The position numbers were made by a program, and so were the translations under genes. A stretch of 64,000 bases of DNA. Source: Achromobacter sp. UMC46. Its GTDB lineage: Bacteria > Pseudomonadota > Gammaproteobacteria > Burkholderiales > Burkholderiaceae_B. This document shows, one piece after another, positions 1 through 64,000 of this stretch. Within the stretch, counting starts at the first letter, position 1, and each line of letters starts with the position of its first letter. The notes under the pieces are model-generated. The model worked only from the letters and a program-made list of their open reading frames with translations. It had not been told where the DNA came from and ran no database searches. Location of the stretch: assembly GCF_014170335.1 (NCBI RefSeq), contig NZ_LZZS01000040.1, positions 124,001 through 188,000 of the forward strand, in the 5' to 3' direction.

Positions 1-430
1 GGATGGGGGCGGCCAGGGACGACGGGTTGGTCAAATGGTCCAGCACGACAGGCAGGACGGTGCGGCCATTGCGCCGGATGCTGTCGGCCAGGATCCGGTC
101 GTCGTTGGGATTGACGGTGTCGCTTTCCGCGAAGATCAGGTCCAGCCCGACGGCGCGGGCGCCTTGCAGGCGGTCCAGCAGCGCGGCATGGATCGCGCGC
201 CGCCATGGCCAGCGCCCCAGCGTATCGATGCTGGCGTCGTCGATGGCGACGATCAGGATGTCGGGATCCGCGGCGCGGCCCGTCAAGGCCGCGACACGGT
301 CATAGAGGATCTGGTCGACCCGGCCCAGGCCATTGAGAGAACCCAGCACCGCCGCCAGCACTGCCAGCACTATCGTCAACCACAGCCCTGAGCGCGAGGT
401 CCGGTCAACGGTGTCGGCGGCGTCGGCCAT
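1..430 (-). CDS. CHASE2-domain membrane sensor protein, C-terminal part outside window
   Basis: Reading leftward from an ATG at 430, an open frame of 143 codons runs off the window. Residues about 14-32 form a hydrophobic membrane segment, followed by a CHASE2-type extracytoplasmic region with the typical elements DQILYDR, DILIVAIDD, LGRWPWRR and AVGLDLIF. CHASE2 domains sit on histidine kinases or nucleotide cyclases; the output domain is not visible. The gene follows a LysM-FecR gene by 10 bases and shares its operon with an OmpR-type response regulator. By inference this is the sensor kinase partner, but a cyclase cannot be excluded. Confidence 0.8.
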   Translation of the reverse strand, partial: MADAADTVDRTSRSGLWLTIVLAVLAAVLGSLNGLGRVDQILYDRVAALTGRAADPDILIVAIDDASIDTLGRWPWRRAIHAALLDRLQGARAVGLDLIFAESDTVNPNDDRILADSIRRNGRTVLPVVLDHLTNPSSLAAPI

Positions 431-440
431 GAGGCGGCCC

Positions 441-1547
441 CTAGTACTCGGTCAATATGATGGGCACGCCCGAACCGCTGGCCACACCCAGGCCATAGGA
501 AGTCATCAGCTGGTTGGCGCCCTCGAACGTGGCCACCGCATCCTGGCCGCTCAGGCCAAGCTCATCGATGGCGCGCACCGACACGTAATACGTGCCGGGT
601 CCGGGCGCGGTGAAGCGGATGTCGTTCGTCGGGAAGGCGACCGACGACACAGGCATGGCGCCGTCGGCGTCGTGCGAAACGCGCACCAGGTAGCTTTGCG
701 CGCCGGCCACGGGGGCGAAGGCGCTGGTCCAGCCGCCGCCGCCAGAGCGTTCGGGAGTGGATAGCTGCGGCGCGGCCAGCAGTTCGCGCACGCCTGACAC
801 GCTGCCGTCGTTGCGCACGGCGGCGCCATAGCCGCGCGCCACGGCGACCGGCTTGGCGGGCGCGGTTCCCGGCGCGTGCGGTTGCAAGCGCACACTGCCT
901 TCCAGCACTTCGCTTTGCACGCCGCCCGCGCCGCTTTGCACGCGGAAACGCGTGCCGCGCACGCCGGTGACGGCGACGGGGGTGCGCACTTCAAAGCGGC
1001 CGACGCCTTGCCCGGTGGGCGCGACGGACGATTCAACGCTGCCGCGCTGCACATGGATGACGGAGTCCGTCAGTTCGGTGCCTTCGAATTGGCGCAGGCG
1101 CGCCAGCTCGACCGAACCACCGGCGGGCAGGGTGAGCTTGGATCCATCTGCCAGCTCCAGCGTGACAAAGCCGTTGGGCGAGGTCACCACGGTGCTGCCT
1201 TCCGACAGGCTCTGGCCCGGTTGCAAGGGCTTGCCGTTCATACTGGCCTGGCCGCTGACGTGCATCACGCGCGCCTGGGCGGCACGTTCGGGAATCATCG
1301 CCAGGGGAATGCGCAGTTCCTGCCCGATGGGCAGCCGCTCTGGCGCGTCCACCTTGTTCAACGTCTGCAGCGGCGCCCAGTTGGCCTGGTTGCGCGTGTA
1401 TTGCGTGGCCAAGTTAATCAGGGTGTCGCCCTGGCGGACGCGATAGATGAAGTCGTCGCCCAGGGCGCCCGCAGGCTGGCCATGGACAGGGGCCGTCAGC
1501 GCACAAGAAAGCAAGGCAAGCAAAGAAAGCGCGCGGCAGCGGCTCAT
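441..1547 (-). CDS. Secreted LysM and FecR domain protein
   Basis: The 368-residue protein starts with a signal peptide (about residues 1-23, ending near HGQ). A LysM module follows at about 35-83 (YRVRQGDTLINLA ... IGQELRIP), then a FecR-like beta domain at about 115-205 containing LELADGSKLTLP and VAVTGVRGTRFRV. The C-terminal third looks like a fibronectin-like or bacterial Ig-type fold (YYVSVRAIDELGLSG). LysM suggests peptidoglycan contact in the periplasm, and FecR domains act in envelope signalling. It lies between a response regulator and a CHASE2 sensor on the same strand, so a role as periplasmic input for that system is inferred. No sigma factor gene is adjacent, unlike classic FecI-FecR pairs. 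Confidence 0.85.
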   Translation of the reverse strand: MSRCRALSLLALLSCALTAPVHGQPAGALGDDFIYRVRQGDTLINLATQYTRNQANWAPLQTLNKVDAPERLPIGQELRIPLAMIPERAAQARVMHVSGQASMNGKPLQPGQSLSEGSTVVTSPNGFVTLELADGSKLTLPAGGSVELARLRQFEGTELTDSVIHVQRGSVESSVAPTGQGVGRFEVRTPVAVTGVRGTRFRVQSGAGGVQSEVLEGSVRLQPHAPGTAPAKPVAVARGYGAAVRNDGSVSGVRELLAAPQLSTPERSGGGGWTSAFAPVAGAQSYLVRVSHDADGAMPVSSVAFPTNDIRFTAPGPGTYYVSVRAIDELGLSGQDAVATFEGANQLMTSYGLGVASGSGVPIILTEY

Positions 1548-1582
1548 AGCGATCGGTTCTCCAGAGAGGCGCGCAAAGGCGT

Positions 1583-2299
1583 CTACGGCAGGCTCGCCGG
1601 GTTGTCTTCCGACGCGCCGGTCAGTTCGAGCCGGTAGCCCAGGGCGTAGGACGAGGTCAGGCGCACACCGTTCTCAGGGCGTAGCTGAAGCTTTTGCCGG
1701 ATGTTCGACAAGTGCGTATCCAGCGTGCGCGAGGTCGCGGGGATTTCCCGGTTCCAGACGCATTCCGCCAGGACATCGCGCGACATGAGGCGGCCCAGGT
1801 TGCGGAAGAACAATAGCGCCAGCTCGAATTCCTTCGGCGCCAGGCTTACCGCGGCGCCGTTCAACGAGATGACGCGCGCCGCGGGTTCGACGCGGTAATG
1901 GGCGACATCGAAGGAATCGTTGGCGGGTTCGGCGGGCTGGGTGCGTCGCAGCAAGGCCGCCACGCGGGCCAGCAATTCCAGTGGCCGCAAAGGCTTGACG
2001 ATGTAGTCGTCGGCACCGGCGCGCAGGCCTTCCACCAGATCGTCTTCGCTGGACCGGTTGGTCAGGAAAATGACGGGCACGCGGGCGCCGATATTGGCGC
2101 GCAGCCAGCGCACCACATCGTCGCCGTCGATATCGGGCAAATGCCAGTCCAGCAGCACCAGGTCGAAGCTCTCGGTGCGCAATGCGGCCAGCAGGTCACG
2201 GCTTTGGTGATAGCTGGTGCAGGTGTATCCCGCGGCGGTCAGCACTTGCTGGATTCGCCGGGCTTGATCGAGGTCGTCTTCCAGCGACGCGATTTTCAT
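1583..2299 (-). CDS. OmpR/PhoB-family response regulator
   Basis: This 238-residue two-domain regulator has a complete receiver: acidic pocket E7-D8-D9, phosphoacceptor D51 in LVLLDWHLPD, T80 and K102 in YIVKPLRP. The C-terminal winged-helix domain (about 130-228) has the OmpR pattern LAPKEFELALLFFRN ... SRTLDTHLSNIRQKL ... SYALGYRLE. ATG at 2299 is preferred; a TTG one codon upstream is also open. It is the first gene of the leftward operon with the LysM-FecR and CHASE2 genes, so it probably receives phosphate from the CHASE2 protein (inference). The target genes are not apparent. Confidence 0.92.
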   Translation of the reverse strand: MKIASLEDDLDQARRIQQVLTAAGYTCTSYHQSRDLLAALRTESFDLVLLDWHLPDIDGDDVVRWLRANIGARVPVIFLTNRSSEDDLVEGLRAGADDYIVKPLRPLELLARVAALLRRTQPAEPANDSFDVAHYRVEPAARVISLNGAAVSLAPKEFELALLFFRNLGRLMSRDVLAECVWNREIPATSRTLDTHLSNIRQKLQLRPENGVRLTSSYALGYRLELTGASEDNPASLP

Positions 2300-2567
2300 C
2301 AAACGTGTTCTCGCGAAGGTTTGCTACGCAAGCGCGCCCTGTGGCGCCCTACTGCAAGAGGGGTGAGCGAATTTATGTAATCGAATGATAACTCGGGAGG
2401 CTCTTGGACTGGCTACGTTGTGGAAAGAACTGTCAAACATTGCAAAGTTAACGAATCTTGACTGGGGTTGTTGCGTAACAAGACGCCACACTGTCTCAAT
2501 CGCCCCACGCATGGCTGTCACATTTCAGCGATGTCGAGCGATTTCGGGTAAGAGGTGGAAATTAGCT

Positions 2568-3269
2568 ATGAATCAATTGCGCATACTTATGATGTCGCCG
2601 GACGAAGTGGCCCGCAACGCCGCCGTGTCCGCTTTACTGCAGGCCGGGATCTCGGCACGCGGCTGCTCGACGTCTCTCGAGCTGTTCGGATTGCTCAATA
2701 GCGGTATCTACGATGCCGTTGTCCTGGATGTCGGGACACTGGGCGAAATCGGCTATGCCCTGGTCGCCCGGCTGCATGGCTCGTCCCCCATGGGGATCGT
2801 GGTCTCCGGCCGCGGCATGTCCGTGGATAGCCGCCTGCGCTGCCTGCAAAGCGGTGCAGACGCTTGTTTGACCGATCCCCAGGATCCGCGCGAACTCGCC
2901 TGCATCCTGCTGGCGTTGGCCCGGCGCCTGCCTGCCGGCCAGGAGAACCCCGTCTCGGACGACACGGTCAATGGCCAATGGGAACTGCGGGACCAGGGCT
3001 GGACGCTGGTGGCACCGTCGGGCGCCGCCATTTCGCTGTCTGCCAATGAGCGCCTGATCGTGCGTTCGCTGCTGGAAGTGGCGGGCAGGGCGGTGGGGCG
3101 CTCCGAGTTGGGCGACGAACTGCGCGTGGAAGGGGGCGGGGTGCGCTCCAGCGGGTCGCGCAGCATCGATGTGATCGTCAGCCGGCTGCGCCGCAAAGCG
3201 GAATTGGCGGGCGTCATGCTGCCGATCCGCACGGTCTACGGCAGCGGATACCTGTTCGCCGACCAGTAG
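2568..3269 (+). CDS. OmpR-like transcriptional regulator with degenerate receiver domain
   Basis: The start is ATG 2568, preceded at good spacing by AGAGGTGG (2551-2558). The open frame continues further upstream, but those codons look non-coding. The 233-residue protein has a receiver-like N-terminal half and a winged-helix C-terminal half (LSANERLIVRSLLEVAG ... RSIDVIVSRLRRKAEL ... TVYGSGYLFAD). In the receiver D54 (VVLDVG) and S80 remain, but the acidic pair is replaced by MMSPDE and the invariant lysine by D103 (LTDPQDP). Conventional phosphorylation switching is therefore unlikely. It is transcribed away from the neighbouring response regulator operon across a 268-base gap and ends about 130 bases before the rpsL promoter. 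Confidence 0.82.
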   Translation: MNQLRILMMSPDEVARNAAVSALLQAGISARGCSTSLELFGLLNSGIYDAVVLDVGTLGEIGYALVARLHGSSPMGIVVSGRGMSVDSRLRCLQSGADACLTDPQDPRELACILLALARRLPAGQENPVSDDTVNGQWELRDQGWTLVAPSGAAISLSANERLIVRSLLEVAGRAVGRSELGDELRVEGGGVRSSGSRSIDVIVSRLRRKAELAGVMLPIRTVYGSGYLFADQ

Positions 3270-3401
3270 GTCCAACGGGCAGGTCAACTGCCCTGGTACG
3301 TGCGGTAAGTGGCCCCATTTTCCACGACCCGCGCCGAAACCGTTGTCATTGCGCCGCGATCTCACCGCCGGCGCGCCGCGCTGCGGCAATTACAAATTCC
3401 T

Positions 3402-3431
3402 TTGACAGTATCCCTTGATCTCAGTTATGCT
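3402..3431 (+). promoter_or_regulatory. Candidate sigma-70 promoter of the str operon (P1)
   Basis: A consensus -35 box TTGACA (3402-3407) and a -10 box TATGCT (3426-3431) are separated by 18 bases. This is the best promoter-like sequence in the 449-base gap before rpsL and predicts a 5' leader of roughly 280 bases. Confidence 0.6.
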
Positions 3432-3586
3432 AAAGGGCTTACTGCTTTATTTCGCGCGCAAAATCTGTACGCTAAAGGGTAAACAGTCCAGGATCCGAAA
3501 TCAAGGTGCGTCACGAGCCTTTTGTTTTGGGTCCATCGGTCCGACTGCCCCCAGAGGCACCAGTTTTGTGCGTTTGTCATAGTTTG

Positions 3587-3614
3587 TTGGCAAGCCCGCT
3601 CTTTTACGTATATG
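3587..3614 (+). promoter_or_regulatory. Candidate second promoter upstream of rpsL (P2)
   Basis: TTGGCA (3587-3592) and TATATG (3609-3614) are 16 bases apart. This would give a shorter leader of about 95 bases. It is a pattern match only. Confidence 0.3.
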
Positions 3615-3676
3615 AACGTTTGAGGCGGTTTTGCGCGAACTGCCTTCTCCGAAGACACTCTTCTGGAGACGAGTAC

Positions 3677-3699
3677 GTAAGTACTTACCAGTGGTACGT
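3677..3699 (+). repeat. Overlapping palindromes in the rpsL leader
   Basis: GTAAGTACTTAC (3677-3688) is a perfect 12-base palindrome. It overlaps a second inverted repeat at 3683-3699 with arms TACCA/TGGTA around one base, plus outer AC/GT pairs. The two cannot form as hairpins at the same time. They end 20 bases before the rpsL start codon. Confidence 0.5.
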
Positions 3700-3718
3700 A
3701 AAAGGGATTTCAAAGGTC

Positions 3719-4096
3719 ATGCCTACCATTAGCCAACTCGTGCGCAAGCCGCGCGAAGTCAGCATCATCAAAAGCAAGAGCCCCGCGCTCGAAAACTGCC
3801 CGCAACGCCGCGGCGTGTGCACTCGCGTGTACACCACCACCCCCAAGAAGCCGAACTCCGCTCTGCGCAAGGTTGCCAAAGTGCGTCTGACCAACGGTTA
3901 CGAAGTCATTTCGTACATCGGCGGTGAAGGCCACAACCTGCAAGAGCACTCGGTGGTTCTGGTGCGTGGCGGTCGTGTGAAGGACTTGCCCGGTGTGCGT
4001 TATCACATCGTGCGCGGTTCCCTCGACCTGCAAGGCGTCAAGGATCGTAAGCAAGCCCGCTCGAAGTACGGCGCCAAGCGCCCGAAGAAGGCTTAA
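3719..4096 (+). CDS. rpsL: 30S ribosomal protein S12
   Basis: The 125-residue S12 protein starts at ATG 3719 with [13 protein letters not shown]; the open frame upstream is leader sequence. It sits at the decoding centre of the 30S subunit. The family loops [13 protein letters not shown] and [13 protein letters not shown] are intact, with lysines at the positions where substitutions classically give streptomycin resistance, so the wild-type drug-sensitive form is predicted. It is the first gene of the str block, followed after 166 bases by rpsG. Confidence 0.98.
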
Positions 4097-4150
4097 TAAC
4101 GAGTCAGCAGTACCCCCGCGTGGCGGAAGTCCGTCACTAGGGAAGTGCGA

Positions 4151-4182
4151 CCGCGCCCTCCGGTTTCTGGGATGGAGCGCGG
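4151..4182 (+). promoter_or_regulatory. Hairpin in the rpsL-rpsG intercistronic region
   Basis: CCGCGC (4151-4156) pairs with GCGCGG (4177-4182), and TCC (4159-4161) pairs with GGA (4174-4176) around a 12-base loop, leaving CC bulged. It lies in the 166-base rpsL-rpsG gap. In E. coli the equivalent gap holds the S7 autoregulatory target; equivalence here is only inferred from position. Confidence 0.35.
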
Positions 4183-4262
4183 CACGTAAGGGGTCGTCCC
4201 AATGGGCGGCCATGGCCGTGTAATGAAACACGGTTCAACTGAACAGACACAAGGAAGCAACA

Positions 4263-4733
4263 ATGCCCCGTCGTCGCGAAGTACCCAAGCGCGAGATCCT
4301 GCCCGATCCCAAGTTCGGCAGCGTCGAACTCGCCAAGTTCATGAACGTCGTCATGCTGGACGGCAAGAAGGCCGTCGCCGAGCGCATCGTCTATGGCGCC
4401 CTCGAGCAAGTGCAAACCAAGACCGGCAAAGAGCCGATCGAAGTTTTCAGCCTGGCGATCAACAACATCAAGCCGATCGTCGAAGTGAAGAGCCGCCGCG
4501 TTGGCGGTGCCAACTACCAAGTGCCGGTTGAAGTGCGCCCCGTGCGCCGCCTGGCCCTGGCTATGCGTTGGCTCCGTGAAGCCGCTAAGAAGCGTGGCGA
4601 GAAGTCGATGGATCTGCGTCTTGCTGGCGAACTGATCGACGCCTCCGAAGGTCGTGGCGCCGCGATGAAGAAGCGCGAAGACACGCACAAGATGGCAGAG
4701 GCCAACAAGGCCTTCAGCCATTTCCGCTGGTAA
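4263..4733 (+). CDS. rpsG: 30S ribosomal protein S7
   Basis: The 156-residue protein opens with [20 protein letters not shown] and is full length for bacterial S7. It is the primary 16S rRNA binding protein that nucleates the 30S head. The start follows an AAGGAAG ribosome binding site. It lies between rpsL and fusA in the conserved str order. In E. coli S7 represses its own operon at the intercistronic region, and a hairpin is present at the corresponding place here. Confidence 0.98.
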
Positions 4734-4751
4734 TTTAAGGACTAATCCACC

Positions 4752-6854
4752 ATGGCCCGCAAAACCCCGATCGAGCGCTATCGCAACATTGGTATCTCTG
4801 CGCACATCGATGCAGGGAAGACCACCACGACCGAACGTATCCTGTTCTATACCGGCGTCAATCACAAGATTGGCGAAGTGCATGATGGCGCAGCCACCAT
4901 GGACTGGATGGAACAAGAGCAAGAGCGTGGCATCACCATTACGTCGGCAGCTACGACGGCGTTTTGGCGTGGCATGGCGAAGAACTATCCCGAACACCGC
5001 ATCAACATCATCGACACCCCGGGGCACGTGGACTTCACCATTGAGGTGGAACGTTCCATGCGCGTCCTGGACGGTGCTTGCATGGTCTACTGCGCAGTGG
5101 GCGGCGTTCAGCCCCAGTCCGAAACCGTGTGGCGCCAAGCCAACAAGTACGGCGTGCCGCGTCTGGCCTTCGTCAACAAGATGGACCGCACCGGCGCCAA
5201 CTTCTTCAAGGTCTATGACCAGCTGAAGAACCGCCTGCGCGCCAATCCCGTGCCGATCGTGATCCCGATCGGTGCGGAAGACACGTTCCAAGGCGTGGTC
5301 GACCTGGTCAAGATGAAGGCGATCATTTGGGACGAAGCCAGCCAAGGCATCAAGTTCGACTACCACGACATTCCGGCCGAGCTGGAAGGCCTGGCCAACG
5401 AATGGCGCGAAAAGCTGGTTGAAGCTGCCGCCGAATCGTCGGAAGAGCTGATGAACAAGTACCTGGAAACGGGTTCCTTGGACGAAGAAGAAATCAACCT
5501 GGCCATCCGCCAACGCACCATCGCTGGCGAAATCCAGCCGATGCTGTGCGGCACCGCCTTCAAGAACAAGGGCGTGCAGCGCATGCTGGATGCCGTCATC
5601 GACTACCTGCCTTCGCCTGTGGATATTCCCCCGGTTGACGGCATGGACGATGATGGCAATCCGGTCAAGCGTTCGGCTGACGACAGCGAGAAGTTTTCGG
5701 CGCTGGCATTCAAGCTGATGAGCGATCCGTTCGTGGGTCAATTGACCTTCGTGCGCGTTTACTCGGGCGTCCTGAAGTCGGGCGATACGGTCTACAACCC
5801 CATCAAGGGCAAGAAGGAACGTATCGGCCGCATTCTGCAGATGCACGCGAACAACCGCGAAGAAATCAAGGAAGTGTTGGCAGGCGACATCGCCGCCGTG
5901 GTGGGTCTGAAAGACGTGACCACCGGCGAAACGCTGTGCGACATCGACTCCCACATCTTGCTCGAACGCATGATTTTCCCCGAGCCCGTGATTTCGCAGG
6001 CCGTGGAACCGAAGTCGAAGGCTGACCAGGAAAAGATGGGTCTGGCGCTGTCGCGTCTGGCTCAGGAAGATCCGTCGTTCCGCGTGCGCAGCGACGAAGA
6101 ATCCGGCCAAACCATCATTTCCGGCATGGGCGAGCTTCACCTGGAAATTCTGGTCGACCGCATGAAGCGCGAGTTCGGCGTTGAAGCCAACGTCGGCAAG
6201 CCGCAAGTGGCCTACCGTGAAACCATCCGCAAGACCTGCGACGAAGTTGAAGGCAAGTTCGTCAAGCAGTCGGGCGGCCGCGGCCAGTACGGCCACGTGG
6301 TGCTGAAGGTCGAGCCGTTGCCTCCTGGCGGTGGTTTCGAATTCGTGGACGCCATCAAGGGCGGTGTGGTTCCTCGCGAATACATCCCCGCGGTGGACAA
6401 GGGCATCCAGGAAACGCTGCCTTCGGGCGTGTTGGCTGGCTACCCGATCGTCGACGTCAAGGTCACGCTGTTCTTCGGTTCGTACCACGATGTGGACTCG
6501 AACGAAAACGCGTTCAAGATGGCCGGCTCCATGGCATTCAAGGAAGGTCTGCGCAAGGCCAGCCCCGTGCTGCTGGAACCGATGATGGCCGTTGAAGTCG
6601 AAACGCCGGAAGACTACGCTGGTACCGTGATGGGCGATCTGTCCTCGCGTCGCGGCATGGTCCAAGGCATGGACGACATGGTTGGCGGCGGCAAGACCAT
6701 CAAGGCTGAAGTGCCCCTGGCTGAGATGTTCGGTTACGCCACGAACCTGCGTTCGCTGACGCAAGGTCGTGCCACGTACACGATGGAATTCAAGCATTAC
6801 TCCGAGGCTCCCAAGAACGTCGCTGACGAAGTCATCGCCGCTCGGGCCAAGTAA
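4752..6854 (+). CDS. fusA: Translation elongation factor G
   Basis: A 700-residue GTPase that drives ribosomal translocation and, with RRF, ribosome recycling. The P-loop AHIDAGKT lies at residues 17-24, with DTPGH and NKMD further along; the domain II-V sequence continues to the expected C-terminus. A ribosome binding site AAGGA precedes ATG 4752 and only 18 bases separate it from rpsG. A long open frame on the opposite strand is a codon-bias shadow. Confidence 0.98.
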
Positions 6855-6863
6855 ATAACCCTA

Positions 6864-6892
6864 GCCAGGTCCGCTCATCCGGGCGGCCTGGC
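6864..6892 (+). promoter_or_regulatory. Stem-loop between fusA and tuf
   Basis: GCCAGG (6864-6869) plus CCGC (6871-6874) pairs with GCGG (6883-6886) plus CCTGGC (6887-6892), with one bulged T. That is a ten-base-pair stem with an eight-base loop. No T tract follows, so it is more likely an RNA-processing or mRNA-stability element than a terminator. Confidence 0.45.
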
Positions 6893-6929
6893 AGATTCAA
6901 GTTTCCTTGAAAGTTAAAGGATAGAGATC

Positions 6930-8120
<1,191 letters not shown>

Positions 8121-8195
8121 TTCGGATCACTTAAGCAGCAAACAACCAGCGAGGGCGACTTCGTCGCCTTCGCCTCTCGTTCTTTAGGAAACGCC

Positions 8196-8507
8196 ATGAA
8201 AAACCAAAAGATCCGTATCCGCTTGAAAGCCTTCGATTACAAGCTGATCGATCAATCGGCCGCTGAAATCGTCGACACCGCCAAGCGTACCGGCGCCGTT
8301 GTCCGCGGCCCGGTGCCGCTGCCCACGCGTATCCGTCGCTATGACGTCCTGCGTTCGCCGCACGTCAACAAGACGTCGCGCGACCAGTTCGAAATCCGTA
8401 CCCATCAGCGCCTGATGGACATCGTTGATCCCACCGACAAGACCGTTGACGCGCTGATGCGTCTGGACCTGCCGGCCGGCGTCGACGTCGAAATCGCGCT
8501 GCAGTAA
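8196..8507 (+). CDS. rpsJ: 30S ribosomal protein S10
   Basis: The 103-residue S10 has the family sequence [17 protein letters not shown] and the C-terminal [12 protein letters not shown]. It is a 30S head protein and also the transcription antitermination factor NusE. It normally heads the S10 operon with rplC directly behind. Here a strong terminator follows within 50 bases and rplC is 411 bases away, so rpsJ appears transcriptionally attached to the tuf unit. Confidence 0.97.
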
Positions 8508-8550
8508 GGCGTACCGGACCTGCCACCTTCGCCGGCAGGTTCGAAAAGAA

Positions 8551-8589
8551 TGGCCGTATTCCTCCGGGAGTACGGCCGTTTTGTTTTTT
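8551..8589 (+). terminator. Rho-independent terminator after rpsJ
   Basis: GGCCGTATTC and GAGTACGGCC form a GC-rich stem with a short loop (8552-8576), followed by a T-rich run TTTTGTTTTTT. It separates the tuf-rpsJ transcript from the rplC unit. Confidence 0.85.
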
Positions 8590-8710
8590 GGCCTATACGT
8601 TAGCGGGTGCTCACTGTCCCGGTAGCGGCTGGTTTTCTGCTGTGTTGGCAGCGTTGCACCGCAGTGTGGCAAAACAGCTGCTTTGCACACGCCCGAAGTG
8701 GGCTAAGTAC

Positions 8711-8740
8711 TTGTGCCGACTCAGAAAATCATGCTAATAT
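8711..8740 (+). promoter_or_regulatory. Candidate promoter of the rplC operon
   Basis: TTGTGC (8711-8716) and TAATAT (8735-8740) are separated by 18 bases. They lie downstream of the rpsJ terminator and upstream of a structured leader of about 170 bases before rplC. Confidence 0.42.
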
Positions 8741-8746
8741 GCCAAG

Positions 8747-8905
8747 CTTGCCATTTTGTGGCAAGACTGACTATGGGAACGGGATGGCGGGATGGGCTAA
8801 AACCCAACTGATCCCCCCAAATTACTCCCCGACCCAGGTTGAACATAGTCGTAGGGCAAAGGCCGTTACCTTTTGCCCGATTAGCCCCGACCAATCGCAG
8901 TCGGG
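8747..8905 (+). promoter_or_regulatory. Structured leader with three stem-loops before rplC
   Basis: Three hairpins can be read directly: CTTGCCA/TGGCAAG with a 5-base loop (8747-8765); GGGCAAAGG/CC(T)TTTGCCC (8854-8878); and CCCGAC/GTCGGG (8886-8905), which abuts the ribosome binding site GGAG. In gammaproteobacteria the S10 operon leader is bound by L4, whose gene is second in this unit. A similar role here is inferred. The rest of 8508-8918 holds only the terminator and the candidate promoter. Confidence 0.45.
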
Positions 8906-8918
8906 AATGGAGAAAACG

Positions 8919-9608
8919 ATGTCGAATTCGACACCCACGCCCGCCGCTCATCGGCTGGGGCTGGTGGGTCGCAAGGTCGGCATGACCCGCATTTTTACCG
9001 AGGAAGGTGAATCCATCCCGGTAACCGTGCTGGACGTGTCGAACAACCGCGTGACCCAAGTTAAGTCGCAGGAAACCGACGGCTACGCCGCGATCCAAGT
9101 GACTTATGGCACTCGTCGTGCCTCGCGTGTGGTTCAGCCGCAAACGGGCCACTACGCCAAAGCCGGCGTTGAAGCCGGTAGCATCCTCAAAGAATTCCGC
9201 CTTGATCCCGCTCGCGCCGCTGAATTTGCGGCCGGTTCCGTGATCGCCGTGGAATCCGTGTTCGAAGCCGGCCAACAGGTCGACGTGACGGGCACGACCA
9301 TTGGTAAAGGCTTCGCCGGTACCATCAAGCGTCACCACTTCGGTTCGCAACGCGCTTCGCACGGTAACTCCCGTTCGCACCGCGTTCCCGGCTCGATTGG
9401 TCAAGCACAAGATCCGGGCCGTATTTTCCCGGGTAAGCGCATGGCTGGTCACCTGGGTGATGTCACCCGCACCGTTCAAAACCTCGACGTCGTTCGCGTT
9501 GACGTTGAGCGTGGCCTGTTGCTGGTCAAGGGCGCTGTCCCCGGCCACGCTGGCGCCGACATCGTCGTGCGCCCGGCCATCAAGGCCCCGGCCAAGAAGG
9601 GAGCGTAA
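8919..9608 (+). CDS. rplC: 50S ribosomal protein L3
   Basis: ATG 8919 ([20 protein letters not shown]) has a GGAG site six bases upstream and gives 229 residues; the longer open frame covers the leader. L3 binds 23S rRNA near the peptidyl transferase centre. The conserved loop [10 protein letters not shown] retains the glutamine that PrmB methylates in enterobacteria. First gene of a unit with rplD, rplW and rplB, which follow with almost no spacing. Confidence 0.97.
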
Positions 9609-9612
9609 GTAA

Positions 9613-10233
9613 ATGGATCTCAAGCTCCTGAACGACCAAGGTCAGGCCGCTGCTACGTTCAGCGCGCCCGATACGATCTTCGGCCGTGACTTCAACGAAG
9701 CGCTGATTCATCAGATCGTGGTGGCTTTCCAAGCCAATGCCCGTGCCGGCAACCGCGCTCAGAAGGATCGTGCCGAAGTTAAGCACTCGACCAAGAAGCC
9801 CTGGCGCCAGAAGGGTACCGGCCGCGCACGCGCTGGTATGACTTCGTCGCCTCTGTGGCGTGGCGGTGGTCGGATTTTCCCGAACTCGCCCGAAGAGAAC
9901 TTCAGCCAGAAGGTCAACAAGAAGATGTACCGCGCCGGGATCCGTTCGATCCTGTCGCAACTGGCTCGCGAAGACCGCATCGCTGTTGTCGAATCGTTCG
10001 ATCTGGAATCGCCCAAGACCAAGGACGCAGCCGCAAAGCTGAAGAGCCTGGGCCTGGACTCGGTCCTGATCATCACCGACAGCGTTGATGAGAATGTTTA
10101 CCTCGCCACCCGCAACCTGCCGCACGTTGCTGTTGTCGAGCCCCGTTATGCCGATCCGTTGTCGCTGGTCCACTACAAGAAAGTGCTGATCACCAAGCCG
10201 GCCATCGCTCAACTCGAGGAGATGCTGGGATGA
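9613..10233 (+). CDS. rplD: 50S ribosomal protein L4
   Basis: A 206-residue L4 with the long internal loop that reaches the exit tunnel ([27 protein letters not shown]). Besides its structural role, L4 autoregulates the S10 operon in E. coli. The gene is 4 bases after rplC and overlaps rplW by 4 bases, implying coupled translation. The structured leader before rplC is a candidate target. Confidence 0.97.
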
Positions 10234-10526
10234 ACGCTGAACGCTTGATGCAAGTCATTCTGGCTCCGATCGTGACCGAAAAGGCCACGTTCGTCGCTGA
10301 GAAGAATCAGCAAGTCGCTTTCCGTGTCGTGGCTGACGCTACCAAGCCGGAAATCAAGGCTGCCGTCGAACTGCTCTTCAAGGTGCAGGTCGAGTCCGTG
10401 CAGGTCCTCAACCGTAAGGGCAAAGTCAAGCGCTTTGGCCGATTCGTTGGCCGTCGCCGTAATGAGCGCAAGGCTTACGTGTCGCTCAAGGACGGCCAGG
10501 AAATCGACTTTGCGGAGGTGAAGTAA
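10230..10526 (+). CDS. rplW: 50S ribosomal protein L23
   Basis: The 98-residue L23 ([20 protein letters not shown]) lies at the tunnel exit and docks trigger factor and SRP. The [18 protein letters not shown]-like segment typical of L23 is present. It overlaps rplD by ATGA and abuts rplB directly. Confidence 0.97.
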
Positions 10527-11354
10527 ATGGCCCTCGTAAAAGTTAAGCCGACTTCGGCCGGCCGCCGTGGCATGGTGAAGGTTGTTAGTCCCAACCTGCA
10601 CAAGGGTGAGCCCTACGCGCCGCTGCTGGAAAAGAAGACCCGTGGTTCTGGCCGTAACAACAACGGTCACATCACGATCCGCCATCGTGGCGGCGGTCAC
10701 AAGCAACACTACCGCTTGGTCGACTTCCGTCGTGACAAGGACGGTATCCCGGCGAAGGTTGAGCGTCTGGAATATGACCCCAACCGTACGGCGCACATCG
10801 CTCTGCTGTGCTACGCCGACGGCGAACGTCGTTACATCATCGCTCCGCGTGGTCTGGAAGTGGGTGCCACGGTGCTGTCGGGTATTGAAGCCCCGATCCG
10901 CGCCGGCAACACGCTGCCGATCCGCAACATCCCGGTGGGTACGACGATTCACTGCGTCGAAATGCTGCCTGGCAAGGGTGCTCAGATGGTCCGCTCGGCT
11001 GGCGCTTCCGCCGTCCTGCTGGCTCGCGAAGGCATCTACGCTCAGGTTCGTCTGCGCTCGGGTGAAGTCCGCCGTGTGCACATCGAATGCCGCGCCACCA
11101 TTGGTGAAGTCGGTAACGAAGAACACAGCCTGCGCCAAATCGGCAAGGCCGGTGCAATGCGTTGGCGTGGTATCCGCCCGACGGTCCGTGGCGTTGCCAT
11201 GAACCCGGTGGATCACCCGCACGGTGGCGGTGAAGGCCGTACCGGTGAAGCACGCGAACCGGTCAGCCCGTGGGGTACTCCGGCGAAGGGTTTCAAGACC
11301 CGTCGCAACAAGCGGACGAACAATATGATCGTCCAACGGCGCAAGCGCAAGTAA
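10527..11354 (+). CDS. rplB: 50S ribosomal protein L2
   Basis: A 275-residue L2 required for subunit association and peptidyl transfer. The conserved C-terminal [14 protein letters not shown] carries the histidine implicated in activity. Its start codon directly follows the rplW stop, in the standard S10 order. Confidence 0.97.
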
Positions 11355-11366
11355 GAGGCGAACACT

Positions 11367-11642
11367 ATGTCACGTTCGATCAAGAAAGGCCCGTTTGTCG
11401 ATGCTCACCTGATCAAAAAGGTGGACACGGCCGTCGCGGGCAAAGACAAGAAGCCGATCAAGACCTGGTCGCGTCGCTCCACGATCCTGCCCGAGTTCAT
11501 CGGTCTGACGATCGCTGTGCACAACGGCAAGCAACATGTCCCCGTGTATATCAACGAGAACATGGTCGGTCACAAGCTGGGCGAGTTCGCGCTGACCCGT
11601 ACGTTCAAGGGCCACGCTGCGGACAAGAAGGCGAAGAGGTAA
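11367..11642 (+). CDS. rpsS: 30S ribosomal protein S19
   Basis: The 91-residue S19 starts [19 protein letters not shown] and contains the family block [20 protein letters not shown]. It is a 30S head protein near the subunit interface. It is placed 12 bases after rplB and 3 bases before rplV. Confidence 0.97.
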
Positions 11643-11645
11643 GCG

Positions 11646-11975
11646 ATGGAAACTACTGCCATTATCCGTGGGGTGCACATCTCGGCACAGAAGACCCGTC
11701 TGGTTGCGGACTTGATCCGTGGTCAGAAGGTCGGCCGTGCCCTGGAAATCCTCACCTTCTCGCCGAAGAAGGCTGCCGTCATCCTGAAGAAGGCTGTCGA
11801 GTCCGCCATCGCCAACGCCGAGCACAACGACGGCGCCGATATCGACGAACTGAAAGTCACCACGATTTTTGTGGACAAGGCTCAGTCGATGAAGCGCTTC
11901 TCCGCTCGCGCCAAGGGCCGCGGCAACCGTATCGAGAAGCAGACCTGCCATATCACGGTCAAGGTCGGAGCTTAA
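11646..11975 (+). CDS. rplV: 50S ribosomal protein L22
   Basis: The 109-residue L22 contains the beta-hairpin lining the nascent peptide tunnel; the tip sequence [17 protein letters not shown] is normal, with no deletion of the kind linked to macrolide resistance. Standard position between rpsS and rpsC. Confidence 0.97.
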
Positions 11976-11984
11976 GGAGTCACG

Positions 11985-12779
11985 ATGGGTCAGAAAATTC
12001 ACCCCACTGGGTTCCGTCTCGCGGTCACCCGTAATTGGTCCTCGCGTTGGTTCGCCGACGACAAGGCCTTCGGCACGATGCTTGCCGAAGACATTCGCGT
12101 TCGCGAGTACCTGAAAAAGAAGCTCAAGAGCGCCTCCGTTGGTCGCGTGATCATCGAGCGTCCGGCCAAGAATGCCCGCATCACCGTCTACTCGGCTCGT
12201 CCGGGCGTGGTGATCGGCAAGCGCGGCGAGGACATCGAAAACCTGAAGGCCGATCTGCAGCGTCTGATGGGCGTGCCTGTGCACGTCAACATCGAGGAAA
12301 TCCGCAAGCCGGAAACCGATGCTCAACTGATCGCCGACTCGATTTCGCAACAGCTCGAGAAGCGCATCATGTTCCGTCGCGCAATGAAGCGCGCGATGCA
12401 AAACGCGATGCGTCTGGGTGCCCAAGGCATCAAGATCATGAGCGCGGGCCGTCTGAACGGTATCGAAATTGCTCGCACCGAGTGGTATCGCGAAGGCCGT
12501 GTGCCGCTGCACACCCTCAAGGCCAACATTGACTACGGCACCTCCGAAGCCCACACCACGTATGGCGTGATTGGCATCAAGGTCTGGGTCTACAAGGGCG
12601 ACATGCTGGCTAACGGCGAATTGCCGCCGGAAACCGCTGCCCCGCGCGAAGAAGAACGTCGTCCGCGCCGCGCTCCGCGTGGTGATCGTCCGGACGGTGC
12701 TCGCACCGGTCGTCCGGGTGGTCGTGGTCGTGGTGGTCCCCGCAAGGCGGACGCTGCTCCGGCGCCTGAAGGAGAATAA
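11985..12779 (+). CDS. rpsC: 30S ribosomal protein S3 with extended basic C-terminal tail
   Basis: A 264-residue S3. The KH domain ([14 protein letters not shown]) and the S3 C-terminal domain are intact to about residue 212. Beyond this lies a low-complexity tail of about 50 residues rich in Arg, Gly, Pro and Asp, making it about 30 residues longer than the E. coli protein. S3 forms part of the mRNA entry channel, and the tail should lie on the 30S surface. The spacing of 9 bases from rplV fits one operon. Confidence 0.97.
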
Positions 12780-12781
12780 CC

Positions 12782-13198
12782 ATGCTGCAACCCTCTCGCA
12801 GAAAGTATCGCAAAGAGCAGAAGGGCCGCAACACCGGTCTGGCGACTCGTGGTACCCACGTGTCGTTCGGCGAATTCGGTCTGAAGGCCACCGGCCGTGG
12901 CCGTCTGACCGCTCGCCAGATCGAAGCCGCTCGTCGTGCTATCAATCGTCACATCAAGCGTGGCGGCCGTATCTGGATTCGCATTTTCCCGGATAAGCCC
13001 ATCTCGCAAAAGCCCGCCGAAGTCCGCATGGGTAACGGTAAGGGTAATCCTGAGTACTGGGTCGCTGAAATTCAGCCCGGCAAAGTGCTCTACGAAATGG
13101 AAGGTGTGAGCGAAGAGATCGCGCGTGAAGCTTTCCGCCTGGCCGCTGCCAAGCTGCCGATTTCGACCACGTTCGTCGCGCGTCATATCGGTGCTTAA
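12782..13198 (+). CDS. rplP: 50S ribosomal protein L16
   Basis: The 138-residue L16 ([19 protein letters not shown]) sits near the A-site tRNA elbow and is needed for late 50S assembly. The conserved [20 protein letters not shown] is intact. It begins 2 bases after rpsC. Confidence 0.97.
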
Positions 13199-13209
13199 GG
13201 AGTACTAAC

Positions 13210-13401
13210 ATGAAAGCTAGCGAACTCCGTTCGAAAGACGCCGCCGAGCTCGGCAAAGAGCTCGAAAGCCTGCTGAAGGCACAATTCGGTCTGCGTATGC
13301 AGAAGGCCACGCAGCAACTGGCCAACACCAGCCAGCTGCGCAACGTGCGTCGCGACATCGCGCGCGTTCGTACCTTGCTGACCGAGAAGGCAGGGAAATA
13401 A
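13210..13401 (+). CDS. rpmC: 50S ribosomal protein L29
   Basis: The 63-residue two-helix protein ([20 protein letters not shown]) has the typical [16 protein letters not shown]-terminal helix. It neighbours L23 at the tunnel exit. It starts 11 bases after rplP and ends 2 bases before rpsQ. Confidence 0.96.
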
Positions 13402-13403
13402 AC

Positions 13404-13685
13404 ATGAGCGAAACTCAAAACACCCAAGTGGCCAAGCGCCAGCGTACGCTGGTTGGCAAGGTCGTCAGCAACAAGATGGACAAGACTGTCGTTGTGCTCG
13501 TCGAGCGCCGCGTCAAGCACCCCATCTTCGGCAAGATCATCGTGCGCTCCGCGAAGTACAAGGCACATGATGAATCGAACCAATTCAACGAAGGCGATAC
13601 GGTTGAAATCGCTGAAGGCCGTCCCATCTCGCGCTCGAAGTCGTGGCGTGTGGTGCGTCTGGTTGAAGCCGCACGTATCATCTAA
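13404..13685 (+). CDS. rpsQ: 30S ribosomal protein S17
   Basis: The 93-residue OB-fold protein carries the family core [20 protein letters not shown] and [17 protein letters not shown]. It binds 16S rRNA early in assembly. In the standard bacterial order rplN follows immediately. Here two hairpins, the second a terminator, end the transcript and rplN lies 11.5 kb downstream. Confidence 0.97.
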
Positions 13686-13696
13686 GTAGTGCATCG

Positions 13697-13712
13697 GAAC
13701 GGTTCGCCGTTC
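13697..13712 (+). promoter_or_regulatory. UUCG-loop hairpin after rpsQ
   Basis: GAACGG-TTCG-CCGTTC is a perfect six-pair stem with the very stable UUCG tetraloop, 12 bases past the rpsQ stop and just before the terminator. It probably protects the mRNA 3' end. Confidence 0.5.
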
Positions 13713-13720
13713 TGATATAA

Positions 13721-13754
13721 AACGGCAAGGGCTAACCCCCTTGCCGTTTTTTTT
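13721..13754 (+). terminator. Rho-independent terminator after rpsQ
   Basis: AACGGCAAGGG pairs with CCCTTGCCGTT around a short loop and continues into a run of eight T. It closes the rplC-rpsQ unit, only 20 bases before the next start codon. Confidence 0.88.
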
Positions 13755-13773
13755 CGCCCTGGAGATTCCTGCG

Positions 13774-14277
13774 ATGCGGGTAAAAGAAATCTTACGCAGT
13801 ACGTTCGGCGCCGGCCTGCTTGGCGTTGCGCTGTGCATGGCGGGGGCAGCCAGCGGGCAAGGCGCCGGCGCAGGCGCCGAGGTCACGGCGGTCTCGCCCG
13901 TCGACGACGCGCGCGCAGGCAAGAACGTCTTGAACGCCGGGCCGGAACCGCGCGTCAAGTTGCCGCCAGGATCACGCGACCATGCGGCCATTTTCGGCAC
14001 CGACGACGAAGGCGAACAGGCCCTGTCGCAGCAAGAGCAAGCGCTGCAGGGGCAGCGCGATCAACTGCGGCTGCTTGAGCGGCTGCTTAACCAGAAACCC
14101 GTGGATGCCGCAACGGCGCCGCCGGCCATGATGCCTTTGAACTCGGGTTCAACGATGCGGCCGTTGGCGCCCACGCCTGGGGGATCGCAGCTGGACCGCG
14201 GCAAGATCGACGAGATGCAGCGGCGCGTCGACAGCTTGCGGCGCGAAGCCGATACCTTGCGCCAGAGCGGGAAATAG
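13774..14277 (+). CDS. Secreted protein of unknown function with C-terminal coiled coils
   Basis: Start at ATG 13774, with GGAG (13761-13764) upstream; an earlier in-frame start overlaps the terminator and is unlikely. The 167-residue protein has a signal peptide (about 1-28, ending AASGQ). A Gly/Ala-rich linker is followed by a Gln-rich helical stretch (ALSQQEQALQGQRDQLRLLE) near 85-108 and a second short helix at the C-terminus (IDEMQRRVDSLRREADTLR). No enzyme or lipoprotein motif is visible. It follows the ribosomal terminator and may depend on read-through. Function not recognised. Confidence 0.7.
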   Translation: MRVKEILRSTFGAGLLGVALCMAGAASGQGAGAGAEVTAVSPVDDARAGKNVLNAGPEPRVKLPPGSRDHAAIFGTDDEGEQALSQQEQALQGQRDQLRLLERLLNQKPVDAATAPPAMMPLNSGSTMRPLAPTPGGSQLDRGKIDEMQRRVDSLRREADTLRQSGK

Positions 14278-14307
14278 CGCGACTTCCCAAGCGTCATTCC
14301 CCAGCGA

Positions 14308-15375
14308 TCAACGCCGCCGCGCCAACTCGCGCAGCCGGCCGGCGATGCCGGTCGGGAAGTAGTACACCGACACTACGAACAGGATCCCCAGCCACAGCAG
14401 CCAGCGGTCCGGTTCGAACAGCAGGGCCAGCGGCGCCACGCCCGACACCGCGTCGTGGATCACATGCAGGCCGTCCTGCAGATAGCTCTGCGCGAACACG
14501 AACAGGCTCGCGCCCACCACCGCGCCATACATGGTCCCCATACCCCCGATCACAAGCATCAGCAGGATGTTCAGCATGATCTCGAACGACAGGGACGTGT
14601 CCGGGCCGTTGTAGCGCAGCCAAAGCGCGTACATCGCGCCGGCCAGCGTGGCGAAGGCTGCCGCCAGCAGATTGGACAGGCTGCGGTACAGCACGGTGCG
14701 GTAGCCGATTGCCTCGGCGCGGAACGGGTTCTCGCGAATGGCTTGCAGCACGCGGCCGAACGGCGAATTCACGATGCGCAGCAACATCAGGAACAGCACG
14801 ACGCAGACCGCGGCGATCAGGTAGTACGTGATGATGCGGCCGTCGACGGTGACGCCGAACAGCGGTTCCGACAGCGGTCGGAATGCAGGCCGCAGCATCT
14901 GCGGCACTTTGAAGTTCAAGCCGTCTTCGCCGCCGGTCACGTCCGACAGTTGCGACACCAAGGTCTGGAAAGCGGCCGCGACCGCCAGCGTGATCATCGC
15001 GTAGAAGATGGCGCGCACGCGCAGGCTGGCCAGGCCGATCAGCAACGCGAAGGCGAGCGACACCGCTAACGCCCCGCCGACGCCCGCGAACACCGCGGTC
15101 CAGCCAGGCTCCATCCGGATGCTGGCGATCGCCACGCCGTAGGCGCCGATGCCGAAGAACATGGTGTGCGCGAAGCTCACGATGCCCGTGTAACCCAGCA
15201 GCAGGTCGTAACTGGCGACCAGGATCACGAACACCAGGATCTTGGCGGCCACCGCCAGCGATTTGGGTCCGGGGAAAAGGAAGGGCGCGGCGGCCAGCAG
15301 GGCGACGACCGCGATCAGCACCAGCGCCAGGAAGGTGCTGCGCGGCGGGTCGCCGGAGAGCAGGCGGAAAGACAT
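14308..15375 (-). CDS. Branched-chain amino acid-type ABC transporter permease, LivM family
   Basis: The 355-residue integral membrane protein starts at ATG 15375 (MSFRLLSGDPPR); open frame upstream of this is a shadow of the next gene. It has about nine hydrophobic segments and the LivM hallmarks YDLLLGYTGIVSFAHTMFFG and AIRENPFRAEAIGY. It pairs with the LivH-type permease encoded just upstream to form the channel. It is last in the operon hydrolase, binding protein, LivG, LivF, LivH, LivM. Substrate is not known; family members carry amino acids, amides, urea or aromatic compounds. Confidence 0.9.
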   Translation of the reverse strand: MSFRLLSGDPPRSTFLALVLIAVVALLAAAPFLFPGPKSLAVAAKILVFVILVASYDLLLGYTGIVSFAHTMFFGIGAYGVAIASIRMEPGWTAVFAGVGGALAVSLAFALLIGLASLRVRAIFYAMITLAVAAAFQTLVSQLSDVTGGEDGLNFKVPQMLRPAFRPLSEPLFGVTVDGRIITYYLIAAVCVVLFLMLLRIVNSPFGRVLQAIRENPFRAEAIGYRTVLYRSLSNLLAAAFATLAGAMYALWLRYNGPDTSLSFEIMLNILLMLVIGGMGTMYGAVVGASLFVFAQSYLQDGLHVIHDAVSGVAPLALLFEPDRWLLWLGILFVVSVYYFPTGIAGRLRELARRR

Positions 15376-15386
15376 GGCGGCGGTTC

Positions 15387-16397
15387 CTAGCGGTTCGTGA
15401 CCGGATACACGCCTTGCGGGCGCCACAACAAAATGGCGACCATCAGGGCGATGTTGGAGAACAGGGCGGCCTTGGGCATCAGGAAGCCGGTGTAGTTGGC
15501 CATCAGGCCTACCAGCAGCGCACCGATCAGGCACCCTACGGTCGAGCCCAGGCCGCCGATCATGATCACGATGAAGATCAGCACGTTGACTTGCGCGCCC
15601 AGCTGCGGCACCACCGATTGCTGGTACATGCCCCACAGTACGCCGCCCAGCCCGGCGAGCATCGATCCGGCGACGAACACGCCCACGAAGAGGTGCCGGA
15701 TGCGGTAGCCCAGGCTTTCCACCATCTCGCGGTCTTCCACGCCGGCGCGGATCAGCAGGCCCAGCTTGGTGCGGTTCAGCAGCCACAGCATGCCGCCCAG
15801 CACAAGGACGCCCACGACCAACGCGACGATCCGGAACTTCTCGATCGCCGCGTCGCCCAGCAGGAATGCGCCGCGCAGCGCTTCGGGCAGCGGCAGCGAC
15901 AGGGTCTGCGGGCCCCAGATCATCTTGATGATTTCTTCGCCGATGATCATGCCGCCCATCGTGATGAGGATCTGTTTCAGGTGCTGCCCGTACACCGGCC
16001 GCACGATCACGCGTTCGAACGCCAGGCCCACGGCGCCCGCTACCAGCATGCCCACGATCATGGCCGGCAGCACCGCGGCCAGGTTCATCCACAGGCTGCC
16101 CGTCTGGGTCCAGTCGGCCATGCCGCCCAGCACCGTCGCCGCCATGTAGGCGCCAATGGCGATGAAGAGGCCGTGCCCGAAGTTCAGGACGTCCATCAGA
16201 CCGAACACCAGCGTCATGCCCGAAGCCACGATGAAGATGATCATGCCCATCGCCAGGCCCGCGAGCGTCAAGGTGACCCAGGTTGAAAAGGAACCCACCA
16301 GCGGCAAGGCGATGGCGGCCAGCGCTGCCACCAGCAGGACGGGGCGCAGGTCCGCGCGCGTGCGCGGCAGCGGCGTATCGATATCGATGGTGCTCAT
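15387..16397 (-). CDS. Branched-chain amino acid-type ABC transporter permease, LivH family
   Basis: The 336-residue permease starts at ATG 16397, overlapping the LivF stop by four bases. The LivH signature GMTLVFGLMDVLNFGHG lies near residue 60, followed by further membrane segments and MIGGLGSTVGCLIGALLVG. It forms the translocation pore with the LivM-type partner. The cytoplasmic EAA-like loop (AGVEDREMVESLGY) is present. Confidence 0.9.
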   Translation of the reverse strand: MSTIDIDTPLPRTRADLRPVLLVAALAAIALPLVGSFSTWVTLTLAGLAMGMIIFIVASGMTLVFGLMDVLNFGHGLFIAIGAYMAATVLGGMADWTQTGSLWMNLAAVLPAMIVGMLVAGAVGLAFERVIVRPVYGQHLKQILITMGGMIIGEEIIKMIWGPQTLSLPLPEALRGAFLLGDAAIEKFRIVALVVGVLVLGGMLWLLNRTKLGLLIRAGVEDREMVESLGYRIRHLFVGVFVAGSMLAGLGGVLWGMYQQSVVPQLGAQVNVLIFIVIMIGGLGSTVGCLIGALLVGLMANYTGFLMPKAALFSNIALMVAILLWRPQGVYPVTNR

Positions 16398-17143
16398 TGG
16401 TGGCTTCCCAGCGACAGGCCCAGCAGGCGTGTCTGTAGCGCGTCGTCTTCGGCAAGCTGGCGCATGCCGCCGGCGTGGACGACTTGGCCGTTGTCCATGA
16501 CCGCGACGTGGTCGCCGACCCGTTGCGCGAAGTTGAAGTTCTGTTCGACCAGCAGGATGGTGGTGGCCGCCTGCTTGAGTTCGATGAAGGCGTCGATCAT
16601 GTTCTGCACGATGGCGGGCGCCAGCCCTTTGCTGGGCTCGTCGATCAGCAGCAGCCGGCGGGGTTCGATGATGGCGCGGGCCACCGCCAGCATCTGCTTC
16701 TGTCCGCCCGACAGCTTGCCGGCGGGGTGCAGCCAGAACTTCTTCAGCGCGGGGAAGAAGCCGAAGATCCATTCCAGCCGCGCAGTGTCGAGCTGCTCGG
16801 CGCTTCGGGCCTGGCGAGCCGCCAGCAGGATGTTCTCCTTGACCGACAGGTCGGCGAAGATGCCCATGTTCTCGGGCACATAGGCCATGCCCATGCGCGC
16901 CATGTCGGGAGGCGACTTGCGCGTGTCCGGGCCGCCGATGGGCATGCCGTCGAACGCGATTTGCCCTTGCGAGGCGCGCCACAAGCCCATGATCGTGCGC
17001 AGCGTTGTCGTCTTGCCGGCGCCGTTGCGGCCCAGCAGCATGGTCACGGCGGCAGGCGGCACGGCCAGGTCCACACCATGCAGGATGTGGTACGCGCCGA
17101 TATGCGTGTGCACGCCCTTGAGTTCCAGCAGCGGGGCCGTCAT
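16394..17143 (-). CDS. ABC transporter ATP-binding protein, LivF family
   Basis: A 249-residue ATPase with Walker A GRNGAGKT (about residues 39-46), signature LSGGQKQM, Walker B LLLIDEPSKG and the switch histidine in LLVEQN-type context. It overlaps both neighbouring genes by four bases, so it is translationally coupled. It should pair with the LivG-type ATPase to drive the two permeases. Confidence 0.92.
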   Translation of the reverse strand: MTAPLLELKGVHTHIGAYHILHGVDLAVPPAAVTMLLGRNGAGKTTTLRTIMGLWRASQGQIAFDGMPIGGPDTRKSPPDMARMGMAYVPENMGIFADLSVKENILLAARQARSAEQLDTARLEWIFGFFPALKKFWLHPAGKLSGGQKQMLAVARAIIEPRRLLLIDEPSKGLAPAIVQNMIDAFIELKQAATTILLVEQNFNFAQRVGDHVAVMDNGQVVHAGGMRQLAEDDALQTRLLGLSLGSHQ

Positions 17144-17910
17144 GCCTGTTGCTCCGTCGGGCTGATGCCCAGATAGGCTTGCTGCACGACGGGGGACGCG
17201 ATGACGGTGGCGGGGTCGCCGTCCGCCATCAACTGGCCGTTGTGCAGCACGACGATCCGGTCGGCCAGTTCGCGCACCACATCCATCTTGTGCTCCACCA
17301 GCAGGATCGTCTTGGACGGATCGTTCTTGATCTCGCGGATCAGTTCCAGCACGACGGGCACATCGTCCACGCTCATGCCCGCCGTGGGTTCATCGAACAT
17401 GAAGACCTGCGGTTCCAGCGCGATCAGCATCGCGATCTCCAGCTTGCGCTGATCGCCATGCGGCAGGTCGGCGGCGGCCTGGTCGCGCCGCGCGGACAGC
17501 CGGGTACGTTCCAGCAACGCATCGGCGCGCACCAGCAGCTCGCGGTCATCGTCCCAGGTTCGCCAGAAACGGATCTGGCGCCAGCTCATGCCTTGCTGGC
17601 GCGATTGCAGCGCCAGCCGCACGTTCTCATGCACGGACAGGCGCGGGAACAGCTGCGTCAGCTGGAACGCGCGGCCCAGGCCGGCGTGCATGCGTGCCGG
17701 CGCCGGCAGCGAGGTCAGGTCGCGGCCGTTCAGCCGCACCGATCCCGCGCTTGCGCGCAGCTGGCCGGAGATCAAGTTGAAGTACGTGGTCTTGCCCGCG
17801 CCGTTCGGGCCGACGATGGCGGTCAATGTGCCAGGCGCGTAACGGCAGCTGACATCGTTGACGGCCACGTGCCCGCCGAAACGGATCGTGAGCGACTGGG
17901 TTTCCAACAT
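17140..17910 (-). CDS. ABC transporter ATP-binding protein, LivG family
   Basis: A 256-residue ATPase with Walker A GPNGAGKT, Walker B VFMFDEPTAG and the LivG-type signature LPHGDQRKLEIA, in which the usual LSGG is altered as is common in this subfamily. It overlaps the LivF gene by four bases and follows the binding protein gene by 15 bases. Confidence 0.92.
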   Translation of the reverse strand: MLETQSLTIRFGGHVAVNDVSCRYAPGTLTAIVGPNGAGKTTYFNLISGQLRASAGSVRLNGRDLTSLPAPARMHAGLGRAFQLTQLFPRLSVHENVRLALQSRQQGMSWRQIRFWRTWDDDRELLVRADALLERTRLSARRDQAAADLPHGDQRKLEIAMLIALEPQVFMFDEPTAGMSVDDVPVVLELIREIKNDPSKTILLVEHKMDVVRELADRIVVLHNGQLMADGDPATVIASPVVQQAYLGISPTEQQA

Positions 17911-17925
17911 CGCAGCGGCGCGCCT

Positions 17926-19098
17926 TCAGCGTTTGTTCTGAATCGGCACGGCCATCTGGTCGGGCGTGATTTCCTTGACCAGGTCCTGCACCGCCCACGG
18001 CACCGAGGGGTCGCTCTTGATGCGGAAGTGGTACATGGATTGCATGGCCTGGTGGTCTTCGGGCCGGAACGTCATCTTGCCCTTGGGCGTGTCGAAGCTC
18101 ATGCCTTCCATCGCCTTGATGAGCGTGTCGGTGTCGGAGTTGCCCGCGGTCTTGTTCAGCGCCGCCACGATGGCGATGCCGGACGACATGCCGCCGGCCG
18201 TGAAGAAGTCCGGCGGTTGGCCGTAGCGCTTCTGGTGTTCAGCGACCAGCCAGTCGTTGATCGGATTCTTGGGGATGCCGTAGTAGTAATAGGTGGCGCC
18301 TTCCATGCCGGCCAGCGATTTCAGCGGCGTCATCGCGGCCAGCGTGTTGCCGCCCGTCGCGATTTCGATGCCGAAGCGCTTGGGATCCAGATCGGCGATC
18401 TTGAACGGGTTGCCCGCGCCGGCCCACAGGATGAAGATGATCTTGCGGCCGGGCTTGTCCTTCAACGCGTCGAACAGGCGCTGCGCGCCGGCGGTGAAGT
18501 CGGTGGCGTTGGCGGGCAGGTATTCCTCGTGCACGATCTTGGCGTTCTTCAGCGCGCCCTTGAAGGCCTTCACACCGTCGCGGCCGAAGGCATAGTCCTG
18601 CGCCAGCATGGCAATCGAGGTGCCGGCCTGGTCGAAGGCCACCGCGTTGGCGATCGCGTCCTGCGACGAATTGCGGCCGGTGCGGAAGATGTACTTGTTC
18701 CACTTTTCGCCTGTGATGGAGTCCGCCACGGCAGGCTCCACCAGCAGGATCTTTTCGTACTCTTCAGCGATCGGCAGCATGGCCAATGCAACGCCCGACG
18801 AGGTGGGGCCGACGGCGATGTCGGCGTTGTCGTCGGCATAGGCGGACGCCAGCTGCGCACGCGCCACGTCGGGCTTGCCCTGGTTGTCCTTTTCGATCAC
18901 GCGGATCTTGCGGCCGGCCACCGTCATGGTGCCCTGCGTGGCGTACTCCAGGCCCAGCATCAGCCCGTTCTGCGTCTGTTTGGCGTAGGCCTCCAGCGGA
19001 CCGGTCTTGTCGTAGACGTGGGCGACGACGAAGTCCTTCGCGGCCACTGCGGAATTCATGCAAAGGGCCGCCAGCGCGGCAAGCAGAATGCGATTCAT
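17926..19098 (-). CDS. Periplasmic substrate-binding protein of the Liv-type ABC transporter
   Basis: The 390-residue protein has a cleavable signal peptide (1-19, ending AVAA). A type I periplasmic binding fold follows, with the opening DFVVAHVYDKTGPLEAYAKQ and the ligand-site region IAVGPTSSGVALAM. It belongs to the LivK/amide-binding family. The gene lies between an alpha/beta hydrolase and the two ATPases, so the ligand may be an ester, amide or ring-cleavage compound rather than leucine (inference). Confidence 0.88.
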   Translation of the reverse strand: MNRILLAALAALCMNSAVAAKDFVVAHVYDKTGPLEAYAKQTQNGLMLGLEYATQGTMTVAGRKIRVIEKDNQGKPDVARAQLASAYADDNADIAVGPTSSGVALAMLPIAEEYEKILLVEPAVADSITGEKWNKYIFRTGRNSSQDAIANAVAFDQAGTSIAMLAQDYAFGRDGVKAFKGALKNAKIVHEEYLPANATDFTAGAQRLFDALKDKPGRKIIFILWAGAGNPFKIADLDPKRFGIEIATGGNTLAAMTPLKSLAGMEGATYYYYGIPKNPINDWLVAEHQKRYGQPPDFFTAGGMSSGIAIVAALNKTAGNSDTDTLIKAMEGMSFDTPKGKMTFRPEDHQAMQSMYHFRIKSDPSVPWAVQDLVKEITPDQMAVPIQNKR

Positions 19099-19110
19099 GG
19101 ATGTCTCCTG

Positions 19111-20022
19111 TTATCGGCGGGCGCGCACGGCCGCGGTATGGTCATGCAAGGGGTCCGGCGTGGCCAGGAACCGGCGGATGGCCTCGATCTGCGGCGCCAC
19201 GTTCAGCGCCGGCGCGTGGCCGCAATCGGGAAAGTCGATGCGTTGCGCGCACGGTCCGCGCCGCGTCATCGCATCGGCGACGTCGGGCAACAGCAGATCG
19301 GATTCGGCGCCACGCAGCAGCAGCACCGGCAGGCGCAGCGAGTCGTAGCCGCTCCACCGGTCATAGTCGCCGGGGTGATGGCTGAACTGGCCGACGATGG
19401 CTGGATCGTAATGCGCGGTGACGCGGCCATCGGGCAGCCGCCGCATCGACGTCTCGGCCATCCGGCGCCATTGCTCGTCGCTTTGCCAGCCATAGGGCTT
19501 GTAGGCGACGCGCAGCCAGGCCTCCAGTTCGGTGACGGTGTCGAATGCGGGCGGGTTGCCCGCATACGCCAGGATGCGGTCGATGGCCGGCTGCGGCAGC
19601 TCGGGTCCGATGTCGTTGACGACCAGGTGCGAGATCCGGCCGCGTAGCGTCGTGGCCGCGGCATGCATGCCGGTGGCGCCGCCCATCGACGTGCCGACCC
19701 AGCGCAGGCGGGCAAGGGACAAGCCGTCGGCCAGGGCGCAGGCAAGGCGCGCGTAGAAGTCCAGCCGGTATTCGCCGACCGGATCGGGGCTCCATTGCGA
19801 CAGGCCGCGGCCGATCGTGTCGGGGCAGATGACGCGGTAGTCGTCCGCCAGCGCGTTCGCCAGTTCGTCGAAGTCGCGGCCGGTGCGGGCCAGGCCATGC
19901 CACATGACGACGGGGGGCGCGTCGGCCTTGCCCCATTCGGTCAGATGCAGCTCGCGGCCTTCGCAGCGCAAGTAGCGCGAAGCGGGCGTGTGGCGGGCGG
20001 CCGTTGCAGGCGCGTGGGCCAT
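19111..20022 (-). CDS. Alpha/beta hydrolase
   Basis: ATG 20022 follows a strong GGGAGGAG site and gives 303 residues; more distant starts lie in the promoter region. The alpha/beta hydrolase fold shows the oxyanion strand VVMWHGLARTGRDFDELA, nucleophile elbow GTSMGGATG (serine) and a late histidine in DCGHAPAL; an acid lies in LLLRGAESDLLLPDV. It is the first gene of the transporter operon and probably acts on the imported compound or its breakdown product. Specific substrate unknown. Confidence 0.85.
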   Translation of the reverse strand: MAHAPATAARHTPASRYLRCEGRELHLTEWGKADAPPVVMWHGLARTGRDFDELANALADDYRVICPDTIGRGLSQWSPDPVGEYRLDFYARLACALADGLSLARLRWVGTSMGGATGMHAAATTLRGRISHLVVNDIGPELPQPAIDRILAYAGNPPAFDTVTELEAWLRVAYKPYGWQSDEQWRRMAETSMRRLPDGRVTAHYDPAIVGQFSHHPGDYDRWSGYDSLRLPVLLLRGAESDLLLPDVADAMTRRGPCAQRIDFPDCGHAPALNVAPQIEAIRRFLATPDPLHDHTAAVRARR

Positions 20023-20065
20023 GAGTCTCCTCCCGGGTTGTCCAGGTTGTGTGCTTATCGGGCTG

Positions 20066-20095
20066 ACTATAGACTTGCGCCAAACGCATCCACAA
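20066..20095 (-). promoter_or_regulatory. Candidate promoter of the hydrolase-transporter operon
   Basis: Read leftward, TTGTGG (20095-20090) and TATAGT (20071-20066) are 18 bases apart and end 44 bases before the hydrolase start. It lies in the 161-base gap shared with the divergent AraC-type regulator. Confidence 0.4.
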
Positions 20096-20183
20096 TGCGC
20101 TGCGCACCCCAAAGCAGGGTGAGTCAAGAAGTTGTAGACGCAAGATCAAATTGCGCTTCCCCCCGCGTACAGGAGACCGCGCC

Positions 20184-21143
20184 ATGCCCGATACGGAATT
20201 TGCCATTTCGGCCAGCGCCGGCGCTGACCGGCGCGAGCAATGGCGCGCGGCATTGTCGGACGCTTTTGGTCCGTTCGAGGTGCACGGGGGCATGCCCAGC
20301 CATTTCGCCGGGCATGTGCGCTACGCGCGCCGCGCCAGCCTGCAATTCAATGACCTGCACTATCAGGGACAGAAGCTGGAGCGCACGGCGGGCAATGTGT
20401 CGCGGCTGGACCAGGAGTTCTATACCTTTGGGCTGCCGCTGGCCGGTCCGCTGGCCGTGCGGCAGCAGGGCCGCGAGTTCCAGGTGGAGCCCGGTTGCGT
20501 GTACCTGATGAACCAGAGCCTGCCTTACCAGGCGACGGCGTTGGGGGCGTCCGGCTACCGCAGCCTGAGCGTGTCTTTTCCGCGCAGCGCGTTGTCGCAG
20601 CGCGATTCCCGCATCGGCGCCTTCTACAAGCTGCGCGTCGACGACGGGTCCCCGCGCGGCGCGATGCTGGCCAGCTATATGGACCACCTGTTCAAGGGGA
20701 TGGGCGGCTGGTCGGATACCGAAGTGACCGAGTTGGGCGAGCGCTTGATCGACCTGATCGTGCTGTTCCTGGTGCAATCGGGGCAGGGCCATGCGTCGGA
20801 GTCCGACAGCAGCGTGACGGTGGCGCACCGGCAGCGCGTATTGGCGTATATCCGGCAGCATCTGGCCGACCCGGCATTGTCGCCGCAGGCGGTGGCGCAA
20901 GGATGCGGCGTGTCGGTGGCCTACCTGCACCGCATCCTGCGCGCGGGCGGCCTGTCGGCCGAGTCCTTCATTTTCGATCAACGCCTGGACAAGTGCCGCG
21001 AGCTGCTGCTGAATCCGCAGCACCGCCACCGCAGCATTGCCGAACTGGCCTATCAGGTGGGTTTTTCACACCCCTCGCATTTCAGCCGCCTGTTCAAGCG
21101 GCGCTTCGGCATGACGCCGCGGGACCTGCGCGCAAGCTCGTAG
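20184..21143 (+). CDS. AraC-family transcriptional regulator
   Basis: Start at ATG 20184 after AGGAGA. The 319-residue protein has an N-terminal cupin-like AraC-binding-like domain (about 30-190) and a C-terminal double helix-turn-helix (about 215-315). Key segments are LSPQAVAQGCGVSVAYLHRI and IAELAYQVGFSHPSHFSRLF. It is divergent from the hydrolase-ABC operon and is the obvious candidate activator for it. The effector is unknown. Confidence 0.88.
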   Translation: MPDTEFAISASAGADRREQWRAALSDAFGPFEVHGGMPSHFAGHVRYARRASLQFNDLHYQGQKLERTAGNVSRLDQEFYTFGLPLAGPLAVRQQGREFQVEPGCVYLMNQSLPYQATALGASGYRSLSVSFPRSALSQRDSRIGAFYKLRVDDGSPRGAMLASYMDHLFKGMGGWSDTEVTELGERLIDLIVLFLVQSGQGHASESDSSVTVAHRQRVLAYIRQHLADPALSPQAVAQGCGVSVAYLHRILRAGGLSAESFIFDQRLDKCRELLLNPQHRHRSIAELAYQVGFSHPSHFSRLFKRRFGMTPRDLRASS

Positions 21144-21159
21144 GGCGCGCCGGGAGGCG

Positions 21160-21666
21160 TCAGCCGCCGTAGAAATGCATCAGTGTCCACGTCGTCACGT
21201 ATAGGCCGACGCCGAACACGGCGTGCGCCATCAGGCTGCGCAGGCGTGCCGTGTTGGGGCGCGGCGTCTTGCTGGCCGCGATGCCGGCGCCCATGCCCGG
21301 TTGCAAGATGAAGAATGGCGCGGCGACGCTCAGGATGCCGAAGAGCAGGGCGGGCGCCAGCGTGGGGCGCAGCGTCCAGGGGATGCCCACGACGGCCAGC
21401 AGCATGGCCGCGAAGACGATGCCGATGGCGTAATGCGCGCCCCAGCCCAGCCACGCTTCGCCACGCACAGGCGCCGACCGAGCCATGTTCTCGTGGCGGA
21501 AGCGGCCGCGGGGCAGGTGCCCGATCCAACGGCCCACCATCGCGAAGTTCAGGGACGGGATGCCGAAACAGCGCTTGATGACTATCGCCCACAGGTCCAT
21601 CACCAGCGTGGCCCCCACGCCGATCAGCACGGCGCATTGGATGAATTCAAGGACTGCTGGGTTCAT
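21160..21666 (-). CDS. DUF2938 family integral membrane protein
   Basis: ATG 21666 is preceded by a GGGGGG run and gives 168 residues with four to five hydrophobic segments. The DUF2938 pattern is seen in the N-terminal VLIGVGATLVMDLWAIVIKR, in WLGWGAHYAIGIVFA and in the C-terminal LMAHAVFGVGLYV. The family has no established function. It faces an ArsR-rhodanese regulator across a 64-base gap holding a perfect palindrome that would overlap its promoter, so control by that regulator is likely. Confidence 0.85.
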   Translation of the reverse strand: MNPAVLEFIQCAVLIGVGATLVMDLWAIVIKRCFGIPSLNFAMVGRWIGHLPRGRFRHENMARSAPVRGEAWLGWGAHYAIGIVFAAMLLAVVGIPWTLRPTLAPALLFGILSVAAPFFILQPGMGAGIAASKTPRPNTARLRSLMAHAVFGVGLYVTTWTLMHFYGG

Positions 21667-21689
21667 GGAGAGACCCCCCTGGTTTATGT

Positions 21690-21711
21690 CATTCAATTTA
21701 TTGATTGAATG
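21690..21711. promoter_or_regulatory. Palindromic operator between DUF2938 and ArsR-rhodanese genes
   Basis: CATTCAAT and ATTGAATG form a perfect eight-base inverted repeat with a six-base AT-rich spacer. The position midway between two divergent start codons, and the AATtnnATT-type AT-rich symmetry, fit an ArsR-family dimer site. Confidence 0.62.
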
Positions 21712-21736
21712 TTAGAGTGATGATATCGTCGTGTCA

Positions 21737-22411
21737 ATGAATCCGACGGACATCCCGCAACCCTCCCAGCGCTTCGACGCGCTTGCCGAGATCGCCAAGA
21801 CCCTGGGGCAAGCCCACCGCCTGGCCTTGCTCGAACACATCGCGCAGGGCGAACGCGCGGTCGAGCGGCTGGCCGAGCTATCAGGGCTCTCGGTCGCCAA
21901 CACGTCTCAGCATCTGCAGCACCTGCGCCGCGCCGGCTTCGTGCAGACCCGGCGCGACGGCAAGCGGGTGCTCTATCGGCTAGGGGCGGGACCGATCGCG
22001 CCGCTTCTGGCCGCGCTGCGCGGCTACGCCGAACATCAGCATGCCGAGATCCGGGACGTCATCGCCGACAGCATCCATCAGCGCAACCGCCTGGACGGCA
22101 TCTCCATCGAAGAGTTGCTGGGCCTGCTGGACAGCGGCAGCGTCGTGCTGCTGGACGTGCGTCCGCCCGAGGAGTTCGCGCAAGGCCATTTGCCGGGCGC
22201 CATCAACATCCCCACCGAAGACCTGAAGCGCCGCTTGGCCGAGGTGCCCGCCGGCGCCGATATCGTCGCCTATTGCCGCGGACCGTACTGCGTGCTGTCC
22301 TCCGACGCCGTGGCGGCGCTACGCGCGCATGGCGTGCCGGCGCGCCGGCTGGATGCCGGCTTCCCGGAGTGGAAGGCGGCGGGCCTGCAGGTCGAGGCCG
22401 CGCAGGCTTGA
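21737..22411 (+). CDS. ArsR-family regulator fused to a rhodanese domain
   Basis: ATG 21737 gives 224 residues; a GTG two codons earlier is also open. An N-terminal winged helix (about 10-95, with LAELSGLSVANTSQHLQHLR) is joined to a rhodanese domain (about 115-220) with DVRPPEEFAQGHLPGAINIP. Its active loop YCRGPYC carries two cysteines. The ArsR metal-site cysteines ELCVC are absent. Such fusions are proposed to sense sulfur species through persulfidation of the rhodanese cysteine. It probably binds the adjacent palindrome and controls itself and the DUF2938 gene. Confidence 0.87.
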   Translation: MNPTDIPQPSQRFDALAEIAKTLGQAHRLALLEHIAQGERAVERLAELSGLSVANTSQHLQHLRRAGFVQTRRDGKRVLYRLGAGPIAPLLAALRGYAEHQHAEIRDVIADSIHQRNRLDGISIEELLGLLDSGSVVLLDVRPPEEFAQGHLPGAINIPTEDLKRRLAEVPAGADIVAYCRGPYCVLSSDAVAALRAHGVPARRLDAGFPEWKAAGLQVEAAQA

Positions 22412-22445
22412 ATCCCCGGCAGGCGTCTCTGCCGGTCCGAAGACG

Positions 22446-22480
22446 AAAAAAAGCCCCGCGAACCGAACGGCGGGGCTTTA
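22446..22480 (-). terminator. Terminator of the aldehyde dehydrogenase gene
   Basis: AAAGCCCCGC pairs with GCGGGGCTTT around a ten-base loop. On the leftward strand the stem is followed by seven T, ideal for the aldehyde dehydrogenase transcript; in the other direction the T tract is only three, so activity there is weaker. Confidence 0.8.
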
Positions 22481-22499
22481 CGGTGTTGCGGGCTAGCGG

Positions 22500-23927
22500 T
22501 CAGATGTGCGTGATGAATTTCGTGACCAGGTAGCCGTCGAACGTTTCCAGGCCGCCTTCGCTGCCGATGCCGCTGTCCTTGATGCCGCCAAACGGCGTCT
22601 CTGCCAGCGCGCTGCCGAAGTGATTGATGTTGACCATGCCGGCTTCCAGGCCGTTCGAGACTTTCGTGGCCGTCTTCAGCGAGTTCGTGAATACGTAGGA
22701 CGACAGGCCGAACGGCAGGCTGTTGGCGCGGCGCAGCACCTCGTCGGTGTCCTTGAAGCGGACAACCGGCGCGACCGGGCCAAAGGGCTCTTCGGTCATC
22801 AGCATGGAGTCGTCGGGCAGGTCCGTCACGACCGTGGGGGCGAAGAAGAAGCCCTTGCGGTCCAGCGGGCCGCCGCCGACCACGACCTTGCCGCCATGCT
22901 TTTTGGCGTCGTCGATGAAGGCGCTCATGGCGGGCACGCGGCGCTCATGGGCCAGCGGGCCCATGTCGGTGCCGGCTTCCAGCCCGTCGCCGACCTTGAT
23001 GTTCTTCAGCACGTCCGAGAAGCGCGCCAGGAATTGCTCGTAGGCGCCTTCCTGCACGTAGAAGCGGGTGGGTGACACGCAGACCTGGCCTGCGTTGCGG
23101 ACCTTGAACTTCGCCAGCATCTCGGCGGCGCGCTCGACATCGGCGTCGTCGAACACCAGCACGGGCGAATGGCCGCCCAATTCCATCGTGACGCGCTTCA
23201 TGTGCGCGCCGGCCAGGGCGGCCAGCTGCTTGCCCACCGGCACGGAACCGGTGAACGACACCTTGCGCACGATCGGCGAACGGATCAGGTAGTCGGAGAT
23301 CTTGGCGGGCTCGCCCCAGACGATGTTCAGGCAGCCCTTGGGCAGGCCGGCGTCATGGAACATGCGGGCAATCGCCATGACGGCGCTGGGCGAATCTTCC
23401 GGGCCTTTCAGCACCACTGTGCAGCCGGCGCCGAGCGCGGCGGCGATCTTGCGGATGGCCTGGTTGTACGGGAAGTTCCAGGGCGTGAAGGCGGCGCAGA
23501 CGCCGATGGGTTCGCGCACGACGAACTGGCGCACGTCCGGGTTGCGGGGCGGCACGACGCGGCCGTAGATGCGGCGGCATTCTTCGGCATGCCAGTCGGC
23601 GTGCTCGGCGCAGGAGGTGACTTCGCCCACGGCTTCGGCCAGCGGCTTGCCCTGGTCCAGCGTCATGTTGCGGCCGATTTCCTTGGCGCGCTCGCGCGAC
23701 AGCGTGGCGACCTTGCGCAGGATGGCGGAACGGTCCATCGGGGAAGACTTCTTCCAGGACTCGAACGCGCGCTGGGCGGCGGCTAGCGCGCGGTCCAGAT
23801 CCGCTTCGGTGGCGTGAGGCAGCTGGCCAAGCACTTCCAGCGTGGCCGGGTTGATGACGTCCTGGGTGCGCCTACCCTCGCCGGAGATGAATTCGCCGTC
23901 GATATACAGCGCCAACTGTTCATACAT
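22500..23927 (-). CDS. NAD(P)-dependent aldehyde dehydrogenase, succinate-semialdehyde dehydrogenase type
   Basis: A 475-residue enzyme of the aldehyde dehydrogenase superfamily. Features are the cofactor region [19 protein letters not shown], the Rossmann motif [12 protein letters not shown], general base glutamate in MELGGHSP and catalytic cysteine in NAGQVCVSP. Overall form is closest to the GabD/Sad subgroup that oxidises succinate semialdehyde to succinate, but substrate cannot be settled from sequence. It is a single-gene unit with its own terminator. Confidence 0.88.
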
Positions 23928-24139
23928 GCCTGTCGTTCCTTGCGAAATGGAAGTGGAGTGCGACCGCTGTCGCCCGCGCCAGTCTAAACCAGCTTATGCG
24001 CGCCAGGGAGGGCCACTCCCGCGCGCGAACCTGGGGCCAATCGGGGGCCAATCGGGGGGGGCGCCCGGCGGCCCGTCTTGCAAGCCCCGGTCCGCATGGC
24101 GACAATGGGGCTCTTTGGCTGACGAACACCGAATCCATC

Positions 24140-24892
24140 GTGCAACCCGCCGACGCGCGTCCCGCAGGCAAGCCCAGTCTCTATTCCCGCGTGTTGTTCC
24201 GCTTCATCGATTGGCTGCGCCATCGGATCGCCCAGGCGTCGCTGGTGGGGGACCGCCCCATCTTCCAAAACAGCCAATTCCCGTGGATCACCGCCCTGGA
24301 GGTCCAGACGCCTGCCATCCGCGCCGAATTGACGGCACTGCTGGGCCATCGGCAGCAACTGCCCGCCTTCCACGAGATCTCCCCCGATGTGGGCATGATC
24401 ACGTCGGACGACCAATGGAAGACGTTCCTTTTCATGGGTTACGGCCTGCGCTCCGAGCGCAACCTGGCCAGTTGTCCGGCGACGGCCCGGGCGCTGGAGG
24501 GAATCCCGGGCATCCGCAGCGCCTTCTTCTCGATCCTCGAACCCGGCAAGAGGATCCCGCTGCACACCGGCCCCTACAACGGCGTCCTGCGCCTGCACCT
24601 TGGGCTGGTCGTGCCCGAGCCCGCGGACCGGTGTTGGATCGAGGTCGGGGGCGAACGCTACTCCTGGCGGGAAGGCCGCGCCGTCGTGTTTGACGACCTG
24701 TATCCCCACCAGGTGCACAACGATACGGACGGCTTGCGCGCCGTGTTGTTCGTGGACTTTGAACGGCCGTGCCGGGTTCCGGTAAAATGGCTGAATCGCC
24801 TGGTGCTAAGGGCGGCCCCGTTCACGGACGAAATCCGTCGCGGCAAGGCCAACCACGATGCCTGGGAGAAGGGCTTTTACCGCAACAAATAA
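24140..24892 (+). CDS. Aspartyl/asparaginyl beta-hydroxylase family dioxygenase
   Basis: The start is uncertain. GTG 24140 (250 residues) is preferred because upstream codons to 23996 look non-coding; neither choice has a clear ribosome binding site. The jelly-roll domain shows HTGPYNGVLRLHLGL with the first iron histidine, GGERYSWREGRAVVFDD, and LYPHQVHN with the second. As in aspartyl beta-hydroxylase, the first motif lacks the usual carboxylate ligand (HTG, not HxD). The LpxO lipid A hydroxylase is a relative, so the substrate may be lipid or protein. It is the last gene before the rplN promoter. Confidence 0.8.
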   Translation: MQPADARPAGKPSLYSRVLFRFIDWLRHRIAQASLVGDRPIFQNSQFPWITALEVQTPAIRAELTALLGHRQQLPAFHEISPDVGMITSDDQWKTFLFMGYGLRSERNLASCPATARALEGIPGIRSAFFSILEPGKRIPLHTGPYNGVLRLHLGLVVPEPADRCWIEVGGERYSWREGRAVVFDDLYPHQVHNDTDGLRAVLFVDFERPCRVPVKWLNRLVLRAAPFTDEIRRGKANHDAWEKGFYRNK

Positions 24893-24965
24893 GGGGCGGA
24901 TGGCTCGAAAACCGTTCCCCTCATAGAGGGGGTGTGGTGTTTTGTGCGTCATTCCAACAAAGTGC

Positions 24966-24994
24966 TTGCGCTCAAAATTTAACCACGCTAGAAT
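24966..24994 (+). promoter_or_regulatory. Candidate promoter of the spc block
   Basis: TTGCGC (24966-24971) and TAGAAT (24989-24994) are 17 bases apart in the 367-base gap before rplN. Since rplN no longer follows rpsQ, a promoter is needed here; this is the best match and predicts a leader of about 260 bases. Confidence 0.45.
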
Positions 24995-25118
24995 GATCAG
25001 CTTTCCCAGATTGTCGATTGAGTTCACCGAAAGTTGTTTCGAAAACTCGCCGGCGTGTTGGGGGAATACCCGCAGGATTTCAACCCAGGGTCGTTGCGTT
25101 GCCAACCAGTTGCAGAGG

Positions 25119-25248
25119 TAGAGCGAAAGCTCTAGCGCTACAACACATAAAGCAGGGCGGCAGACCTGACGGGACCAAAACTGGCAGGAATTGCAGAGTT
25201 CCTCGGGGGGAAAACCCCGGGAAAACAGTATTTCCAGTTAAGTTGGAA
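25119..25248 (+). promoter_or_regulatory. Structured leader before rplN
   Basis: Three hairpins are visible: TAGAGC-GAAA-GCTCTA, a perfect stem closed by a GNRA tetraloop (25119-25134); CGGGG/CCCCG (25204-25219); and TTCCA/TGGAA (25232-25248), which ends next to the AGGA ribosome binding site. The remainder of 24893-25259 holds only the candidate promoter. Confidence 0.4.
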
Positions 25249-25259
25249 CAGGAAAAATC

Positions 25260-25628
25260 ATGATCCAAATGCAGACCACGCTGGACGTGGCCGATAACAC
25301 TGGTGCGCGTCATGTCATGTGCATTAAGGTGCTCGGTGGCTCCAAGCGCCGTTATGCCGGTATCGGCGACATCATCAAGGTGAGCGTCAAAGATGCGGCT
25401 CCGCGCGGACGCGTCAAGAAAGGCGAAATTTACAATGCCGTGGTGGTTCGTACCGCCAAGGGCGTGCGCCGTAAAGACGGTTCGCTGATTAAGTTCGGTG
25501 GCAATGCCGCCGTGTTGCTCAACGCCAAGCTGGAGCCCATCGGCACCCGCATCTTCGGACCCGTTACGCGTGAACTGCGTACCGAGAAGTTCATGAAGAT
25601 CGTGTCGCTGGCCCCGGAAGTGCTGTAA
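25260..25628 (+). CDS. rplN: 50S ribosomal protein L14
   Basis: The 122-residue L14 starts [20 protein letters not shown]. It is a 23S rRNA binding protein at the subunit interface that also contacts RsfS. It is the first gene of the spc block in this genome, separated from rpsQ by about 11.5 kb. Confidence 0.98.
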
Positions 25629-25639
25629 GGAGCCCTACG

Positions 25640-25960
25640 ATGAACAACATTCGTAAAGGCGACGAAGTCATCGTCCTGACCGGCCGCGACAAGAAGCGTC
25701 GCGGTACCGTGCTGGCTCGTGTTGATGCCGACCACGTTCTGGTCGAAGGCGTCAACATCGTCAAAAAGCACGTGAAAGCCAACCCGATGGCTAACAACCC
25801 GGGCGGGATTGTCGAAAAGACCATGCCGATCCACATCTCGAATGTGGCGCTCTTCAACCCCGCAACCGGTCGTGGCGACCGCGTGGGCGTTCAAGATGTC
25901 GAAGGTCGCAAGGTCCGCGTGTTCCGTTCCAATGGTGCCGTTGTCGGCGCCAAGGCGTAA
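25640..25960 (+). CDS. rplX: 50S ribosomal protein L24
   Basis: The 106-residue L24 has the KOW motif [19 protein letters not shown] near the N-terminus and the HVKANP / [15 protein letters not shown] core. An assembly initiator of the 50S subunit. It lies 11 bases after rplN. Confidence 0.97.
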
Positions 25961-25972
25961 GGGGCGACAGAC

Positions 25973-26512
25973 ATGTCTCGTTTGCAAGATTTCTACAAGA
26001 GCAAGGTCGCTGGCGACCTGCAGGCCAAGTTTGGCTACAAGAGCGTCATGGAAGTGCCGCGCATCACCAAGATCACCCTGAACATGGGTGTCTCGGAAGC
26101 CGTGTCCGATAAGAAGGTTATCGAACACGCGGTGTCGGACCTGACCAAGATTGCTGGCCAAAAGCCTGTCGTGACGAAGACCAAGAAGGCTATCGCCGGT
26201 TTCAAGATCCGCGAAAACTACCCGATTGGTTGCATGGTCACGCTGCGTGGTCAACGCATGTATGAATTCCTGGATCGCCTCGTTGCGGTCGCGCTGCCTC
26301 GTGTGCGCGACTTCCGTGGTATCTCGGGTCGTGCATTTGACGGCCGCGGCAACTACAACATCGGGGTGAAAGAGCAGATCATTTTCCCCGAAATCGAGTA
26401 CGACAAGATCGACGCGCTGCGTGGGCTGAACATCAGCATCACCACCTCCGCGAAGACCGACGAAGAAGCCAAGGCGCTGTTGACGGCCTTCAGCTTCCCG
26501 TTCCGTAACTAA
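25973..26512 (+). CDS. rplE: 50S ribosomal protein L5
   Basis: The 179-residue L5 binds 5S rRNA in the central protuberance. Conserved [35 protein letters not shown] and the C-terminal [12 protein letters not shown] are present. Placed 12 bases after rplX. Confidence 0.97.
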
Positions 26513-26524
26513 GGGGCTGATGAC

Positions 26525-26830
26525 GTGGCAAAACTTTCCCTCATCAATCGCGACATCAAGCGCGCCAAGCTGGCTGACAAGTTCGCTGGCAAGCGTGCTG
26601 AGTTGAAGGCGATCATCGACGACCAGTCGAAGACCGACGAAGAACGTTACCAAGCTCGGCTCAAGCTGCAACAGCTGCCGCGCAATGCCAATCCGACGCG
26701 CCAACGTAACCGTTGCGTGGTCACCGGTCGTCCGCGCGGTGTGTTCCGCAAGTTCGGCCTGACGCGTCACAAACTGCGTGAAATGGCGATGAAGGGCGAA
26801 ATCCCCGGCATCACCAAGGCCAGCTGGTAG
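26525..26830 (+). CDS. rpsN: 30S ribosomal protein S14
   Basis: The 101-residue long form of S14 starts with GTG at 26525. It lacks the CxxC zinc motifs, so it is the zinc-independent type; the C-terminal block [19 protein letters not shown] is conserved. 30S head protein, 12 bases after rplE. Confidence 0.96.
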
Positions 26831-26840
26831 GAGATACATT

Positions 26841-27236
26841 ATGAGCATGAGCGATCCCATCGCCGATATGCTGACCCGCATTCGCAATGCGCAGCAAGTG
26901 GACAAAGTTACGGTGAGCATGCCCTCCTCGAAGCTGAAGGCGGCTATTGCCGCTGTGCTGAAAGACGAAGGCTACATCGACAGCTTTGAAATCAAGGGCA
27001 CCCAGGCCAAGCCTGAGCTCGAGATCACCCTGAAGTACTACGCTGGCCGTCCGGTTATCGAGCGCATTGAACGCGTTTCGCGCCCCGGTCTGCGTATCTA
27101 CAAGGGCCGTACCAGCATTCCTCAGGTCATGAACGGCCTGGGCGTGGCTATCGTTTCGACCTCGCGCGGCGTCATGACCGACCGTAAGGCTCGCGCCAAC
27201 GGCGTCGGCGGCGAAGTGCTGTGCTACGTGGCCTAA
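26841..27236 (+). CDS. rpsH: 30S ribosomal protein S8
   Basis: The 131-residue S8 ([16 protein letters not shown]) may start at either of two close ATG codons. The RNA-binding C-terminal [20 protein letters not shown] is intact. In E. coli S8 represses the spc operon at the L5 start; no comparable structure was sought by folding here. Confidence 0.97.
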
Positions 27237-27248
27237 GGAGAAATTCTA

Positions 27249-27782
27249 ATGTCACGTATCGCTAAGTATCCGGTCGAACTGCCGAAGGGTGTCGAAGCTG
27301 ACATCAAGCAGGATCAGATCATTGTCAAGGGCCCGCTGGGCACCCTGACTCAAGCCCTGACTGGCGACGTCACGGTTGCGTTGGACGAAGGCAAGCTCAC
27401 GTTTGCCGCCGCCAACGAAACGCGTCACGCCAATGCCATGTCGGGTACCGTGCGCGCTCTGGTGGCCAATATGGTCACTGGCGTGAGCAAGGGCTTCGAG
27501 CGCAAGCTGACCCTGGTTGGCGTGGGTTACCGCGCCTCGATCCAAGGCGATGCCGTTAAGCTGCAGCTCGGTTTCTCGCACGACGTTTTGCATCAGTTGC
27601 CGGCCGGTATCAAGGCCGAATGCCCCACCCAGACGGAAATCGTCATCAAGGGCGCCAACAAGCAAGTCGTCGGTCAGATGGCCGCTGAAATCCGCGCGTA
27701 CCGCGAACCCGAACCCTACAAGGGCAAGGGTGTGCGTTACTCGGACGAACGCGTCGTCATCAAAGAAACCAAGAAGAAATAA
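27249..27782 (+). CDS. rplF: 50S ribosomal protein L6
   Basis: The 177-residue L6 has two repeated alpha/beta domains and the C-terminal signature [15 protein letters not shown]. It lies near the factor-binding site of the 50S subunit. Standard spc position. Confidence 0.97.
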
Positions 27783-27803
27783 CGGCGCACGCAAGGACGA
27801 ATC

Positions 27804-28169
27804 ATGGACAAAAAAGTTTCCCGTTTGCGTCGTGCGGTTCCGACCCGCCGGAAGATCAACGAGTTGCGCGTTCACCGCCTCTCCGTCTTCCGCTCGAACC
27901 AGCACATCTACGCCAACATCATTTCGCCGGAAGGCGATCGCGTTCTGGTCAGCGCCTCGACGGTGGAAGCCGAAGTGCGTGCGCAACTGGCCGGCCAAAC
28001 CGGTCAGGGCGGCAACACTGCCGCTGCGACGCTGGTCGGCAAGCGCGTGGCCGAAAAAGCCAAGGCTGCCGGTATCGAACTGGTCGCTTTCGATCGCTCG
28101 GGCTTTCGTTACCATGGCCGCGTGAAAGCGCTGGCCGATGCCGCGCGTGAAGCCGGCCTGAAGTTCTAA
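27804..28169 (+). CDS. rplR: 50S ribosomal protein L18
   Basis: The 121-residue L18 binds 5S rRNA with L5. Sequence [20 protein letters not shown] and C-terminal [20 protein letters not shown] match the family. It is 21 bases after rplF and 15 bases before rpsE. Confidence 0.97.
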
Positions 28170-28184
28170 GCGAGGATCTGTCAA

Positions 28185-28706
28185 ATGGCTAAAGTACAAG
28201 GCAAGAACGCCGCGGAAAAAGAGAACGATGACGGCCTCCGCGAAAAGATGATCGCGGTCAACCGCGTGAGCAAAGTCGTCAAGGGTGGTCGCACCATGAG
28301 CTTTGCCGCGCTGACCGTGGTTGGCGATGGCGATGGTCGCGTCGGCATGGGTAAGGGCAAGGCGCGTGAAGTGCCGGTGTCCGTTCAGAAGGCAATGGAA
28401 CAGGCCCGTCGCGGCATGTTCAAGGTTGCCCTGAAGAACGGCACGTTGCACCACACCGTGGTTGGCAAGCATGGCGCCGCTACCGTGCTGATCTCGCCGG
28501 CTGCTGAAGGTACTGGCGTTATCGCCGGCGGCCCGATGCGCGCTATTTTTGAAGTGATGGGTGTGCGTAACGTGGTTGCCAAGAGCTTGGGCTCGAGCAA
28601 CCCCTACAACATGGTTCGCGCCACGTTGAATGGTCTGCGCGCTTCCCTGACCCCGGCCGATGTTGCTGCCAAGCGCGGCAAGTCGGTCGAAGAAATCCTG
28701 GGGTAA
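28185..28706 (+). CDS. rpsE: 30S ribosomal protein S5
   Basis: The 173-residue S5 has the double-stranded RNA-binding-like N-terminal domain ([20 protein letters not shown]) with the loop where spectinomycin-resistance changes occur in wild-type form (KVVKGGR). It is part of the mRNA entry and helicase site. Followed 3 bases later by rpmD. Confidence 0.97.
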
Positions 28707-28709
28707 ATC

Positions 28710-28895
28710 ATGGCTCAGAAGCAGATCAAAGTGACCCTCGTGCGCTCGGTGATCGGTACCAAGCAATCGCACCGTGATACGGTTCGCGGTTTGGGCTTGG
28801 GCCGCATCAACAGCAGCCGCGTGCTGGTCGATACGCCCGAGGTGCGTGGGATGATCCGTAAGGTGGATTATCTCGTTTCCGTCTCGGAAGCCTAA
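28710..28895 (+). CDS. rpmD: 50S ribosomal protein L30
   Basis: The 61-residue L30 ([20 protein letters not shown]) is complete. Small 50S protein near 5S rRNA. Fits tightly between rpsE and rplO. Confidence 0.96.
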
Positions 28896-28904
28896 GGAAT
28901 CACC

Positions 28905-29345
28905 ATGTCGGATATGCAACTTAATTCGCTGAAGCCCGCTGAGGGCAGCAAGCACGCCAAGCGCCGCGTCGGCCGTGGCATCGGTTCGGGTCTGGGTAAA
29001 ACCGCCGGCCGTGGTCACAAGGGTCAGAAGTCGCGCTCGGGCGGTTTCCATAAGGTTGGCTTCGAAGGCGGTCAAATGCCGCTGCAGCGTCGTCTGCCCA
29101 AGCGTGGTTTCACCCCGCTCGGTCAACACCTGTACGCCGAAGTTCGTCTGTCGGACCTGCAAGCCCTGCCCATCGACGAAGTCGACGTGCAAGTGCTGAA
29201 GGCGGCTGGCGTGATTGGCCAGGCGGTTCGTTACGCCAAGGTCATCAAGTCGGGTGAACTCTCGCGCAAGGTCGTGCTCAAGGGCATTACCGCGACGGCT
29301 GGTGCTCGCACCGCCATCGAAGCCGCGGGCGGCTCGCTTGCTTGA
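28905..29345 (+). CDS. rplO: 50S ribosomal protein L15
   Basis: The 146-residue L15 has the Gly/Arg-rich N-terminal extension [20 protein letters not shown] and a globular C-terminal domain. A late 50S assembly protein. It ends 14 bases before secY. Confidence 0.97.
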
Positions 29346-29359
29346 TCACGAGGTGACGA

Positions 29360-30685
29360 GTGGCTAACGCGCAGGCATTGGGCAAAACCGGAGCACGGTA
29401 CGGTGATTTGAAGCGCCGTCTTGTGTTCCTGGTGCTCGCTCTGGTGGTTTACCGTTTGGGTACACACATCCCCGTACCGGGTATTAATCCGGATGCGCTG
29501 GCGGACTTGTTCCGTCAGAACCAGGGCGGGATCCTGGGCCTGTTCAACATGTTCTCGGGTGGGGCGCTCTCGCGTTTCTCGATTTTTGCCCTGGGGATCA
29601 TGCCGTACATTTCGGCATCCATCATCATGCAGTTGATGTCGGTGGTGGTGCCGTCGCTGGAAGCGCTCAAGAAAGAGGGCGAATCCGGTCGTCGGAAGAT
29701 TACCCAGTACACCCGCTACGGCACAGTCGTGCTGGCGCTGGTGCAAGCAGTGGGCATTTCGGTAGCGTTGGAGTCCCAACAGGGACTGGTGATCGATCCG
29801 GGTATGCTGTTTCGCTTCACGACCGTTGTAACTCTGGTCACTGGCACCATGTTCGTCATGTGGCTGGGTGAGCAGATTACGGAACGCGGTCTGGGCAACG
29901 GGATTTCCATCCTGATCTTCGCAGGTATCGTTGCGGGTCTGCCCGCGGCGCTGGCTGCACTGTTGGACCTGGTCCGCACCAACGCGATGTCCGTGCTTTC
30001 GGCACTGTTCATTGTGGCTCTGGTGGTGCTGGTTACCGCTTTTGTGGTGTTCGTGGAACGTGGACAGCGCAAGATCACGGTGAACTACGCCAAGCGTCAG
30101 GTCGGCAACAAGGTCTACGGTGGTCAAAGCTCGCATTTGCCGCTGAAGCTGAACATGGCAGGGGTGATTCCGCCGATCTTCGCGTCGTCGATCATTCTGT
30201 TCCCGGCCACGATCACGAGCTGGTTCTCCAGCAGTGAGAACATGCGCTGGCTTAGCGACCTGGCTGCGGCCCTGTCGCCTCGTCAACCGCTCTACATCAC
30301 GCTGTACTCCGTCGCGATTATTTTCTTCTGCTTTTTCTACACGGCTCTGGTGTTCAACAGCCGCGAAACGGCGGACAACCTGAAGAAGAGTGGTGCGTTT
30401 GTTCCGGGTATTCGTCCGGGCGAGCAAACAGCGCGCTACATCGACAAGATCCTGATGCGTCTGACGCTCGCAGGTGCCTTGTACATCACTTTGGTGTGCC
30501 TGTTGCCTGAATTCTTGGTGATGCGCTGGAACGTTCCTTTCTACTTCGGTGGTACGTCTCTGTTGATTATTGTGGTGGTGACGATGGATTTCATGGCACA
30601 GGTTCAGGCCTACATGATGTCGCACCAATATGACTCGTTGCTCAAGAAGGCCAACTTCAAGGGCGCGGGTTTGCCGATGCGGTAA
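29360..30685 (+). CDS. secY: Preprotein translocase subunit SecY
   Basis: The 441-residue inner-membrane channel starts with GTG 29360 after GAGGTGACGA. It has ten predicted transmembrane segments, the plug region [20 protein letters not shown] and the cytoplasmic loop [17 protein letters not shown] involved in SecA and ribosome contact. With SecE and SecG, encoded elsewhere, it exports unfolded proteins. Placement after rplO is universal. Confidence 0.98.
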
Positions 30686-30693
30686 GCAAAAGA

Positions 30694-30912
30694 ATGTCCA
30701 AGGACGACGTCATTCAGATGCAAGGCGAGGTTCTTGAGAACCTCCCGAACGCGACATTTCGCGTCAAGCTCGAAAACGGCCACGTGGTGTTGGGCCATAT
30801 TTCCGGCAAGATGCGTATGCATTACATCCGGATCCTGCCGGGTGACAAGGTCACAGTGGAGCTCACGCCCTATGATCTGACGCGAGCCAGGATAGTTTTC
30901 CGCTCCAAATGA
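30694..30912 (+). CDS. infA: Translation initiation factor IF-1
   Basis: The 72-residue OB-fold protein ([20 protein letters not shown]) binds the 30S A site during initiation. Location between secY and rpmJ is common in betaproteobacteria but differs from E. coli. Eight bases separate it from secY. Confidence 0.96.
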
Positions 30913-30946
30913 GCGGAACCGGATTACGGAAAATTAGGAGTCAACC

Positions 30947-31060
30947 ATGAAAGTAATGGCATCGGTTAAGCGGATCTGCCGCAACTGCAAAGTTATCAAA
31001 CGTCACGGCGTGGTGCGTGTTATCTGCACCGACCCGCGTCACAAGCAGCGTCAAGGCTAA
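30947..31060 (+). CDS. rpmJ: 50S ribosomal protein L36
   Basis: A 37-residue protein beginning [17 protein letters not shown], with an AGGAG site upstream. The zinc-binding set C11, C14, C27 and H32 is complete, so this is the zinc-containing form. It lies between infA and rpsM. Confidence 0.96.
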
Positions 31061-31103
31061 CTCGGGTTAGCGACTACGCAACAGATTTATTCAAGGAATA
31101 GTC

Positions 31104-31469
31104 ATGGCCCGTATTGCTGGCATTAACATCCCGCCGCAACAGCACGCCGAGATCGGACTGACCGCCATTTTTGGCATTGGTCGTACGCGCGCTCGCAAAA
31201 TCTGCGAAGCGGCAAACGTACCCTTTGACAAAAAGGTCAAGGATCTGAACGACGCTGAATTGGAACGCGTCCGCGAACATGTTGGTTTGTTCACGGTTGA
31301 AGGCGACCTGCGTCGTGAAGTACAGCTCTCGATCAAGCGTTTGATCGACCTGGGAACCTACCGCGGTATGCGCCACAAGCGCGGTTTGCCCGTGCGCGGC
31401 CAGCGCACTCGCACCAACGCACGGACCCGTAAGGGCCCGCGTCGTGCAGCTGCGTCCCTGAAGAAATAA
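31104..31469 (+). CDS. rpsM: 30S ribosomal protein S13
   Basis: The 121-residue S13 ([20 protein letters not shown]) contains the helix-two-turn-helix region [14 protein letters not shown] and the basic tail [17 protein letters not shown] reaching the P-site tRNA. First gene of the alpha block; only a 43-base gap precedes it, too short to hold an E. coli-like S4 pseudoknot outside the rpmJ region. Confidence 0.97.
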
Positions 31470-31484
31470 TCGAGGAACAGGATT

Positions 31485-31886
31485 ATGGCGAAAGCTTCCA
31501 CCAGCGGCGCTTCGCGCGTGCGCAAAAAGGTTAAGAAGAACGTCTCGGACGGCATCGCGCACGTTCACGCTTCGTTCAACAACACCATCATCACCATCAC
31601 CGATCGTCAGGGCAACGCACTGTCGTGGGCCACGTCGGGCGGTGCTGGTTTCAAGGGTTCGCGTAAGTCGACCCCGTTCGCCGCGCAGGTCGCTGCTGAA
31701 ACGGCTGGCCGCGTCGCGCTGGAGTACGGCATCAAGACTCTGGAAGTGCGTATCAAGGGCCCCGGCCCCGGTCGCGAATCGTCTGTCCGTGCGCTGAACG
31801 CGCTGGGCATCAAGATTTCGTCTATCGCCGACATCACGCCCGTTCCGCACAACGGCTGCCGTCCGCCGAAGCGTCGTCGTATCTAA
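31485..31886 (+). CDS. rpsK: 30S ribosomal protein S11
   Basis: The 133-residue S11 has the platform signature [19 protein letters not shown] and the C-terminal [14 protein letters not shown]. Fifteen bases after rpsM. Confidence 0.97.
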
Positions 31887-31897
31887 AGGGAATCCAC

Positions 31898-32521
31898 ATG
31901 GCACGTTATATTGGACCCAAATGCAAGCTCTCGCGCCGCGAGGGTACTGACCTGTTCCTGAAGAGCGCCCGTCGCTCGCTGGATTCCAAGTGCAAGCTGG
32001 ATTCCAAGCCTGGCCAACACGGCCGCACTTCGGGTGCCCGCACTTCCGACTACGGCCTGCAGCTGCGCGAAAAGCAAAAGCTGAAGCGCATGTACGGCGT
32101 GCTGGAAAAGCAATTCCGCAAGTACTTCGCTGAAGCAGAGCGTCGCCGTGGCAACACCGGCGAAACCCTGATCCAGCTGCTGGAATCGCGCCTGGACAAC
32201 GTCGTCTACCGCATGGGCTTCGGCTCGACGCGCGCCGAAGCTCGCCAGCTGGTGAGCCACCGCGCCATCGAACTGAACGGCCACACGGCTGACATCGCTT
32301 CGATGCTGGTCAAGGCTGGCGACGTCGTTTCGATCCGCGAAAAGGCCAAGACGCAAGGCCGCATCAAGGAATCGCTCGACCTGGCCACCAGCATCGGCAT
32401 CCCCCAATGGGTGGAAGTCGATTCGACCAAGCTGACCGGTACGTTCAAGTCGGTCCCCGATCGCGCTGACGTCGCTCGCGACATCAACGAATCGATGGTC
32501 GTCGAACTGTACTCGCGTTAA
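31898..32521 (+). CDS. rpsD: 30S ribosomal protein S4
   Basis: The 207-residue S4 is a primary 16S rRNA binder with the S4 RNA-binding domain [23 protein letters not shown]-type sequence near residue 95. In E. coli it represses the alpha operon. It ends with a TAA, then a 220-base gap containing two strong hairpins precedes rpoA. Confidence 0.97.
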
Positions 32522-32530
32522 TCAGGTCTC

Positions 32531-32631
32531 TGCCGGCGCCTCCTTCGCAGGTGTGCCGGCAAGAAGCTGGTCTCGCGACCCGTTTGCACGCACCGCAGCA
32601 GCCCGCTTTCCGCCTTTTGGTGGGGCGGGCT
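32531..32631 (+). promoter_or_regulatory. Two stem-loops between rpsD and rpoA
   Basis: TGCCGGC/GCCGGCA encloses a smaller CCT/AGG pairing (32531-32561). AGCCCGC/GCGGGCT encloses CCGCC-TTTT-GGTGG (32600-32631). Neither has a real T tract, so partial attenuation or RNA processing is more likely than full termination. Confidence 0.45.
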
Positions 32632-32741
32632 TTGCGGTAAGTATCGGCCGGCGATTTGCCGTCGTCCGAGTTTCATGTTTCACCCTGTCCATCAGCCTTA
32701 TCGGTGTAACGAGCCGAGGGTATTGAAAAGGAACACAGTAA

Positions 32742-33728
32742 ATGTCCACTCAAGGTTTCCTGAAGCCGCGCTCCATTGAAGTCGAACCGGTCGGCACGCA
32801 CCATGCCAAGATCGTGATGGAGCCGTTCGAGCGTGGCTACGGTCATACGCTGGGCAACGCCCTGCGCCGCATCCTGCTGTCTTCGATGACCGGCTACGCG
32901 CCGACCGAAGTCCAGATGACGGGCGTGGTGCACGAATACTCGACCATCCCGGGCGTTCGCGAAGATGTCGTCGACATCCTGCTGAACCTGAAGGGCGTGG
33001 TCTTCAAGCTGCACAATCGCGACGAAGTGACCCTGGTTCTGCGCAAGTCCGGCGCGGGCACCGTGCTGGCCAGCGACATCGAGCTGCCGCACGACGTCGA
33101 GATCATCAACCCCGGCCATGCCATCTGCAACCTGACGGACGCAGGCAAGCTGGAAATGCAGATCAAGGTTGAAAAGGGCCGCGGCTACGTGCCGGGCAAC
33201 GTGCGCGCGCTGTCGGAAGACCGCACCCACACCATCGGCCGCATCGTTCTGGACGCTTCGTTCAGCCCGGTCCGCCGCGTGAGCTACGCGGTTGAAAGCG
33301 CCCGCGTGGAACAGCGCACCGACCTGGACAAGCTGGTTCTGGACATCGAAACCAACGGCGTGATCTCGCCCGAGGAAGCGGTGCGCCAGTCGGCTCGCAT
33401 CCTGATGGACCAGATCTCGGTTTTCGCCGCCCTGGAAGGCGCTGGCGATTCGTACGAAGCCCCGGTCCGCGGCACGCCGCAGATCGACCCGGTGCTGCTG
33501 CGCCCGGTCGACGACCTGGAACTGACCGTGCGTTCGGCCAACTGCCTGAAGGCCGAAAACATCTACTACATCGGCGACCTGATCCAGCGTACCGAAAACG
33601 AGCTGCTCAAGACCCCGAACCTGGGTCGCAAGTCGCTCAACGAGATCAAGGAAGTCCTGGCTGCACGTGGCTTGACTCTGGGCATGAAGCTCGAGAACTG
33701 GCCGCCCCTGGGTCTGGAGCGTCCGTAA
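32742..33728 (+). CDS. rpoA: RNA polymerase subunit alpha
   Basis: The 328-residue subunit has the dimerising N-terminal domain ([20 protein letters not shown]) and the C-terminal promoter- and activator-contact domain (about 250-320: [40 protein letters not shown]). Ribosome binding site AAAGGAAC precedes the start. It lies between rpsD and rplQ as usual. Confidence 0.98.
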
Positions 33729-33912
33729 GTCTTAAGAGGGTGGCGCCCCGGAAACGGGGTGTTTCCCGCAGCGCCCGGCTTTCCCGCCGGGCGATTTGCG
33801 AAATCGTCGTAAAATGCACCGTTTTCTACCGGACCGCGGCCTGATTGCAGGTTGATAGAAGAGCCGGCAACCCGATGGCGAACGCCATCTTTAGATTCAA
33901 AGGAAACTTATC

Positions 33913-34305
33913 ATGCGTCACGGTAATGGCTTGCGTAAGCTCAACCGCACCAGCAGTCACCGTCTTGCCATGTTTCGCAACATGGCCGTTTCGTTGATCA
34001 CCCACGAAGCCATCAAGACCACGCTGCCGAAGGCGAAAGAATTGCGCCGCGTCATCGAACCCCTGATCACGCTGGGCAAAGAGCCCACGCTGGCGAACAA
34101 GCGTCTGGCATTTGCCCGTCTGCGCGATCGCGATGCGGTGGTGAAGCTGTTTGCTGAAATCGGCCCGCGCTACGCGGCCCGTAACGGCGGCTACACCCGC
34201 GTGCTGAAGATGGGCTTCCGTCAAGGCGACAACGCTCCCATGGCTTTCATGGAACTGGTTGACCGTCCGGAAGTCGATGAAGCCGCTGCGGACAGCGCCG
34301 AGTAA
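33913..34305 (+). CDS. rplQ: 50S ribosomal protein L17
   Basis: The 130-residue L17 starts [20 protein letters not shown], identical in form to the family, with an acidic Ala/Glu tail at the end. It is the last gene of the ribosomal block, 184 bases after rpoA, and is followed by a strong terminator. Confidence 0.97.
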
Positions 34306-34326
34306 TCCTCGGTAGCTCGATAAGCG

Positions 34327-34363
34327 ACAAGGGCGGGTCTTCGGACCCGCCCTTGTTTTATTT
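34327..34363 (+). terminator. Rho-independent terminator after rplQ
   Basis: ACAAGGGCGGGTC pairs perfectly with GACCCGCCCTTGT around a TTCG tetraloop, followed by TTTATTT. It closes the spc/alpha block and may also serve the convergent HIT gene. Confidence 0.92.
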
Positions 34364-34386
34364 GCGCGCCCGCCACGGCGTTTCGA

Positions 34387-34824
34387 TCACGAGGCGTGCA
34401 ATTCCCCCCGCAGCTGCGCCGCGGTGGCCGCCAGCGCCTCCTGAGGGGGCTGGGGCGGCATTTTGAACGTCAGGTCTTGCTGCTCGATGTACTGCGTCGA
34501 CGTCACGTCCTGCGTGTGATGCATCGGGATCACGTGGGCGTGGGCGTGCGCGACGTGGATGCCGGTGAAGGCAAAGGCCACGCGTTCGACCTCATACAAG
34601 CGTTTCATGTGCCGTCCGAGCTTCTGTCCCAGGTTCAGGATGTGGCCGGCCAGGTCGGCGGGCATGTCCTCGTAATAGGGATAGTGCTGCTTCGGGATGA
34701 TGAGGACGTGGCCCGGCCGCACCGGCTGAATGTCCAGGAATGCCAGCAGGCGCTCGTCTTCGTGGATGATGTGCGCGGGGATCTCATGCCGCGCGATGCG
34801 GCAGAACAGGCAGTTGTCGGACAT
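34387..34824 (-). CDS. HIT-family nucleotide hydrolase or transferase
   Basis: ATG 34824 (MSDNCLFCRIARHEIPAHII) gives the usual HIT length of 145 residues; the frame extends upstream without family similarity. The catalytic histidine triad HAHAHVI lies near residue 99. The N-terminal CLFC pair is typical of the Fhit/HINT-like branch that may bind zinc. Members hydrolyse AMP-lysine, AMP-NH2 or dinucleoside polyphosphates. It converges on rplQ and is divergent from cutA. Confidence 0.9.
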   Translation of the reverse strand: MSDNCLFCRIARHEIPAHIIHEDERLLAFLDIQPVRPGHVLIIPKQHYPYYEDMPADLAGHILNLGQKLGRHMKRLYEVERVAFAFTGIHVAHAHAHVIPMHHTQDVTSTQYIEQQDLTFKMPPQPPQEALAATAAQLRGELHAS

Positions 34825-34946
34825 GCGTGCCTCGATGGAAACGGATGGCTTGGCGGGCAGGGTGGCGCCGGAGGATCCGGGCAGTTGCCTCAATACCGAT
34901 AAAATACCCCGAGTGACATCCCACACGGGTATCCCAAGGAGGCTCC

Positions 34947-35294
34947 ATGTTGCGCGATGACGACGTCGTGCTGGTCATCAGCAATGCGCCCGACCTGCTG
35001 CTTGCGAAGCGCATCGCCCACGTGCTGGTCGAAGACGGGCTGGCGGCCTGTGTGAACCTTGGCGCGCCGGGCCTGTCCATCTACCTGTGGAACGGAGAGG
35101 TCGAAGGGGCGGAAGAAGTCCCCATCCACATCAAGACCACCTACGCGCGCCATCAGGCAGTGGTTCAGGCCCTGGCGCAGATGCATCCCTATGATGTGCC
35201 CGAGATCATCGTGCTGCCGGTCATCGGCGGCGCGGCGCCTTATCTGGATTGGGTGCGCGAGCAGACGGCCGTCACGCAGAACAAGAGAGACTGA
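34947..35294 (+). CDS. cutA: Divalent-cation tolerance protein CutA
   Basis: The 115-residue trimeric ferredoxin-like protein contains LVEDGLAACVNLGAPGLSIY and VPIHIKTTYARHQAVVQAL, as in the CutA1 family; copper binding has been reported for the family but its role is unsettled. AAGGAGG precedes the start. Its stop overlaps the dsbD start by one base, an arrangement also seen in enterobacteria. Confidence 0.93.
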   Translation: MLRDDDVVLVISNAPDLLLAKRIAHVLVEDGLAACVNLGAPGLSIYLWNGEVEGAEEVPIHIKTTYARHQAVVQALAQMHPYDVPEIIVLPVIGGAAPYLDWVREQTAVTQNKRD

Positions 35295-37252
35295 TGTTGC
35301 AACTTGCCGGTATCGTCGGCGCGCCGCGGCGCCCGATTCACGCCTCCCGCGCGACCCGCGCGGCCCATGCCCTGTTCAGGCAATGCCTGATGTTCCTGGC
35401 GATGGCGCTGCTTCTGATGGGGTGGCAGGCGGCGGCGCATGCCGAAGCCGAGTTCCTGGAACCTGAAAAGGCCTTCGTGTTCAGCGCGCAGATGATGGCG
35501 CCCGATACGCTGGAGCTGCGCTACAAGGTCGCGCCCGGCTACTACATGTACCGCGAGCGCTTCGGCATCACGATCAGCCCGGTCGGCGCGACGACGCTTG
35601 GCGAGGCGGTCTATCCCAAGGGCGAGGTCAAGTACGACCCCACCTTCGAGAAAGACATGGAGGTCTTCCATCAGGACGTCGCGATCCGCGTGCCGGTCCG
35701 CGCCGGCGGGCAGCCCTTCACCCTGACCTTGACCGGACAGGGCTGTGCGGATGCCGGCCTGTGCTATCCGCCGATGGACAGCAGCGTGAAGCTGACGCCG
35801 GTGGCGGGCGGCTACGCGCTGGCGGGCGGCGCATTGGCGGCGGTATCGTCGGGCGGGTCCTCTGGCGGGTCTTCGGGCTCTGCTTCGAACGCCTCTTCCG
35901 TCGCCTCCGCGGGCGGTCTGAGCGCGCTGTTCAACGCGGGCGACACCGGGCTGGCCGACGCGTTGGGCGGGCTGGGCTGGGCCAAGACGGCGGGCGTGTT
36001 CCTGGTGCTGGGCCTGTTGCTGGCCTTCACGCCCTGCGTCCTGCCGATGATCCCCATCTTGTCTTCGATCGTCCTGGGCGGCGTGGCGCAGCCCCGGCCG
36101 ACGCGCGGCCGCGGCCTGGCGCTGGCGGCGACCTATGTGCTGGGCATGTCGGTGGTCTATACCGCGCTGGGCGTCGCGGCGGGCCTGAGCGGCGCGGGGC
36201 TGGCTGCCTGGCTGCAGACGCCCTGGATCCTGACCCTGTTCGCCATCCTGCTGGCCGTGCTGGCGCTGGCGATGTTCGACGCGTTCACCTTCCAGATGCC
36301 GTCGGGCATCCAGGCGAAGCTGGCGGAACGTTCGTCGCGCATTCCCGGCGGACGCTACACGGGTGCGCTGGTGATGGGCGCCTTGTCCGCGCTGATCGTC
36401 GGGCCCTGCGTGGCGGCGCCGCTGGCCGGCGCGCTGCTGTATATCTCGCAAACGGGCGATGTGGTCCTGGGCGGGTCGGCGCTGTTCGCCATGGCCTGGG
36501 GCATGGGCGTGCCGCTGTTGATCGTAGGCGCCTCGTCGGGCGCGCTGCTGCCCAAGGCAGGCCCCTGGATGGACGGGGTGAAGCGCCTGTTCGGCATGTT
36601 GCTGCTGGCGACCGCCTGGTGGATGCTGATCCCCGTGGTGCCGACCTGGGTGCAGATGACGGGCTGGGCCTTCCTGGCGGTGGTGTCGGCCGTGATGCTG
36701 CGGGCGTTTGACGCCTTGCCGGCGGGCGCGGGCGCGGCACGCATGTTCGGCAAGGGGCTGGGCCTGCTGCTGGCGCTGGCCGCCGCAGCGTGGCTGGTCG
36801 GCGCGGCCAGCGGCGGGCGCGACGTGCTGCAGCCGCTGTCGCATCTGGCGTCGCGCGCCGGCGCGCCGGCGGGCACGGCGGCCGCAAGCGGGGAAGTCCA
36901 TTTCACGCGCGTGCGCAACAACGCCGAACTGGACGCGCTGCTGGCGCAGAGCCGCCAGCCGGTCATGCTGGATTTCTACGCCGACTGGTGCGTGTCGTGC
37001 CGCGAGATGGAGCGCTTCACCTTCACCGATCCGGGCGTGGCGCAACGGATGTCGGGCATGCTGCTGGTGCAGGCCGACGTGACGGCCAACAACGCGGATG
37101 ACCGCGCGCTGCTCAAGCGCTTCCGCCTGTTCGGCCCGCCGGGCATCATGTTCTTCGAACCGGGGGGCAAGGAATTGCCGGACGCCCGCGTGGTGGGGTT
37201 CCAGGACGCCAAGCGCTTCACGGAATCGCTGGACAAGGTGCTGGTGCGCTGA
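35294..37252 (+). CDS. dsbD: Thiol:disulfide interchange protein DsbD
   Basis: The 652-residue protein begins at ATG 35294, overlapping the cutA stop. A hydrophobic signal segment lies at about 30-50. The periplasmic alpha domain has the redox pair in GCADAGLCYPP. The membrane beta domain (about 230-470) has the cysteines of FTPCVLPMIP and GPCVAAPLAG. The C-terminal gamma thioredoxin domain has CVSC in FYADWCVSCREME. It moves electrons from cytoplasmic thioredoxin to periplasmic partners, including apocytochrome reduction needed by the System II genes downstream. A Ser/Gly-rich linker follows the alpha domain. Confidence 0.95.
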   Translation: MLQLAGIVGAPRRPIHASRATRAAHALFRQCLMFLAMALLLMGWQAAAHAEAEFLEPEKAFVFSAQMMAPDTLELRYKVAPGYYMYRERFGITISPVGATTLGEAVYPKGEVKYDPTFEKDMEVFHQDVAIRVPVRAGGQPFTLTLTGQGCADAGLCYPPMDSSVKLTPVAGGYALAGGALAAVSSGGSSGGSSGSASNASSVASAGGLSALFNAGDTGLADALGGLGWAKTAGVFLVLGLLLAFTPCVLPMIPILSSIVLGGVAQPRPTRGRGLALAATYVLGMSVVYTALGVAAGLSGAGLAAWLQTPWILTLFAILLAVLALAMFDAFTFQMPSGIQAKLAERSSRIPGGRYTGALVMGALSALIVGPCVAAPLAGALLYISQTGDVVLGGSALFAMAWGMGVPLLIVGASSGALLPKAGPWMDGVKRLFGMLLLATAWWMLIPVVPTWVQMTGWAFLAVVSAVMLRAFDALPAGAGAARMFGKGLGLLLALAAAAWLVGAASGGRDVLQPLSHLASRAGAPAGTAAASGEVHFTRVRNNAELDALLAQSRQPVMLDFYADWCVSCREMERFTFTDPGVAQRMSGMLLVQADVTANNADDRALLKRFRLFGPPGIMFFEPGGKELPDARVVGFQDAKRFTESLDKVLVR

Positions 37253-37321
37253 CGCCCGGGCGTATACCATGGCTGCTGCGCCGCGTGGGCGGCGCACTCC
37301 ATTCCCTTCAGGCCGGCGCCC

Positions 37322-38263
37322 GTGACGTCCCCGACAATTGATGCAAGCCAGGACCGGCACGGTCTTATCTATCTTCAATTGATGTTCGTCATGGCCACAT
37401 GGGGCCTGAACATCGTCTCCATCAAGTACCTGACGCAGCACATGGACATCCAGGCGCTGGCCGCCGTGCGGATCGTCGTCGCGTTCATCACCGTCACCCT
37501 CATCATCAAGGCCCGCCGTGGCCGCATCCCCAAGCTGGGACGCGTGGAGCTGGGCTGGGTCGCGCTCGCCGGCTTCCTGGTGGTGTACGCGCACCAGGTG
37601 GCGCTGGTGTCGGGGCTGCGGTATTCATCGGCCGCCAACGGCACGCTGATCATGGCCACGAGCCCTCTGCTGTCGGCGCTGCTGGCCGCCATTTTCTACC
37701 GCGAAAAGCTGACACTGGTCCGCGTCTCCGGCGCCATGCTGGGCCTGCTGGGCGTGGGCATGGTGGTCGCGGGCAGCGGCGCGCAGTTCGGTCTGACGGG
37801 CTGGGGCGACGCAGTCGTGTTCATGGCCGTGCTGGTGTTCGTATGCGGGGGCCTCGTCATCCAGCGCATGTCGCGCACGATGGATCCGCTGGGCATGCTC
37901 TGGTACATGTACCTGGCGGGCGGGCTGATGCTGGTGGCGCATGCGGCGGTGACGCCCGCGTCGTACCAGAGCGGCACGTGGCAGATGCCGTGGTGGCCGT
38001 GGCTGGTGCTGATGTTCTCGGCGGTGATCGCCTCGGGCGTCAGCAACATCATCTGGAACGCCGGCATCGCGCGCCTGGGCATCAGCCGCGCGGCGCTGTT
38101 CGTCAATTGGCTGCCGATCTTCGGGCTGCTGTTCGCGTCGCTGTTCCTGGATGAGCACGTCACACCGACGCATGTCGTGGGGCTGGCTTGCGTGCTGGGC
38201 GGAACGTGGCTGGGGCTGCGCCGCACGGGGCCTGTCGCGGCGCGCGACGGGCGGGCGCGCTAA
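37322..38263 (+). CDS. DMT-superfamily transporter with EamA domains
   Basis: The 313-residue protein (GTG start) has ten hydrophobic segments arranged as two EamA repeats; MATWGLNIVSIKYL begins the first and ASGVSNIIWNAGIARLG lies in the second. Family members export amino acids or metabolites, and substrate cannot be predicted. It is a single gene between dsbD and a bidirectional hairpin. Confidence 0.9.
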   Translation: MTSPTIDASQDRHGLIYLQLMFVMATWGLNIVSIKYLTQHMDIQALAAVRIVVAFITVTLIIKARRGRIPKLGRVELGWVALAGFLVVYAHQVALVSGLRYSSAANGTLIMATSPLLSALLAAIFYREKLTLVRVSGAMLGLLGVGMVVAGSGAQFGLTGWGDAVVFMAVLVFVCGGLVIQRMSRTMDPLGMLWYMYLAGGLMLVAHAAVTPASYQSGTWQMPWWPWLVLMFSAVIASGVSNIIWNAGIARLGISRAALFVNWLPIFGLLFASLFLDEHVTPTHVVGLACVLGGTWLGLRRTGPVAARDGRAR

Positions 38264-38274
38264 GTCCCGACAAG

Positions 38275-38310
38275 CCTTGCTTGCCGGCGGGACACGCCCG
38301 GCCAGCAAGG
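38275..38310. terminator. Bidirectional hairpin between EamA and hemB genes
   Basis: CCTTGCT plus GCCGG pairs with CCGGC plus AGCAAGG with one mismatch and a ten-base loop. It fills the gap between two convergent genes. No T tract on either side, so termination strength is uncertain. Confidence 0.5.
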
Positions 38311-38320
38311 CGTTGCGCGA

Positions 38321-39957
<1,637 letters not shown>

Positions 39958-40180
39958 GGATGGGCTTTGGATACGGTTGGTTTCGAGCCCTATTGTATAA
40001 TCCGGCGTTTGCAACAGTGGTCCCCGTGCGCGGAGCCGTCTTTTTTGCTTACTCTTTGGGTTGCCGACGGCAGTCTGGGAGGCAGAATGGGCAAATCAGG
40101 TTCGAGACGGTTTTCCAGGGTGTGCGGGGCAGGCGTGGGCGCCTTTTTGCGCCTTGATCGATGCGATCGTCGAGGTCTTC

Positions 40181-40882
40181 ATGAAGCGTGTGCTGTCCCG
40201 GATGTTGGTTGCGAGCGGGCTGTTGCTCGGCGCCTCCGCCTTATCTACACCCAGTTTCGCCGCTGACGGCGCTGCGGGCCCGGCCAAGCCAGATGCCGCC
40301 AAAGGCGGGCAGCTGTTTGACCAGGGCGATGCCTCAAGAGGCATCATCGCCTGTGCGTCCTGTCATGGCGCGGCGGGCAACAGCACCATCCCGGTGAACC
40401 CCAACCTGGCCGCGCAACCCCACGAATACCTGGCCAAGCAATTGGCCGACTTCCAGGTCAAGCAAGGCGCCAAGCTGCCCGTGCGCAACGGCGCAGGCGG
40501 CAATCCGACCCCGATGACGGCCATGGCGCAGAACCTGACGCCGGCCGACATGCAGAACATCGCGCTGTATCTGGCGCAGCAACCGCTGAAAGAGCCCGCC
40601 ACGGCCGGCCAAGAGAAGCTGGTTGATCTGGGTCAAAAGATCTGGCGCGGCGGTTTGCCCGAACGCAATGTTCCCGCGTGCGCGGCGTGCCACTCTGCCA
40701 ATGGCGCGGGCTTGCCCGGCCAATACCCCCGCTTGTCGGGACAGTTCCCCATGTACATCGAAGAGCAGCTCAAGCTGTTCCGCAGCGGTGACCGCAAGAA
40801 CGACATCATGTTCGCCATCGCGGACCGGATGTCGGACGCCGACATCAAGGCGGTGTCGGATTACGCGGCTGGCCTGCGGTAG
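40181..40882 (+). CDS. Dihaem cytochrome c4-type protein
   Basis: ATG 40181 gives a 233-residue exported protein with a signal peptide (about 1-27, ending SFA). Two class I cytochrome domains follow, each with a haem site: CASCH (about residue 58) and CAACH (about 164). Axial methionines are expected in NPTPMTAMAQ and NDIMFAIADRM. Cytochromes c4 pass electrons to terminal oxidases. A perfect -10 box TATAAT (39996-40001) lies upstream without a clear -35. The two System II maturation genes follow. Confidence 0.9.
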   Translation: MKRVLSRMLVASGLLLGASALSTPSFAADGAAGPAKPDAAKGGQLFDQGDASRGIIACASCHGAAGNSTIPVNPNLAAQPHEYLAKQLADFQVKQGAKLPVRNGAGGNPTPMTAMAQNLTPADMQNIALYLAQQPLKEPATAGQEKLVDLGQKIWRGGLPERNVPACAACHSANGAGLPGQYPRLSGQFPMYIEEQLKLFRSGDRKNDIMFAIADRMSDADIKAVSDYAAGLR

Positions 40883-40931
40883 GCTTGAGGCCTGCAACAC
40901 GCGCGGCTGGTCCGCGTTTCATGCAACCTGG

Positions 40932-40958
40932 GCATGACGGAACCTGTTTCCGCCATGC
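40932..40958 (+). promoter_or_regulatory. Stem-loop after the cytochrome c4 gene
   Basis: GCATG plus CGGAA pairs with TTCCG plus CATGC around a five-base loop with one A-C mismatch. It lies 50 bases past the stop codon and just before the terminator, likely as an mRNA 3'-end structure. Confidence 0.5.
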
Positions 40959-40969
40959 GCTGTCTATGA

Positions 40970-41002
40970 GGGGGGTAGCCGATTGCGCGGCCCCCCTTTT
41001 TT
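40970..41002 (+). terminator. Terminator-like hairpin ending one base before resB
   Basis: GGGGGG (40970-40975) pairs with CCCCCC (40991-40996), followed by six T (40997-41002); the resB ATG is at 41004. The G run is also the only Shine-Dalgarno-like sequence near resB. Confidence 0.7.
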
Positions 41003-41003
41003 C

Positions 41004-43082
41004 ATGAATTCAACACGAACCCACACCCGCCCCTCTCTGCGCAGCCTGCCTCGCGACTTCTTCGAACTGCTCGGTTCGATGCGTTTCGCCGTCAGCCTGC
41101 TGATGTTCATCTGCGTGGCGAGCCTGGTCGGGACCGTGTTGCAGCAGAACCGCTCATCGAACAACTACATCGATCAGTTCGGCCCGTTCTGGTTCGAAGT
41201 GTTCGACAAATTCTCGATCTGGCACGTCTACAACAGCTGGTGGTTCTTGCTGATCATGGGGTTCCTGGTCGTGTCGACCTCGGTCTGCCTGACCCGCAAC
41301 GCGCCCAAGATGCTGCGCGACGCGCGCTCGTTCCGCGAACACGTGCGGGCCAGCAGCCTGCGGGGCTTTCCGCACCGCGTCGAAACCGAAGCCCCCACCG
41401 ATGTGCCGCAGACGGCGGCCGGCCTGACGTCCATGCTGCAACGCATGGGCTATGCCGTGCGCCAGCGCACGGACAACGACGGCGTGATGCTGGCCGCCAA
41501 GAAGGGCAGCGCCAACCGGCTGGGCTACGTGTTCGCGCACGCGGCGATGGTCATCATCTGTATCGGCGGCCTGCTGGACAGCGAACTGCCGGTGCGCCTG
41601 CAGGTGATGCTGGGGGGCAAGAAACCCATCGTCGAGAACATGTTGATTTCCGAAGTGCCGGAAAGCGGCCGTCTGTCGGTGGACAACCCGAGCTTTCGCG
41701 CCAGCGTACTGGTGCCTGAGGGCGGCCAGGCCAGCACCGCAGTCGTGATGGTGGGAGACGGCGCGCTGGTGCAGCCGATGCCCTTCACGCTGAAGCTGAA
41801 GAAATTCGTCGTCGACTACTACTCCACGGGCATGCCCAGCCGCTTTCTCAGCGAGGTCGAAGTCACCGACCCCGACACGGGCAAGACGTTCGACTCCACG
41901 ATCGAAGTCAACGAGCCGCTCCGCTTCAAGGGCATGACGGTCTACCAGTCCAGTTTTGACGACGGCGGCAGTACGGTGGCATTGAAAGGCTATCCGCTAG
42001 TAGGTTCCAACGACAAGACATTCACGGTTGACGGCACGGTGGGCAAGACCGCCGAAGTAACCGCTCACACTGCTGCAGGACTGCGCAGCATGGGCGTCGA
42101 GATCACGGCCATGCGCCCGATCAACGTGGAAGACCTGACGCGCGGCGACCCCAAGGGGGCCGACCGGAGCTTCGCCGAGCATGTGGCGTCGGTGTCGGGC
42201 AGTGCGGCGGGCAAGAAGAACGAGAACCTGCGCAACGTGGGGCCCAGCGTCGAATACAAACTGATCGACGATGCGGGGCAGGCCCACGAATTCCAGAATT
42301 ACATGCTGCCCATGGAGCTGGACGGCGCCAGCGTGTTCCTGGCGGGCGTGCGTAACAACGCGTCCGAGCCGTTCCGCTACCTGCGGATCCCGGCCGACGC
42401 CGACAGTTCGATCGCTGAATTCATGCGCCTGCGGGCCACGCTGGCCGACCCGGCGGCGCGCCAGGAGGCGGCCCGCCGCTTCGCCGAGCGCAACAGCCCG
42501 TCGGGCGCGGACCGCCAGCCTTTGCAGACGGCCGCCGAACGCGCGCTGGAGACCTTCTCGTCGGGGGGGCTGCAAGCGGTCGCCGCCTTCCTGCAGGCCA
42601 ATACGCCCGCCGCCGACCTGGAGCGCGCGGCCGACGTGGTGATCCGGCTGATCGGCGCCAGCATGAACGAATTGCGCGCCATCGAACGCGAACGCGCGGG
42701 CCTGCCCGCCGTGGCGGTCGAAGGCCCCGACGGTGAGCGCGCGGCCGTGTGGTCGCGCCTGGCCGTGGCCGCGCTGTCGGACTTGACCGTCTATCCGGCG
42801 CCGGTCTTCCTGTCGCTGGCCGATTTCAACCACGTGCAGGCCAGCGTGTTCCAGGTCAGCCGCACGCCGGGCAAGAATACCGTCTACCTGGGCAGCCTGC
42901 TGCTGGTCCTGGGGGTGTTCTCGATGTTCTATATTCGAGACCGCCGCATCTGGATCTGGGTCAAGCCGCAGGACGGCGGAAGCAGCGTCATGGCGGCCAT
43001 GACGTCCCAGAAGCGTACACTCGACTTCAATCAGGAATTCGAACGCTTCAAGCAGGCGCTGCTGCGCCAGAAGAGGTCTTAA
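41004..43082 (+). CDS. resB: Cytochrome c biogenesis protein ResB (System II)
   Basis: ATG 41004 gives 692 residues. An in-frame TTG at 40983 has the better spaced GAGGGGGG site, so the start is unresolved. Membrane segments are near residues 30-50, 75-95 and 175-195, with a large periplasmic region and a final segment near the C-terminus (VYLGSLLLVLGVFSMFYIRD). The N-terminal ELLGSMRFAVSLLMFICVAS and NSWWFLLIMGFLVVSTSVCL are typical ResB. With CcsB it exports haem and attaches it to apocytochromes. Confidence 0.93.
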   Translation: MNSTRTHTRPSLRSLPRDFFELLGSMRFAVSLLMFICVASLVGTVLQQNRSSNNYIDQFGPFWFEVFDKFSIWHVYNSWWFLLIMGFLVVSTSVCLTRNAPKMLRDARSFREHVRASSLRGFPHRVETEAPTDVPQTAAGLTSMLQRMGYAVRQRTDNDGVMLAAKKGSANRLGYVFAHAAMVIICIGGLLDSELPVRLQVMLGGKKPIVENMLISEVPESGRLSVDNPSFRASVLVPEGGQASTAVVMVGDGALVQPMPFTLKLKKFVVDYYSTGMPSRFLSEVEVTDPDTGKTFDSTIEVNEPLRFKGMTVYQSSFDDGGSTVALKGYPLVGSNDKTFTVDGTVGKTAEVTAHTAAGLRSMGVEITAMRPINVEDLTRGDPKGADRSFAEHVASVSGSAAGKKNENLRNVGPSVEYKLIDDAGQAHEFQNYMLPMELDGASVFLAGVRNNASEPFRYLRIPADADSSIAEFMRLRATLADPAARQEAARRFAERNSPSGADRQPLQTAAERALETFSSGGLQAVAAFLQANTPAADLERAADVVIRLIGASMNELRAIERERAGLPAVAVEGPDGERAAVWSRLAVAALSDLTVYPAPVFLSLADFNHVQASVFQVSRTPGKNTVYLGSLLLVLGVFSMFYIRDRRIWIWVKPQDGGSSVMAAMTSQKRTLDFNQEFERFKQALLRQKRS

Positions 43083-43091
43083 GGTTCATCT

Positions 43092-44459
43092 ATGTCGACT
43101 ACGACCACTACCCATCCCTCGTCGCCGGAGACGCTGAACGCGTCGGCGGATACGCTCTGGCAGGACAGCCTGTCGGAAACCGGCGATAGCCGCGCCCGGC
43201 GCGGCAAGCCGGACTGGACCGACGTCGTCTTCTTCCTGCTGCTGTCGGTGGGCGCCGCTTTCGCGCTGACCCGCCACGGCGACGCGATGGACTACTACGA
43301 GAAGATCATCCTGTGTGGCACCGTGCCGGCGTTGGCGTGGTTGGGCTGGCTGTGGCGTCCGCTGCGCCATCTGATGATCGCCTGTGCCATCGCGGCCGGG
43401 CTGGCCCTGGTGCTGTACGGCAACGACCTGGCCCGCGCCGAGCAGGTGTTCTTCCTGAAGTACCTGTTCTCTTCCCAGTCCGCCATCCTGTGGATGTGCG
43501 CGCTGTTCGCGTTGGCGATGGTCTGCTACTGGATCGGGGTGGTCAGCCCCACGGCCGCATGGCTGGGCACGGCGCTGACCTGGGGCGCCGTTTTCGCCGG
43601 CGTCACGGGCTTGCTGGTGCGCTGGCGCGAAGGCCACCTGATGGGGCCGGACCTGGGCCATATCCCGGTCAGCAACCTGTACGAAGTGTTCGTGCTGTTC
43701 TCGCTGATCACGGCGCTGTTCTACCTGTATTACGAACGCAAGTACGCGACCCGCGCGCTGGGCGGCTTCGTGCTGCTGGTGGTGACGTCGGCCGTGGTCT
43801 TTTTGCTGTGGTATTCGTTCACGCGCGACGCGGGGCAGATCCAGCCGCTGGTGCCGGCCTTGAAGAGCTGGTGGATGAAGCTGCACGTGCCCGCCAACTT
43901 CATCGGCTACGGCACGTTCTCGCTGGCGGCGATGGTGGGTTTCGCGTATCTGATCAAGCAGCACGGGCAGACCACGTCGTGGGCCAAGCTGGCGCCGCTG
44001 TTCGTGCTGGGCGTGCTGCTGTGCGCCGAGCCGATGGTGTTCCGCACCGACGGCCTGTCGGCGACCTGGATGCTGTACTTCGGCATCGGCGCCGTGATCG
44101 TGGGCGCCATCCTGCTGGGCCGCCGCCGCATCGCCGCCGCGCTGCCGTCGCTGGAAGTGCTGGACGACATCATGTATCGCGCCATCGCGATCGGCTTCGC
44201 CTTCTTCACGGTCGCGACCATCCTGGGCGCGTTGTGGGCGGCCGACGCCTGGGGCGCGTACTGGCAGTGGGACCCCAAGGAGACCTGGGCGCTGATCGTC
44301 TGGCTGAACTACGCAGCCTGGCTGCACATGCGCCTGATCAAGGGTCTGCGCGGCACCATGGCGGCCTACTGGGCCTTGATGGGCCTGCTGATCACGGGCT
44401 TCGCCTTCCTGGGCGTGAACATGTTCCTGTCCGGCCTGCATTCCTACGGGGAACTGTAG
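43092..44459 (+). CDS. ccsB: Cytochrome c biogenesis protein CcsB/CcsA (System II haem handling)
   Basis: A 455-residue membrane protein with about eight transmembrane segments. The tryptophan-rich haem motif AYWQWDPKETWALIVWLNYA lies near residue 395, with periplasmic and membrane histidines such as LHVPANFIGY and AWLHMRL. It forms the haem channel and synthetase with ResB. Nine bases separate the two genes. No System I ccm genes occur in the window. Confidence 0.95.
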   Translation: MSTTTTTHPSSPETLNASADTLWQDSLSETGDSRARRGKPDWTDVVFFLLLSVGAAFALTRHGDAMDYYEKIILCGTVPALAWLGWLWRPLRHLMIACAIAAGLALVLYGNDLARAEQVFFLKYLFSSQSAILWMCALFALAMVCYWIGVVSPTAAWLGTALTWGAVFAGVTGLLVRWREGHLMGPDLGHIPVSNLYEVFVLFSLITALFYLYYERKYATRALGGFVLLVVTSAVVFLLWYSFTRDAGQIQPLVPALKSWWMKLHVPANFIGYGTFSLAAMVGFAYLIKQHGQTTSWAKLAPLFVLGVLLCAEPMVFRTDGLSATWMLYFGIGAVIVGAILLGRRRIAAALPSLEVLDDIMYRAIAIGFAFFTVATILGALWAADAWGAYWQWDPKETWALIVWLNYAAWLHMRLIKGLRGTMAAYWALMGLLITGFAFLGVNMFLSGLHSYGEL

Positions 44460-44474
44460 CCGCCGGCAGGCGGG

Positions 44475-44858
44475 TCACGCCGCCAGCGCGAACATCGATT
44501 TCTGCGGCGTGGCCGCCTTGAAGCCCGGCGTGTTGATGGTGTTCTGCACTGTCAGGCTGGTCACGCGGACAAGGGGGGCGGCACGCACGAGCACCGTGAA
44601 CGCCCCGGTCATGTAGCGCGCCTGACCCATGAAGGTCTGAGAGATCACGCCTCCGCCCACGCCAGCGGTATCGCCCAAGGTGACGGGGATCGGCGTGACC
44701 ATGTTGTGCATCGGCGCGCAGCACAGCCACACGTTCCAGACCACGGGGATGCCCATGGACGACGTCGACACGTCGATATGCGGCACGGGCAGCACGGGGG
44801 TCTTGCAGACGTCGGGGAATCCTAGGCCGACGCTGGGCAACTGGCAGAGCACTTGCAT
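44475..44858 (-). CDS. DUF4150 PAAR-like T6SS tip protein
   Basis: ATG 44858 follows AGGAGTGG and gives 127 residues. The Pro/Gly-rich sequence (LPSVGLGFPDVCKTPVLP, GIPVVWNVWLCCAPMHN, DTAGVGGGVISQTFMG) matches the DUF4150 PAAR-like family that caps VgrG spikes. It ends right after the domain, so no toxin is fused. It is the last gene of the vgrG arm, 46 bases after the second pentapeptide gene, and converges on ccsB. Confidence 0.85.
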   Translation of the reverse strand: MQVLCQLPSVGLGFPDVCKTPVLPVPHIDVSTSSMGIPVVWNVWLCCAPMHNMVTPIPVTLGDTAGVGGGVISQTFMGQARYMTGAFTVLVRAAPLVRVTSLTVQNTINTPGFKAATPQKSMFALAA

Positions 44859-44904
44859 GTTTTCCACTCCTGGTGCGATGGCGATGCAGCGATGCTGCAC
44901 CGGG

Positions 44905-45963
44905 TCAAGGGGTTGCGCGGGCGGCCGACCACAGTTCGGCTTCCAGCAGCGGCGCGTCGTTTTCGATGATGCCGTGGCGCTGCGTCCAACGCGCGCCGCG
45001 CGTCAGCGCGCGGTGCATGCGCGTGCGCAGGAAGGTGGCGTCGCGCAGGTCGGCGCGGCTCAGGTCGGCCAGTGAGAAATCGGCGTCGACAAGATGGGCG
45101 CCGCGAAAGTCCGTGTCGGCGCAACACGCGCGCTGGAAGATGCACAGGGACAGGCTGGCGCCTTGGAGGGTTGCGCCATCCAGGGTCGCCCCGGCCCAGA
45201 TGGCGCCGTCGAAACGGCCGTTGCGCAGGTCGGCGCCGGTCAGGTCGGCCAGCGGGAATAGCGCCTGAGGCGCGGAGACGCCGGTAAAGCGCGCACCCCG
45301 CAGGGACGATCCTTTGAAACCCGCCTGGCGCAGGTCGGCATTGCGGAAGTCCGCGGCGTCCAGTTGGCAGTCCGTGAAATGGCACAGCGGAAACGCGCGA
45401 CCGGAAAAGTCCTGCTCCGACAGATTGCATTCGATGAACATCGTGCTGGCGGCGTTGGCGCCTGCCAGCGTGACGCTGCGCAGGTCCAGCTGATGGAACA
45501 GGGTGTCGCTGGCCTGGGTGTTGGACAGGTCAGCGCCTGCCAGTGCGCCGCGCGAGAATACCGAGCGTTGCAGCCGGGCGGACTGCAGCGAGGCGCCCTC
45601 CAACGAGGTGGCGGTAAAGGTCGATTCATGAAAGTCGGCGTGGTCCAGCCTGGCGCCTGAAAAGTCACATTCCGTGAAGCTGGCGCCATGGAACCGGCCG
45701 CCGCCGAGCATGGCGCCCGGAGCCCGGCAGCGCATCAGGCGCGCCGTGTCCAGATTGGCGCGGGCGGCTTCCCAGCGCGTCATCACGCAATTGAGGAACT
45801 GGCTGTCCTGCAACTGGCAGTCGCCCATTCGCGTACCGCTGAAGTCCACGTGATCGAAGAACGCGCCAGCCAGGTCCAGGCCGGAGAGGTCGGCGCCCGC
45901 AAGGCTGAGGTGCTGGATCGGCTCGCCATGGCGAACGCGATCCATCAACGTGTCGGGGGTCAT
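44905..45963 (-). CDS. Pentapeptide-repeat protein of the T6SS accessory arm
   Basis: ATG 45963 overlaps the upstream stop by four bases and gives 352 residues. From about residue 18 to 330 nearly the whole protein is tandem A(D/N)LxX-type pentapeptides (LAGADLSGLDLAGA, DLTGADLRNGRFDGA), predicting a right-handed quadrilateral beta helix of about 15 coils. There is no signal peptide, membrane segment or catalytic motif. Pentapeptide proteins often accompany DUF2169 and DUF4150 genes beside vgrG; the role there, in effector loading or the spike complex, is unproven. Confidence 0.85.
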   Translation of the reverse strand: MTPDTLMDRVRHGEPIQHLSLAGADLSGLDLAGAFFDHVDFSGTRMGDCQLQDSQFLNCVMTRWEAARANLDTARLMRCRAPGAMLGGGRFHGASFTECDFSGARLDHADFHESTFTATSLEGASLQSARLQRSVFSRGALAGADLSNTQASDTLFHQLDLRSVTLAGANAASTMFIECNLSEQDFSGRAFPLCHFTDCQLDAADFRNADLRQAGFKGSSLRGARFTGVSAPQALFPLADLTGADLRNGRFDGAIWAGATLDGATLQGASLSLCIFQRACCADTDFRGAHLVDADFSLADLSRADLRDATFLRTRMHRALTRGARWTQRHGIIENDAPLLEAELWSAARATP

Positions 45964-48590
45964 GCGGGGCTCTCCGGCTGTCTGGCAGGCCAGCGCTTGG
46001 CGCCCTGCGTGTACGAGTCGCTCAGCCCGGTGCTGTCGTCCATCCGCGTCTGCGCGACGTCGGCGCGGAAGAAATTCGCGCCGTCGAGGTCTGCGCCCAG
46101 GAAGATGGCCTTGCCCAGCAGGCTGTTGATCAGGGTGGCGTTGCGCAGGCATGCACCGGTGAAGTCCGCGCGTACGAAGTGCGTATCGGGGGCGGCGAGG
46201 CCGCCGAGGTCGGCGTCTTGCAGGCGGCATTCCGAGAAGTCGCTGGCGTTCAGTCTGGCGCCGCGCATGTCGGCGCCGGTCAGCGTGGCGCCGCGCGCAC
46301 TGCCATGCGTGAACTGCATGCCGCGCAAGCGGGCGCCGGCCAGCTCGACGCGGCCCGCGAAGGCGCAGCCGTCCAGGGTCGCGTCTTCCATGCTGAAACC
46401 GCTGGAGAAGGCCACGTCCATGAAGCTCACGCGCACCAACGCGGCGCCGGTGAAATCGGCGTTAACGAGCGCGCCTTGCATGAATACGCACTGATCCAAC
46501 CGCGCGCCCTGAAAGCGGCAGTCTTCCAGCGTCGCGCTCATGGCAGCCCATTGGCTGAAGGATGCGCGGCCAAGGTCGCAGCGCAACAGCCGCGCTTGGT
46601 GCAGGCGCCCCTGCCGCCATGCGCTATCGAGAAAGCTGCAGTCTTCACAGTGAGCATGGTCCCATGTGGCTTCGCTGATTTGGCATTCTGCGAAGTCGGT
46701 CTGCAGGCAGCGCGTGCGCCCCAGATTGGTGCGCGTCAGGTTGACGCGGCGCAGGCCGGTCCGGGTCAGGTCGGCGCCGGTCAGCACCGCGTCGGTGAGA
46801 TCGCTGCCGTCCAGTCGCGCATCGACGAGCGTTGCCCCCGCCAGAATCGCGCGTTGAAAATTGACGCCGGCAAGGTCCATGCCCGACAGGTCCGCGCCGG
46901 TGAGGTTCATGTCCCGACAGTCGCGGTTGTCTTTCAATCGTGCATCCAGTTTTCGGCGGGTGCGCTGAGCGCGCAGCGGCGGCATGGGTGGAGGCGGGGC
47001 AAAATGGTGCGCGGATTGTTGATAGGCCTGGTGAACCTGGGGACCGAGCGTGTCAGCCAGCGGAGGTGCCGTGCCCTCGGCATCGGCCGCCGCGCGTCCG
47101 GCCTGAGCATGGGGGCTGCGATCGAACTCGGCCAGATGCCGCTTTATCTTGCGGGGATCGAAACCGGTCGTGAGCTTGCCGTCGTCTTCCTGCCGGCGCA
47201 GCGCGTCCAAGTCCAAGCCGGCCACGTCGGCCATGACTGGCAGGCTGGGATCAGCCAGCGCCCGCGCTGCGGGCCCACTGGACAGTCTCCTGGCTTCTTC
47301 CAGCTCATGCTGCATGCGCAGGATCGTCTGCGGCAGGTCGGCGAGCCTGGGCGCCGTTGGCGGCGGATCCAAAGGTGCCATGTACAGGTCAGGGTCCAGG
47401 CCCTGCGCCAGCAGCGATTCGCGTTCGCGCGCGTGGCGGCGTGCGGCGCCGGCATGGATGTTCCGGTTGGAAGGGCGCACGGCCAGGGCCTGCGCGTCGC
47501 CCTCAGGCCGTCCGCCGCAGATGTCGTCCGGCACAAGTTGCGCGTCCAGCAACGCATAGACGGCGCCCAGTTCAGGGTTCAGGCGCTGCCGCACCACGCC
47601 TTCATAGTGGGCCGTGTCCTTCGGCTGGTCGGCGTGTTCCAGCGCGGGCATGATGTGGCGGATGTCCGCCGCGTCGTCTTCGCGCACATGCAGGGCGCCA
47701 TGCCAGATCAGCACTATCTTCGCGTGGTCGGGGAAGAACCAGGCCGTGCCCAGGCCCAGGCCGACTTCTTCAAGCGCGCCGCCGTCGGCCAGGCGGCTGA
47801 CGAAGCAGCGGGCACGCCAGTCGGGCAGCCGGCCGCGTATCACCGGCTGTTCCGGGTGCATGTTCCACAGCTCGTATTCCGTGCCGCCGGCAAGCGCCGT
47901 GTTTGCAGGCCCCCATTGGTCGGGCTGGGCCGCGTTGAAGAAGCGCCAATCCATATCGGGCGCGAACCCGGGGAAGTCGTGCTCAAGCCATTCCTGGCCA
48001 TACTCGCGGCCCATGTGCGCCGCCCGTTGCGGCCACTCCAGGGGCAACGCGGAAAAGCCCGCTGGCGCCACTCGCTGCCCGGGGGCGTCGATCCGTTGCA
48101 GCGGGTGCTCGACGTTCGGCAGCCGCCGCACGCGCACGCCGTTGATGTCTTCGTCTTGCGCTCCGATGCCCAGCGGGTTCTCGGCAATGTCAGGTCCGCC
48201 GTAAGCGCGGCTCCAGTCCAAGCGCATGCGCTCGAACGGTTGCGGCGCGGTGGCCTTGCCGTCGACCCAGTAGCGGTCGCCGAACACCAGCAGCGATTTG
48301 TCTATCGCACCGACTTTCAAGCGCACGCCGCAGGCGCCAGAGCTCTTGGGATCATGCGGGTAGGCATGGCCCGAGACCAGCACTTCCGGGTGCTGTTTCG
48401 GCGTGGCCAGGTCCAGCGCGCCGATGCCTTCGGCGGCCACGAGCGTCCACAGCTCCTGCTCGGTCGACAAGGCGACCGTGTCGCGCGCGATGTCGACCAG
48501 CGCGAAGACCGACACGCCCAGCAGGTCGCGCCGTTGCCAGCGATAGGGCCTGGTGAGTATGCCCAGGCGGAAAGGCTTGATGGTCTTCAT
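45960..48590 (-). CDS. DUF2169 domain fused to pentapeptide repeats, T6SS accessory protein
   Basis: An 876-residue fusion. Residues about 1-330 form a DUF2169 domain (KPFRLGILTRPYRWQRRDLL, RLDWSRAYGGPDIAENPLG, GFSALPLEWPQRAAHMG). A charged, Pro-rich middle section covers about 350-550, and pentapeptide repeats about 553-865 (NLTGADLSGMDLAGVNFQRA). DUF2169 proteins are linked to T6SS vgrG islands and thought to assist effector or tip assembly. It overlaps the next pentapeptide gene by ATGA and starts 3 bases after the small membrane-protein gene. Confidence 0.85.
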   Translation of the reverse strand: MKTIKPFRLGILTRPYRWQRRDLLGVSVFALVDIARDTVALSTEQELWTLVAAEGIGALDLATPKQHPEVLVSGHAYPHDPKSSGACGVRLKVGAIDKSLLVFGDRYWVDGKATAPQPFERMRLDWSRAYGGPDIAENPLGIGAQDEDINGVRVRRLPNVEHPLQRIDAPGQRVAPAGFSALPLEWPQRAAHMGREYGQEWLEHDFPGFAPDMDWRFFNAAQPDQWGPANTALAGGTEYELWNMHPEQPVIRGRLPDWRARCFVSRLADGGALEEVGLGLGTAWFFPDHAKIVLIWHGALHVREDDAADIRHIMPALEHADQPKDTAHYEGVVRQRLNPELGAVYALLDAQLVPDDICGGRPEGDAQALAVRPSNRNIHAGAARRHARERESLLAQGLDPDLYMAPLDPPPTAPRLADLPQTILRMQHELEEARRLSSGPAARALADPSLPVMADVAGLDLDALRRQEDDGKLTTGFDPRKIKRHLAEFDRSPHAQAGRAAADAEGTAPPLADTLGPQVHQAYQQSAHHFAPPPPMPPLRAQRTRRKLDARLKDNRDCRDMNLTGADLSGMDLAGVNFQRAILAGATLVDARLDGSDLTDAVLTGADLTRTGLRRVNLTRTNLGRTRCLQTDFAECQISEATWDHAHCEDCSFLDSAWRQGRLHQARLLRCDLGRASFSQWAAMSATLEDCRFQGARLDQCVFMQGALVNADFTGAALVRVSFMDVAFSSGFSMEDATLDGCAFAGRVELAGARLRGMQFTHGSARGATLTGADMRGARLNASDFSECRLQDADLGGLAAPDTHFVRADFTGACLRNATLINSLLGKAIFLGADLDGANFFRADVAQTRMDDSTGLSDSYTQGAKRWPARQPESPA

Positions 48591-48593
48591 GGT

Positions 48594-49007
48594 TTATCCG
48601 GTGAGCTGATCCACGGCGACCTCATGCGTGGCGGCATCCACGCGCACTTGCACGGTCTTGCCCACGCCGTAGTCGGCCAGATGCAGCGGCGACAGGGCGA
48701 CGCTGAGCCTGCGCGACAAGGCAGGGGTGGCGGCCGTGGCGGCTACGTCAAGATCCAGCTCGATGATGAAATACAGGGCCTCGCCGATGCGGCTGCGCGT
48801 GTCGCGCGCAGCGGTGATTCGCGCCGTGCTGGCCACCCCGCTGGCGCGCAGGGCCTCCTGCCGCTGCGCGTCCTTGCGCTCCGCCGCCCGGCGCTTGTGT
48901 CCGCGCCGGAGCATGAACCCCGCCTGCACGCAAGACAGCAGCAAGGCCAGCCAGACCCACTTCGCCCAATCCGGCCAGGCTGCCAGGAAGTCCGACATGG
49001 AAGCCAT
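48594..49007 (-). CDS. Single-pass membrane protein coupled to vgrG, unknown function
   Basis: ATG 49007 shares one base with the vgrG stop (TGATG), favouring this start over ATG 48998; the product is 137 residues. One transmembrane helix (WAKWVWLALLLSCVQAGFML) is followed by a basic, Ala-rich helix. A small beta domain comes last (ASGVASTARITAARDTRSRI ... VGKTVQVRVDAATHEVAV), resembling DUF3592-like folds. No known immunity or adaptor motif is recognised. Position between vgrG and DUF2169 suggests a part in this T6SS. Confidence 0.7.
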   Translation of the reverse strand: MASMSDFLAAWPDWAKWVWLALLLSCVQAGFMLRRGHKRRAAERKDAQRQEALRASGVASTARITAARDTRSRIGEALYFIIELDLDVAATAATPALSRRLSVALSPLHLADYGVGKTVQVRVDAATHEVAVDQLTG

Positions 49008-51394
49008 CAGATGATGGACCAGAGGCCGACCATCGATGCGCCCAGGCCGACCTGCTCTGCTTTCTGAAGGTCGAACGCGTAGCTGGACCCCGTGGTGCGG
49101 TAGGAAACCATCTGGCCGATGCTGCTGACCATCGCGTAGTTGGTAAAAGACAGGTTCAACATGACCGTGGAATGGAACAGCGCGACGCGGTGGGTGCCGA
49201 ACTCCGCCTTGGCCACAGTCAGGCCGATGGAGAACGGCGTGGCCTGCAGCCAACTTTCTTTGGAAAGGTCCTTCACGTTGGCGGCGTCCATCACCACGTC
49301 CGCCGGCGTTTTCAGGGTGATGTGGCCGTCGGCCTTGATCATCACGGTGGAGCCTTCGGACTCCATGTGCATCTTGCCCTTGGACTTGAGGTCCATCGTG
49401 GCGGTTTCCGACTGCACGAGCATCGCGGTCTTGGCCTTCACATCCATGTCCGCATCGGTGGAGCGCAGTTCGACCTTGCCCTTCGCCTTCTCGGTCAGCG
49501 TGCCCGCTTTGACGTGATGCAGCGAATCGCCTTCGTCAACAAACACTTGCTGGCCCGTCTTCAGGGTTTCCTTGAACAACCCTTTGACCTCGCGTTCTTC
49601 GCCCTTGGCGGCGACGGTCGTCTTCAAGCCGTTGTCGAACTTCTCTTCCATCAGGCCGTCCTTCACGTTGACGGTGCGCGATGCCTTGACGGTGTATTCC
49701 TCATGCCCCTTGACGAAGACGTCGCGGCGTTTGCCGACCTCGAGCTTGTCGGTGCCCGTGATCTTGATGTCGCGGAAGCCGCCGATCTTGGTGGTGTCGT
49801 TTTCGCCGATGGTGGTGTCGCGGTTCAGGTCCGTCGAGTGGATCTCGTTGGCTTCGACCTCGGTGCAGAGCTCGCGCTCCGCGTGCAGCCAGATGCGTTC
49901 GCTGCCGCTCTTGTCGTCGAACATCAACGCATTGGCGGTCGCGGGCGTGCCGCTCTTGGAGCGGCTCAGGAAGCCGCTTTGCGTCGCATTGTCGGGCAGG
50001 TCCCAGGGCGGCAGGTTGTTCGCGTTGAACACGCGGCCGATCACGATGGGGCGGTCGGGCTGGCCGCCGATGAAATCCACGATCACTTCGTCGCGCACGC
50101 GCGGCAGCTGGATGCCGCCGAAGCCGCCGCCGGCCCACGGGCTGGACACGCGGACCCAGCACGAGCTGTTTTCGTCTTTCTTGCCATAGCGGTCCCAGTG
50201 GAACTGCACCTTCACGCGGCCCATCTTGTCCGTCCAGATCTCTTCGCCCTGCTTGCCCACGACCGTCGCGGTCTGAGGGCCGTGCGTGCGGGGGACCGGC
50301 GTGACGCGCGGCGCGCGGAACTGCGTGCTGGAGGGCAGCACGACGAACTCCAGATCGAAGTCGCCCGGGTCGATCTGGCCGCTGGCATAACCCGATTCGC
50401 GGATCCGGTAGTAGGTGCTGACGACGAGATATTCGCGGTTCTCGGCTTGCCGCGGATGATTGCGAAGGGTGAAGAGATGTCCGGTGGAGAGCCCGCGCGC
50501 ATTGGAAGCCCCCGTGCTCTGCTCCTGCCTGCATTGCAGGTCTTGCAGGCGGACGCGCGCATAGTGCTCGGCGTCGTCAGGGTTGGTGTAGCCGCCCTGC
50601 CATTCGTACATCTCCAGGTCGCCGTGGTCGTAGGCGCCGGGATTGTTGCGCCGCGCCTCCAGGCTGGCGGCGGGCGTCAGCGGATGGTAGTCGGTGGTGG
50701 CGAATGCGCCGGGCGTGATCTGTTCGGCGACTTCCCATTTGTGGATGTAGTCTTCGCGCGGGACCGTGACGCGGTCAGGGCCGTAGTAGGGGATCTGCTC
50801 GTAGTCGGCAACGGGCTCATGTTGCGTGATGTCGTCCGTGAGGATCAGCGTGTGCTTGCCGTTGTCGTGCTTGAACCAGAAGTAGATGCCCTCGTGCTCC
50901 ATCAGCCGGCAGATGAAGGCGTAGTCGGTCTCTTGGTACTGCACGCAGTACTCCCAGCTGCGGTAGGTGTCCGTCAACTTGAACTCCACCGGATAGCTGT
51001 AGTCCTTGAGCACCTCGCGGATGACGTCGGGCACGCTCTTGTTCTGGAAGATCTTGTTGTCCGACGTCTGCGTCAGGTACCAGAGCCAAGGGCGCACCGT
51101 GGCGCGGTAGATGGTGTAGCGCGACGTATTGTTCTCGCGGCCGATCAGCATGCAGCGCGTGATGTGCCCGCTGAGATAGCGCGGCGTGGACGAGGCGGTC
51201 TCGACCTCTAGCGTCAGCGGCTTGCCCAGCAGCGATTTCATGTCCAGCGAATAGGATTCCGAGACCAGCTCGACCTCCAGTTCGAATAGCTGCGAAAGGC
51301 TCTCGGCGCCATGGACGCTCCGGAACTTCAGTTGCTCCGGCGGCAAGGGCGTATGCGCCTTGACGACACGTTCGCTTGGCACATTGCGATCCAT
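49007..51394 (-). CDS. vgrG: T6SS spike protein VgrG (TssI)
   Basis: A 795-residue VgrG starting at ATG 51394 after AAGGAG. Gp27-like base (about 1-370, with DYAFICRLMEHEGIYFWF), gp5-like OB fold (GPQTATVVGKQGEEIWTDKM, GRVKVQFHWDRYGK, SPWAGGGFGGIQLPRVRDEV), then a repetitive beta-helix needle to about residue 710. The last 80 or so residues (starting near ATPFSIGLTVAKAEFG) are hydrophobic, Gly/Ser-rich and not part of the needle pattern. It is the first gene of the leftward arm, divergent from tssA. Confidence 0.96.
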   Translation of the reverse strand: MDRNVPSERVVKAHTPLPPEQLKFRSVHGAESLSQLFELEVELVSESYSLDMKSLLGKPLTLEVETASSTPRYLSGHITRCMLIGRENNTSRYTIYRATVRPWLWYLTQTSDNKIFQNKSVPDVIREVLKDYSYPVEFKLTDTYRSWEYCVQYQETDYAFICRLMEHEGIYFWFKHDNGKHTLILTDDITQHEPVADYEQIPYYGPDRVTVPREDYIHKWEVAEQITPGAFATTDYHPLTPAASLEARRNNPGAYDHGDLEMYEWQGGYTNPDDAEHYARVRLQDLQCRQEQSTGASNARGLSTGHLFTLRNHPRQAENREYLVVSTYYRIRESGYASGQIDPGDFDLEFVVLPSSTQFRAPRVTPVPRTHGPQTATVVGKQGEEIWTDKMGRVKVQFHWDRYGKKDENSSCWVRVSSPWAGGGFGGIQLPRVRDEVIVDFIGGQPDRPIVIGRVFNANNLPPWDLPDNATQSGFLSRSKSGTPATANALMFDDKSGSERIWLHAERELCTEVEANEIHSTDLNRDTTIGENDTTKIGGFRDIKITGTDKLEVGKRRDVFVKGHEEYTVKASRTVNVKDGLMEEKFDNGLKTTVAAKGEEREVKGLFKETLKTGQQVFVDEGDSLHHVKAGTLTEKAKGKVELRSTDADMDVKAKTAMLVQSETATMDLKSKGKMHMESEGSTVMIKADGHITLKTPADVVMDAANVKDLSKESWLQATPFSIGLTVAKAEFGTHRVALFHSTVMLNLSFTNYAMVSSIGQMVSYRTTGSSYAFDLQKAEQVGLGASMVGLWSII

Positions 51395-51909
51395 CTCATC
51401 GTCTCCTTATGAGAATTCACCTGATGCTGCGCTTGCTGTTCTGGATGTTCGCGGACGCGCAACCGGCGCGTGCCGCAATGACTGCAAAGGGATGGCCGGC
51501 CACGCAACGGGGCCGCTTGCAAAGGGCGGGCTTGGCCGTGATGGCCGTGCCGGAGCCGGGGGTTTCTGTCTCTGATTCTGGATGCGCGCCGGTCTGCCGC
51601 CAGCGTGAGCGCCGATTGTAGGCATCGCGGAAAGCGGTCGAGAAGCGCTATCACATGCTTTTGTGTTTTTTACGATTCAGTAACAACGCTTGCGCACGTG
51701 TCCTGTCCCCGTAAGGAATATGTCAAAACATCAGCGTAGCAGGGCCAGAAGTGTTCAATTGTTTAGGTGGTTGTTAGCTGGCTGTAAGAAAAATCTGAAG
51801 TTGTTAGTTGTTCGTTGCATACGGAAAGACGTGCCTAGAATTCTCCCTTCCGTGAAGCAGCGCGGAGCGTAGTGGTTGTATCCAGGCAGCATCCCAAGGC
51901 ATCTAAGCA
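51395..51909. other. Intergenic region between vgrG and tssA
   Basis: This 515-base gap holds the promoters of both T6SS arms. The stretch 51640-51850 is clearly AT-richer than its surroundings and has repeated TTGTTAG/TTGTTAGTTG words. A weak sigma-70-like pair for tssA is TTGCAT (51815-51820) and TAGAAT (51836-51841), spaced 15. No gene-like open frame is convincing. Confidence 0.45.
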
Positions 51910-52971
51910 ATGACTATGGACTTCGCCGATATCCTCAATACACTCGATTCACGTCTGCCCTGCGGGGAGGACCTCGAATACGACGCTGACTTCCTGCAAC
52001 TGCAGCAAGCTGCGGCCGGCCGTGACGAACAACAGTTCGGCTCGACCATCATCGCTGCGCAGCCGCCCGATTGGCACGAGGTCGAACGCCTTGCCCGCGC
52101 GTTGCTCGAACGCACGCGGGACCTTCGCGTGATCGGCCTGCTGACCTGCGCATGGACCGAGATCCGGGGTTTGCCCGGTTATGGGGATGGGCTGGCGCTG
52201 GCCGTCGACACCCTGGAACGCTACTGGGAACCCGTGCATCCGCGCCTGGACAGTGCCGGCGAAGACGATCCGATGCCCCGCATGAATGCCCTGGCGGCTT
52301 TCGGCGACATGCTGGGCTGTGCGCGCAGCGTGCGGTCCGCGAGCCTGGTCACCGGCGTGCACGGTCAACTCTCTTTGCGCGATACCGAGGCGCTGCTGGA
52401 TGGCAGCCGCCAGGACGCCGACTGCTATCCCGGCGGGCGTCCCCGCGTGGCCGCGCGCCTGCGCGAAGCCTGGACGCAACGCGAAACCGACGTGCTGGCG
52501 CTGGCGTCCGCCGCGCACGCGCTGCGGCGCATGCAGAAATTGGTGACGGACAAGTTGGGCGGCACCTGGTCGCCGGATTACTCCGCCATCCTGCGGACGC
52601 TGGACGTCGTGCTGGATGCGGCGCGCGACCCGCCACAAGCGGCGCACGCGGCGCCCGAGACCTCCGGCGCCGCTGCCCACGATTCCGCCACGTCCATCGA
52701 AGCGCCTGCCGGTGATGCCGCGCCGGCGGCCGGCACGCGCTGGCAGGACGCGCGGATCCAGTCGCGCGAAGAAGCCATCGCCATGTTGGGCAAGGTGTGC
52801 GCGTATTTCGAGGCCAACGAGCCCGGCCATCCCGCGCCGTATCTCATCCGTCGCGCGCAGCAACTCATTCCATTGAGCTTTCACGACATCATCAGGAACC
52901 TGACGCCTCAAGGCCTGGAGCAATTCGAGGCATGGCTGCCGCGGGACGCGGGGAGCCGGTCGGACGCATAG
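51910..52971 (+). CDS. tssA: T6SS cap/assembly protein TssA (ImpA family)
   Basis: The 353-residue protein has the ImpA N-terminal domain (LDSRLPCGEDLEYDADFLQL, GLALAVDTLERYWEPVHPRL). A variable Ala/Pro linker lies at about 245-280, and a short C-terminal helical domain follows (HPAPYLIRRAQQLIPLSFHD). TssA organises baseplate and sheath polymerisation. The start may be ATG 51910 or 51916. First gene of the rightward core operon. Confidence 0.92.
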   Translation: MTMDFADILNTLDSRLPCGEDLEYDADFLQLQQAAAGRDEQQFGSTIIAAQPPDWHEVERLARALLERTRDLRVIGLLTCAWTEIRGLPGYGDGLALAVDTLERYWEPVHPRLDSAGEDDPMPRMNALAAFGDMLGCARSVRSASLVTGVHGQLSLRDTEALLDGSRQDADCYPGGRPRVAARLREAWTQRETDVLALASAAHALRRMQKLVTDKLGGTWSPDYSAILRTLDVVLDAARDPPQAAHAAPETSGAAAHDSATSIEAPAGDAAPAAGTRWQDARIQSREEAIAMLGKVCAYFEANEPGHPAPYLIRRAQQLIPLSFHDIIRNLTPQGLEQFEAWLPRDAGSRSDA

Positions 52972-53010
52972 GCGGGCCAGCAAGGAAAACAAACAAGAGG
53001 AGACAACACC

Positions 53011-53559
53011 ATGGCGACCAGCCTGAAAGGAAGCGGCCAGAAGTTCATTGCCAGGAACCGCGCGCCGCGTGTGCAGATCGAGTACGACGTGGAGATCTAC
53101 GGTGCGGAGCGCAAGATCCAGCTGCCGTTCGTGATGGGCGTGCTGGCCGATCTGGCCGGCAAGTCCGAAACGCCCCAACCGGACGTGGGCGAGCGCAAGT
53201 TCCTGGACATCGATATCGACAACTTCGATGAGCGCATGCGTTCGATCCAGCCGCGTGCGGCGTTCCAGGTTGCCAACACCCTCACCGGCGAAGGCAATCT
53301 GAACGTGGACATCACGTTCGAGAGCATCGACGACTTCTCGCCGGCCACGGTCGCCAAGAAGGTCGGCGCCTTGAATGAGCTGCTGAGCGCGCGGACCCAG
53401 CTGGCCAACTTGCTGACCTACATGGACGGCAAGACGGGCGCCGAAGAACTGATCGGCAACGTGCTCAAGAACCCCGCGCTGATGAACGCGCTGGCGGCCG
53501 CGCCGAAGCCGGAATCCACGCCCGCGCCCGATCCCGCCGGCGCGGACCCGGCCGCCTAG
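53011..53559 (+). CDS. tssB: T6SS sheath small subunit TssB (VipA)
   Basis: The 182-residue protein contains IEYDVEIYGAERKIQLPFVM, VGERKFLDIDIDNFDERM and SIDDFSPATVAKKV, the TssB/ImpB pattern. It pairs with TssC to form the contractile sheath. AGAGGAG precedes ATG 53011. The C-terminus is Pro/Ala-rich. Confidence 0.96.
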   Translation: MATSLKGSGQKFIARNRAPRVQIEYDVEIYGAERKIQLPFVMGVLADLAGKSETPQPDVGERKFLDIDIDNFDERMRSIQPRAAFQVANTLTGEGNLNVDITFESIDDFSPATVAKKVGALNELLSARTQLANLLTYMDGKTGAEELIGNVLKNPALMNALAAAPKPESTPAPDPAGADPAA

Positions 53560-53590
53560 TTTCCGTTCGAACCGTTTTTCGGAGAATGCC

Positions 53591-55093
53591 ATGACCGCAG
53601 TGGCCAAACGCGCTGACGCGCGTGCTGTCGAGACCCTGGAGGCGGACGGCCTGTCCGCGCTTCTGAAGAAAGAGTTCAAGCCCAAGACCGAGCAGGCACG
53701 CGTCGCGGTGGAACACGCCGTGCGAACCCTGGCGCACCAGGCGCTGGAGAACAGCGGTGTCGGCCTGTCGTCGGATGCCTATCGCACCATCCAGGCGATC
53801 ATCGCCGAGATCGACCGCAAACTGTCCGAACAGATCAACGGCGTGATGCATCATCCCGATTTCCAGCAACTGGAAGGCGCCTGGCGCGGGCTGCATTACC
53901 TCGTCACCAACACCGAAACCGACGAGCTGCTGAAGATCCGCGTGATGAGCCTGTCGAAATCCGAGCTGGGGCGAACCCTCAAGCGCCACAAGGGCGTGGG
54001 CTGGGACCAGAGCCCCATCTTCAAGCGCGTGTACGAGGAAGAGTACGGCCAGTTCGGCGGCGAGCCGATCGGCTGCCTGGTGGGTGATTACCACTTCGAC
54101 CACAGTCCGCCAGATGTGGAGCTGCTGGGCGAGATCGCCAAGATTTCGTCCGCGGCCCATTGCCCCTTCATCGCAGGCGCATCACCCAATGTGATGCAGA
54201 TGGATTCGTGGCAGGAACTGGCGAATCCGCGCGACTTGACCAAGATCTTCACCAACACCGAGTACGCGGCGTGGCGCAGCCTGCGCGAGTCCGAGGATTC
54301 GCGCTACATCGGATTGGCGATGCCGCGCTTCCTTGCCCGCCTGCCCTACGGCGCGCGCACCAATCCGGTCGACGAGTTCGACTTCGAGGAAGACACCGAC
54401 GGCGCGAACCACGACCGCTACACCTGGGCCAATTCCGCTTACGCCATGGCGGCCAACGTCAACCGGTCGTTCAAGCTGTACGGCTGGTGCACGTCGATCC
54501 GCGGCGTGGAGTCGGGCGGCGCGGTGGAGAACCTTCCGTGCCACAGCTTTCCCAGCGATGACGGCGGCGTCGACATGAAGTGCCCGACCGAGATCGCGAT
54601 CAGCGACCGGCGCGAAGCCGAGCTGGCGAAGAACGGTTTCATGCCGCTGGTGCATCGCAAGAACTCAGACTTCGCGGCGTTCATCGGCGCACAGTCCTTG
54701 CAGAAGCCGCACGAGTACTACGAGGCGGACGCGTCCGCCAATGCCAAGCTGGCCGCGCGCCTGCCGTACCTGTTCGCATGCTGCCGCTTCGCCCACTACC
54801 TGAAGTGCATCGTGCGCGACAAGATCGGCTCGTTCCGCGAACGCGACGACATGGAGCGGTGGCTGAACGACTGGATCATGAATTATGTGGACGGCGACCC
54901 GGTGAACTCGTCCCAGGAAACCAAGGCGCGCAAGCCGCTGGCGGCCGCCGAGGTGCAAGTGCAGGAGATCGAGGACAACCCGGGCTATTACTCCGCCAAG
55001 TTTTTCCTTCGGCCGCACTATCAGCTTGAAGGGCTGACGGTGTCGCTGCGGCTGGTGTCCAAGCTGCCTTCGCTCAAGCAGAACGAAGGTTGA
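53591..55093 (+). CDS. tssC: T6SS sheath large subunit TssC (VipB)
   Basis: The 500-residue sheath protein shows the family blocks FQQLEGAWRGLHYLV, SRYIGLAMPRFLARLPYG, YAMAANVNRSFKLYGWCTSI and a C-terminal FFLRPHYQLEGLTVSLRLVS. It assembles with TssB around the Hcp tube; ClpV recycles it. Start ATG 53591 follows a GGAG site. Confidence 0.97.
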   Translation: MTAVAKRADARAVETLEADGLSALLKKEFKPKTEQARVAVEHAVRTLAHQALENSGVGLSSDAYRTIQAIIAEIDRKLSEQINGVMHHPDFQQLEGAWRGLHYLVTNTETDELLKIRVMSLSKSELGRTLKRHKGVGWDQSPIFKRVYEEEYGQFGGEPIGCLVGDYHFDHSPPDVELLGEIAKISSAAHCPFIAGASPNVMQMDSWQELANPRDLTKIFTNTEYAAWRSLRESEDSRYIGLAMPRFLARLPYGARTNPVDEFDFEEDTDGANHDRYTWANSAYAMAANVNRSFKLYGWCTSIRGVESGGAVENLPCHSFPSDDGGVDMKCPTEIAISDRREAELAKNGFMPLVHRKNSDFAAFIGAQSLQKPHEYYEADASANAKLAARLPYLFACCRFAHYLKCIVRDKIGSFRERDDMERWLNDWIMNYVDGDPVNSSQETKARKPLAAAEVQVQEIEDNPGYYSAKFFLRPHYQLEGLTVSLRLVSKLPSLKQNEG

Positions 55094-55143
55094 GTATCAG
55101 ACTAGACGGGCGCATCCGCGCCCGATAACTCCAGGAGACAGAT

Positions 55144-55629
55144 GTGGCTGTGGATATGTTCATGAAAATCGATGGGGCCAACGGCGAATCCAAGGACGCC
55201 AACCACAAGGACTGGACCGACATCGTGTCGTTCTCGTGGGGCGCGACCCAACCCGGCAATCTGGCCAGCGGTGGCGGCCTGGGCGCGGGCAAGGCGAGCT
55301 TCAACGACCTGCACGTGGTGGCGCGCATCGACAAGGCGGCGCCTGCCGTGATGAAGCACTGCGCCAGCGGCAAGCACCTGGGCAAGATCGAATTGTCCAT
55401 GTGCAAGGCGGGCGGCGAGCAGGTCGAATACTCGAAGATCACGCTGGAAGACGTGCTGGTGTCCTCGGTGCAGATCTCGGGAGACCGCAGCGCCGAGGGC
55501 GTAGTGGTGAACTTCGCGTTCCAGGCCGCCAAGGTCAAGCAGCAGTACTGGGAGCAGACCGAAAAGGGCGGCAAGGGTGCCGAAAGCCTCGTCGCCTGGG
55601 ATATCAAGCAGAACAAGGAAGTGGGCTAA
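55144..55629 (+). CDS. hcp: T6SS tube protein Hcp (TssD)
   Basis: The 161-residue Hcp1-family protein starts with GTG 55144 (MAVDMFMKIDGANGESKDAN); an overlapping ATG two bases earlier is out of frame. CCAGGAGAC supplies the ribosome binding site. It forms stacked hexamers of the secreted tube. The intergenic distance of 50 bases from tssC is normal for strong, separately tuned expression. Confidence 0.96.
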   Translation: MAVDMFMKIDGANGESKDANHKDWTDIVSFSWGATQPGNLASGGGLGAGKASFNDLHVVARIDKAAPAVMKHCASGKHLGKIELSMCKAGGEQVEYSKITLEDVLVSSVQISGDRSAEGVVVNFAFQAAKVKQQYWEQTEKGGKGAESLVAWDIKQNKEVG

Positions 55630-55641
55630 GGCGAATCTTCC

Positions 55642-56460
55642 ATGTCTATCGCTGCGGTTCCATTCAGCGCGATCAGCTTGTCTGGCCAGTTGGACGACGT
55701 GCAGGCGCAGATCCGCCACCGGCCGGCCGACGCGGATCTGCGCGCGCAACTGTTCCAGTTGCTGGTGGCGCAGGGCGATTGGGCACGCGCCGCCGAACAA
55801 CTGGAGGTCTGCGGCCAGTTGAGCGCGCAGGCCCGTCCGCTGGTGGCGATGTACGCCAGCGCTATCTCGGCGGAACGCGAGCGCGAAGCCGTGCTTGCCG
55901 GCGAGGGCGAGCCGTTTCTGCTGGGCGAGGCCGAAGACTGGATGCGGGACCTCGTGTCGGCGCTGCGCCTGGATGGGCGCGGCGCCCCGGCCGAGGCGGC
56001 TGCGGTGCGCGGCCAGGCCTTGCAGGACGCGGCGGCCAGCGCGGGGGCCGTGCAGGCGGCCACGCACGATGCGCCGTTGCCGTTCCATTGGATCTGCGAC
56101 GGCGACAGCCGCTTGGGGCCGGTCTTCGAGTTCCTGGGGGGCGGGCAGTACGCCTGGTTGCCGTTCCTGGCGCTTAAGCGGGTGCGCCTGCTGGCGCCGG
56201 AAGGCCTATGCGACATGGTCTGGGCGCGTGCCGAGATCGAGTTGGCCGACGGCAAGGTGCTGCAGGGCATGGTGCCGGCGCGCTATCCGCCCGTGCTGGG
56301 CGGACGCATGGTCGACTTGCCGGATGCGGTCAAGCTTGCGAGGGTGACCGAATGGCGCGCGTTGCATGGCGAGACCTATGCGGGCGTGGGACAGAAAATG
56401 TGGATGACCGACGCGGGCGAATTCGCCTTGCTGGACATTCGTAGCCTGGAGCTGGCGTGA
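55642..56460 (+). CDS. tagJ: T6SS accessory protein TagJ (ImpE family)
   Basis: The 272-residue protein has an N-terminal helical repeat region (LRAQLFQLLVAQGDWARAAE) and an ImpE C-terminal domain (FHWICDGDSRLGPVFEFLGG, GQKMWMTDAGEFALLDIRSL). TagJ contacts the sheath N-terminus and helps ClpV recruitment in some systems; it marks a particular T6SS subclass. It overlaps the tssE start by one base. Confidence 0.92.
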   Translation: MSIAAVPFSAISLSGQLDDVQAQIRHRPADADLRAQLFQLLVAQGDWARAAEQLEVCGQLSAQARPLVAMYASAISAEREREAVLAGEGEPFLLGEAEDWMRDLVSALRLDGRGAPAEAAAVRGQALQDAAASAGAVQAATHDAPLPFHWICDGDSRLGPVFEFLGGGQYAWLPFLALKRVRLLAPEGLCDMVWARAEIELADGKVLQGMVPARYPPVLGGRMVDLPDAVKLARVTEWRALHGETYAGVGQKMWMTDAGEFALLDIRSLELA

Positions 56461-57011
56461 TGGGCCACGCCGACGATCCCACCGGCTGGGCGCCGCTTGC
56501 GCGCAGTCAACGCGCGGCCCGGGATCGCCTGCAGCCATCGTTGCTGGACCGCCTGATGGACAACGATCCGGCCCGCCGCGCGGAGCCGCGCGACAGCGCC
56601 ATGCTGACGCATGAGCAGCTGCGCGCGGCCGTGCTGCGGGATCTGCGCTGGTTGCTCAATACGGTCAATCTTCAGACATCGCAGGACTTGTCGGCGCATC
56701 ATCGCGTCGCGGCGTCGACGGTGAATTTCGGCGTGCGCGCCATGGCGGGAAAGCGCATGTCGGAGATCGACTGGATCGACGTGGAAGAGTCTATCCGCAA
56801 CGCGATTTCGGCATTCGAGCCGCGCATTCTGGATTCTTCGGTCGAGGTGCGTTGCGTGACCGACACCGGCACGCTGGAGCACCACAATGTGCTGAGCCTG
56901 GAGATCCGGGGCATGCTGTGGTGCGTGCCGCATCCGCTCGAATTCCTCTTCCGCACGGACATCGATCTGGAAAGCGGCCATATGGATCTGCGCGACCTGG
57001 GCGGCATCTGA
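56460..57011 (+). CDS. tssE: T6SS baseplate protein TssE (gp25-like)
   Basis: ATG 56460 (a GTG three bases earlier is also open) gives 183 residues. A gpW/gp25 lysozyme-like domain is seen in LRWLLNTVNLQTSQDLSAHH, STVNFGVRAMAGKRMSEIDW and the FEPRILDSSVEVRC core. It forms part of the baseplate wedge. Stop-start overlaps of one base exist with tagJ and tssF. Confidence 0.94.
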   Translation: MGHADDPTGWAPLARSQRAARDRLQPSLLDRLMDNDPARRAEPRDSAMLTHEQLRAAVLRDLRWLLNTVNLQTSQDLSAHHRVAASTVNFGVRAMAGKRMSEIDWIDVEESIRNAISAFEPRILDSSVEVRCVTDTGTLEHHNVLSLEIRGMLWCVPHPLEFLFRTDIDLESGHMDLRDLGGI

Positions 57012-58915
57012 TGGACGCCCGCTTGCTGGACTACTACAACCGCGAGCTCGTGTACCTGCGCGAACTGGGCGCGGAATTCGCGCAGGCCTATCCCAAGGTC
57101 GCCGGGCGGCTGGGCATGAACGCCACGGAAGTGGCCGACCCGTACGTCGAGCGCCTGCTTGAAGGCTTCAGTTTCCTGACCGCGCGGATCCAGATGAAGA
57201 TGGATGCGGAGTTTCCGCGCTTTTCCCAGCGTTTGCTCGAGGTGGTGTATCCCAACTACCTCGCGCCGACACCCGCGATGGCGATCGTGCAGTTCTCCCC
57301 CAGCATGAATGAAGGCACGCTGGCGGGAGGCTTCGAGTTGCCGCGCGGCACGTTGCTGCGCGGCCGCGTGCCGCGCGGCGAGCAGACGCCCTGCGAATTC
57401 ACGACAGGGCACGCCGTGCGGCTGTGGCCCTTGCAGGTGACCCAGGCCGAATTCACCGCCGCGCCGCAAGACTTGCCGCTGGCGCGGCTAGGCCTGGCGG
57501 GTCGCGCCGTACGCGTACTGAGCGCGCTGCGCATCCGGATCGAAGTGGGCGGCGGCCAGCGGCTGGAGGACCTGGACCTGGATCAGCTGGTCTTCCATCT
57601 GAACGGCCAGGACCTGCAGATGCAGCGCCTGCTGGAAGTGGTGATGGGACACACGGTGGCAGTGCTGGGCCACGACACGGCGCGGCCGGTCGCGTGGATC
57701 AACAAGCTGCCGGCCAGCGCGATCCGCCACGAAGGCTTTGCCGACGACCAGGCCTTGTTGCCGGGCGATGCGCGCGTGTTCCAGGGCTACCGCTTGCTGC
57801 AGGAGTACTTCGCGTTCGCGCAGCGTTTTCTGTTCTTCAGCGTCAATGGCTTGAAAGCCGGATTGCGCGGTGGGCCACAGCCGCAAGGCGTACCACGCGA
57901 AACCCGCGCTTTCGATCTGACCTTGCTGTTCTCCATGGCGGCGCCGGAGCTGGAGGGCGCGATATCGGCCGCCAACCTGGCCTTGCATTGCGCGCCGGTG
58001 ATCAACCTGTTCCCCAAGCGCGCGGACCGCGTGGCCGTCACGCCGCGGACGTCCGAGTATCACGTGGTGGTCGACCGCAGCCGTCCGCTGGACTACGAGG
58101 TCTTCGGCGTGACACGCGTTACCGGCCATGCGTCCGCGCAGCGGCAGGAACAGGAGTTCCGTCCGTTCTACGGGTCGCTGGGCAGCGACCCGGATGATTA
58201 CGGCGCGTACTTTTCCGTGCGCCGCGAGCCTCGGCTGATCTCGGACACGGCGCAGCGCAACGGCACGCGGACGGGCTACACGGGCAGCGAAGTGTTCCTG
58301 TCGCTGGTGGACCGCCAGGAAGCGCCGTTCTCCGGACAGTTGCGTCACCTGACGTTGGAGACGTTGTGCTCCAACCGGGACATGGCGATGCTGCTGCCGC
58401 TGGGCACCGAGACGGACATGACGTTGCGCGTGTCGGCGCCCGTGCGCGCGGTGAAGGTGCTGCACGGGCCGACCCGTCCTTGTCCGGCGCTGGCCGAGAA
58501 CGCCGCTACCTGGCATCTGATCAGCCACTTGGGCCTGAACTATCTGAGCCTGACGGACCTGGACACGGAGCAGGGCGCTCAGACGCTGCGCGAGATGCTC
58601 CACGTCTATGGCAACCTTGCGGACCCCGCGGTGCGCAAGCACATCTCGGGCTTGCGGCACGTCAGCGCCGTGCCCGTGCATCACCGCCTGCCGGTGCCCG
58701 GTCCCATCGTCCATGGACGCGGCGTTCGCATCGCGCTGCAGGTGGACGAGGCAGCCTTTTCCGGCATCAGCCCTTATTTGTTTGGCGCCGTGCTTGAACA
58801 GTTTTTTGCGCGCCATGTCTCGATCAACATGATGTCGGAGCTGGTCCTGTCGACCCTGCAGCGCGGCGAAGTCGCCCGCTTCAAGCCCCGCATGGGGCGC
58901 CGGCCCGCGGTCTAG
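57011..58915 (+). CDS. tssF: T6SS baseplate protein TssF (ImpG)
   Basis: The 634-residue protein begins MDARLLDYYNRELVYLRELG, the TssF hallmark, with DPYVERLLEGFSFLTARIQM and a C-terminal YLFGAVLEQFFARHVSINM. It builds the baseplate wedge with TssE, TssG and TssK. The coding frame is open further upstream but the overlap TGATG with tssE fixes the start. It is separated from tssG by an inserted DUF3540 gene. Confidence 0.95.
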   Translation: MDARLLDYYNRELVYLRELGAEFAQAYPKVAGRLGMNATEVADPYVERLLEGFSFLTARIQMKMDAEFPRFSQRLLEVVYPNYLAPTPAMAIVQFSPSMNEGTLAGGFELPRGTLLRGRVPRGEQTPCEFTTGHAVRLWPLQVTQAEFTAAPQDLPLARLGLAGRAVRVLSALRIRIEVGGGQRLEDLDLDQLVFHLNGQDLQMQRLLEVVMGHTVAVLGHDTARPVAWINKLPASAIRHEGFADDQALLPGDARVFQGYRLLQEYFAFAQRFLFFSVNGLKAGLRGGPQPQGVPRETRAFDLTLLFSMAAPELEGAISAANLALHCAPVINLFPKRADRVAVTPRTSEYHVVVDRSRPLDYEVFGVTRVTGHASAQRQEQEFRPFYGSLGSDPDDYGAYFSVRREPRLISDTAQRNGTRTGYTGSEVFLSLVDRQEAPFSGQLRHLTLETLCSNRDMAMLLPLGTETDMTLRVSAPVRAVKVLHGPTRPCPALAENAATWHLISHLGLNYLSLTDLDTEQGAQTLREMLHVYGNLADPAVRKHISGLRHVSAVPVHHRLPVPGPIVHGRGVRIALQVDEAAFSGISPYLFGAVLEQFFARHVSINMMSELVLSTLQRGEVARFKPRMGRRPAV

Positions 58916-58945
58916 GCCGGCCCCCGCCACAAAGAGGATCGCGTG

Positions 58946-59602
58946 ATGAAATCCGCCGCTAGCTTGAACCGCATGGCCTACGACCCCGTCCACCTGTTGG
59001 GCGAGGTGCTGCGCTGTGAACCCGATGGAAGCTTTGCCGTGGCCTGCGATGGGCGCGCATGGTCCGCACGGCGCGCCGCCAGCTGCCTGCTGGCGCCGCA
59101 GCCGGGTGACGAAGTGCTGATCAGCGGACCCGACCCGTCGCGGGTCTATCTGATTGCGGTGACCGTGCAGGCGGAACCCGCGCATGCCACGTTGGAGACA
59201 CAGGGCGAACTGGTGCTGCGGTCGCTGGGTGGCAACGTGCTGGTGCAGAGCGCGGGCGAGGTGATGCTGCAAGGGCAGGGCGCCGTGCGCGTGCGCACGC
59301 CGGAATACGCGGTCGAGGCCGACGACGAACGCCACGCATGCAAGCGCGTGCGCATGGTCGCCGAACAATTGCATGCCACCATCGGCGAGACGAGGCTGGC
59401 GGGCCGCAGCTATGAAGCCGTGCTGGACCGTATGACGTTGATGGCGCGCCTGTCGATGCGCAGCGTGAGCGAGGTGGAGCAGGTGCGAGCCGGGTCCATC
59501 GACTACCAGGCCGAGCAGACCGCGCGGCTGCACGCGTCCTATACGCTGGTGACGGGCGCCGACCTCGTCAAGGTGGACGCCAAGCAGATCCACATGGGGT
59601 GA
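58946..59602 (+). CDS. DUF3540 protein inserted in the T6SS core operon
   Basis: ATG 58946 after GAGG gives 218 residues (a GTG one codon earlier is also open). The N-terminal 65 residues look like a small OB-type beta domain (VLRCEPDGSFAVACDGRAWS, LLAPQPGDEVLISGPDPSRV). Short beta repeats follow (VLRSLGGNVLVQSAGEVMLQ), then a helical section, and the end KQIHMG resembles a VgrG needle tip. This matches DUF3540, usually found with DUF2169/DUF4150 in vgrG islands. Here it lies between tssF and tssG. Function unknown; a spike or adaptor role is inferred. Confidence 0.82.
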   Translation: MKSAASLNRMAYDPVHLLGEVLRCEPDGSFAVACDGRAWSARRAASCLLAPQPGDEVLISGPDPSRVYLIAVTVQAEPAHATLETQGELVLRSLGGNVLVQSAGEVMLQGQGAVRVRTPEYAVEADDERHACKRVRMVAEQLHATIGETRLAGRSYEAVLDRMTLMARLSMRSVSEVEQVRAGSIDYQAEQTARLHASYTLVTGADLVKVDAKQIHMG

Positions 59603-59606
59603 CGCG

Positions 59607-60710
59607 GTGGACGTCACGCAACCCGCAGTTGATCCGGTTTCCCCCGGCGCCGCTTTGTCCGAAGCCCGCGCGCAGTGGTGGCGCGCGCTTGAGCGCGAGC
59701 CCTACGCGCACGACCTGTTCCATGCGCTGCGCTGGATCGATGCGCATGCCGGCGCGCGCAAGCCGCTGGGGCGCGACACGGTTGCGCGCTACGAGCCCGT
59801 GCGCCTGCGGCAGGAACCCTCGATGGCGTTCGCGCCGTCTACCGTGGCGCGCGCCCAGGCGGGCCACAACGGCCGGCCGGCGGAGGTCTCCATATACGGG
59901 TTCGGCCTATTCGGCCCCAACGGCCCCTTGCCGTTGCATCTGACCGAGCATGCCCATGAACGCATGGCGCATTACGGGGACCGCACCCTGGCGGCGTTTG
60001 CCGACGTGTTCCATCACCGGCTCATCCTGCTGTTCTATCGCGCCTGGGCCGACGCGCAGAGCACGGTCAGCCTGGACCGCAAGGAAGAGCGCTTCACGCG
60101 GTACGTGGCCAGCCTGCTGCACCTGGGCGAACCATCGATGCGGCGGCGCGACGCCGTGCTGGACCATGCCAAGTACTTCATGGCGGGGCATCTGGTGCGC
60201 CAGACCCGCAACCCCGAAGGCCTCAAGCACATTCTGCAATGGTTCTTCGGCCTGCCCGTTCGCATTTGCGAATTTGTGCCGCAATGGATCCGGCTTGAGC
60301 CGGAACAACGGCTTGGCTTGGGCGGCACGGCGGGCCTGGGGCGCGATACGGTGCTGGGCGTCGCGGTGCGCGATGCCCAGCACAAATTCCGCATCGAGAT
60401 CGGGCCGCTGACGCTGGAGGACTACACGAGCTTTCTGCCGGGCGGCTTGCGTGCGCAGCAATTGACGCATTGGGTCAGGCACTACGTCGGCGTGGAGCTG
60501 GCCTGGGACGTGCGCCCGGTGCTGCGCGCCGAGGACGCGGGCGGGCTGGCCCTGGGCGCTTCGCGGCCGCTGGGCTTGTCGGCATGGCTGGGCAAGCGCC
60601 AGCCTGCGCAGGGCGAGGCGCGCGACCTGTTGCTGGACTATGAACGCCGGGGGCAAACGCCGGCTCGTGGCCGCCCGCCGGCCCAACCTTCAAGGACCCC
60701 GCGCGCTTGA
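59607..60710 (+). CDS. tssG: T6SS baseplate protein TssG (ImpH)
   Basis: The 367-residue protein (GTG start) contains the TssG blocks YAHDLFHALRWIDAHAGARK, GLFGPNGPLPLHLTEHAHER and FADVFHHRLILLFYRAW. It joins TssF in the baseplate wedge. A ribosome binding site is not strong, and the gene begins four bases after the DUF3540 stop, suggesting coupling to it. The Pro/Arg-rich C-terminal tail is species-specific. Confidence 0.94.
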   Translation: MDVTQPAVDPVSPGAALSEARAQWWRALEREPYAHDLFHALRWIDAHAGARKPLGRDTVARYEPVRLRQEPSMAFAPSTVARAQAGHNGRPAEVSIYGFGLFGPNGPLPLHLTEHAHERMAHYGDRTLAAFADVFHHRLILLFYRAWADAQSTVSLDRKEERFTRYVASLLHLGEPSMRRRDAVLDHAKYFMAGHLVRQTRNPEGLKHILQWFFGLPVRICEFVPQWIRLEPEQRLGLGGTAGLGRDTVLGVAVRDAQHKFRIEIGPLTLEDYTSFLPGGLRAQQLTHWVRHYVGVELAWDVRPVLRAEDAGGLALGASRPLGLSAWLGKRQPAQGEARDLLLDYERRGQTPARGRPPAQPSRTPRA

Positions 60711-60725
60711 ACGCGCCATGACGCC

Positions 60726-63344
60726 ATGTCGGATATCGGCCGCATCGAACTCTTCGGAAAGCTCAATCCCGTGCTCTATCAGGCGCTGGAGGGCGCCACC
60801 GCGTTTTGCAAGCTGCGCGGCAATCCTTATGTGGAACTGGTGCATTGGATGCATCAGATCCTGCAGCTCCAGGATAGCGACCTGCACCGCATCGCGCGCG
60901 GCTTCGAACTGGACCTGGCGCAATTGCAGGCTGACCTGACGGCCGACCTGGACCGGCTGCCGGCCGGAGCCGGATCGGTGTCCGACCTGTCGGAGCATAT
61001 TGATCACGCGGTCGAGCGGGCCTGGGTGCTGGGGTCGTTGCGATATGGCGCGACGCGCATCCGCAGCGGCCATCTGCTGGCGGGGCTGGTGCGCACGTAT
61101 GCGCTGCGCCATGTGCTGCTTGGCATGTCGCCGCAGTTCTCGCGCATCGTGCCGGACGAGTTGCTGGCGCGCATGGGCGAGATGGTGCGGGGATCGCCGG
61201 AAGCGGCCGTCGCGGAGGCGGACGTCGAGACGCCGGACGTCGGCGGAGCGCAGGCGCAGGGCGGGGCGCTTGCCGCGTTGGAGCGCTTTGCGGTCAACCT
61301 GACGGCGAAGGCGCGCGAGGGCGCGATCGACCCGGTGTCCGGACGCGACGAAGAGATCCGCCAGATCATCGATGTGCTGATGCGGCGCCGGCAGAACAAC
61401 CCGTTGCTGGCCGGCGAGGCCGGCGTGGGCAAGACCGCGGTGGTGGAAGGCCTGGCGCTGCGTCTGGCGGCCGGCGATGTGCCGCCGCCCTTGCGCGACG
61501 TGTCGTTGTATCTGCTGGACATCGGACTGCTGCAGGCGGGCGCCGGGGTGAAGGGCGAGTTCGAGCAGCGGCTGCGCGGCGTGATCGACGAGGTGCAGGC
61601 CAGTGAGCGGCCCATCGTGCTGTTCATCGACGAGATCCATACGCTGGTGGGCGCGGGCGGCGCGGCGGGCACGGGCGATGCCGCCAATCTGCTTAAGCCG
61701 GCGCTGGCGCGCGGCCAGCTGCGCACCATCGGCGCGACCACCTGGTCGGAATACAAGAAGCACATCGAAAAGGACCCTGCGCTGAGCCGGCGCTTCCAGG
61801 TGGTGCAGGTCCATGAACCGGACGAAGCGCGCGCATTCGGCATGCTGCGCAGCCTGGCCGAGACCTTGCAGGCGCATCATGGCGTGTTGTTGCTGGACGA
61901 AGCCATCACGGCGGCGGTGAGCCTGTCGCACCGCTACATCCCCGCGCGTCAGTTGCCTGACAAGGCGGTGGCGTTGCTGGATACGGCTTGCGCCCGCGTG
62001 GCCATCAGCCAGCATGCCGTGCCGCCGGCGCTGGAGGACGCGCGGCGACGCATCCAGGCATTGGAGATCGCGCAGCGCATCGCTCAGCGCGAGGCCCATC
62101 TTGGCGAAGGCGACACGCTGCGTGTCGACCGCCTTGCCGCCGAACACGCCGAGGCGGTGCAGGCGGAGCTGGTGTTGGCGAAGCGCTGGGAGGCCGAGCG
62201 GGCGTTGGCGGCAACGGTCTTGTCCTTGCGGCAGGCGCTGGATCAGGCCCCGGTATCCGAGCAGGCGGCGGCGCGGCAGGCGCTGGCGCGCGAAACGTCG
62301 ACACTGGCCGGCCGCGAGGCGCCGATGATCCATGTGTCCGTCGATGCGGCGGCGGTGGCCGCCGTCGTGGCCGATTGGACTGGCATCCCCGTGGGCCGCA
62401 TGGTGCGCGACGAGGCACAAGCCATGCTGGCGCTGGCGGATACGCTGGAGCGGCGCGTGATCGGCCAGCGCGATGGCCTGGAGGCGGTGGCGCGCCGGAT
62501 CCAGACGTCGCGCGCCCGACTGACCGATCCGGACAAGCCCGTGGGCGTGTTCCTCTTGTGCGGCCCGAGCGGCGTCGGCAAGACCGAGACCGCGCTGGCG
62601 CTGGCCGAAGCCCTGTACGGCGGGGAACAGAACCTGATCACCATCAACATGAGCGAATTCCAGGAGCCGCACACGGTCTCTACGCTCAAGGGCGCGCCGC
62701 CCGGCTACGTGGGCTACGGCGAGGGCGGCGTGCTGACCGAGGCGGTGCGGCGGCGGCCCTACAGCGTGGTGCTGCTGGACGAGGTGGAAAAGGCGCACGC
62801 CGACGTGCACGAGATTTTCTTCCAGGTGTTCGACAAGGGCTGGATGGAGGACGGCGAGGGACGCTACATCGATTTTCGCAATGCCGTAATCATCCTGACA
62901 TCCAACGTCGGCGCGGACCGCATCGCGGCCCTTTGCCGGGATCTGGCGTTGATGCCCAACGCAGAAGGGCTCGCGGCCGCGCTGCGGGAGCCCTTGCTGC
63001 AGGCCTTTCCGGCGGCGCTGCTGGGAAGGCTGGTTGCGGTGCCCTACCTGCCGCTGTCGGACGCCATGCTGGCGCGCATCGTCGACCTGCAGTTCGAGCG
63101 CGTGCGGCGCCGGCTGCAGGAACACCATGGTGTCATGCTGGACGTGGCGCAAGACGCGACGGCGCTGGTGGTGGCGCGCTGCACGGAGGTCGAGTCGGGC
63201 GCGCGCATGGTGGACGCCATTCTCACCAATACGGTCTTGCCGCAGATCAGCCGCGAACTGCTGGGCGCGTCGATGCAAGACCGCAGGCTGCACTGCGTGC
63301 GGCTGTCCGCGGACGGCGGGGAGTTTCGCTATGACTACGCGTGA
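60726..63344 (+). CDS. clpV: T6SS sheath-recycling AAA+ ATPase ClpV (TssH)
   Basis: The 872-residue Clp ATPase has an N-terminal ClpN-like domain (about 1-165) and a first AAA module with GEAGVGKT (about 230-237) and LFIDEIHTLVGAG. A middle coiled-coil region follows, then a second AAA module with GPSGVGKT (about 613-620), VVLLDEVEKAHADV and a normal sensor/arginine finger region. It disassembles contracted TssB-TssC sheaths. It is the last gene of the rightward core, ending 4 bases from the convergent FHA gene. Confidence 0.96.
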   Translation: MSDIGRIELFGKLNPVLYQALEGATAFCKLRGNPYVELVHWMHQILQLQDSDLHRIARGFELDLAQLQADLTADLDRLPAGAGSVSDLSEHIDHAVERAWVLGSLRYGATRIRSGHLLAGLVRTYALRHVLLGMSPQFSRIVPDELLARMGEMVRGSPEAAVAEADVETPDVGGAQAQGGALAALERFAVNLTAKAREGAIDPVSGRDEEIRQIIDVLMRRRQNNPLLAGEAGVGKTAVVEGLALRLAAGDVPPPLRDVSLYLLDIGLLQAGAGVKGEFEQRLRGVIDEVQASERPIVLFIDEIHTLVGAGGAAGTGDAANLLKPALARGQLRTIGATTWSEYKKHIEKDPALSRRFQVVQVHEPDEARAFGMLRSLAETLQAHHGVLLLDEAITAAVSLSHRYIPARQLPDKAVALLDTACARVAISQHAVPPALEDARRRIQALEIAQRIAQREAHLGEGDTLRVDRLAAEHAEAVQAELVLAKRWEAERALAATVLSLRQALDQAPVSEQAAARQALARETSTLAGREAPMIHVSVDAAAVAAVVADWTGIPVGRMVRDEAQAMLALADTLERRVIGQRDGLEAVARRIQTSRARLTDPDKPVGVFLLCGPSGVGKTETALALAEALYGGEQNLITINMSEFQEPHTVSTLKGAPPGYVGYGEGGVLTEAVRRRPYSVVLLDEVEKAHADVHEIFFQVFDKGWMEDGEGRYIDFRNAVIILTSNVGADRIAALCRDLALMPNAEGLAAALREPLLQAFPAALLGRLVAVPYLPLSDAMLARIVDLQFERVRRRLQEHHGVMLDVAQDATALVVARCTEVESGARMVDAILTNTVLPQISRELLGASMQDRRLHCVRLSADGGEFRYDYA

Positions 63345-63348
63345 ACCG

Positions 63349-64000
63349 CTAGCGGTCCTTGCCGTCCGGGGCTTTCTTCACCGGCGCAGGGCGCATGAAG
63401 CTGCCGATCTCACGAAGATGGTCGGAGGCGCTGCGGCTATCCGTGGCGTCGCGCGGCGCGCGCAAGGTGTCGTCGACGGGGTGAACCCGGTGTTCGGCCA
63501 ATGGGTCGTGGGCCGGCAGGGTGGACGGCGTGCCGTCGTCGAAGACGCTGGGCGGGCTCTCGCCGGGGGTGTCGAACAACGCCAGCGGATCGGTGACCGG
63601 ACGCGACACGGCGGCGTCGCCGGGCGGCAGATGGCGCAGGGGATCGTCGGGGTTGCGCGCTTGCGCGGACTCCAGATCGAAGGGATGGGCGGACACGTCG
63701 GGCGCGCTGCCGACGGGCAAGGTGCCGGGACCGATGAGGTCGCCGAAGATGTCCTCGTCGGTCGTCGCCGCCAGGGGGGGCGCGTCGAGGGCGGGCGCGG
63801 CCGTTTCTGCCCGCAGCCGGTAGGCGCCGATGTCGAGCTCGTCGCCCGGATTCAGCGGCACTTCCTGATCCTGCGCAACCGGGTGGCCGTTGACGCTGAC
63901 GGCGCTCATGCTGCTCAAGTTCACCAGAAAGCCCGCCGCGCTGGTGTCATTGATGCGGATGGCCGCCTGCACGCGACAGATCTCGCGCGCCGGATCGGGC
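63349..64000 (-). CDS. FHA-domain T6SS regulatory protein, N-terminal part outside window
   Basis: The frame stays open leftward from the window end, so the N-terminus is missing; about 217 residues are visible. The first visible segment is the back half of an FHA domain, with EICRVQAAIRINDTSAAGF (the SRxHA-like core) and LVNLSSMSAVSVNGHPV. A long Pro/Asp-rich disordered tail follows. FHA proteins (Fha/TagH) bind phosphothreonine and take part in post-translational T6SS control. Remaining core genes (tssJ, tssK, tssL, tssM) are presumably beyond the edge. Confidence 0.85.
   Translation of the reverse strand, partial: PDPAREICRVQAAIRINDTSAAGFLVNLSSMSAVSVNGHPVAQDQEVPLNPGDELDIGAYRLRAETAAPALDAPPLAATTDEDIFGDLIGPGTLPVGSAPDVSAHPFDLESAQARNPDDPLRHLPPGDAAVSRPVTDPLALFDTPGESPPSVFDDGTPSTLPAHDPLAEHRVHPVDDTLRAPRDATDSRSASDHLREIGSFMRPAPVKKAPDGKDR

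What the first reader, a model, noticed from the sequence alone, without database searches (positions are those of the whole stretch)
58946..59602. DUF3540 gene embedded between tssF and tssG in the T6SS core operon
tssF and tssG encode directly interacting wedge subunits and are usually adjacent. Here a 218-residue DUF3540 protein separates them, starting 31 bases after tssF and ending 4 bases before tssG. DUF3540 normally travels with DUF2169, pentapeptide and DUF4150 genes; in this locus those sit in the opposite arm without it. Its OB-like N-terminus, short beta repeats and VgrG-like last residues suggest a spike-like or wedge-to-spike adaptor protein now expressed as part of the core. This is the best candidate for an undescribed component of this system.
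Basis: partly seen in the sequence, partly recalled or inferred. Interest (0 to 1): 0.7.

Follow-up and report, generated by a model that had tools for sequence, protein, structure and literature searches.

The report
Spike-assembly chaperone encoded among baseplate genes
A recently described helper protein (TvpC) that builds the tip of a bacterial toxin-injecting machine is here encoded in the middle of the machine's own baseplate genes instead of beside its usual partners, and in some related bacteria one such gene appears to serve several separate spike modules.

Summary
An intact 218-residue DUF3540 gene (58946-59602) lies 30 bases after tssF and 4 before tssG; it is the genome's only DUF3540 match. 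The spike-like reading is right, but "undescribed" is not: DUF3540 is TvpC of class III Tvp systems (EMBO J, May 2026, PMC13373197), a VgrG mimic on which the TvpAB-TvpB-PAAR cap forms before VgrG replaces it. The other class III parts lie in the divergent arm.

What seems new is the arrangement. In the window's family, 91 of 268 genomes carry DUF3540: in 30 it reads tssF-tvpC-tssG, in 45 it is attached to tssE/tssF. In those 45 genomes, 60 of 86 listed DUF2169 loci have no DUF3540 within 7 kb (16 of the 60 lie about 11 kb away in the same locus); in the other 46 DUF3540 genomes, 12 of 60. I fetched 20 of the 60: all hold vgrG, tvpAB and PAAR, none tvpC. G098 has one T6SS, two VgrGs, both in tvpC-less islands, and one TvpC, between tssF and tssG. 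So TvpC has moved to the core and probably serves several islands in trans, effectively obligatory there. Whether the wedge position itself matters is open; relocation history is a strong rival.

The parts
58946..59602 (+). tvpC (DUF3540), 218 aa, between tssF and tssG
   Evidence: Pfam PF12059 E 1.9e-51; only DUF3540 match in the genome; purifying selection
57011..58915 (+). tssF (baseplate wedge), ATG overlaps the tssE stop
   Evidence: Pfam PF05947 E 4.8e-228; start read
59607..60710 (+). tssG (baseplate wedge), GTG start 4 bases after tvpC
   Evidence: Pfam PF06996 E 2.7e-98, TIGR03347
56457..57011 (+). tssE (baseplate)
   Evidence: Pfam PF04965, TIGR03357
55642..56460 (+). tagJ / ImpE
   Evidence: Pfam PF07024 E 2.9e-36
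55144..55629 (+). hcp
   Evidence: Pfam PF05638 E 4.3e-37
53591..55093 (+). tssC
   Evidence: TIGR03355
53011..53559 (+). tssB
   Evidence: TIGR03358
51910..52971 (+). tssA
   Evidence: TIGR03363
60726..63344 (+). tssH (ClpV)
   Evidence: TIGR03345 1228 bits
49007..51394 (-). vgrG, 795 aa, the only VgrG match on the contig of this T6SS
   Evidence: Pfam GPD, Gp5 and OB domains; 4 GPD matches in the genome, the other 3 on contig C16 with the second T6SS
48594..49007 (-). 137-aa protein with one hydrophobic N-terminal segment, in the position of the Vai1 immunity gene
   Evidence: ORF and position; no Pfam match above cut-off; function inferred only
45960..48590 (-). tvpAB: DUF2169 + C-terminal pentapeptide repeats
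   Evidence: PF09937 E 9.2e-76, PF00805 E 7.8e-34
44905..46230 (-). tvpB: pentapeptide-repeat protein
   Evidence: PF00805 E 6.2e-43
44475..44900 (-). PAAR-like (DUF4150 / Tox-PAAR-like) tip, 141 aa, no other Pfam domain found
   Evidence: PF13665 E 5.8e-30; only match in the genome

Best explanation
The gene is tvpC of a class III Tvp spike-assembly system that sits in the baseplate-wedge operon instead of in the spike island. TvpC is a short VgrG mimic: OB domain plus beta-prism, no gp27 part. It offers its prism tip as a template on which the PAAR-like protein is capped by TvpAB and TvpB. The full-length VgrG then replaces TvpC and the machine can polymerise and fire (worked out for Serratia marcescens in PMC13373197; inferred here). 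In this lineage many vgrG-tvpAB-tvpB-paar islands carry no tvpC, so the core-encoded copy probably acts in trans on the Tvp islands of that T6SS. In the genomes that I could resolve (the window's, G005, G041, G093, G098, G104, G105), every VgrG not beside another T6SS is Tvp-type (leaving out one weak partial match in G104), so TvpC would be required for all activity of this T6SS: a core part in practice. Shown here: identity, gene order, distribution, islands without tvpC, conserved tip. Inferred: function in trans, which island serves which T6SS, and essentiality.
For: Family: PF12059 E 1.9e-51. All other class III parts in the divergent arm. 90 of 91 DUF3540 genomes also carry DUF2169, exception G169. 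tssF-tvpC-tssG in 30 of 91 genomes, five genus codes; any tssE/tssF link in 45 of 91. Of 150 DUF2169 places used (list cut by the tool; 4 in genomes without DUF3540), 60 of 86 in wedge-type genomes have no DUF3540 within 7 kb, 16 of them about 11 kb off in the same locus, against 12 of 60 in the other DUF3540 genomes. I picked 20 of the 60, from 13 genomes: 20 have vgrG, tvpAB and paar, 18 a separate tvpB, 0 tvpC. G098 (completeness 100, 8 contigs): 1 TssF, 2 VgrG, 2 DUF2169, 1 DUF3540, between tssF and tssG. In the single-contig G093, G104 and G105 the VgrGs not beside the other T6SS are two tvpC-less islands each, apart from a 49-bit partial match in G104. Tip KVDAKQIHMG in 23 of 28 distinct tssF-tvpC-tssG proteins, the other 5 with one substitution. 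dN/dS 0.11-0.21 in nine pairs. AlphaFold monomer: five strands at residues 15-74 in an OB-like pattern, ten-residue block means of 90 or more from 21 to 140.
Against: No experiment in any wedge-type species was found. The last 68 residues are low confidence in the monomer model. Sequence similarity to VgrG is weak (P 0.015; OB half alone 0.0049) and no PDB match is significant (E 0.09-0.7). 15 of 45 wedge genomes also carry a canonical tvpC, so trans action is not forced there; G099, with one T6SS and two VgrGs, is such a case. Some islands without tvpC also occur in genomes without a wedge copy (12 of 60, 11 of 46 genomes; in 10 of these 11 the DUF2169 contig holds no DUF3540, so assembly breaks may explain them). 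Tvp islands could also serve the second T6SS where there is one. TvpC evolves faster than TssF in nine of nine pairs.
Confidence: 0.75

Rival explanations
1. The position is a neutral relic (this concerns only the meaning of the position and can hold together with the identity given above). A whole module, tvpC-vgrG-tvpAB-tvpB-paar, once sat between tssF and tssG; the last four genes later left and tvpC stayed behind. TvpC works as in Serratia and its wedge position has no functional meaning.
For: The intermediate exists: tssF-tvpC-vgrG-tvpAB-tvpB-paar-tssG in L074 (Achromobacter sp. Marseille-Q4962) and L075 (Bordetella genomosp. 1), also in L239; tssF-tvpC-vgrG in 5 of 91 genomes. One origin of the wedge link, with two tvpC-vgrG relatives, is not rejected (AU p 0.56). 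tvpC leads the module elsewhere too (L071-L073, L100).
Against: tvpC stays joined to tssF where the operon ends just after it (Advenella L065, next gene on the other strand; in L066 and L068 no T6SS gene was recognised after it), and it lies between tssE and tssF in L081 and L204. Islands in many genomes lack their own copy.
Confidence: 0.45
2. TvpC here is a true baseplate component or wedge-to-spike adaptor that stays in the finished machine and contacts TssF/TssG directly.
For: Gene order; 4-base gap to tssG and no promoter- or terminator-like site in 58600-59900; two-hybrid TvpC-TssK contact in Serratia (PMC13373197, discussion read).
Against: In Serratia TvpC is absent from the VgrG-containing complex, and TssK is the only baseplate contact reported in the discussion read. 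No wedge-specific extra domain or change of tip was seen.
Confidence: 0.1
3. DUF3540 is the immunity protein of a pentapeptide effector, as TsiG is said to be for TseG in Pantoea ananatis.
For: Claim reported in PMC12873547 (passages read); the original paper was not found in the library.
Against: 20 of 20 islands fetched, 18 with a separate tvpB call, have no DUF3540 beside it, unusual for an immunity gene. OB-like model, VgrG-like tip and DUF2169 co-occurrence fit TvpC.
Confidence: 0.05
4. A decaying, redundant gene carried along in the operon.
For: Shortened beta region in Achromobacter aegrifaciens L053; faster evolution than tssF.
Against: No stop codons inside the matches of the 30 tssF-tvpC-tssG genomes; dN/dS 0.11-0.21, above that of tssG in only 6 of 9 pairs; tip near-invariant.
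Confidence: 0.03

Closest known systems
Class III Tvp system of Serratia marcescens Db10 (TvpAB, TvpB, TvpC, Paar1, VgrG1; PMC13373197)
   Same: All five parts by family: DUF3540, DUF2169+pentapeptide, pentapeptide, small PAAR-like protein, long VgrG (795 aa)
   Different: tvpC lies between tssF and tssG instead of inside the vgrG-paar island; the window's Tvp VgrG is the only one on the contig of its T6SS, whereas the paper describes Tvp VgrGs as one of at least two for that T6SS
DUF2169 synteny type C (PMC11883445, passages)
   Same: DUF2169 fused to pentapeptide repeats, with VgrG, DUF4150 and DUF3540 genes
   Different: There DUF3540 is counted as part of the DUF2169 cluster; here it is in the core operon
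Burkholderia T6SS-5 tagA/B-tagB-tagC-tagD (PMC6335564, passages)
   Same: TagC-5 is DUF3540, encoded in the T6SS cluster
   Different: Order is tssF-tssG-tssH-vgrG-tagA/B-tagB-tagC-tagD, the canonical island order
Class II TvpC (DUF6484), P. aeruginosa PA0096
   Same: OB fold plus short prism used as a VgrG mimic, by prediction (PMC13373197)
   Different: Another domain family, much shorter prism, no TvpB

Membership tests
Class III Tvp system | DUF3540-type TvpC | tested here: met
   PF12059 E 1.9e-51, profile 8-199 of 199
Class III Tvp system | TvpA with DUF2169 and C-terminal pentapeptide extension | tested here: met
   PF09937 at residues 21-297; best pentapeptide stretches between 562 and 796
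Class III Tvp system | Separate pentapeptide-repeat TvpB | tested here: met
   44905-46230 (-), PF00805 E 6.2e-43
Class III Tvp system | Small DUF4150-type PAAR without effector domain | tested here: met
   141 aa, PF13665 covers residues 26-126, no other Pfam family
Class III Tvp system | TvpC fold: OB domain plus beta-prism, trimer, no gp27 domain | tested here: inconclusive
   Monomer model shows five OB-like strands; no prism strands assigned, last 68 residues low confidence; fold search switched off. No GPD match in the protein
Class III Tvp system | Canonical island order vgrG-tvpAB-tvpB-tvpC-paar (usual, not stated as defining) | tested here: not met
   tvpC at 58946-59602 between tssF and tssG
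[quoted passage not shown]
   One VgrG on C40; the other three on C16 with the second T6SS; sharing between the two T6SSs cannot be excluded
Class III Tvp system | TvpC-TvpAB-TvpB-PAAR pre-complex, replaced by VgrG | not testable with these tools
   needs pull-downs
Novel baseplate subunit | Direct contact with TssF/TssG and presence in finished baseplate | not testable with these tools
   only gene order available

The most novel reading that the evidence does not exclude
In these T6SSs TvpC has become a constitutive core part. Made together with TssF and TssG, its trimer acts as a stand-in hub on which wedges and the TvpAB-TvpB-PAAR cap gather, and it then accepts VgrG from any of several unlinked islands. 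One shared placeholder would thus make the baseplate a universal socket for interchangeable spikes.
Probability: 0.3. Interest if true: 0.7.

Novelty: new variant of a known kind. Interest (0 to 1): 0.48.

Why it matters
The 2026 Tvp paper leaves open how and where VgrG replaces TvpC; its direct evidence for a baseplate contact is one two-hybrid interaction. A lineage in which tvpC is fixed among the wedge genes, while many spike islands lack it, is independent comparative evidence for a baseplate-side role and gives clean test systems: in G098-like genomes a single deletion should silence both VgrGs at once. It also argues against reading DUF3540 as an immunity protein.

Tried and rejected
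Undescribed component: rejected, because DUF3540 is TvpC. Uniqueness of the arrangement: rejected by surveys. Independent repeated origin of the wedge link: not established. One clade is not rejected (p 0.56); adding the far tssF-tvpC pair L215/L219 gives p 0.0535, and long branches meet there. Outside the family, an order sample of 399 genomes had 25 with a match. Five of those are in the window's family (its own genome counted) and four are weak, with no tvpC call of mine. Of the remaining 16, 15 read tvpB-tvpC-paar and one vgrG-tvpC (L260), none wedge-linked; those loci have only 1.5 kb flanks and one further match had no locus. In the genus of Serratia sp. M24T3, 5 of 6 genomes had a match, all five tvpB-tvpC-paar. 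I hoped to meet the Db10 protein there, to map its mutated residues directly, and did not (tried its numbering on Enterobacterales proteins without a fit). The mapping of Db10 D199/D204/D206/I208/V210 onto window D206/D211/K213/I215/M217 is therefore my inference from spacing. A profile search of the PDB gave nine matches, none significant, one of them an unrelated Alba protein. No phylum-wide genome survey and no metagenome survey was made, apart from the capped scan.

Limits of the counts: neighbours were assigned with HMMs that I built from the window proteins and their loci, best score winning. An earlier pass missed tvpC in several loci through its overlap filter; one search mended that. 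The DUF2169 list was cut by the tool, so 150 places were used. A gene over 400 bases away was not counted as a neighbour. The 20 islands fetched were picked by me out of 60, not at random. One fragment with stops (L217) was dropped. The 177 distinct TvpC proteins were thinned to 146 and then to 53, chosen by hand, for the trees. The named set (80 of 100 confirmed loci) leans towards relatives of the query. A first dN/dS count took in about ten codons upstream of the tvpC start; one search repeats it from the ATG and is the one used.

Full report
WHAT IS THERE. The ORF at 58946-59602 (+) encodes 218 residues. It matches DUF3540 (PF12059) over nearly the whole profile, E 1.9e-51. The operon reads tssA-tssB-tssC-hcp-tagJ-tssE-tssF-tvpC-tssG-tssH. 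Beyond the window follow tssJ, tssK, tssL (with OmpA domain), tssM and tagF, with an ORF before tssJ that has no Pfam match and that my HMM set labels tagH. The tssE stop and tssF start overlap. The gap tssF-DUF3540 is 30 bases with an AGAGGA motif upstream of the ATG, and the gap to tssG is 4 bases. No promoter- or terminator-like site was found in 58600-59900. On the other strand lie vgrG, a 137-aa ORF, DUF2169+pentapeptide, pentapeptide and a PAAR-like gene. The genome has one DUF3540, one DUF2169, one Tox-PAAR-like, two TssF and four VgrG (GPD) matches. Three of the VgrGs lie on contig C16 with the second T6SS, where tssF and tssG are adjacent (L248).

WHAT THE FAMILY IS. Full-text search finds six papers with DUF3540, five listed. 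PMC13373197 (29 May 2026; abstract, sections 8, 9, 10, 12, 13 and passages read) names it TvpC of class III Tvp systems. In Serratia it is essential for the VgrG1 pathway and forms a pre-complex with TvpAB, TvpB and Paar1. It was not found together with VgrG1, is predicted to be a trimer with an OB fold and beta-prism but no gp27 domain, and contacts TssK in a two-hybrid assay. PMC11883445 (passages) reports the same gene set as DUF2169 synteny type C. PMC6335564 (passages) lists it as TagC-5 of Burkholderia T6SS-5, with tssF and tssG adjacent. PMC5870977 (passage) notes it in a Taylorella variable region. PMC12873547 (passages) cites a Pantoea study that calls it an immunity protein.

STRUCTURE AND TIP. 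The AlphaFold2 monomer (66-sequence alignment) has mean pLDDT 79, pTM 0.57. Five strands at 15-74 give an OB-like pattern; ten-residue block means are 90 or more for residues 21-140 and 47-65 for the last 68. No prism strands are assigned, which is what a prism modelled without its trimer partners might look like (inference). Profile comparison with 18 class III-type VgrGs is weak but in register: TvpC 50-74 against the end of the VgrG OB domain, P 0.015 for the whole protein, 0.0049 for the N-terminal part; eight column shuffles gave P 0.15 at best, the reversed alignment 0.47. A PDB profile search gave nine matches at E 0.09-0.7, none significant; six are named as, or recalled by me as, spike or tail-tip proteins (VgrG twice, a type VI protein, Afp8, Pvc8, gp86), one is an Alba protein, two have uninformative names. 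The C-terminal tip is KVDAKQIHMG in 23 of 28 distinct tssF-tvpC-tssG proteins, with one substitution in the other five. In the paper the tip residues I208 and V210 hold the PAAR and D199, D204 and D206 face the cap. By spacing I map these to window I215, M217, D206, D211 and K213; this mapping is inferred, and one acidic position has become lysine.

DISTRIBUTION. Genus: 16 of 43 genomes have DUF3540, 14 as tssF-tvpC-tssG, one as tssF-tvpC-vgrG, three in the tvpB-tvpC context, two of these in addition to the wedge copy. Family: 91 of 268 genomes. I fetched the places outside the genus and annotated them. By genome: tssF-tvpC-tssG 30, tssF-tvpC-vgrG 5, tssF-tvpC with nothing recognised within 400 bases after it 8, tssE-tvpC-tssF 2; 45 genomes with some wedge link, 49 canonical, 15 both. 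Named examples with tssF-tvpC-tssG are 19 of the 80 named loci: Achromobacter L046-L053 and L064, Bordetella L054-L062, Schauerella L063. Outside the family, none of 16 order-level genomes with a usable match is wedge-linked.

HISTORY. In the 53-protein tree the eleven tssF-tvpC-tssG proteins form one group (bootstrap 72, SH-aLRT 90), in the larger quick tree they need two changes. The wedge-linked proteins other than L215/L219, with two tvpC-vgrG relatives, are compatible with one clade (AU p 0.56). L074, L075 and L239 show the complete module tvpC-vgrG-tvpAB-tvpB-paar between tssF and tssG. The simplest history is insertion of a tvpC-first module between tssF and tssG, then departure of the other four genes. 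The tree alone does not give direction.

ISLANDS WITHOUT TVPC. 90 of 91 DUF3540 genomes also have DUF2169. Of the DUF2169 places listed, those without DUF3540 within 7 kb are 60 of 86 in wedge genomes (39 of 45 genomes) and 12 of 60 in other DUF3540 genomes (11 of 46, ten of them with the DUF2169 place on a contig that holds no DUF3540). Sixteen of the 60 lie about 11 kb away: 14 in the window's genus, on the strand opposite to tvpC as in the window, and one each in G104 and G105. I fetched 20 of the 60, from 13 genomes and by choice: all 20 have vgrG, tvpAB and paar, 18 a separate tvpB, none tvpC. Ten ORFs in or beside eight of these islands gave no TvpC-type Pfam match. In G098 the only T6SS has two VgrGs, both in such islands, and one TvpC, in the wedge operon. 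In the single-contig genomes G093, G104 and G105 the VgrGs not beside the other T6SS are two tvpC-less islands each, apart from a weak 49-bit partial match in G104. G005 and G041 of the genus resemble the window: one Tvp VgrG near the wedge T6SS, three at the other. Not clean cases among the 11 genomes searched: G099 (one T6SS; one island with and one without tvpC), G034, G038 and G035 (extra T6SS copies or VgrGs; G035 has 12), and G103, whose module lies behind tssF.

SELECTION. From the ATG on, dN/dS of tvpC against nine relatives is 0.108-0.208; for tssF 0.036-0.075, tssG 0.075-0.178. It is kept, but evolves faster than tssF in all nine pairs and than tssG in six.

READING. Identity as TvpC is solid. 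Trans service of several islands is a strong inference from gene content. A functional meaning of the wedge position is plausible but unproven: relocation history alone could explain it. Seven literature searches showed me no report of tssF-DUF3540-tssG or of tvpC-less Tvp islands; the library lacks most subscription papers, figures are not held, and of most listed papers I saw only the listing.

Noticed in passing
48594-49007 (-): 137-aa ORF between vgrG and tvpAB with one N-terminal hydrophobic segment, in the position and with a layout like that described for the Vai1 immunity protein of Serratia; no Pfam match above cut-off. ORFs in the same position of other islands are diverse (L292 weakly DUF3592, below cut-off).
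   Followed up: partly
49007-51394 (-): The VgrG is long (795 aa) with a repeat-rich stretch and a partly hydrophobic C-terminal tail, reminiscent of what is reported for Serratia VgrG1, which may itself carry the toxic activity (seen by eye).
   Followed up: no
   Followed up: partly
L215 and L219: A very divergent DUF3540 follows tssF in two small genomes; either a fast-evolving orthologue or a second acquisition (AU p 0.0535).
   Followed up: partly
L287, L293, L295, L297, L298, L300, L303: A second kind of tvpC-less island with about 3 kb between vgrG and tvpAB; the three ORFs scanned from L293 have no Pfam match above cut-off.
   Followed up: partly
L053: TvpC of Achromobacter aegrifaciens lacks about 39 residues of the beta region, and several relatives lack 8, suggesting the prism length is free to vary.
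   Followed up: no
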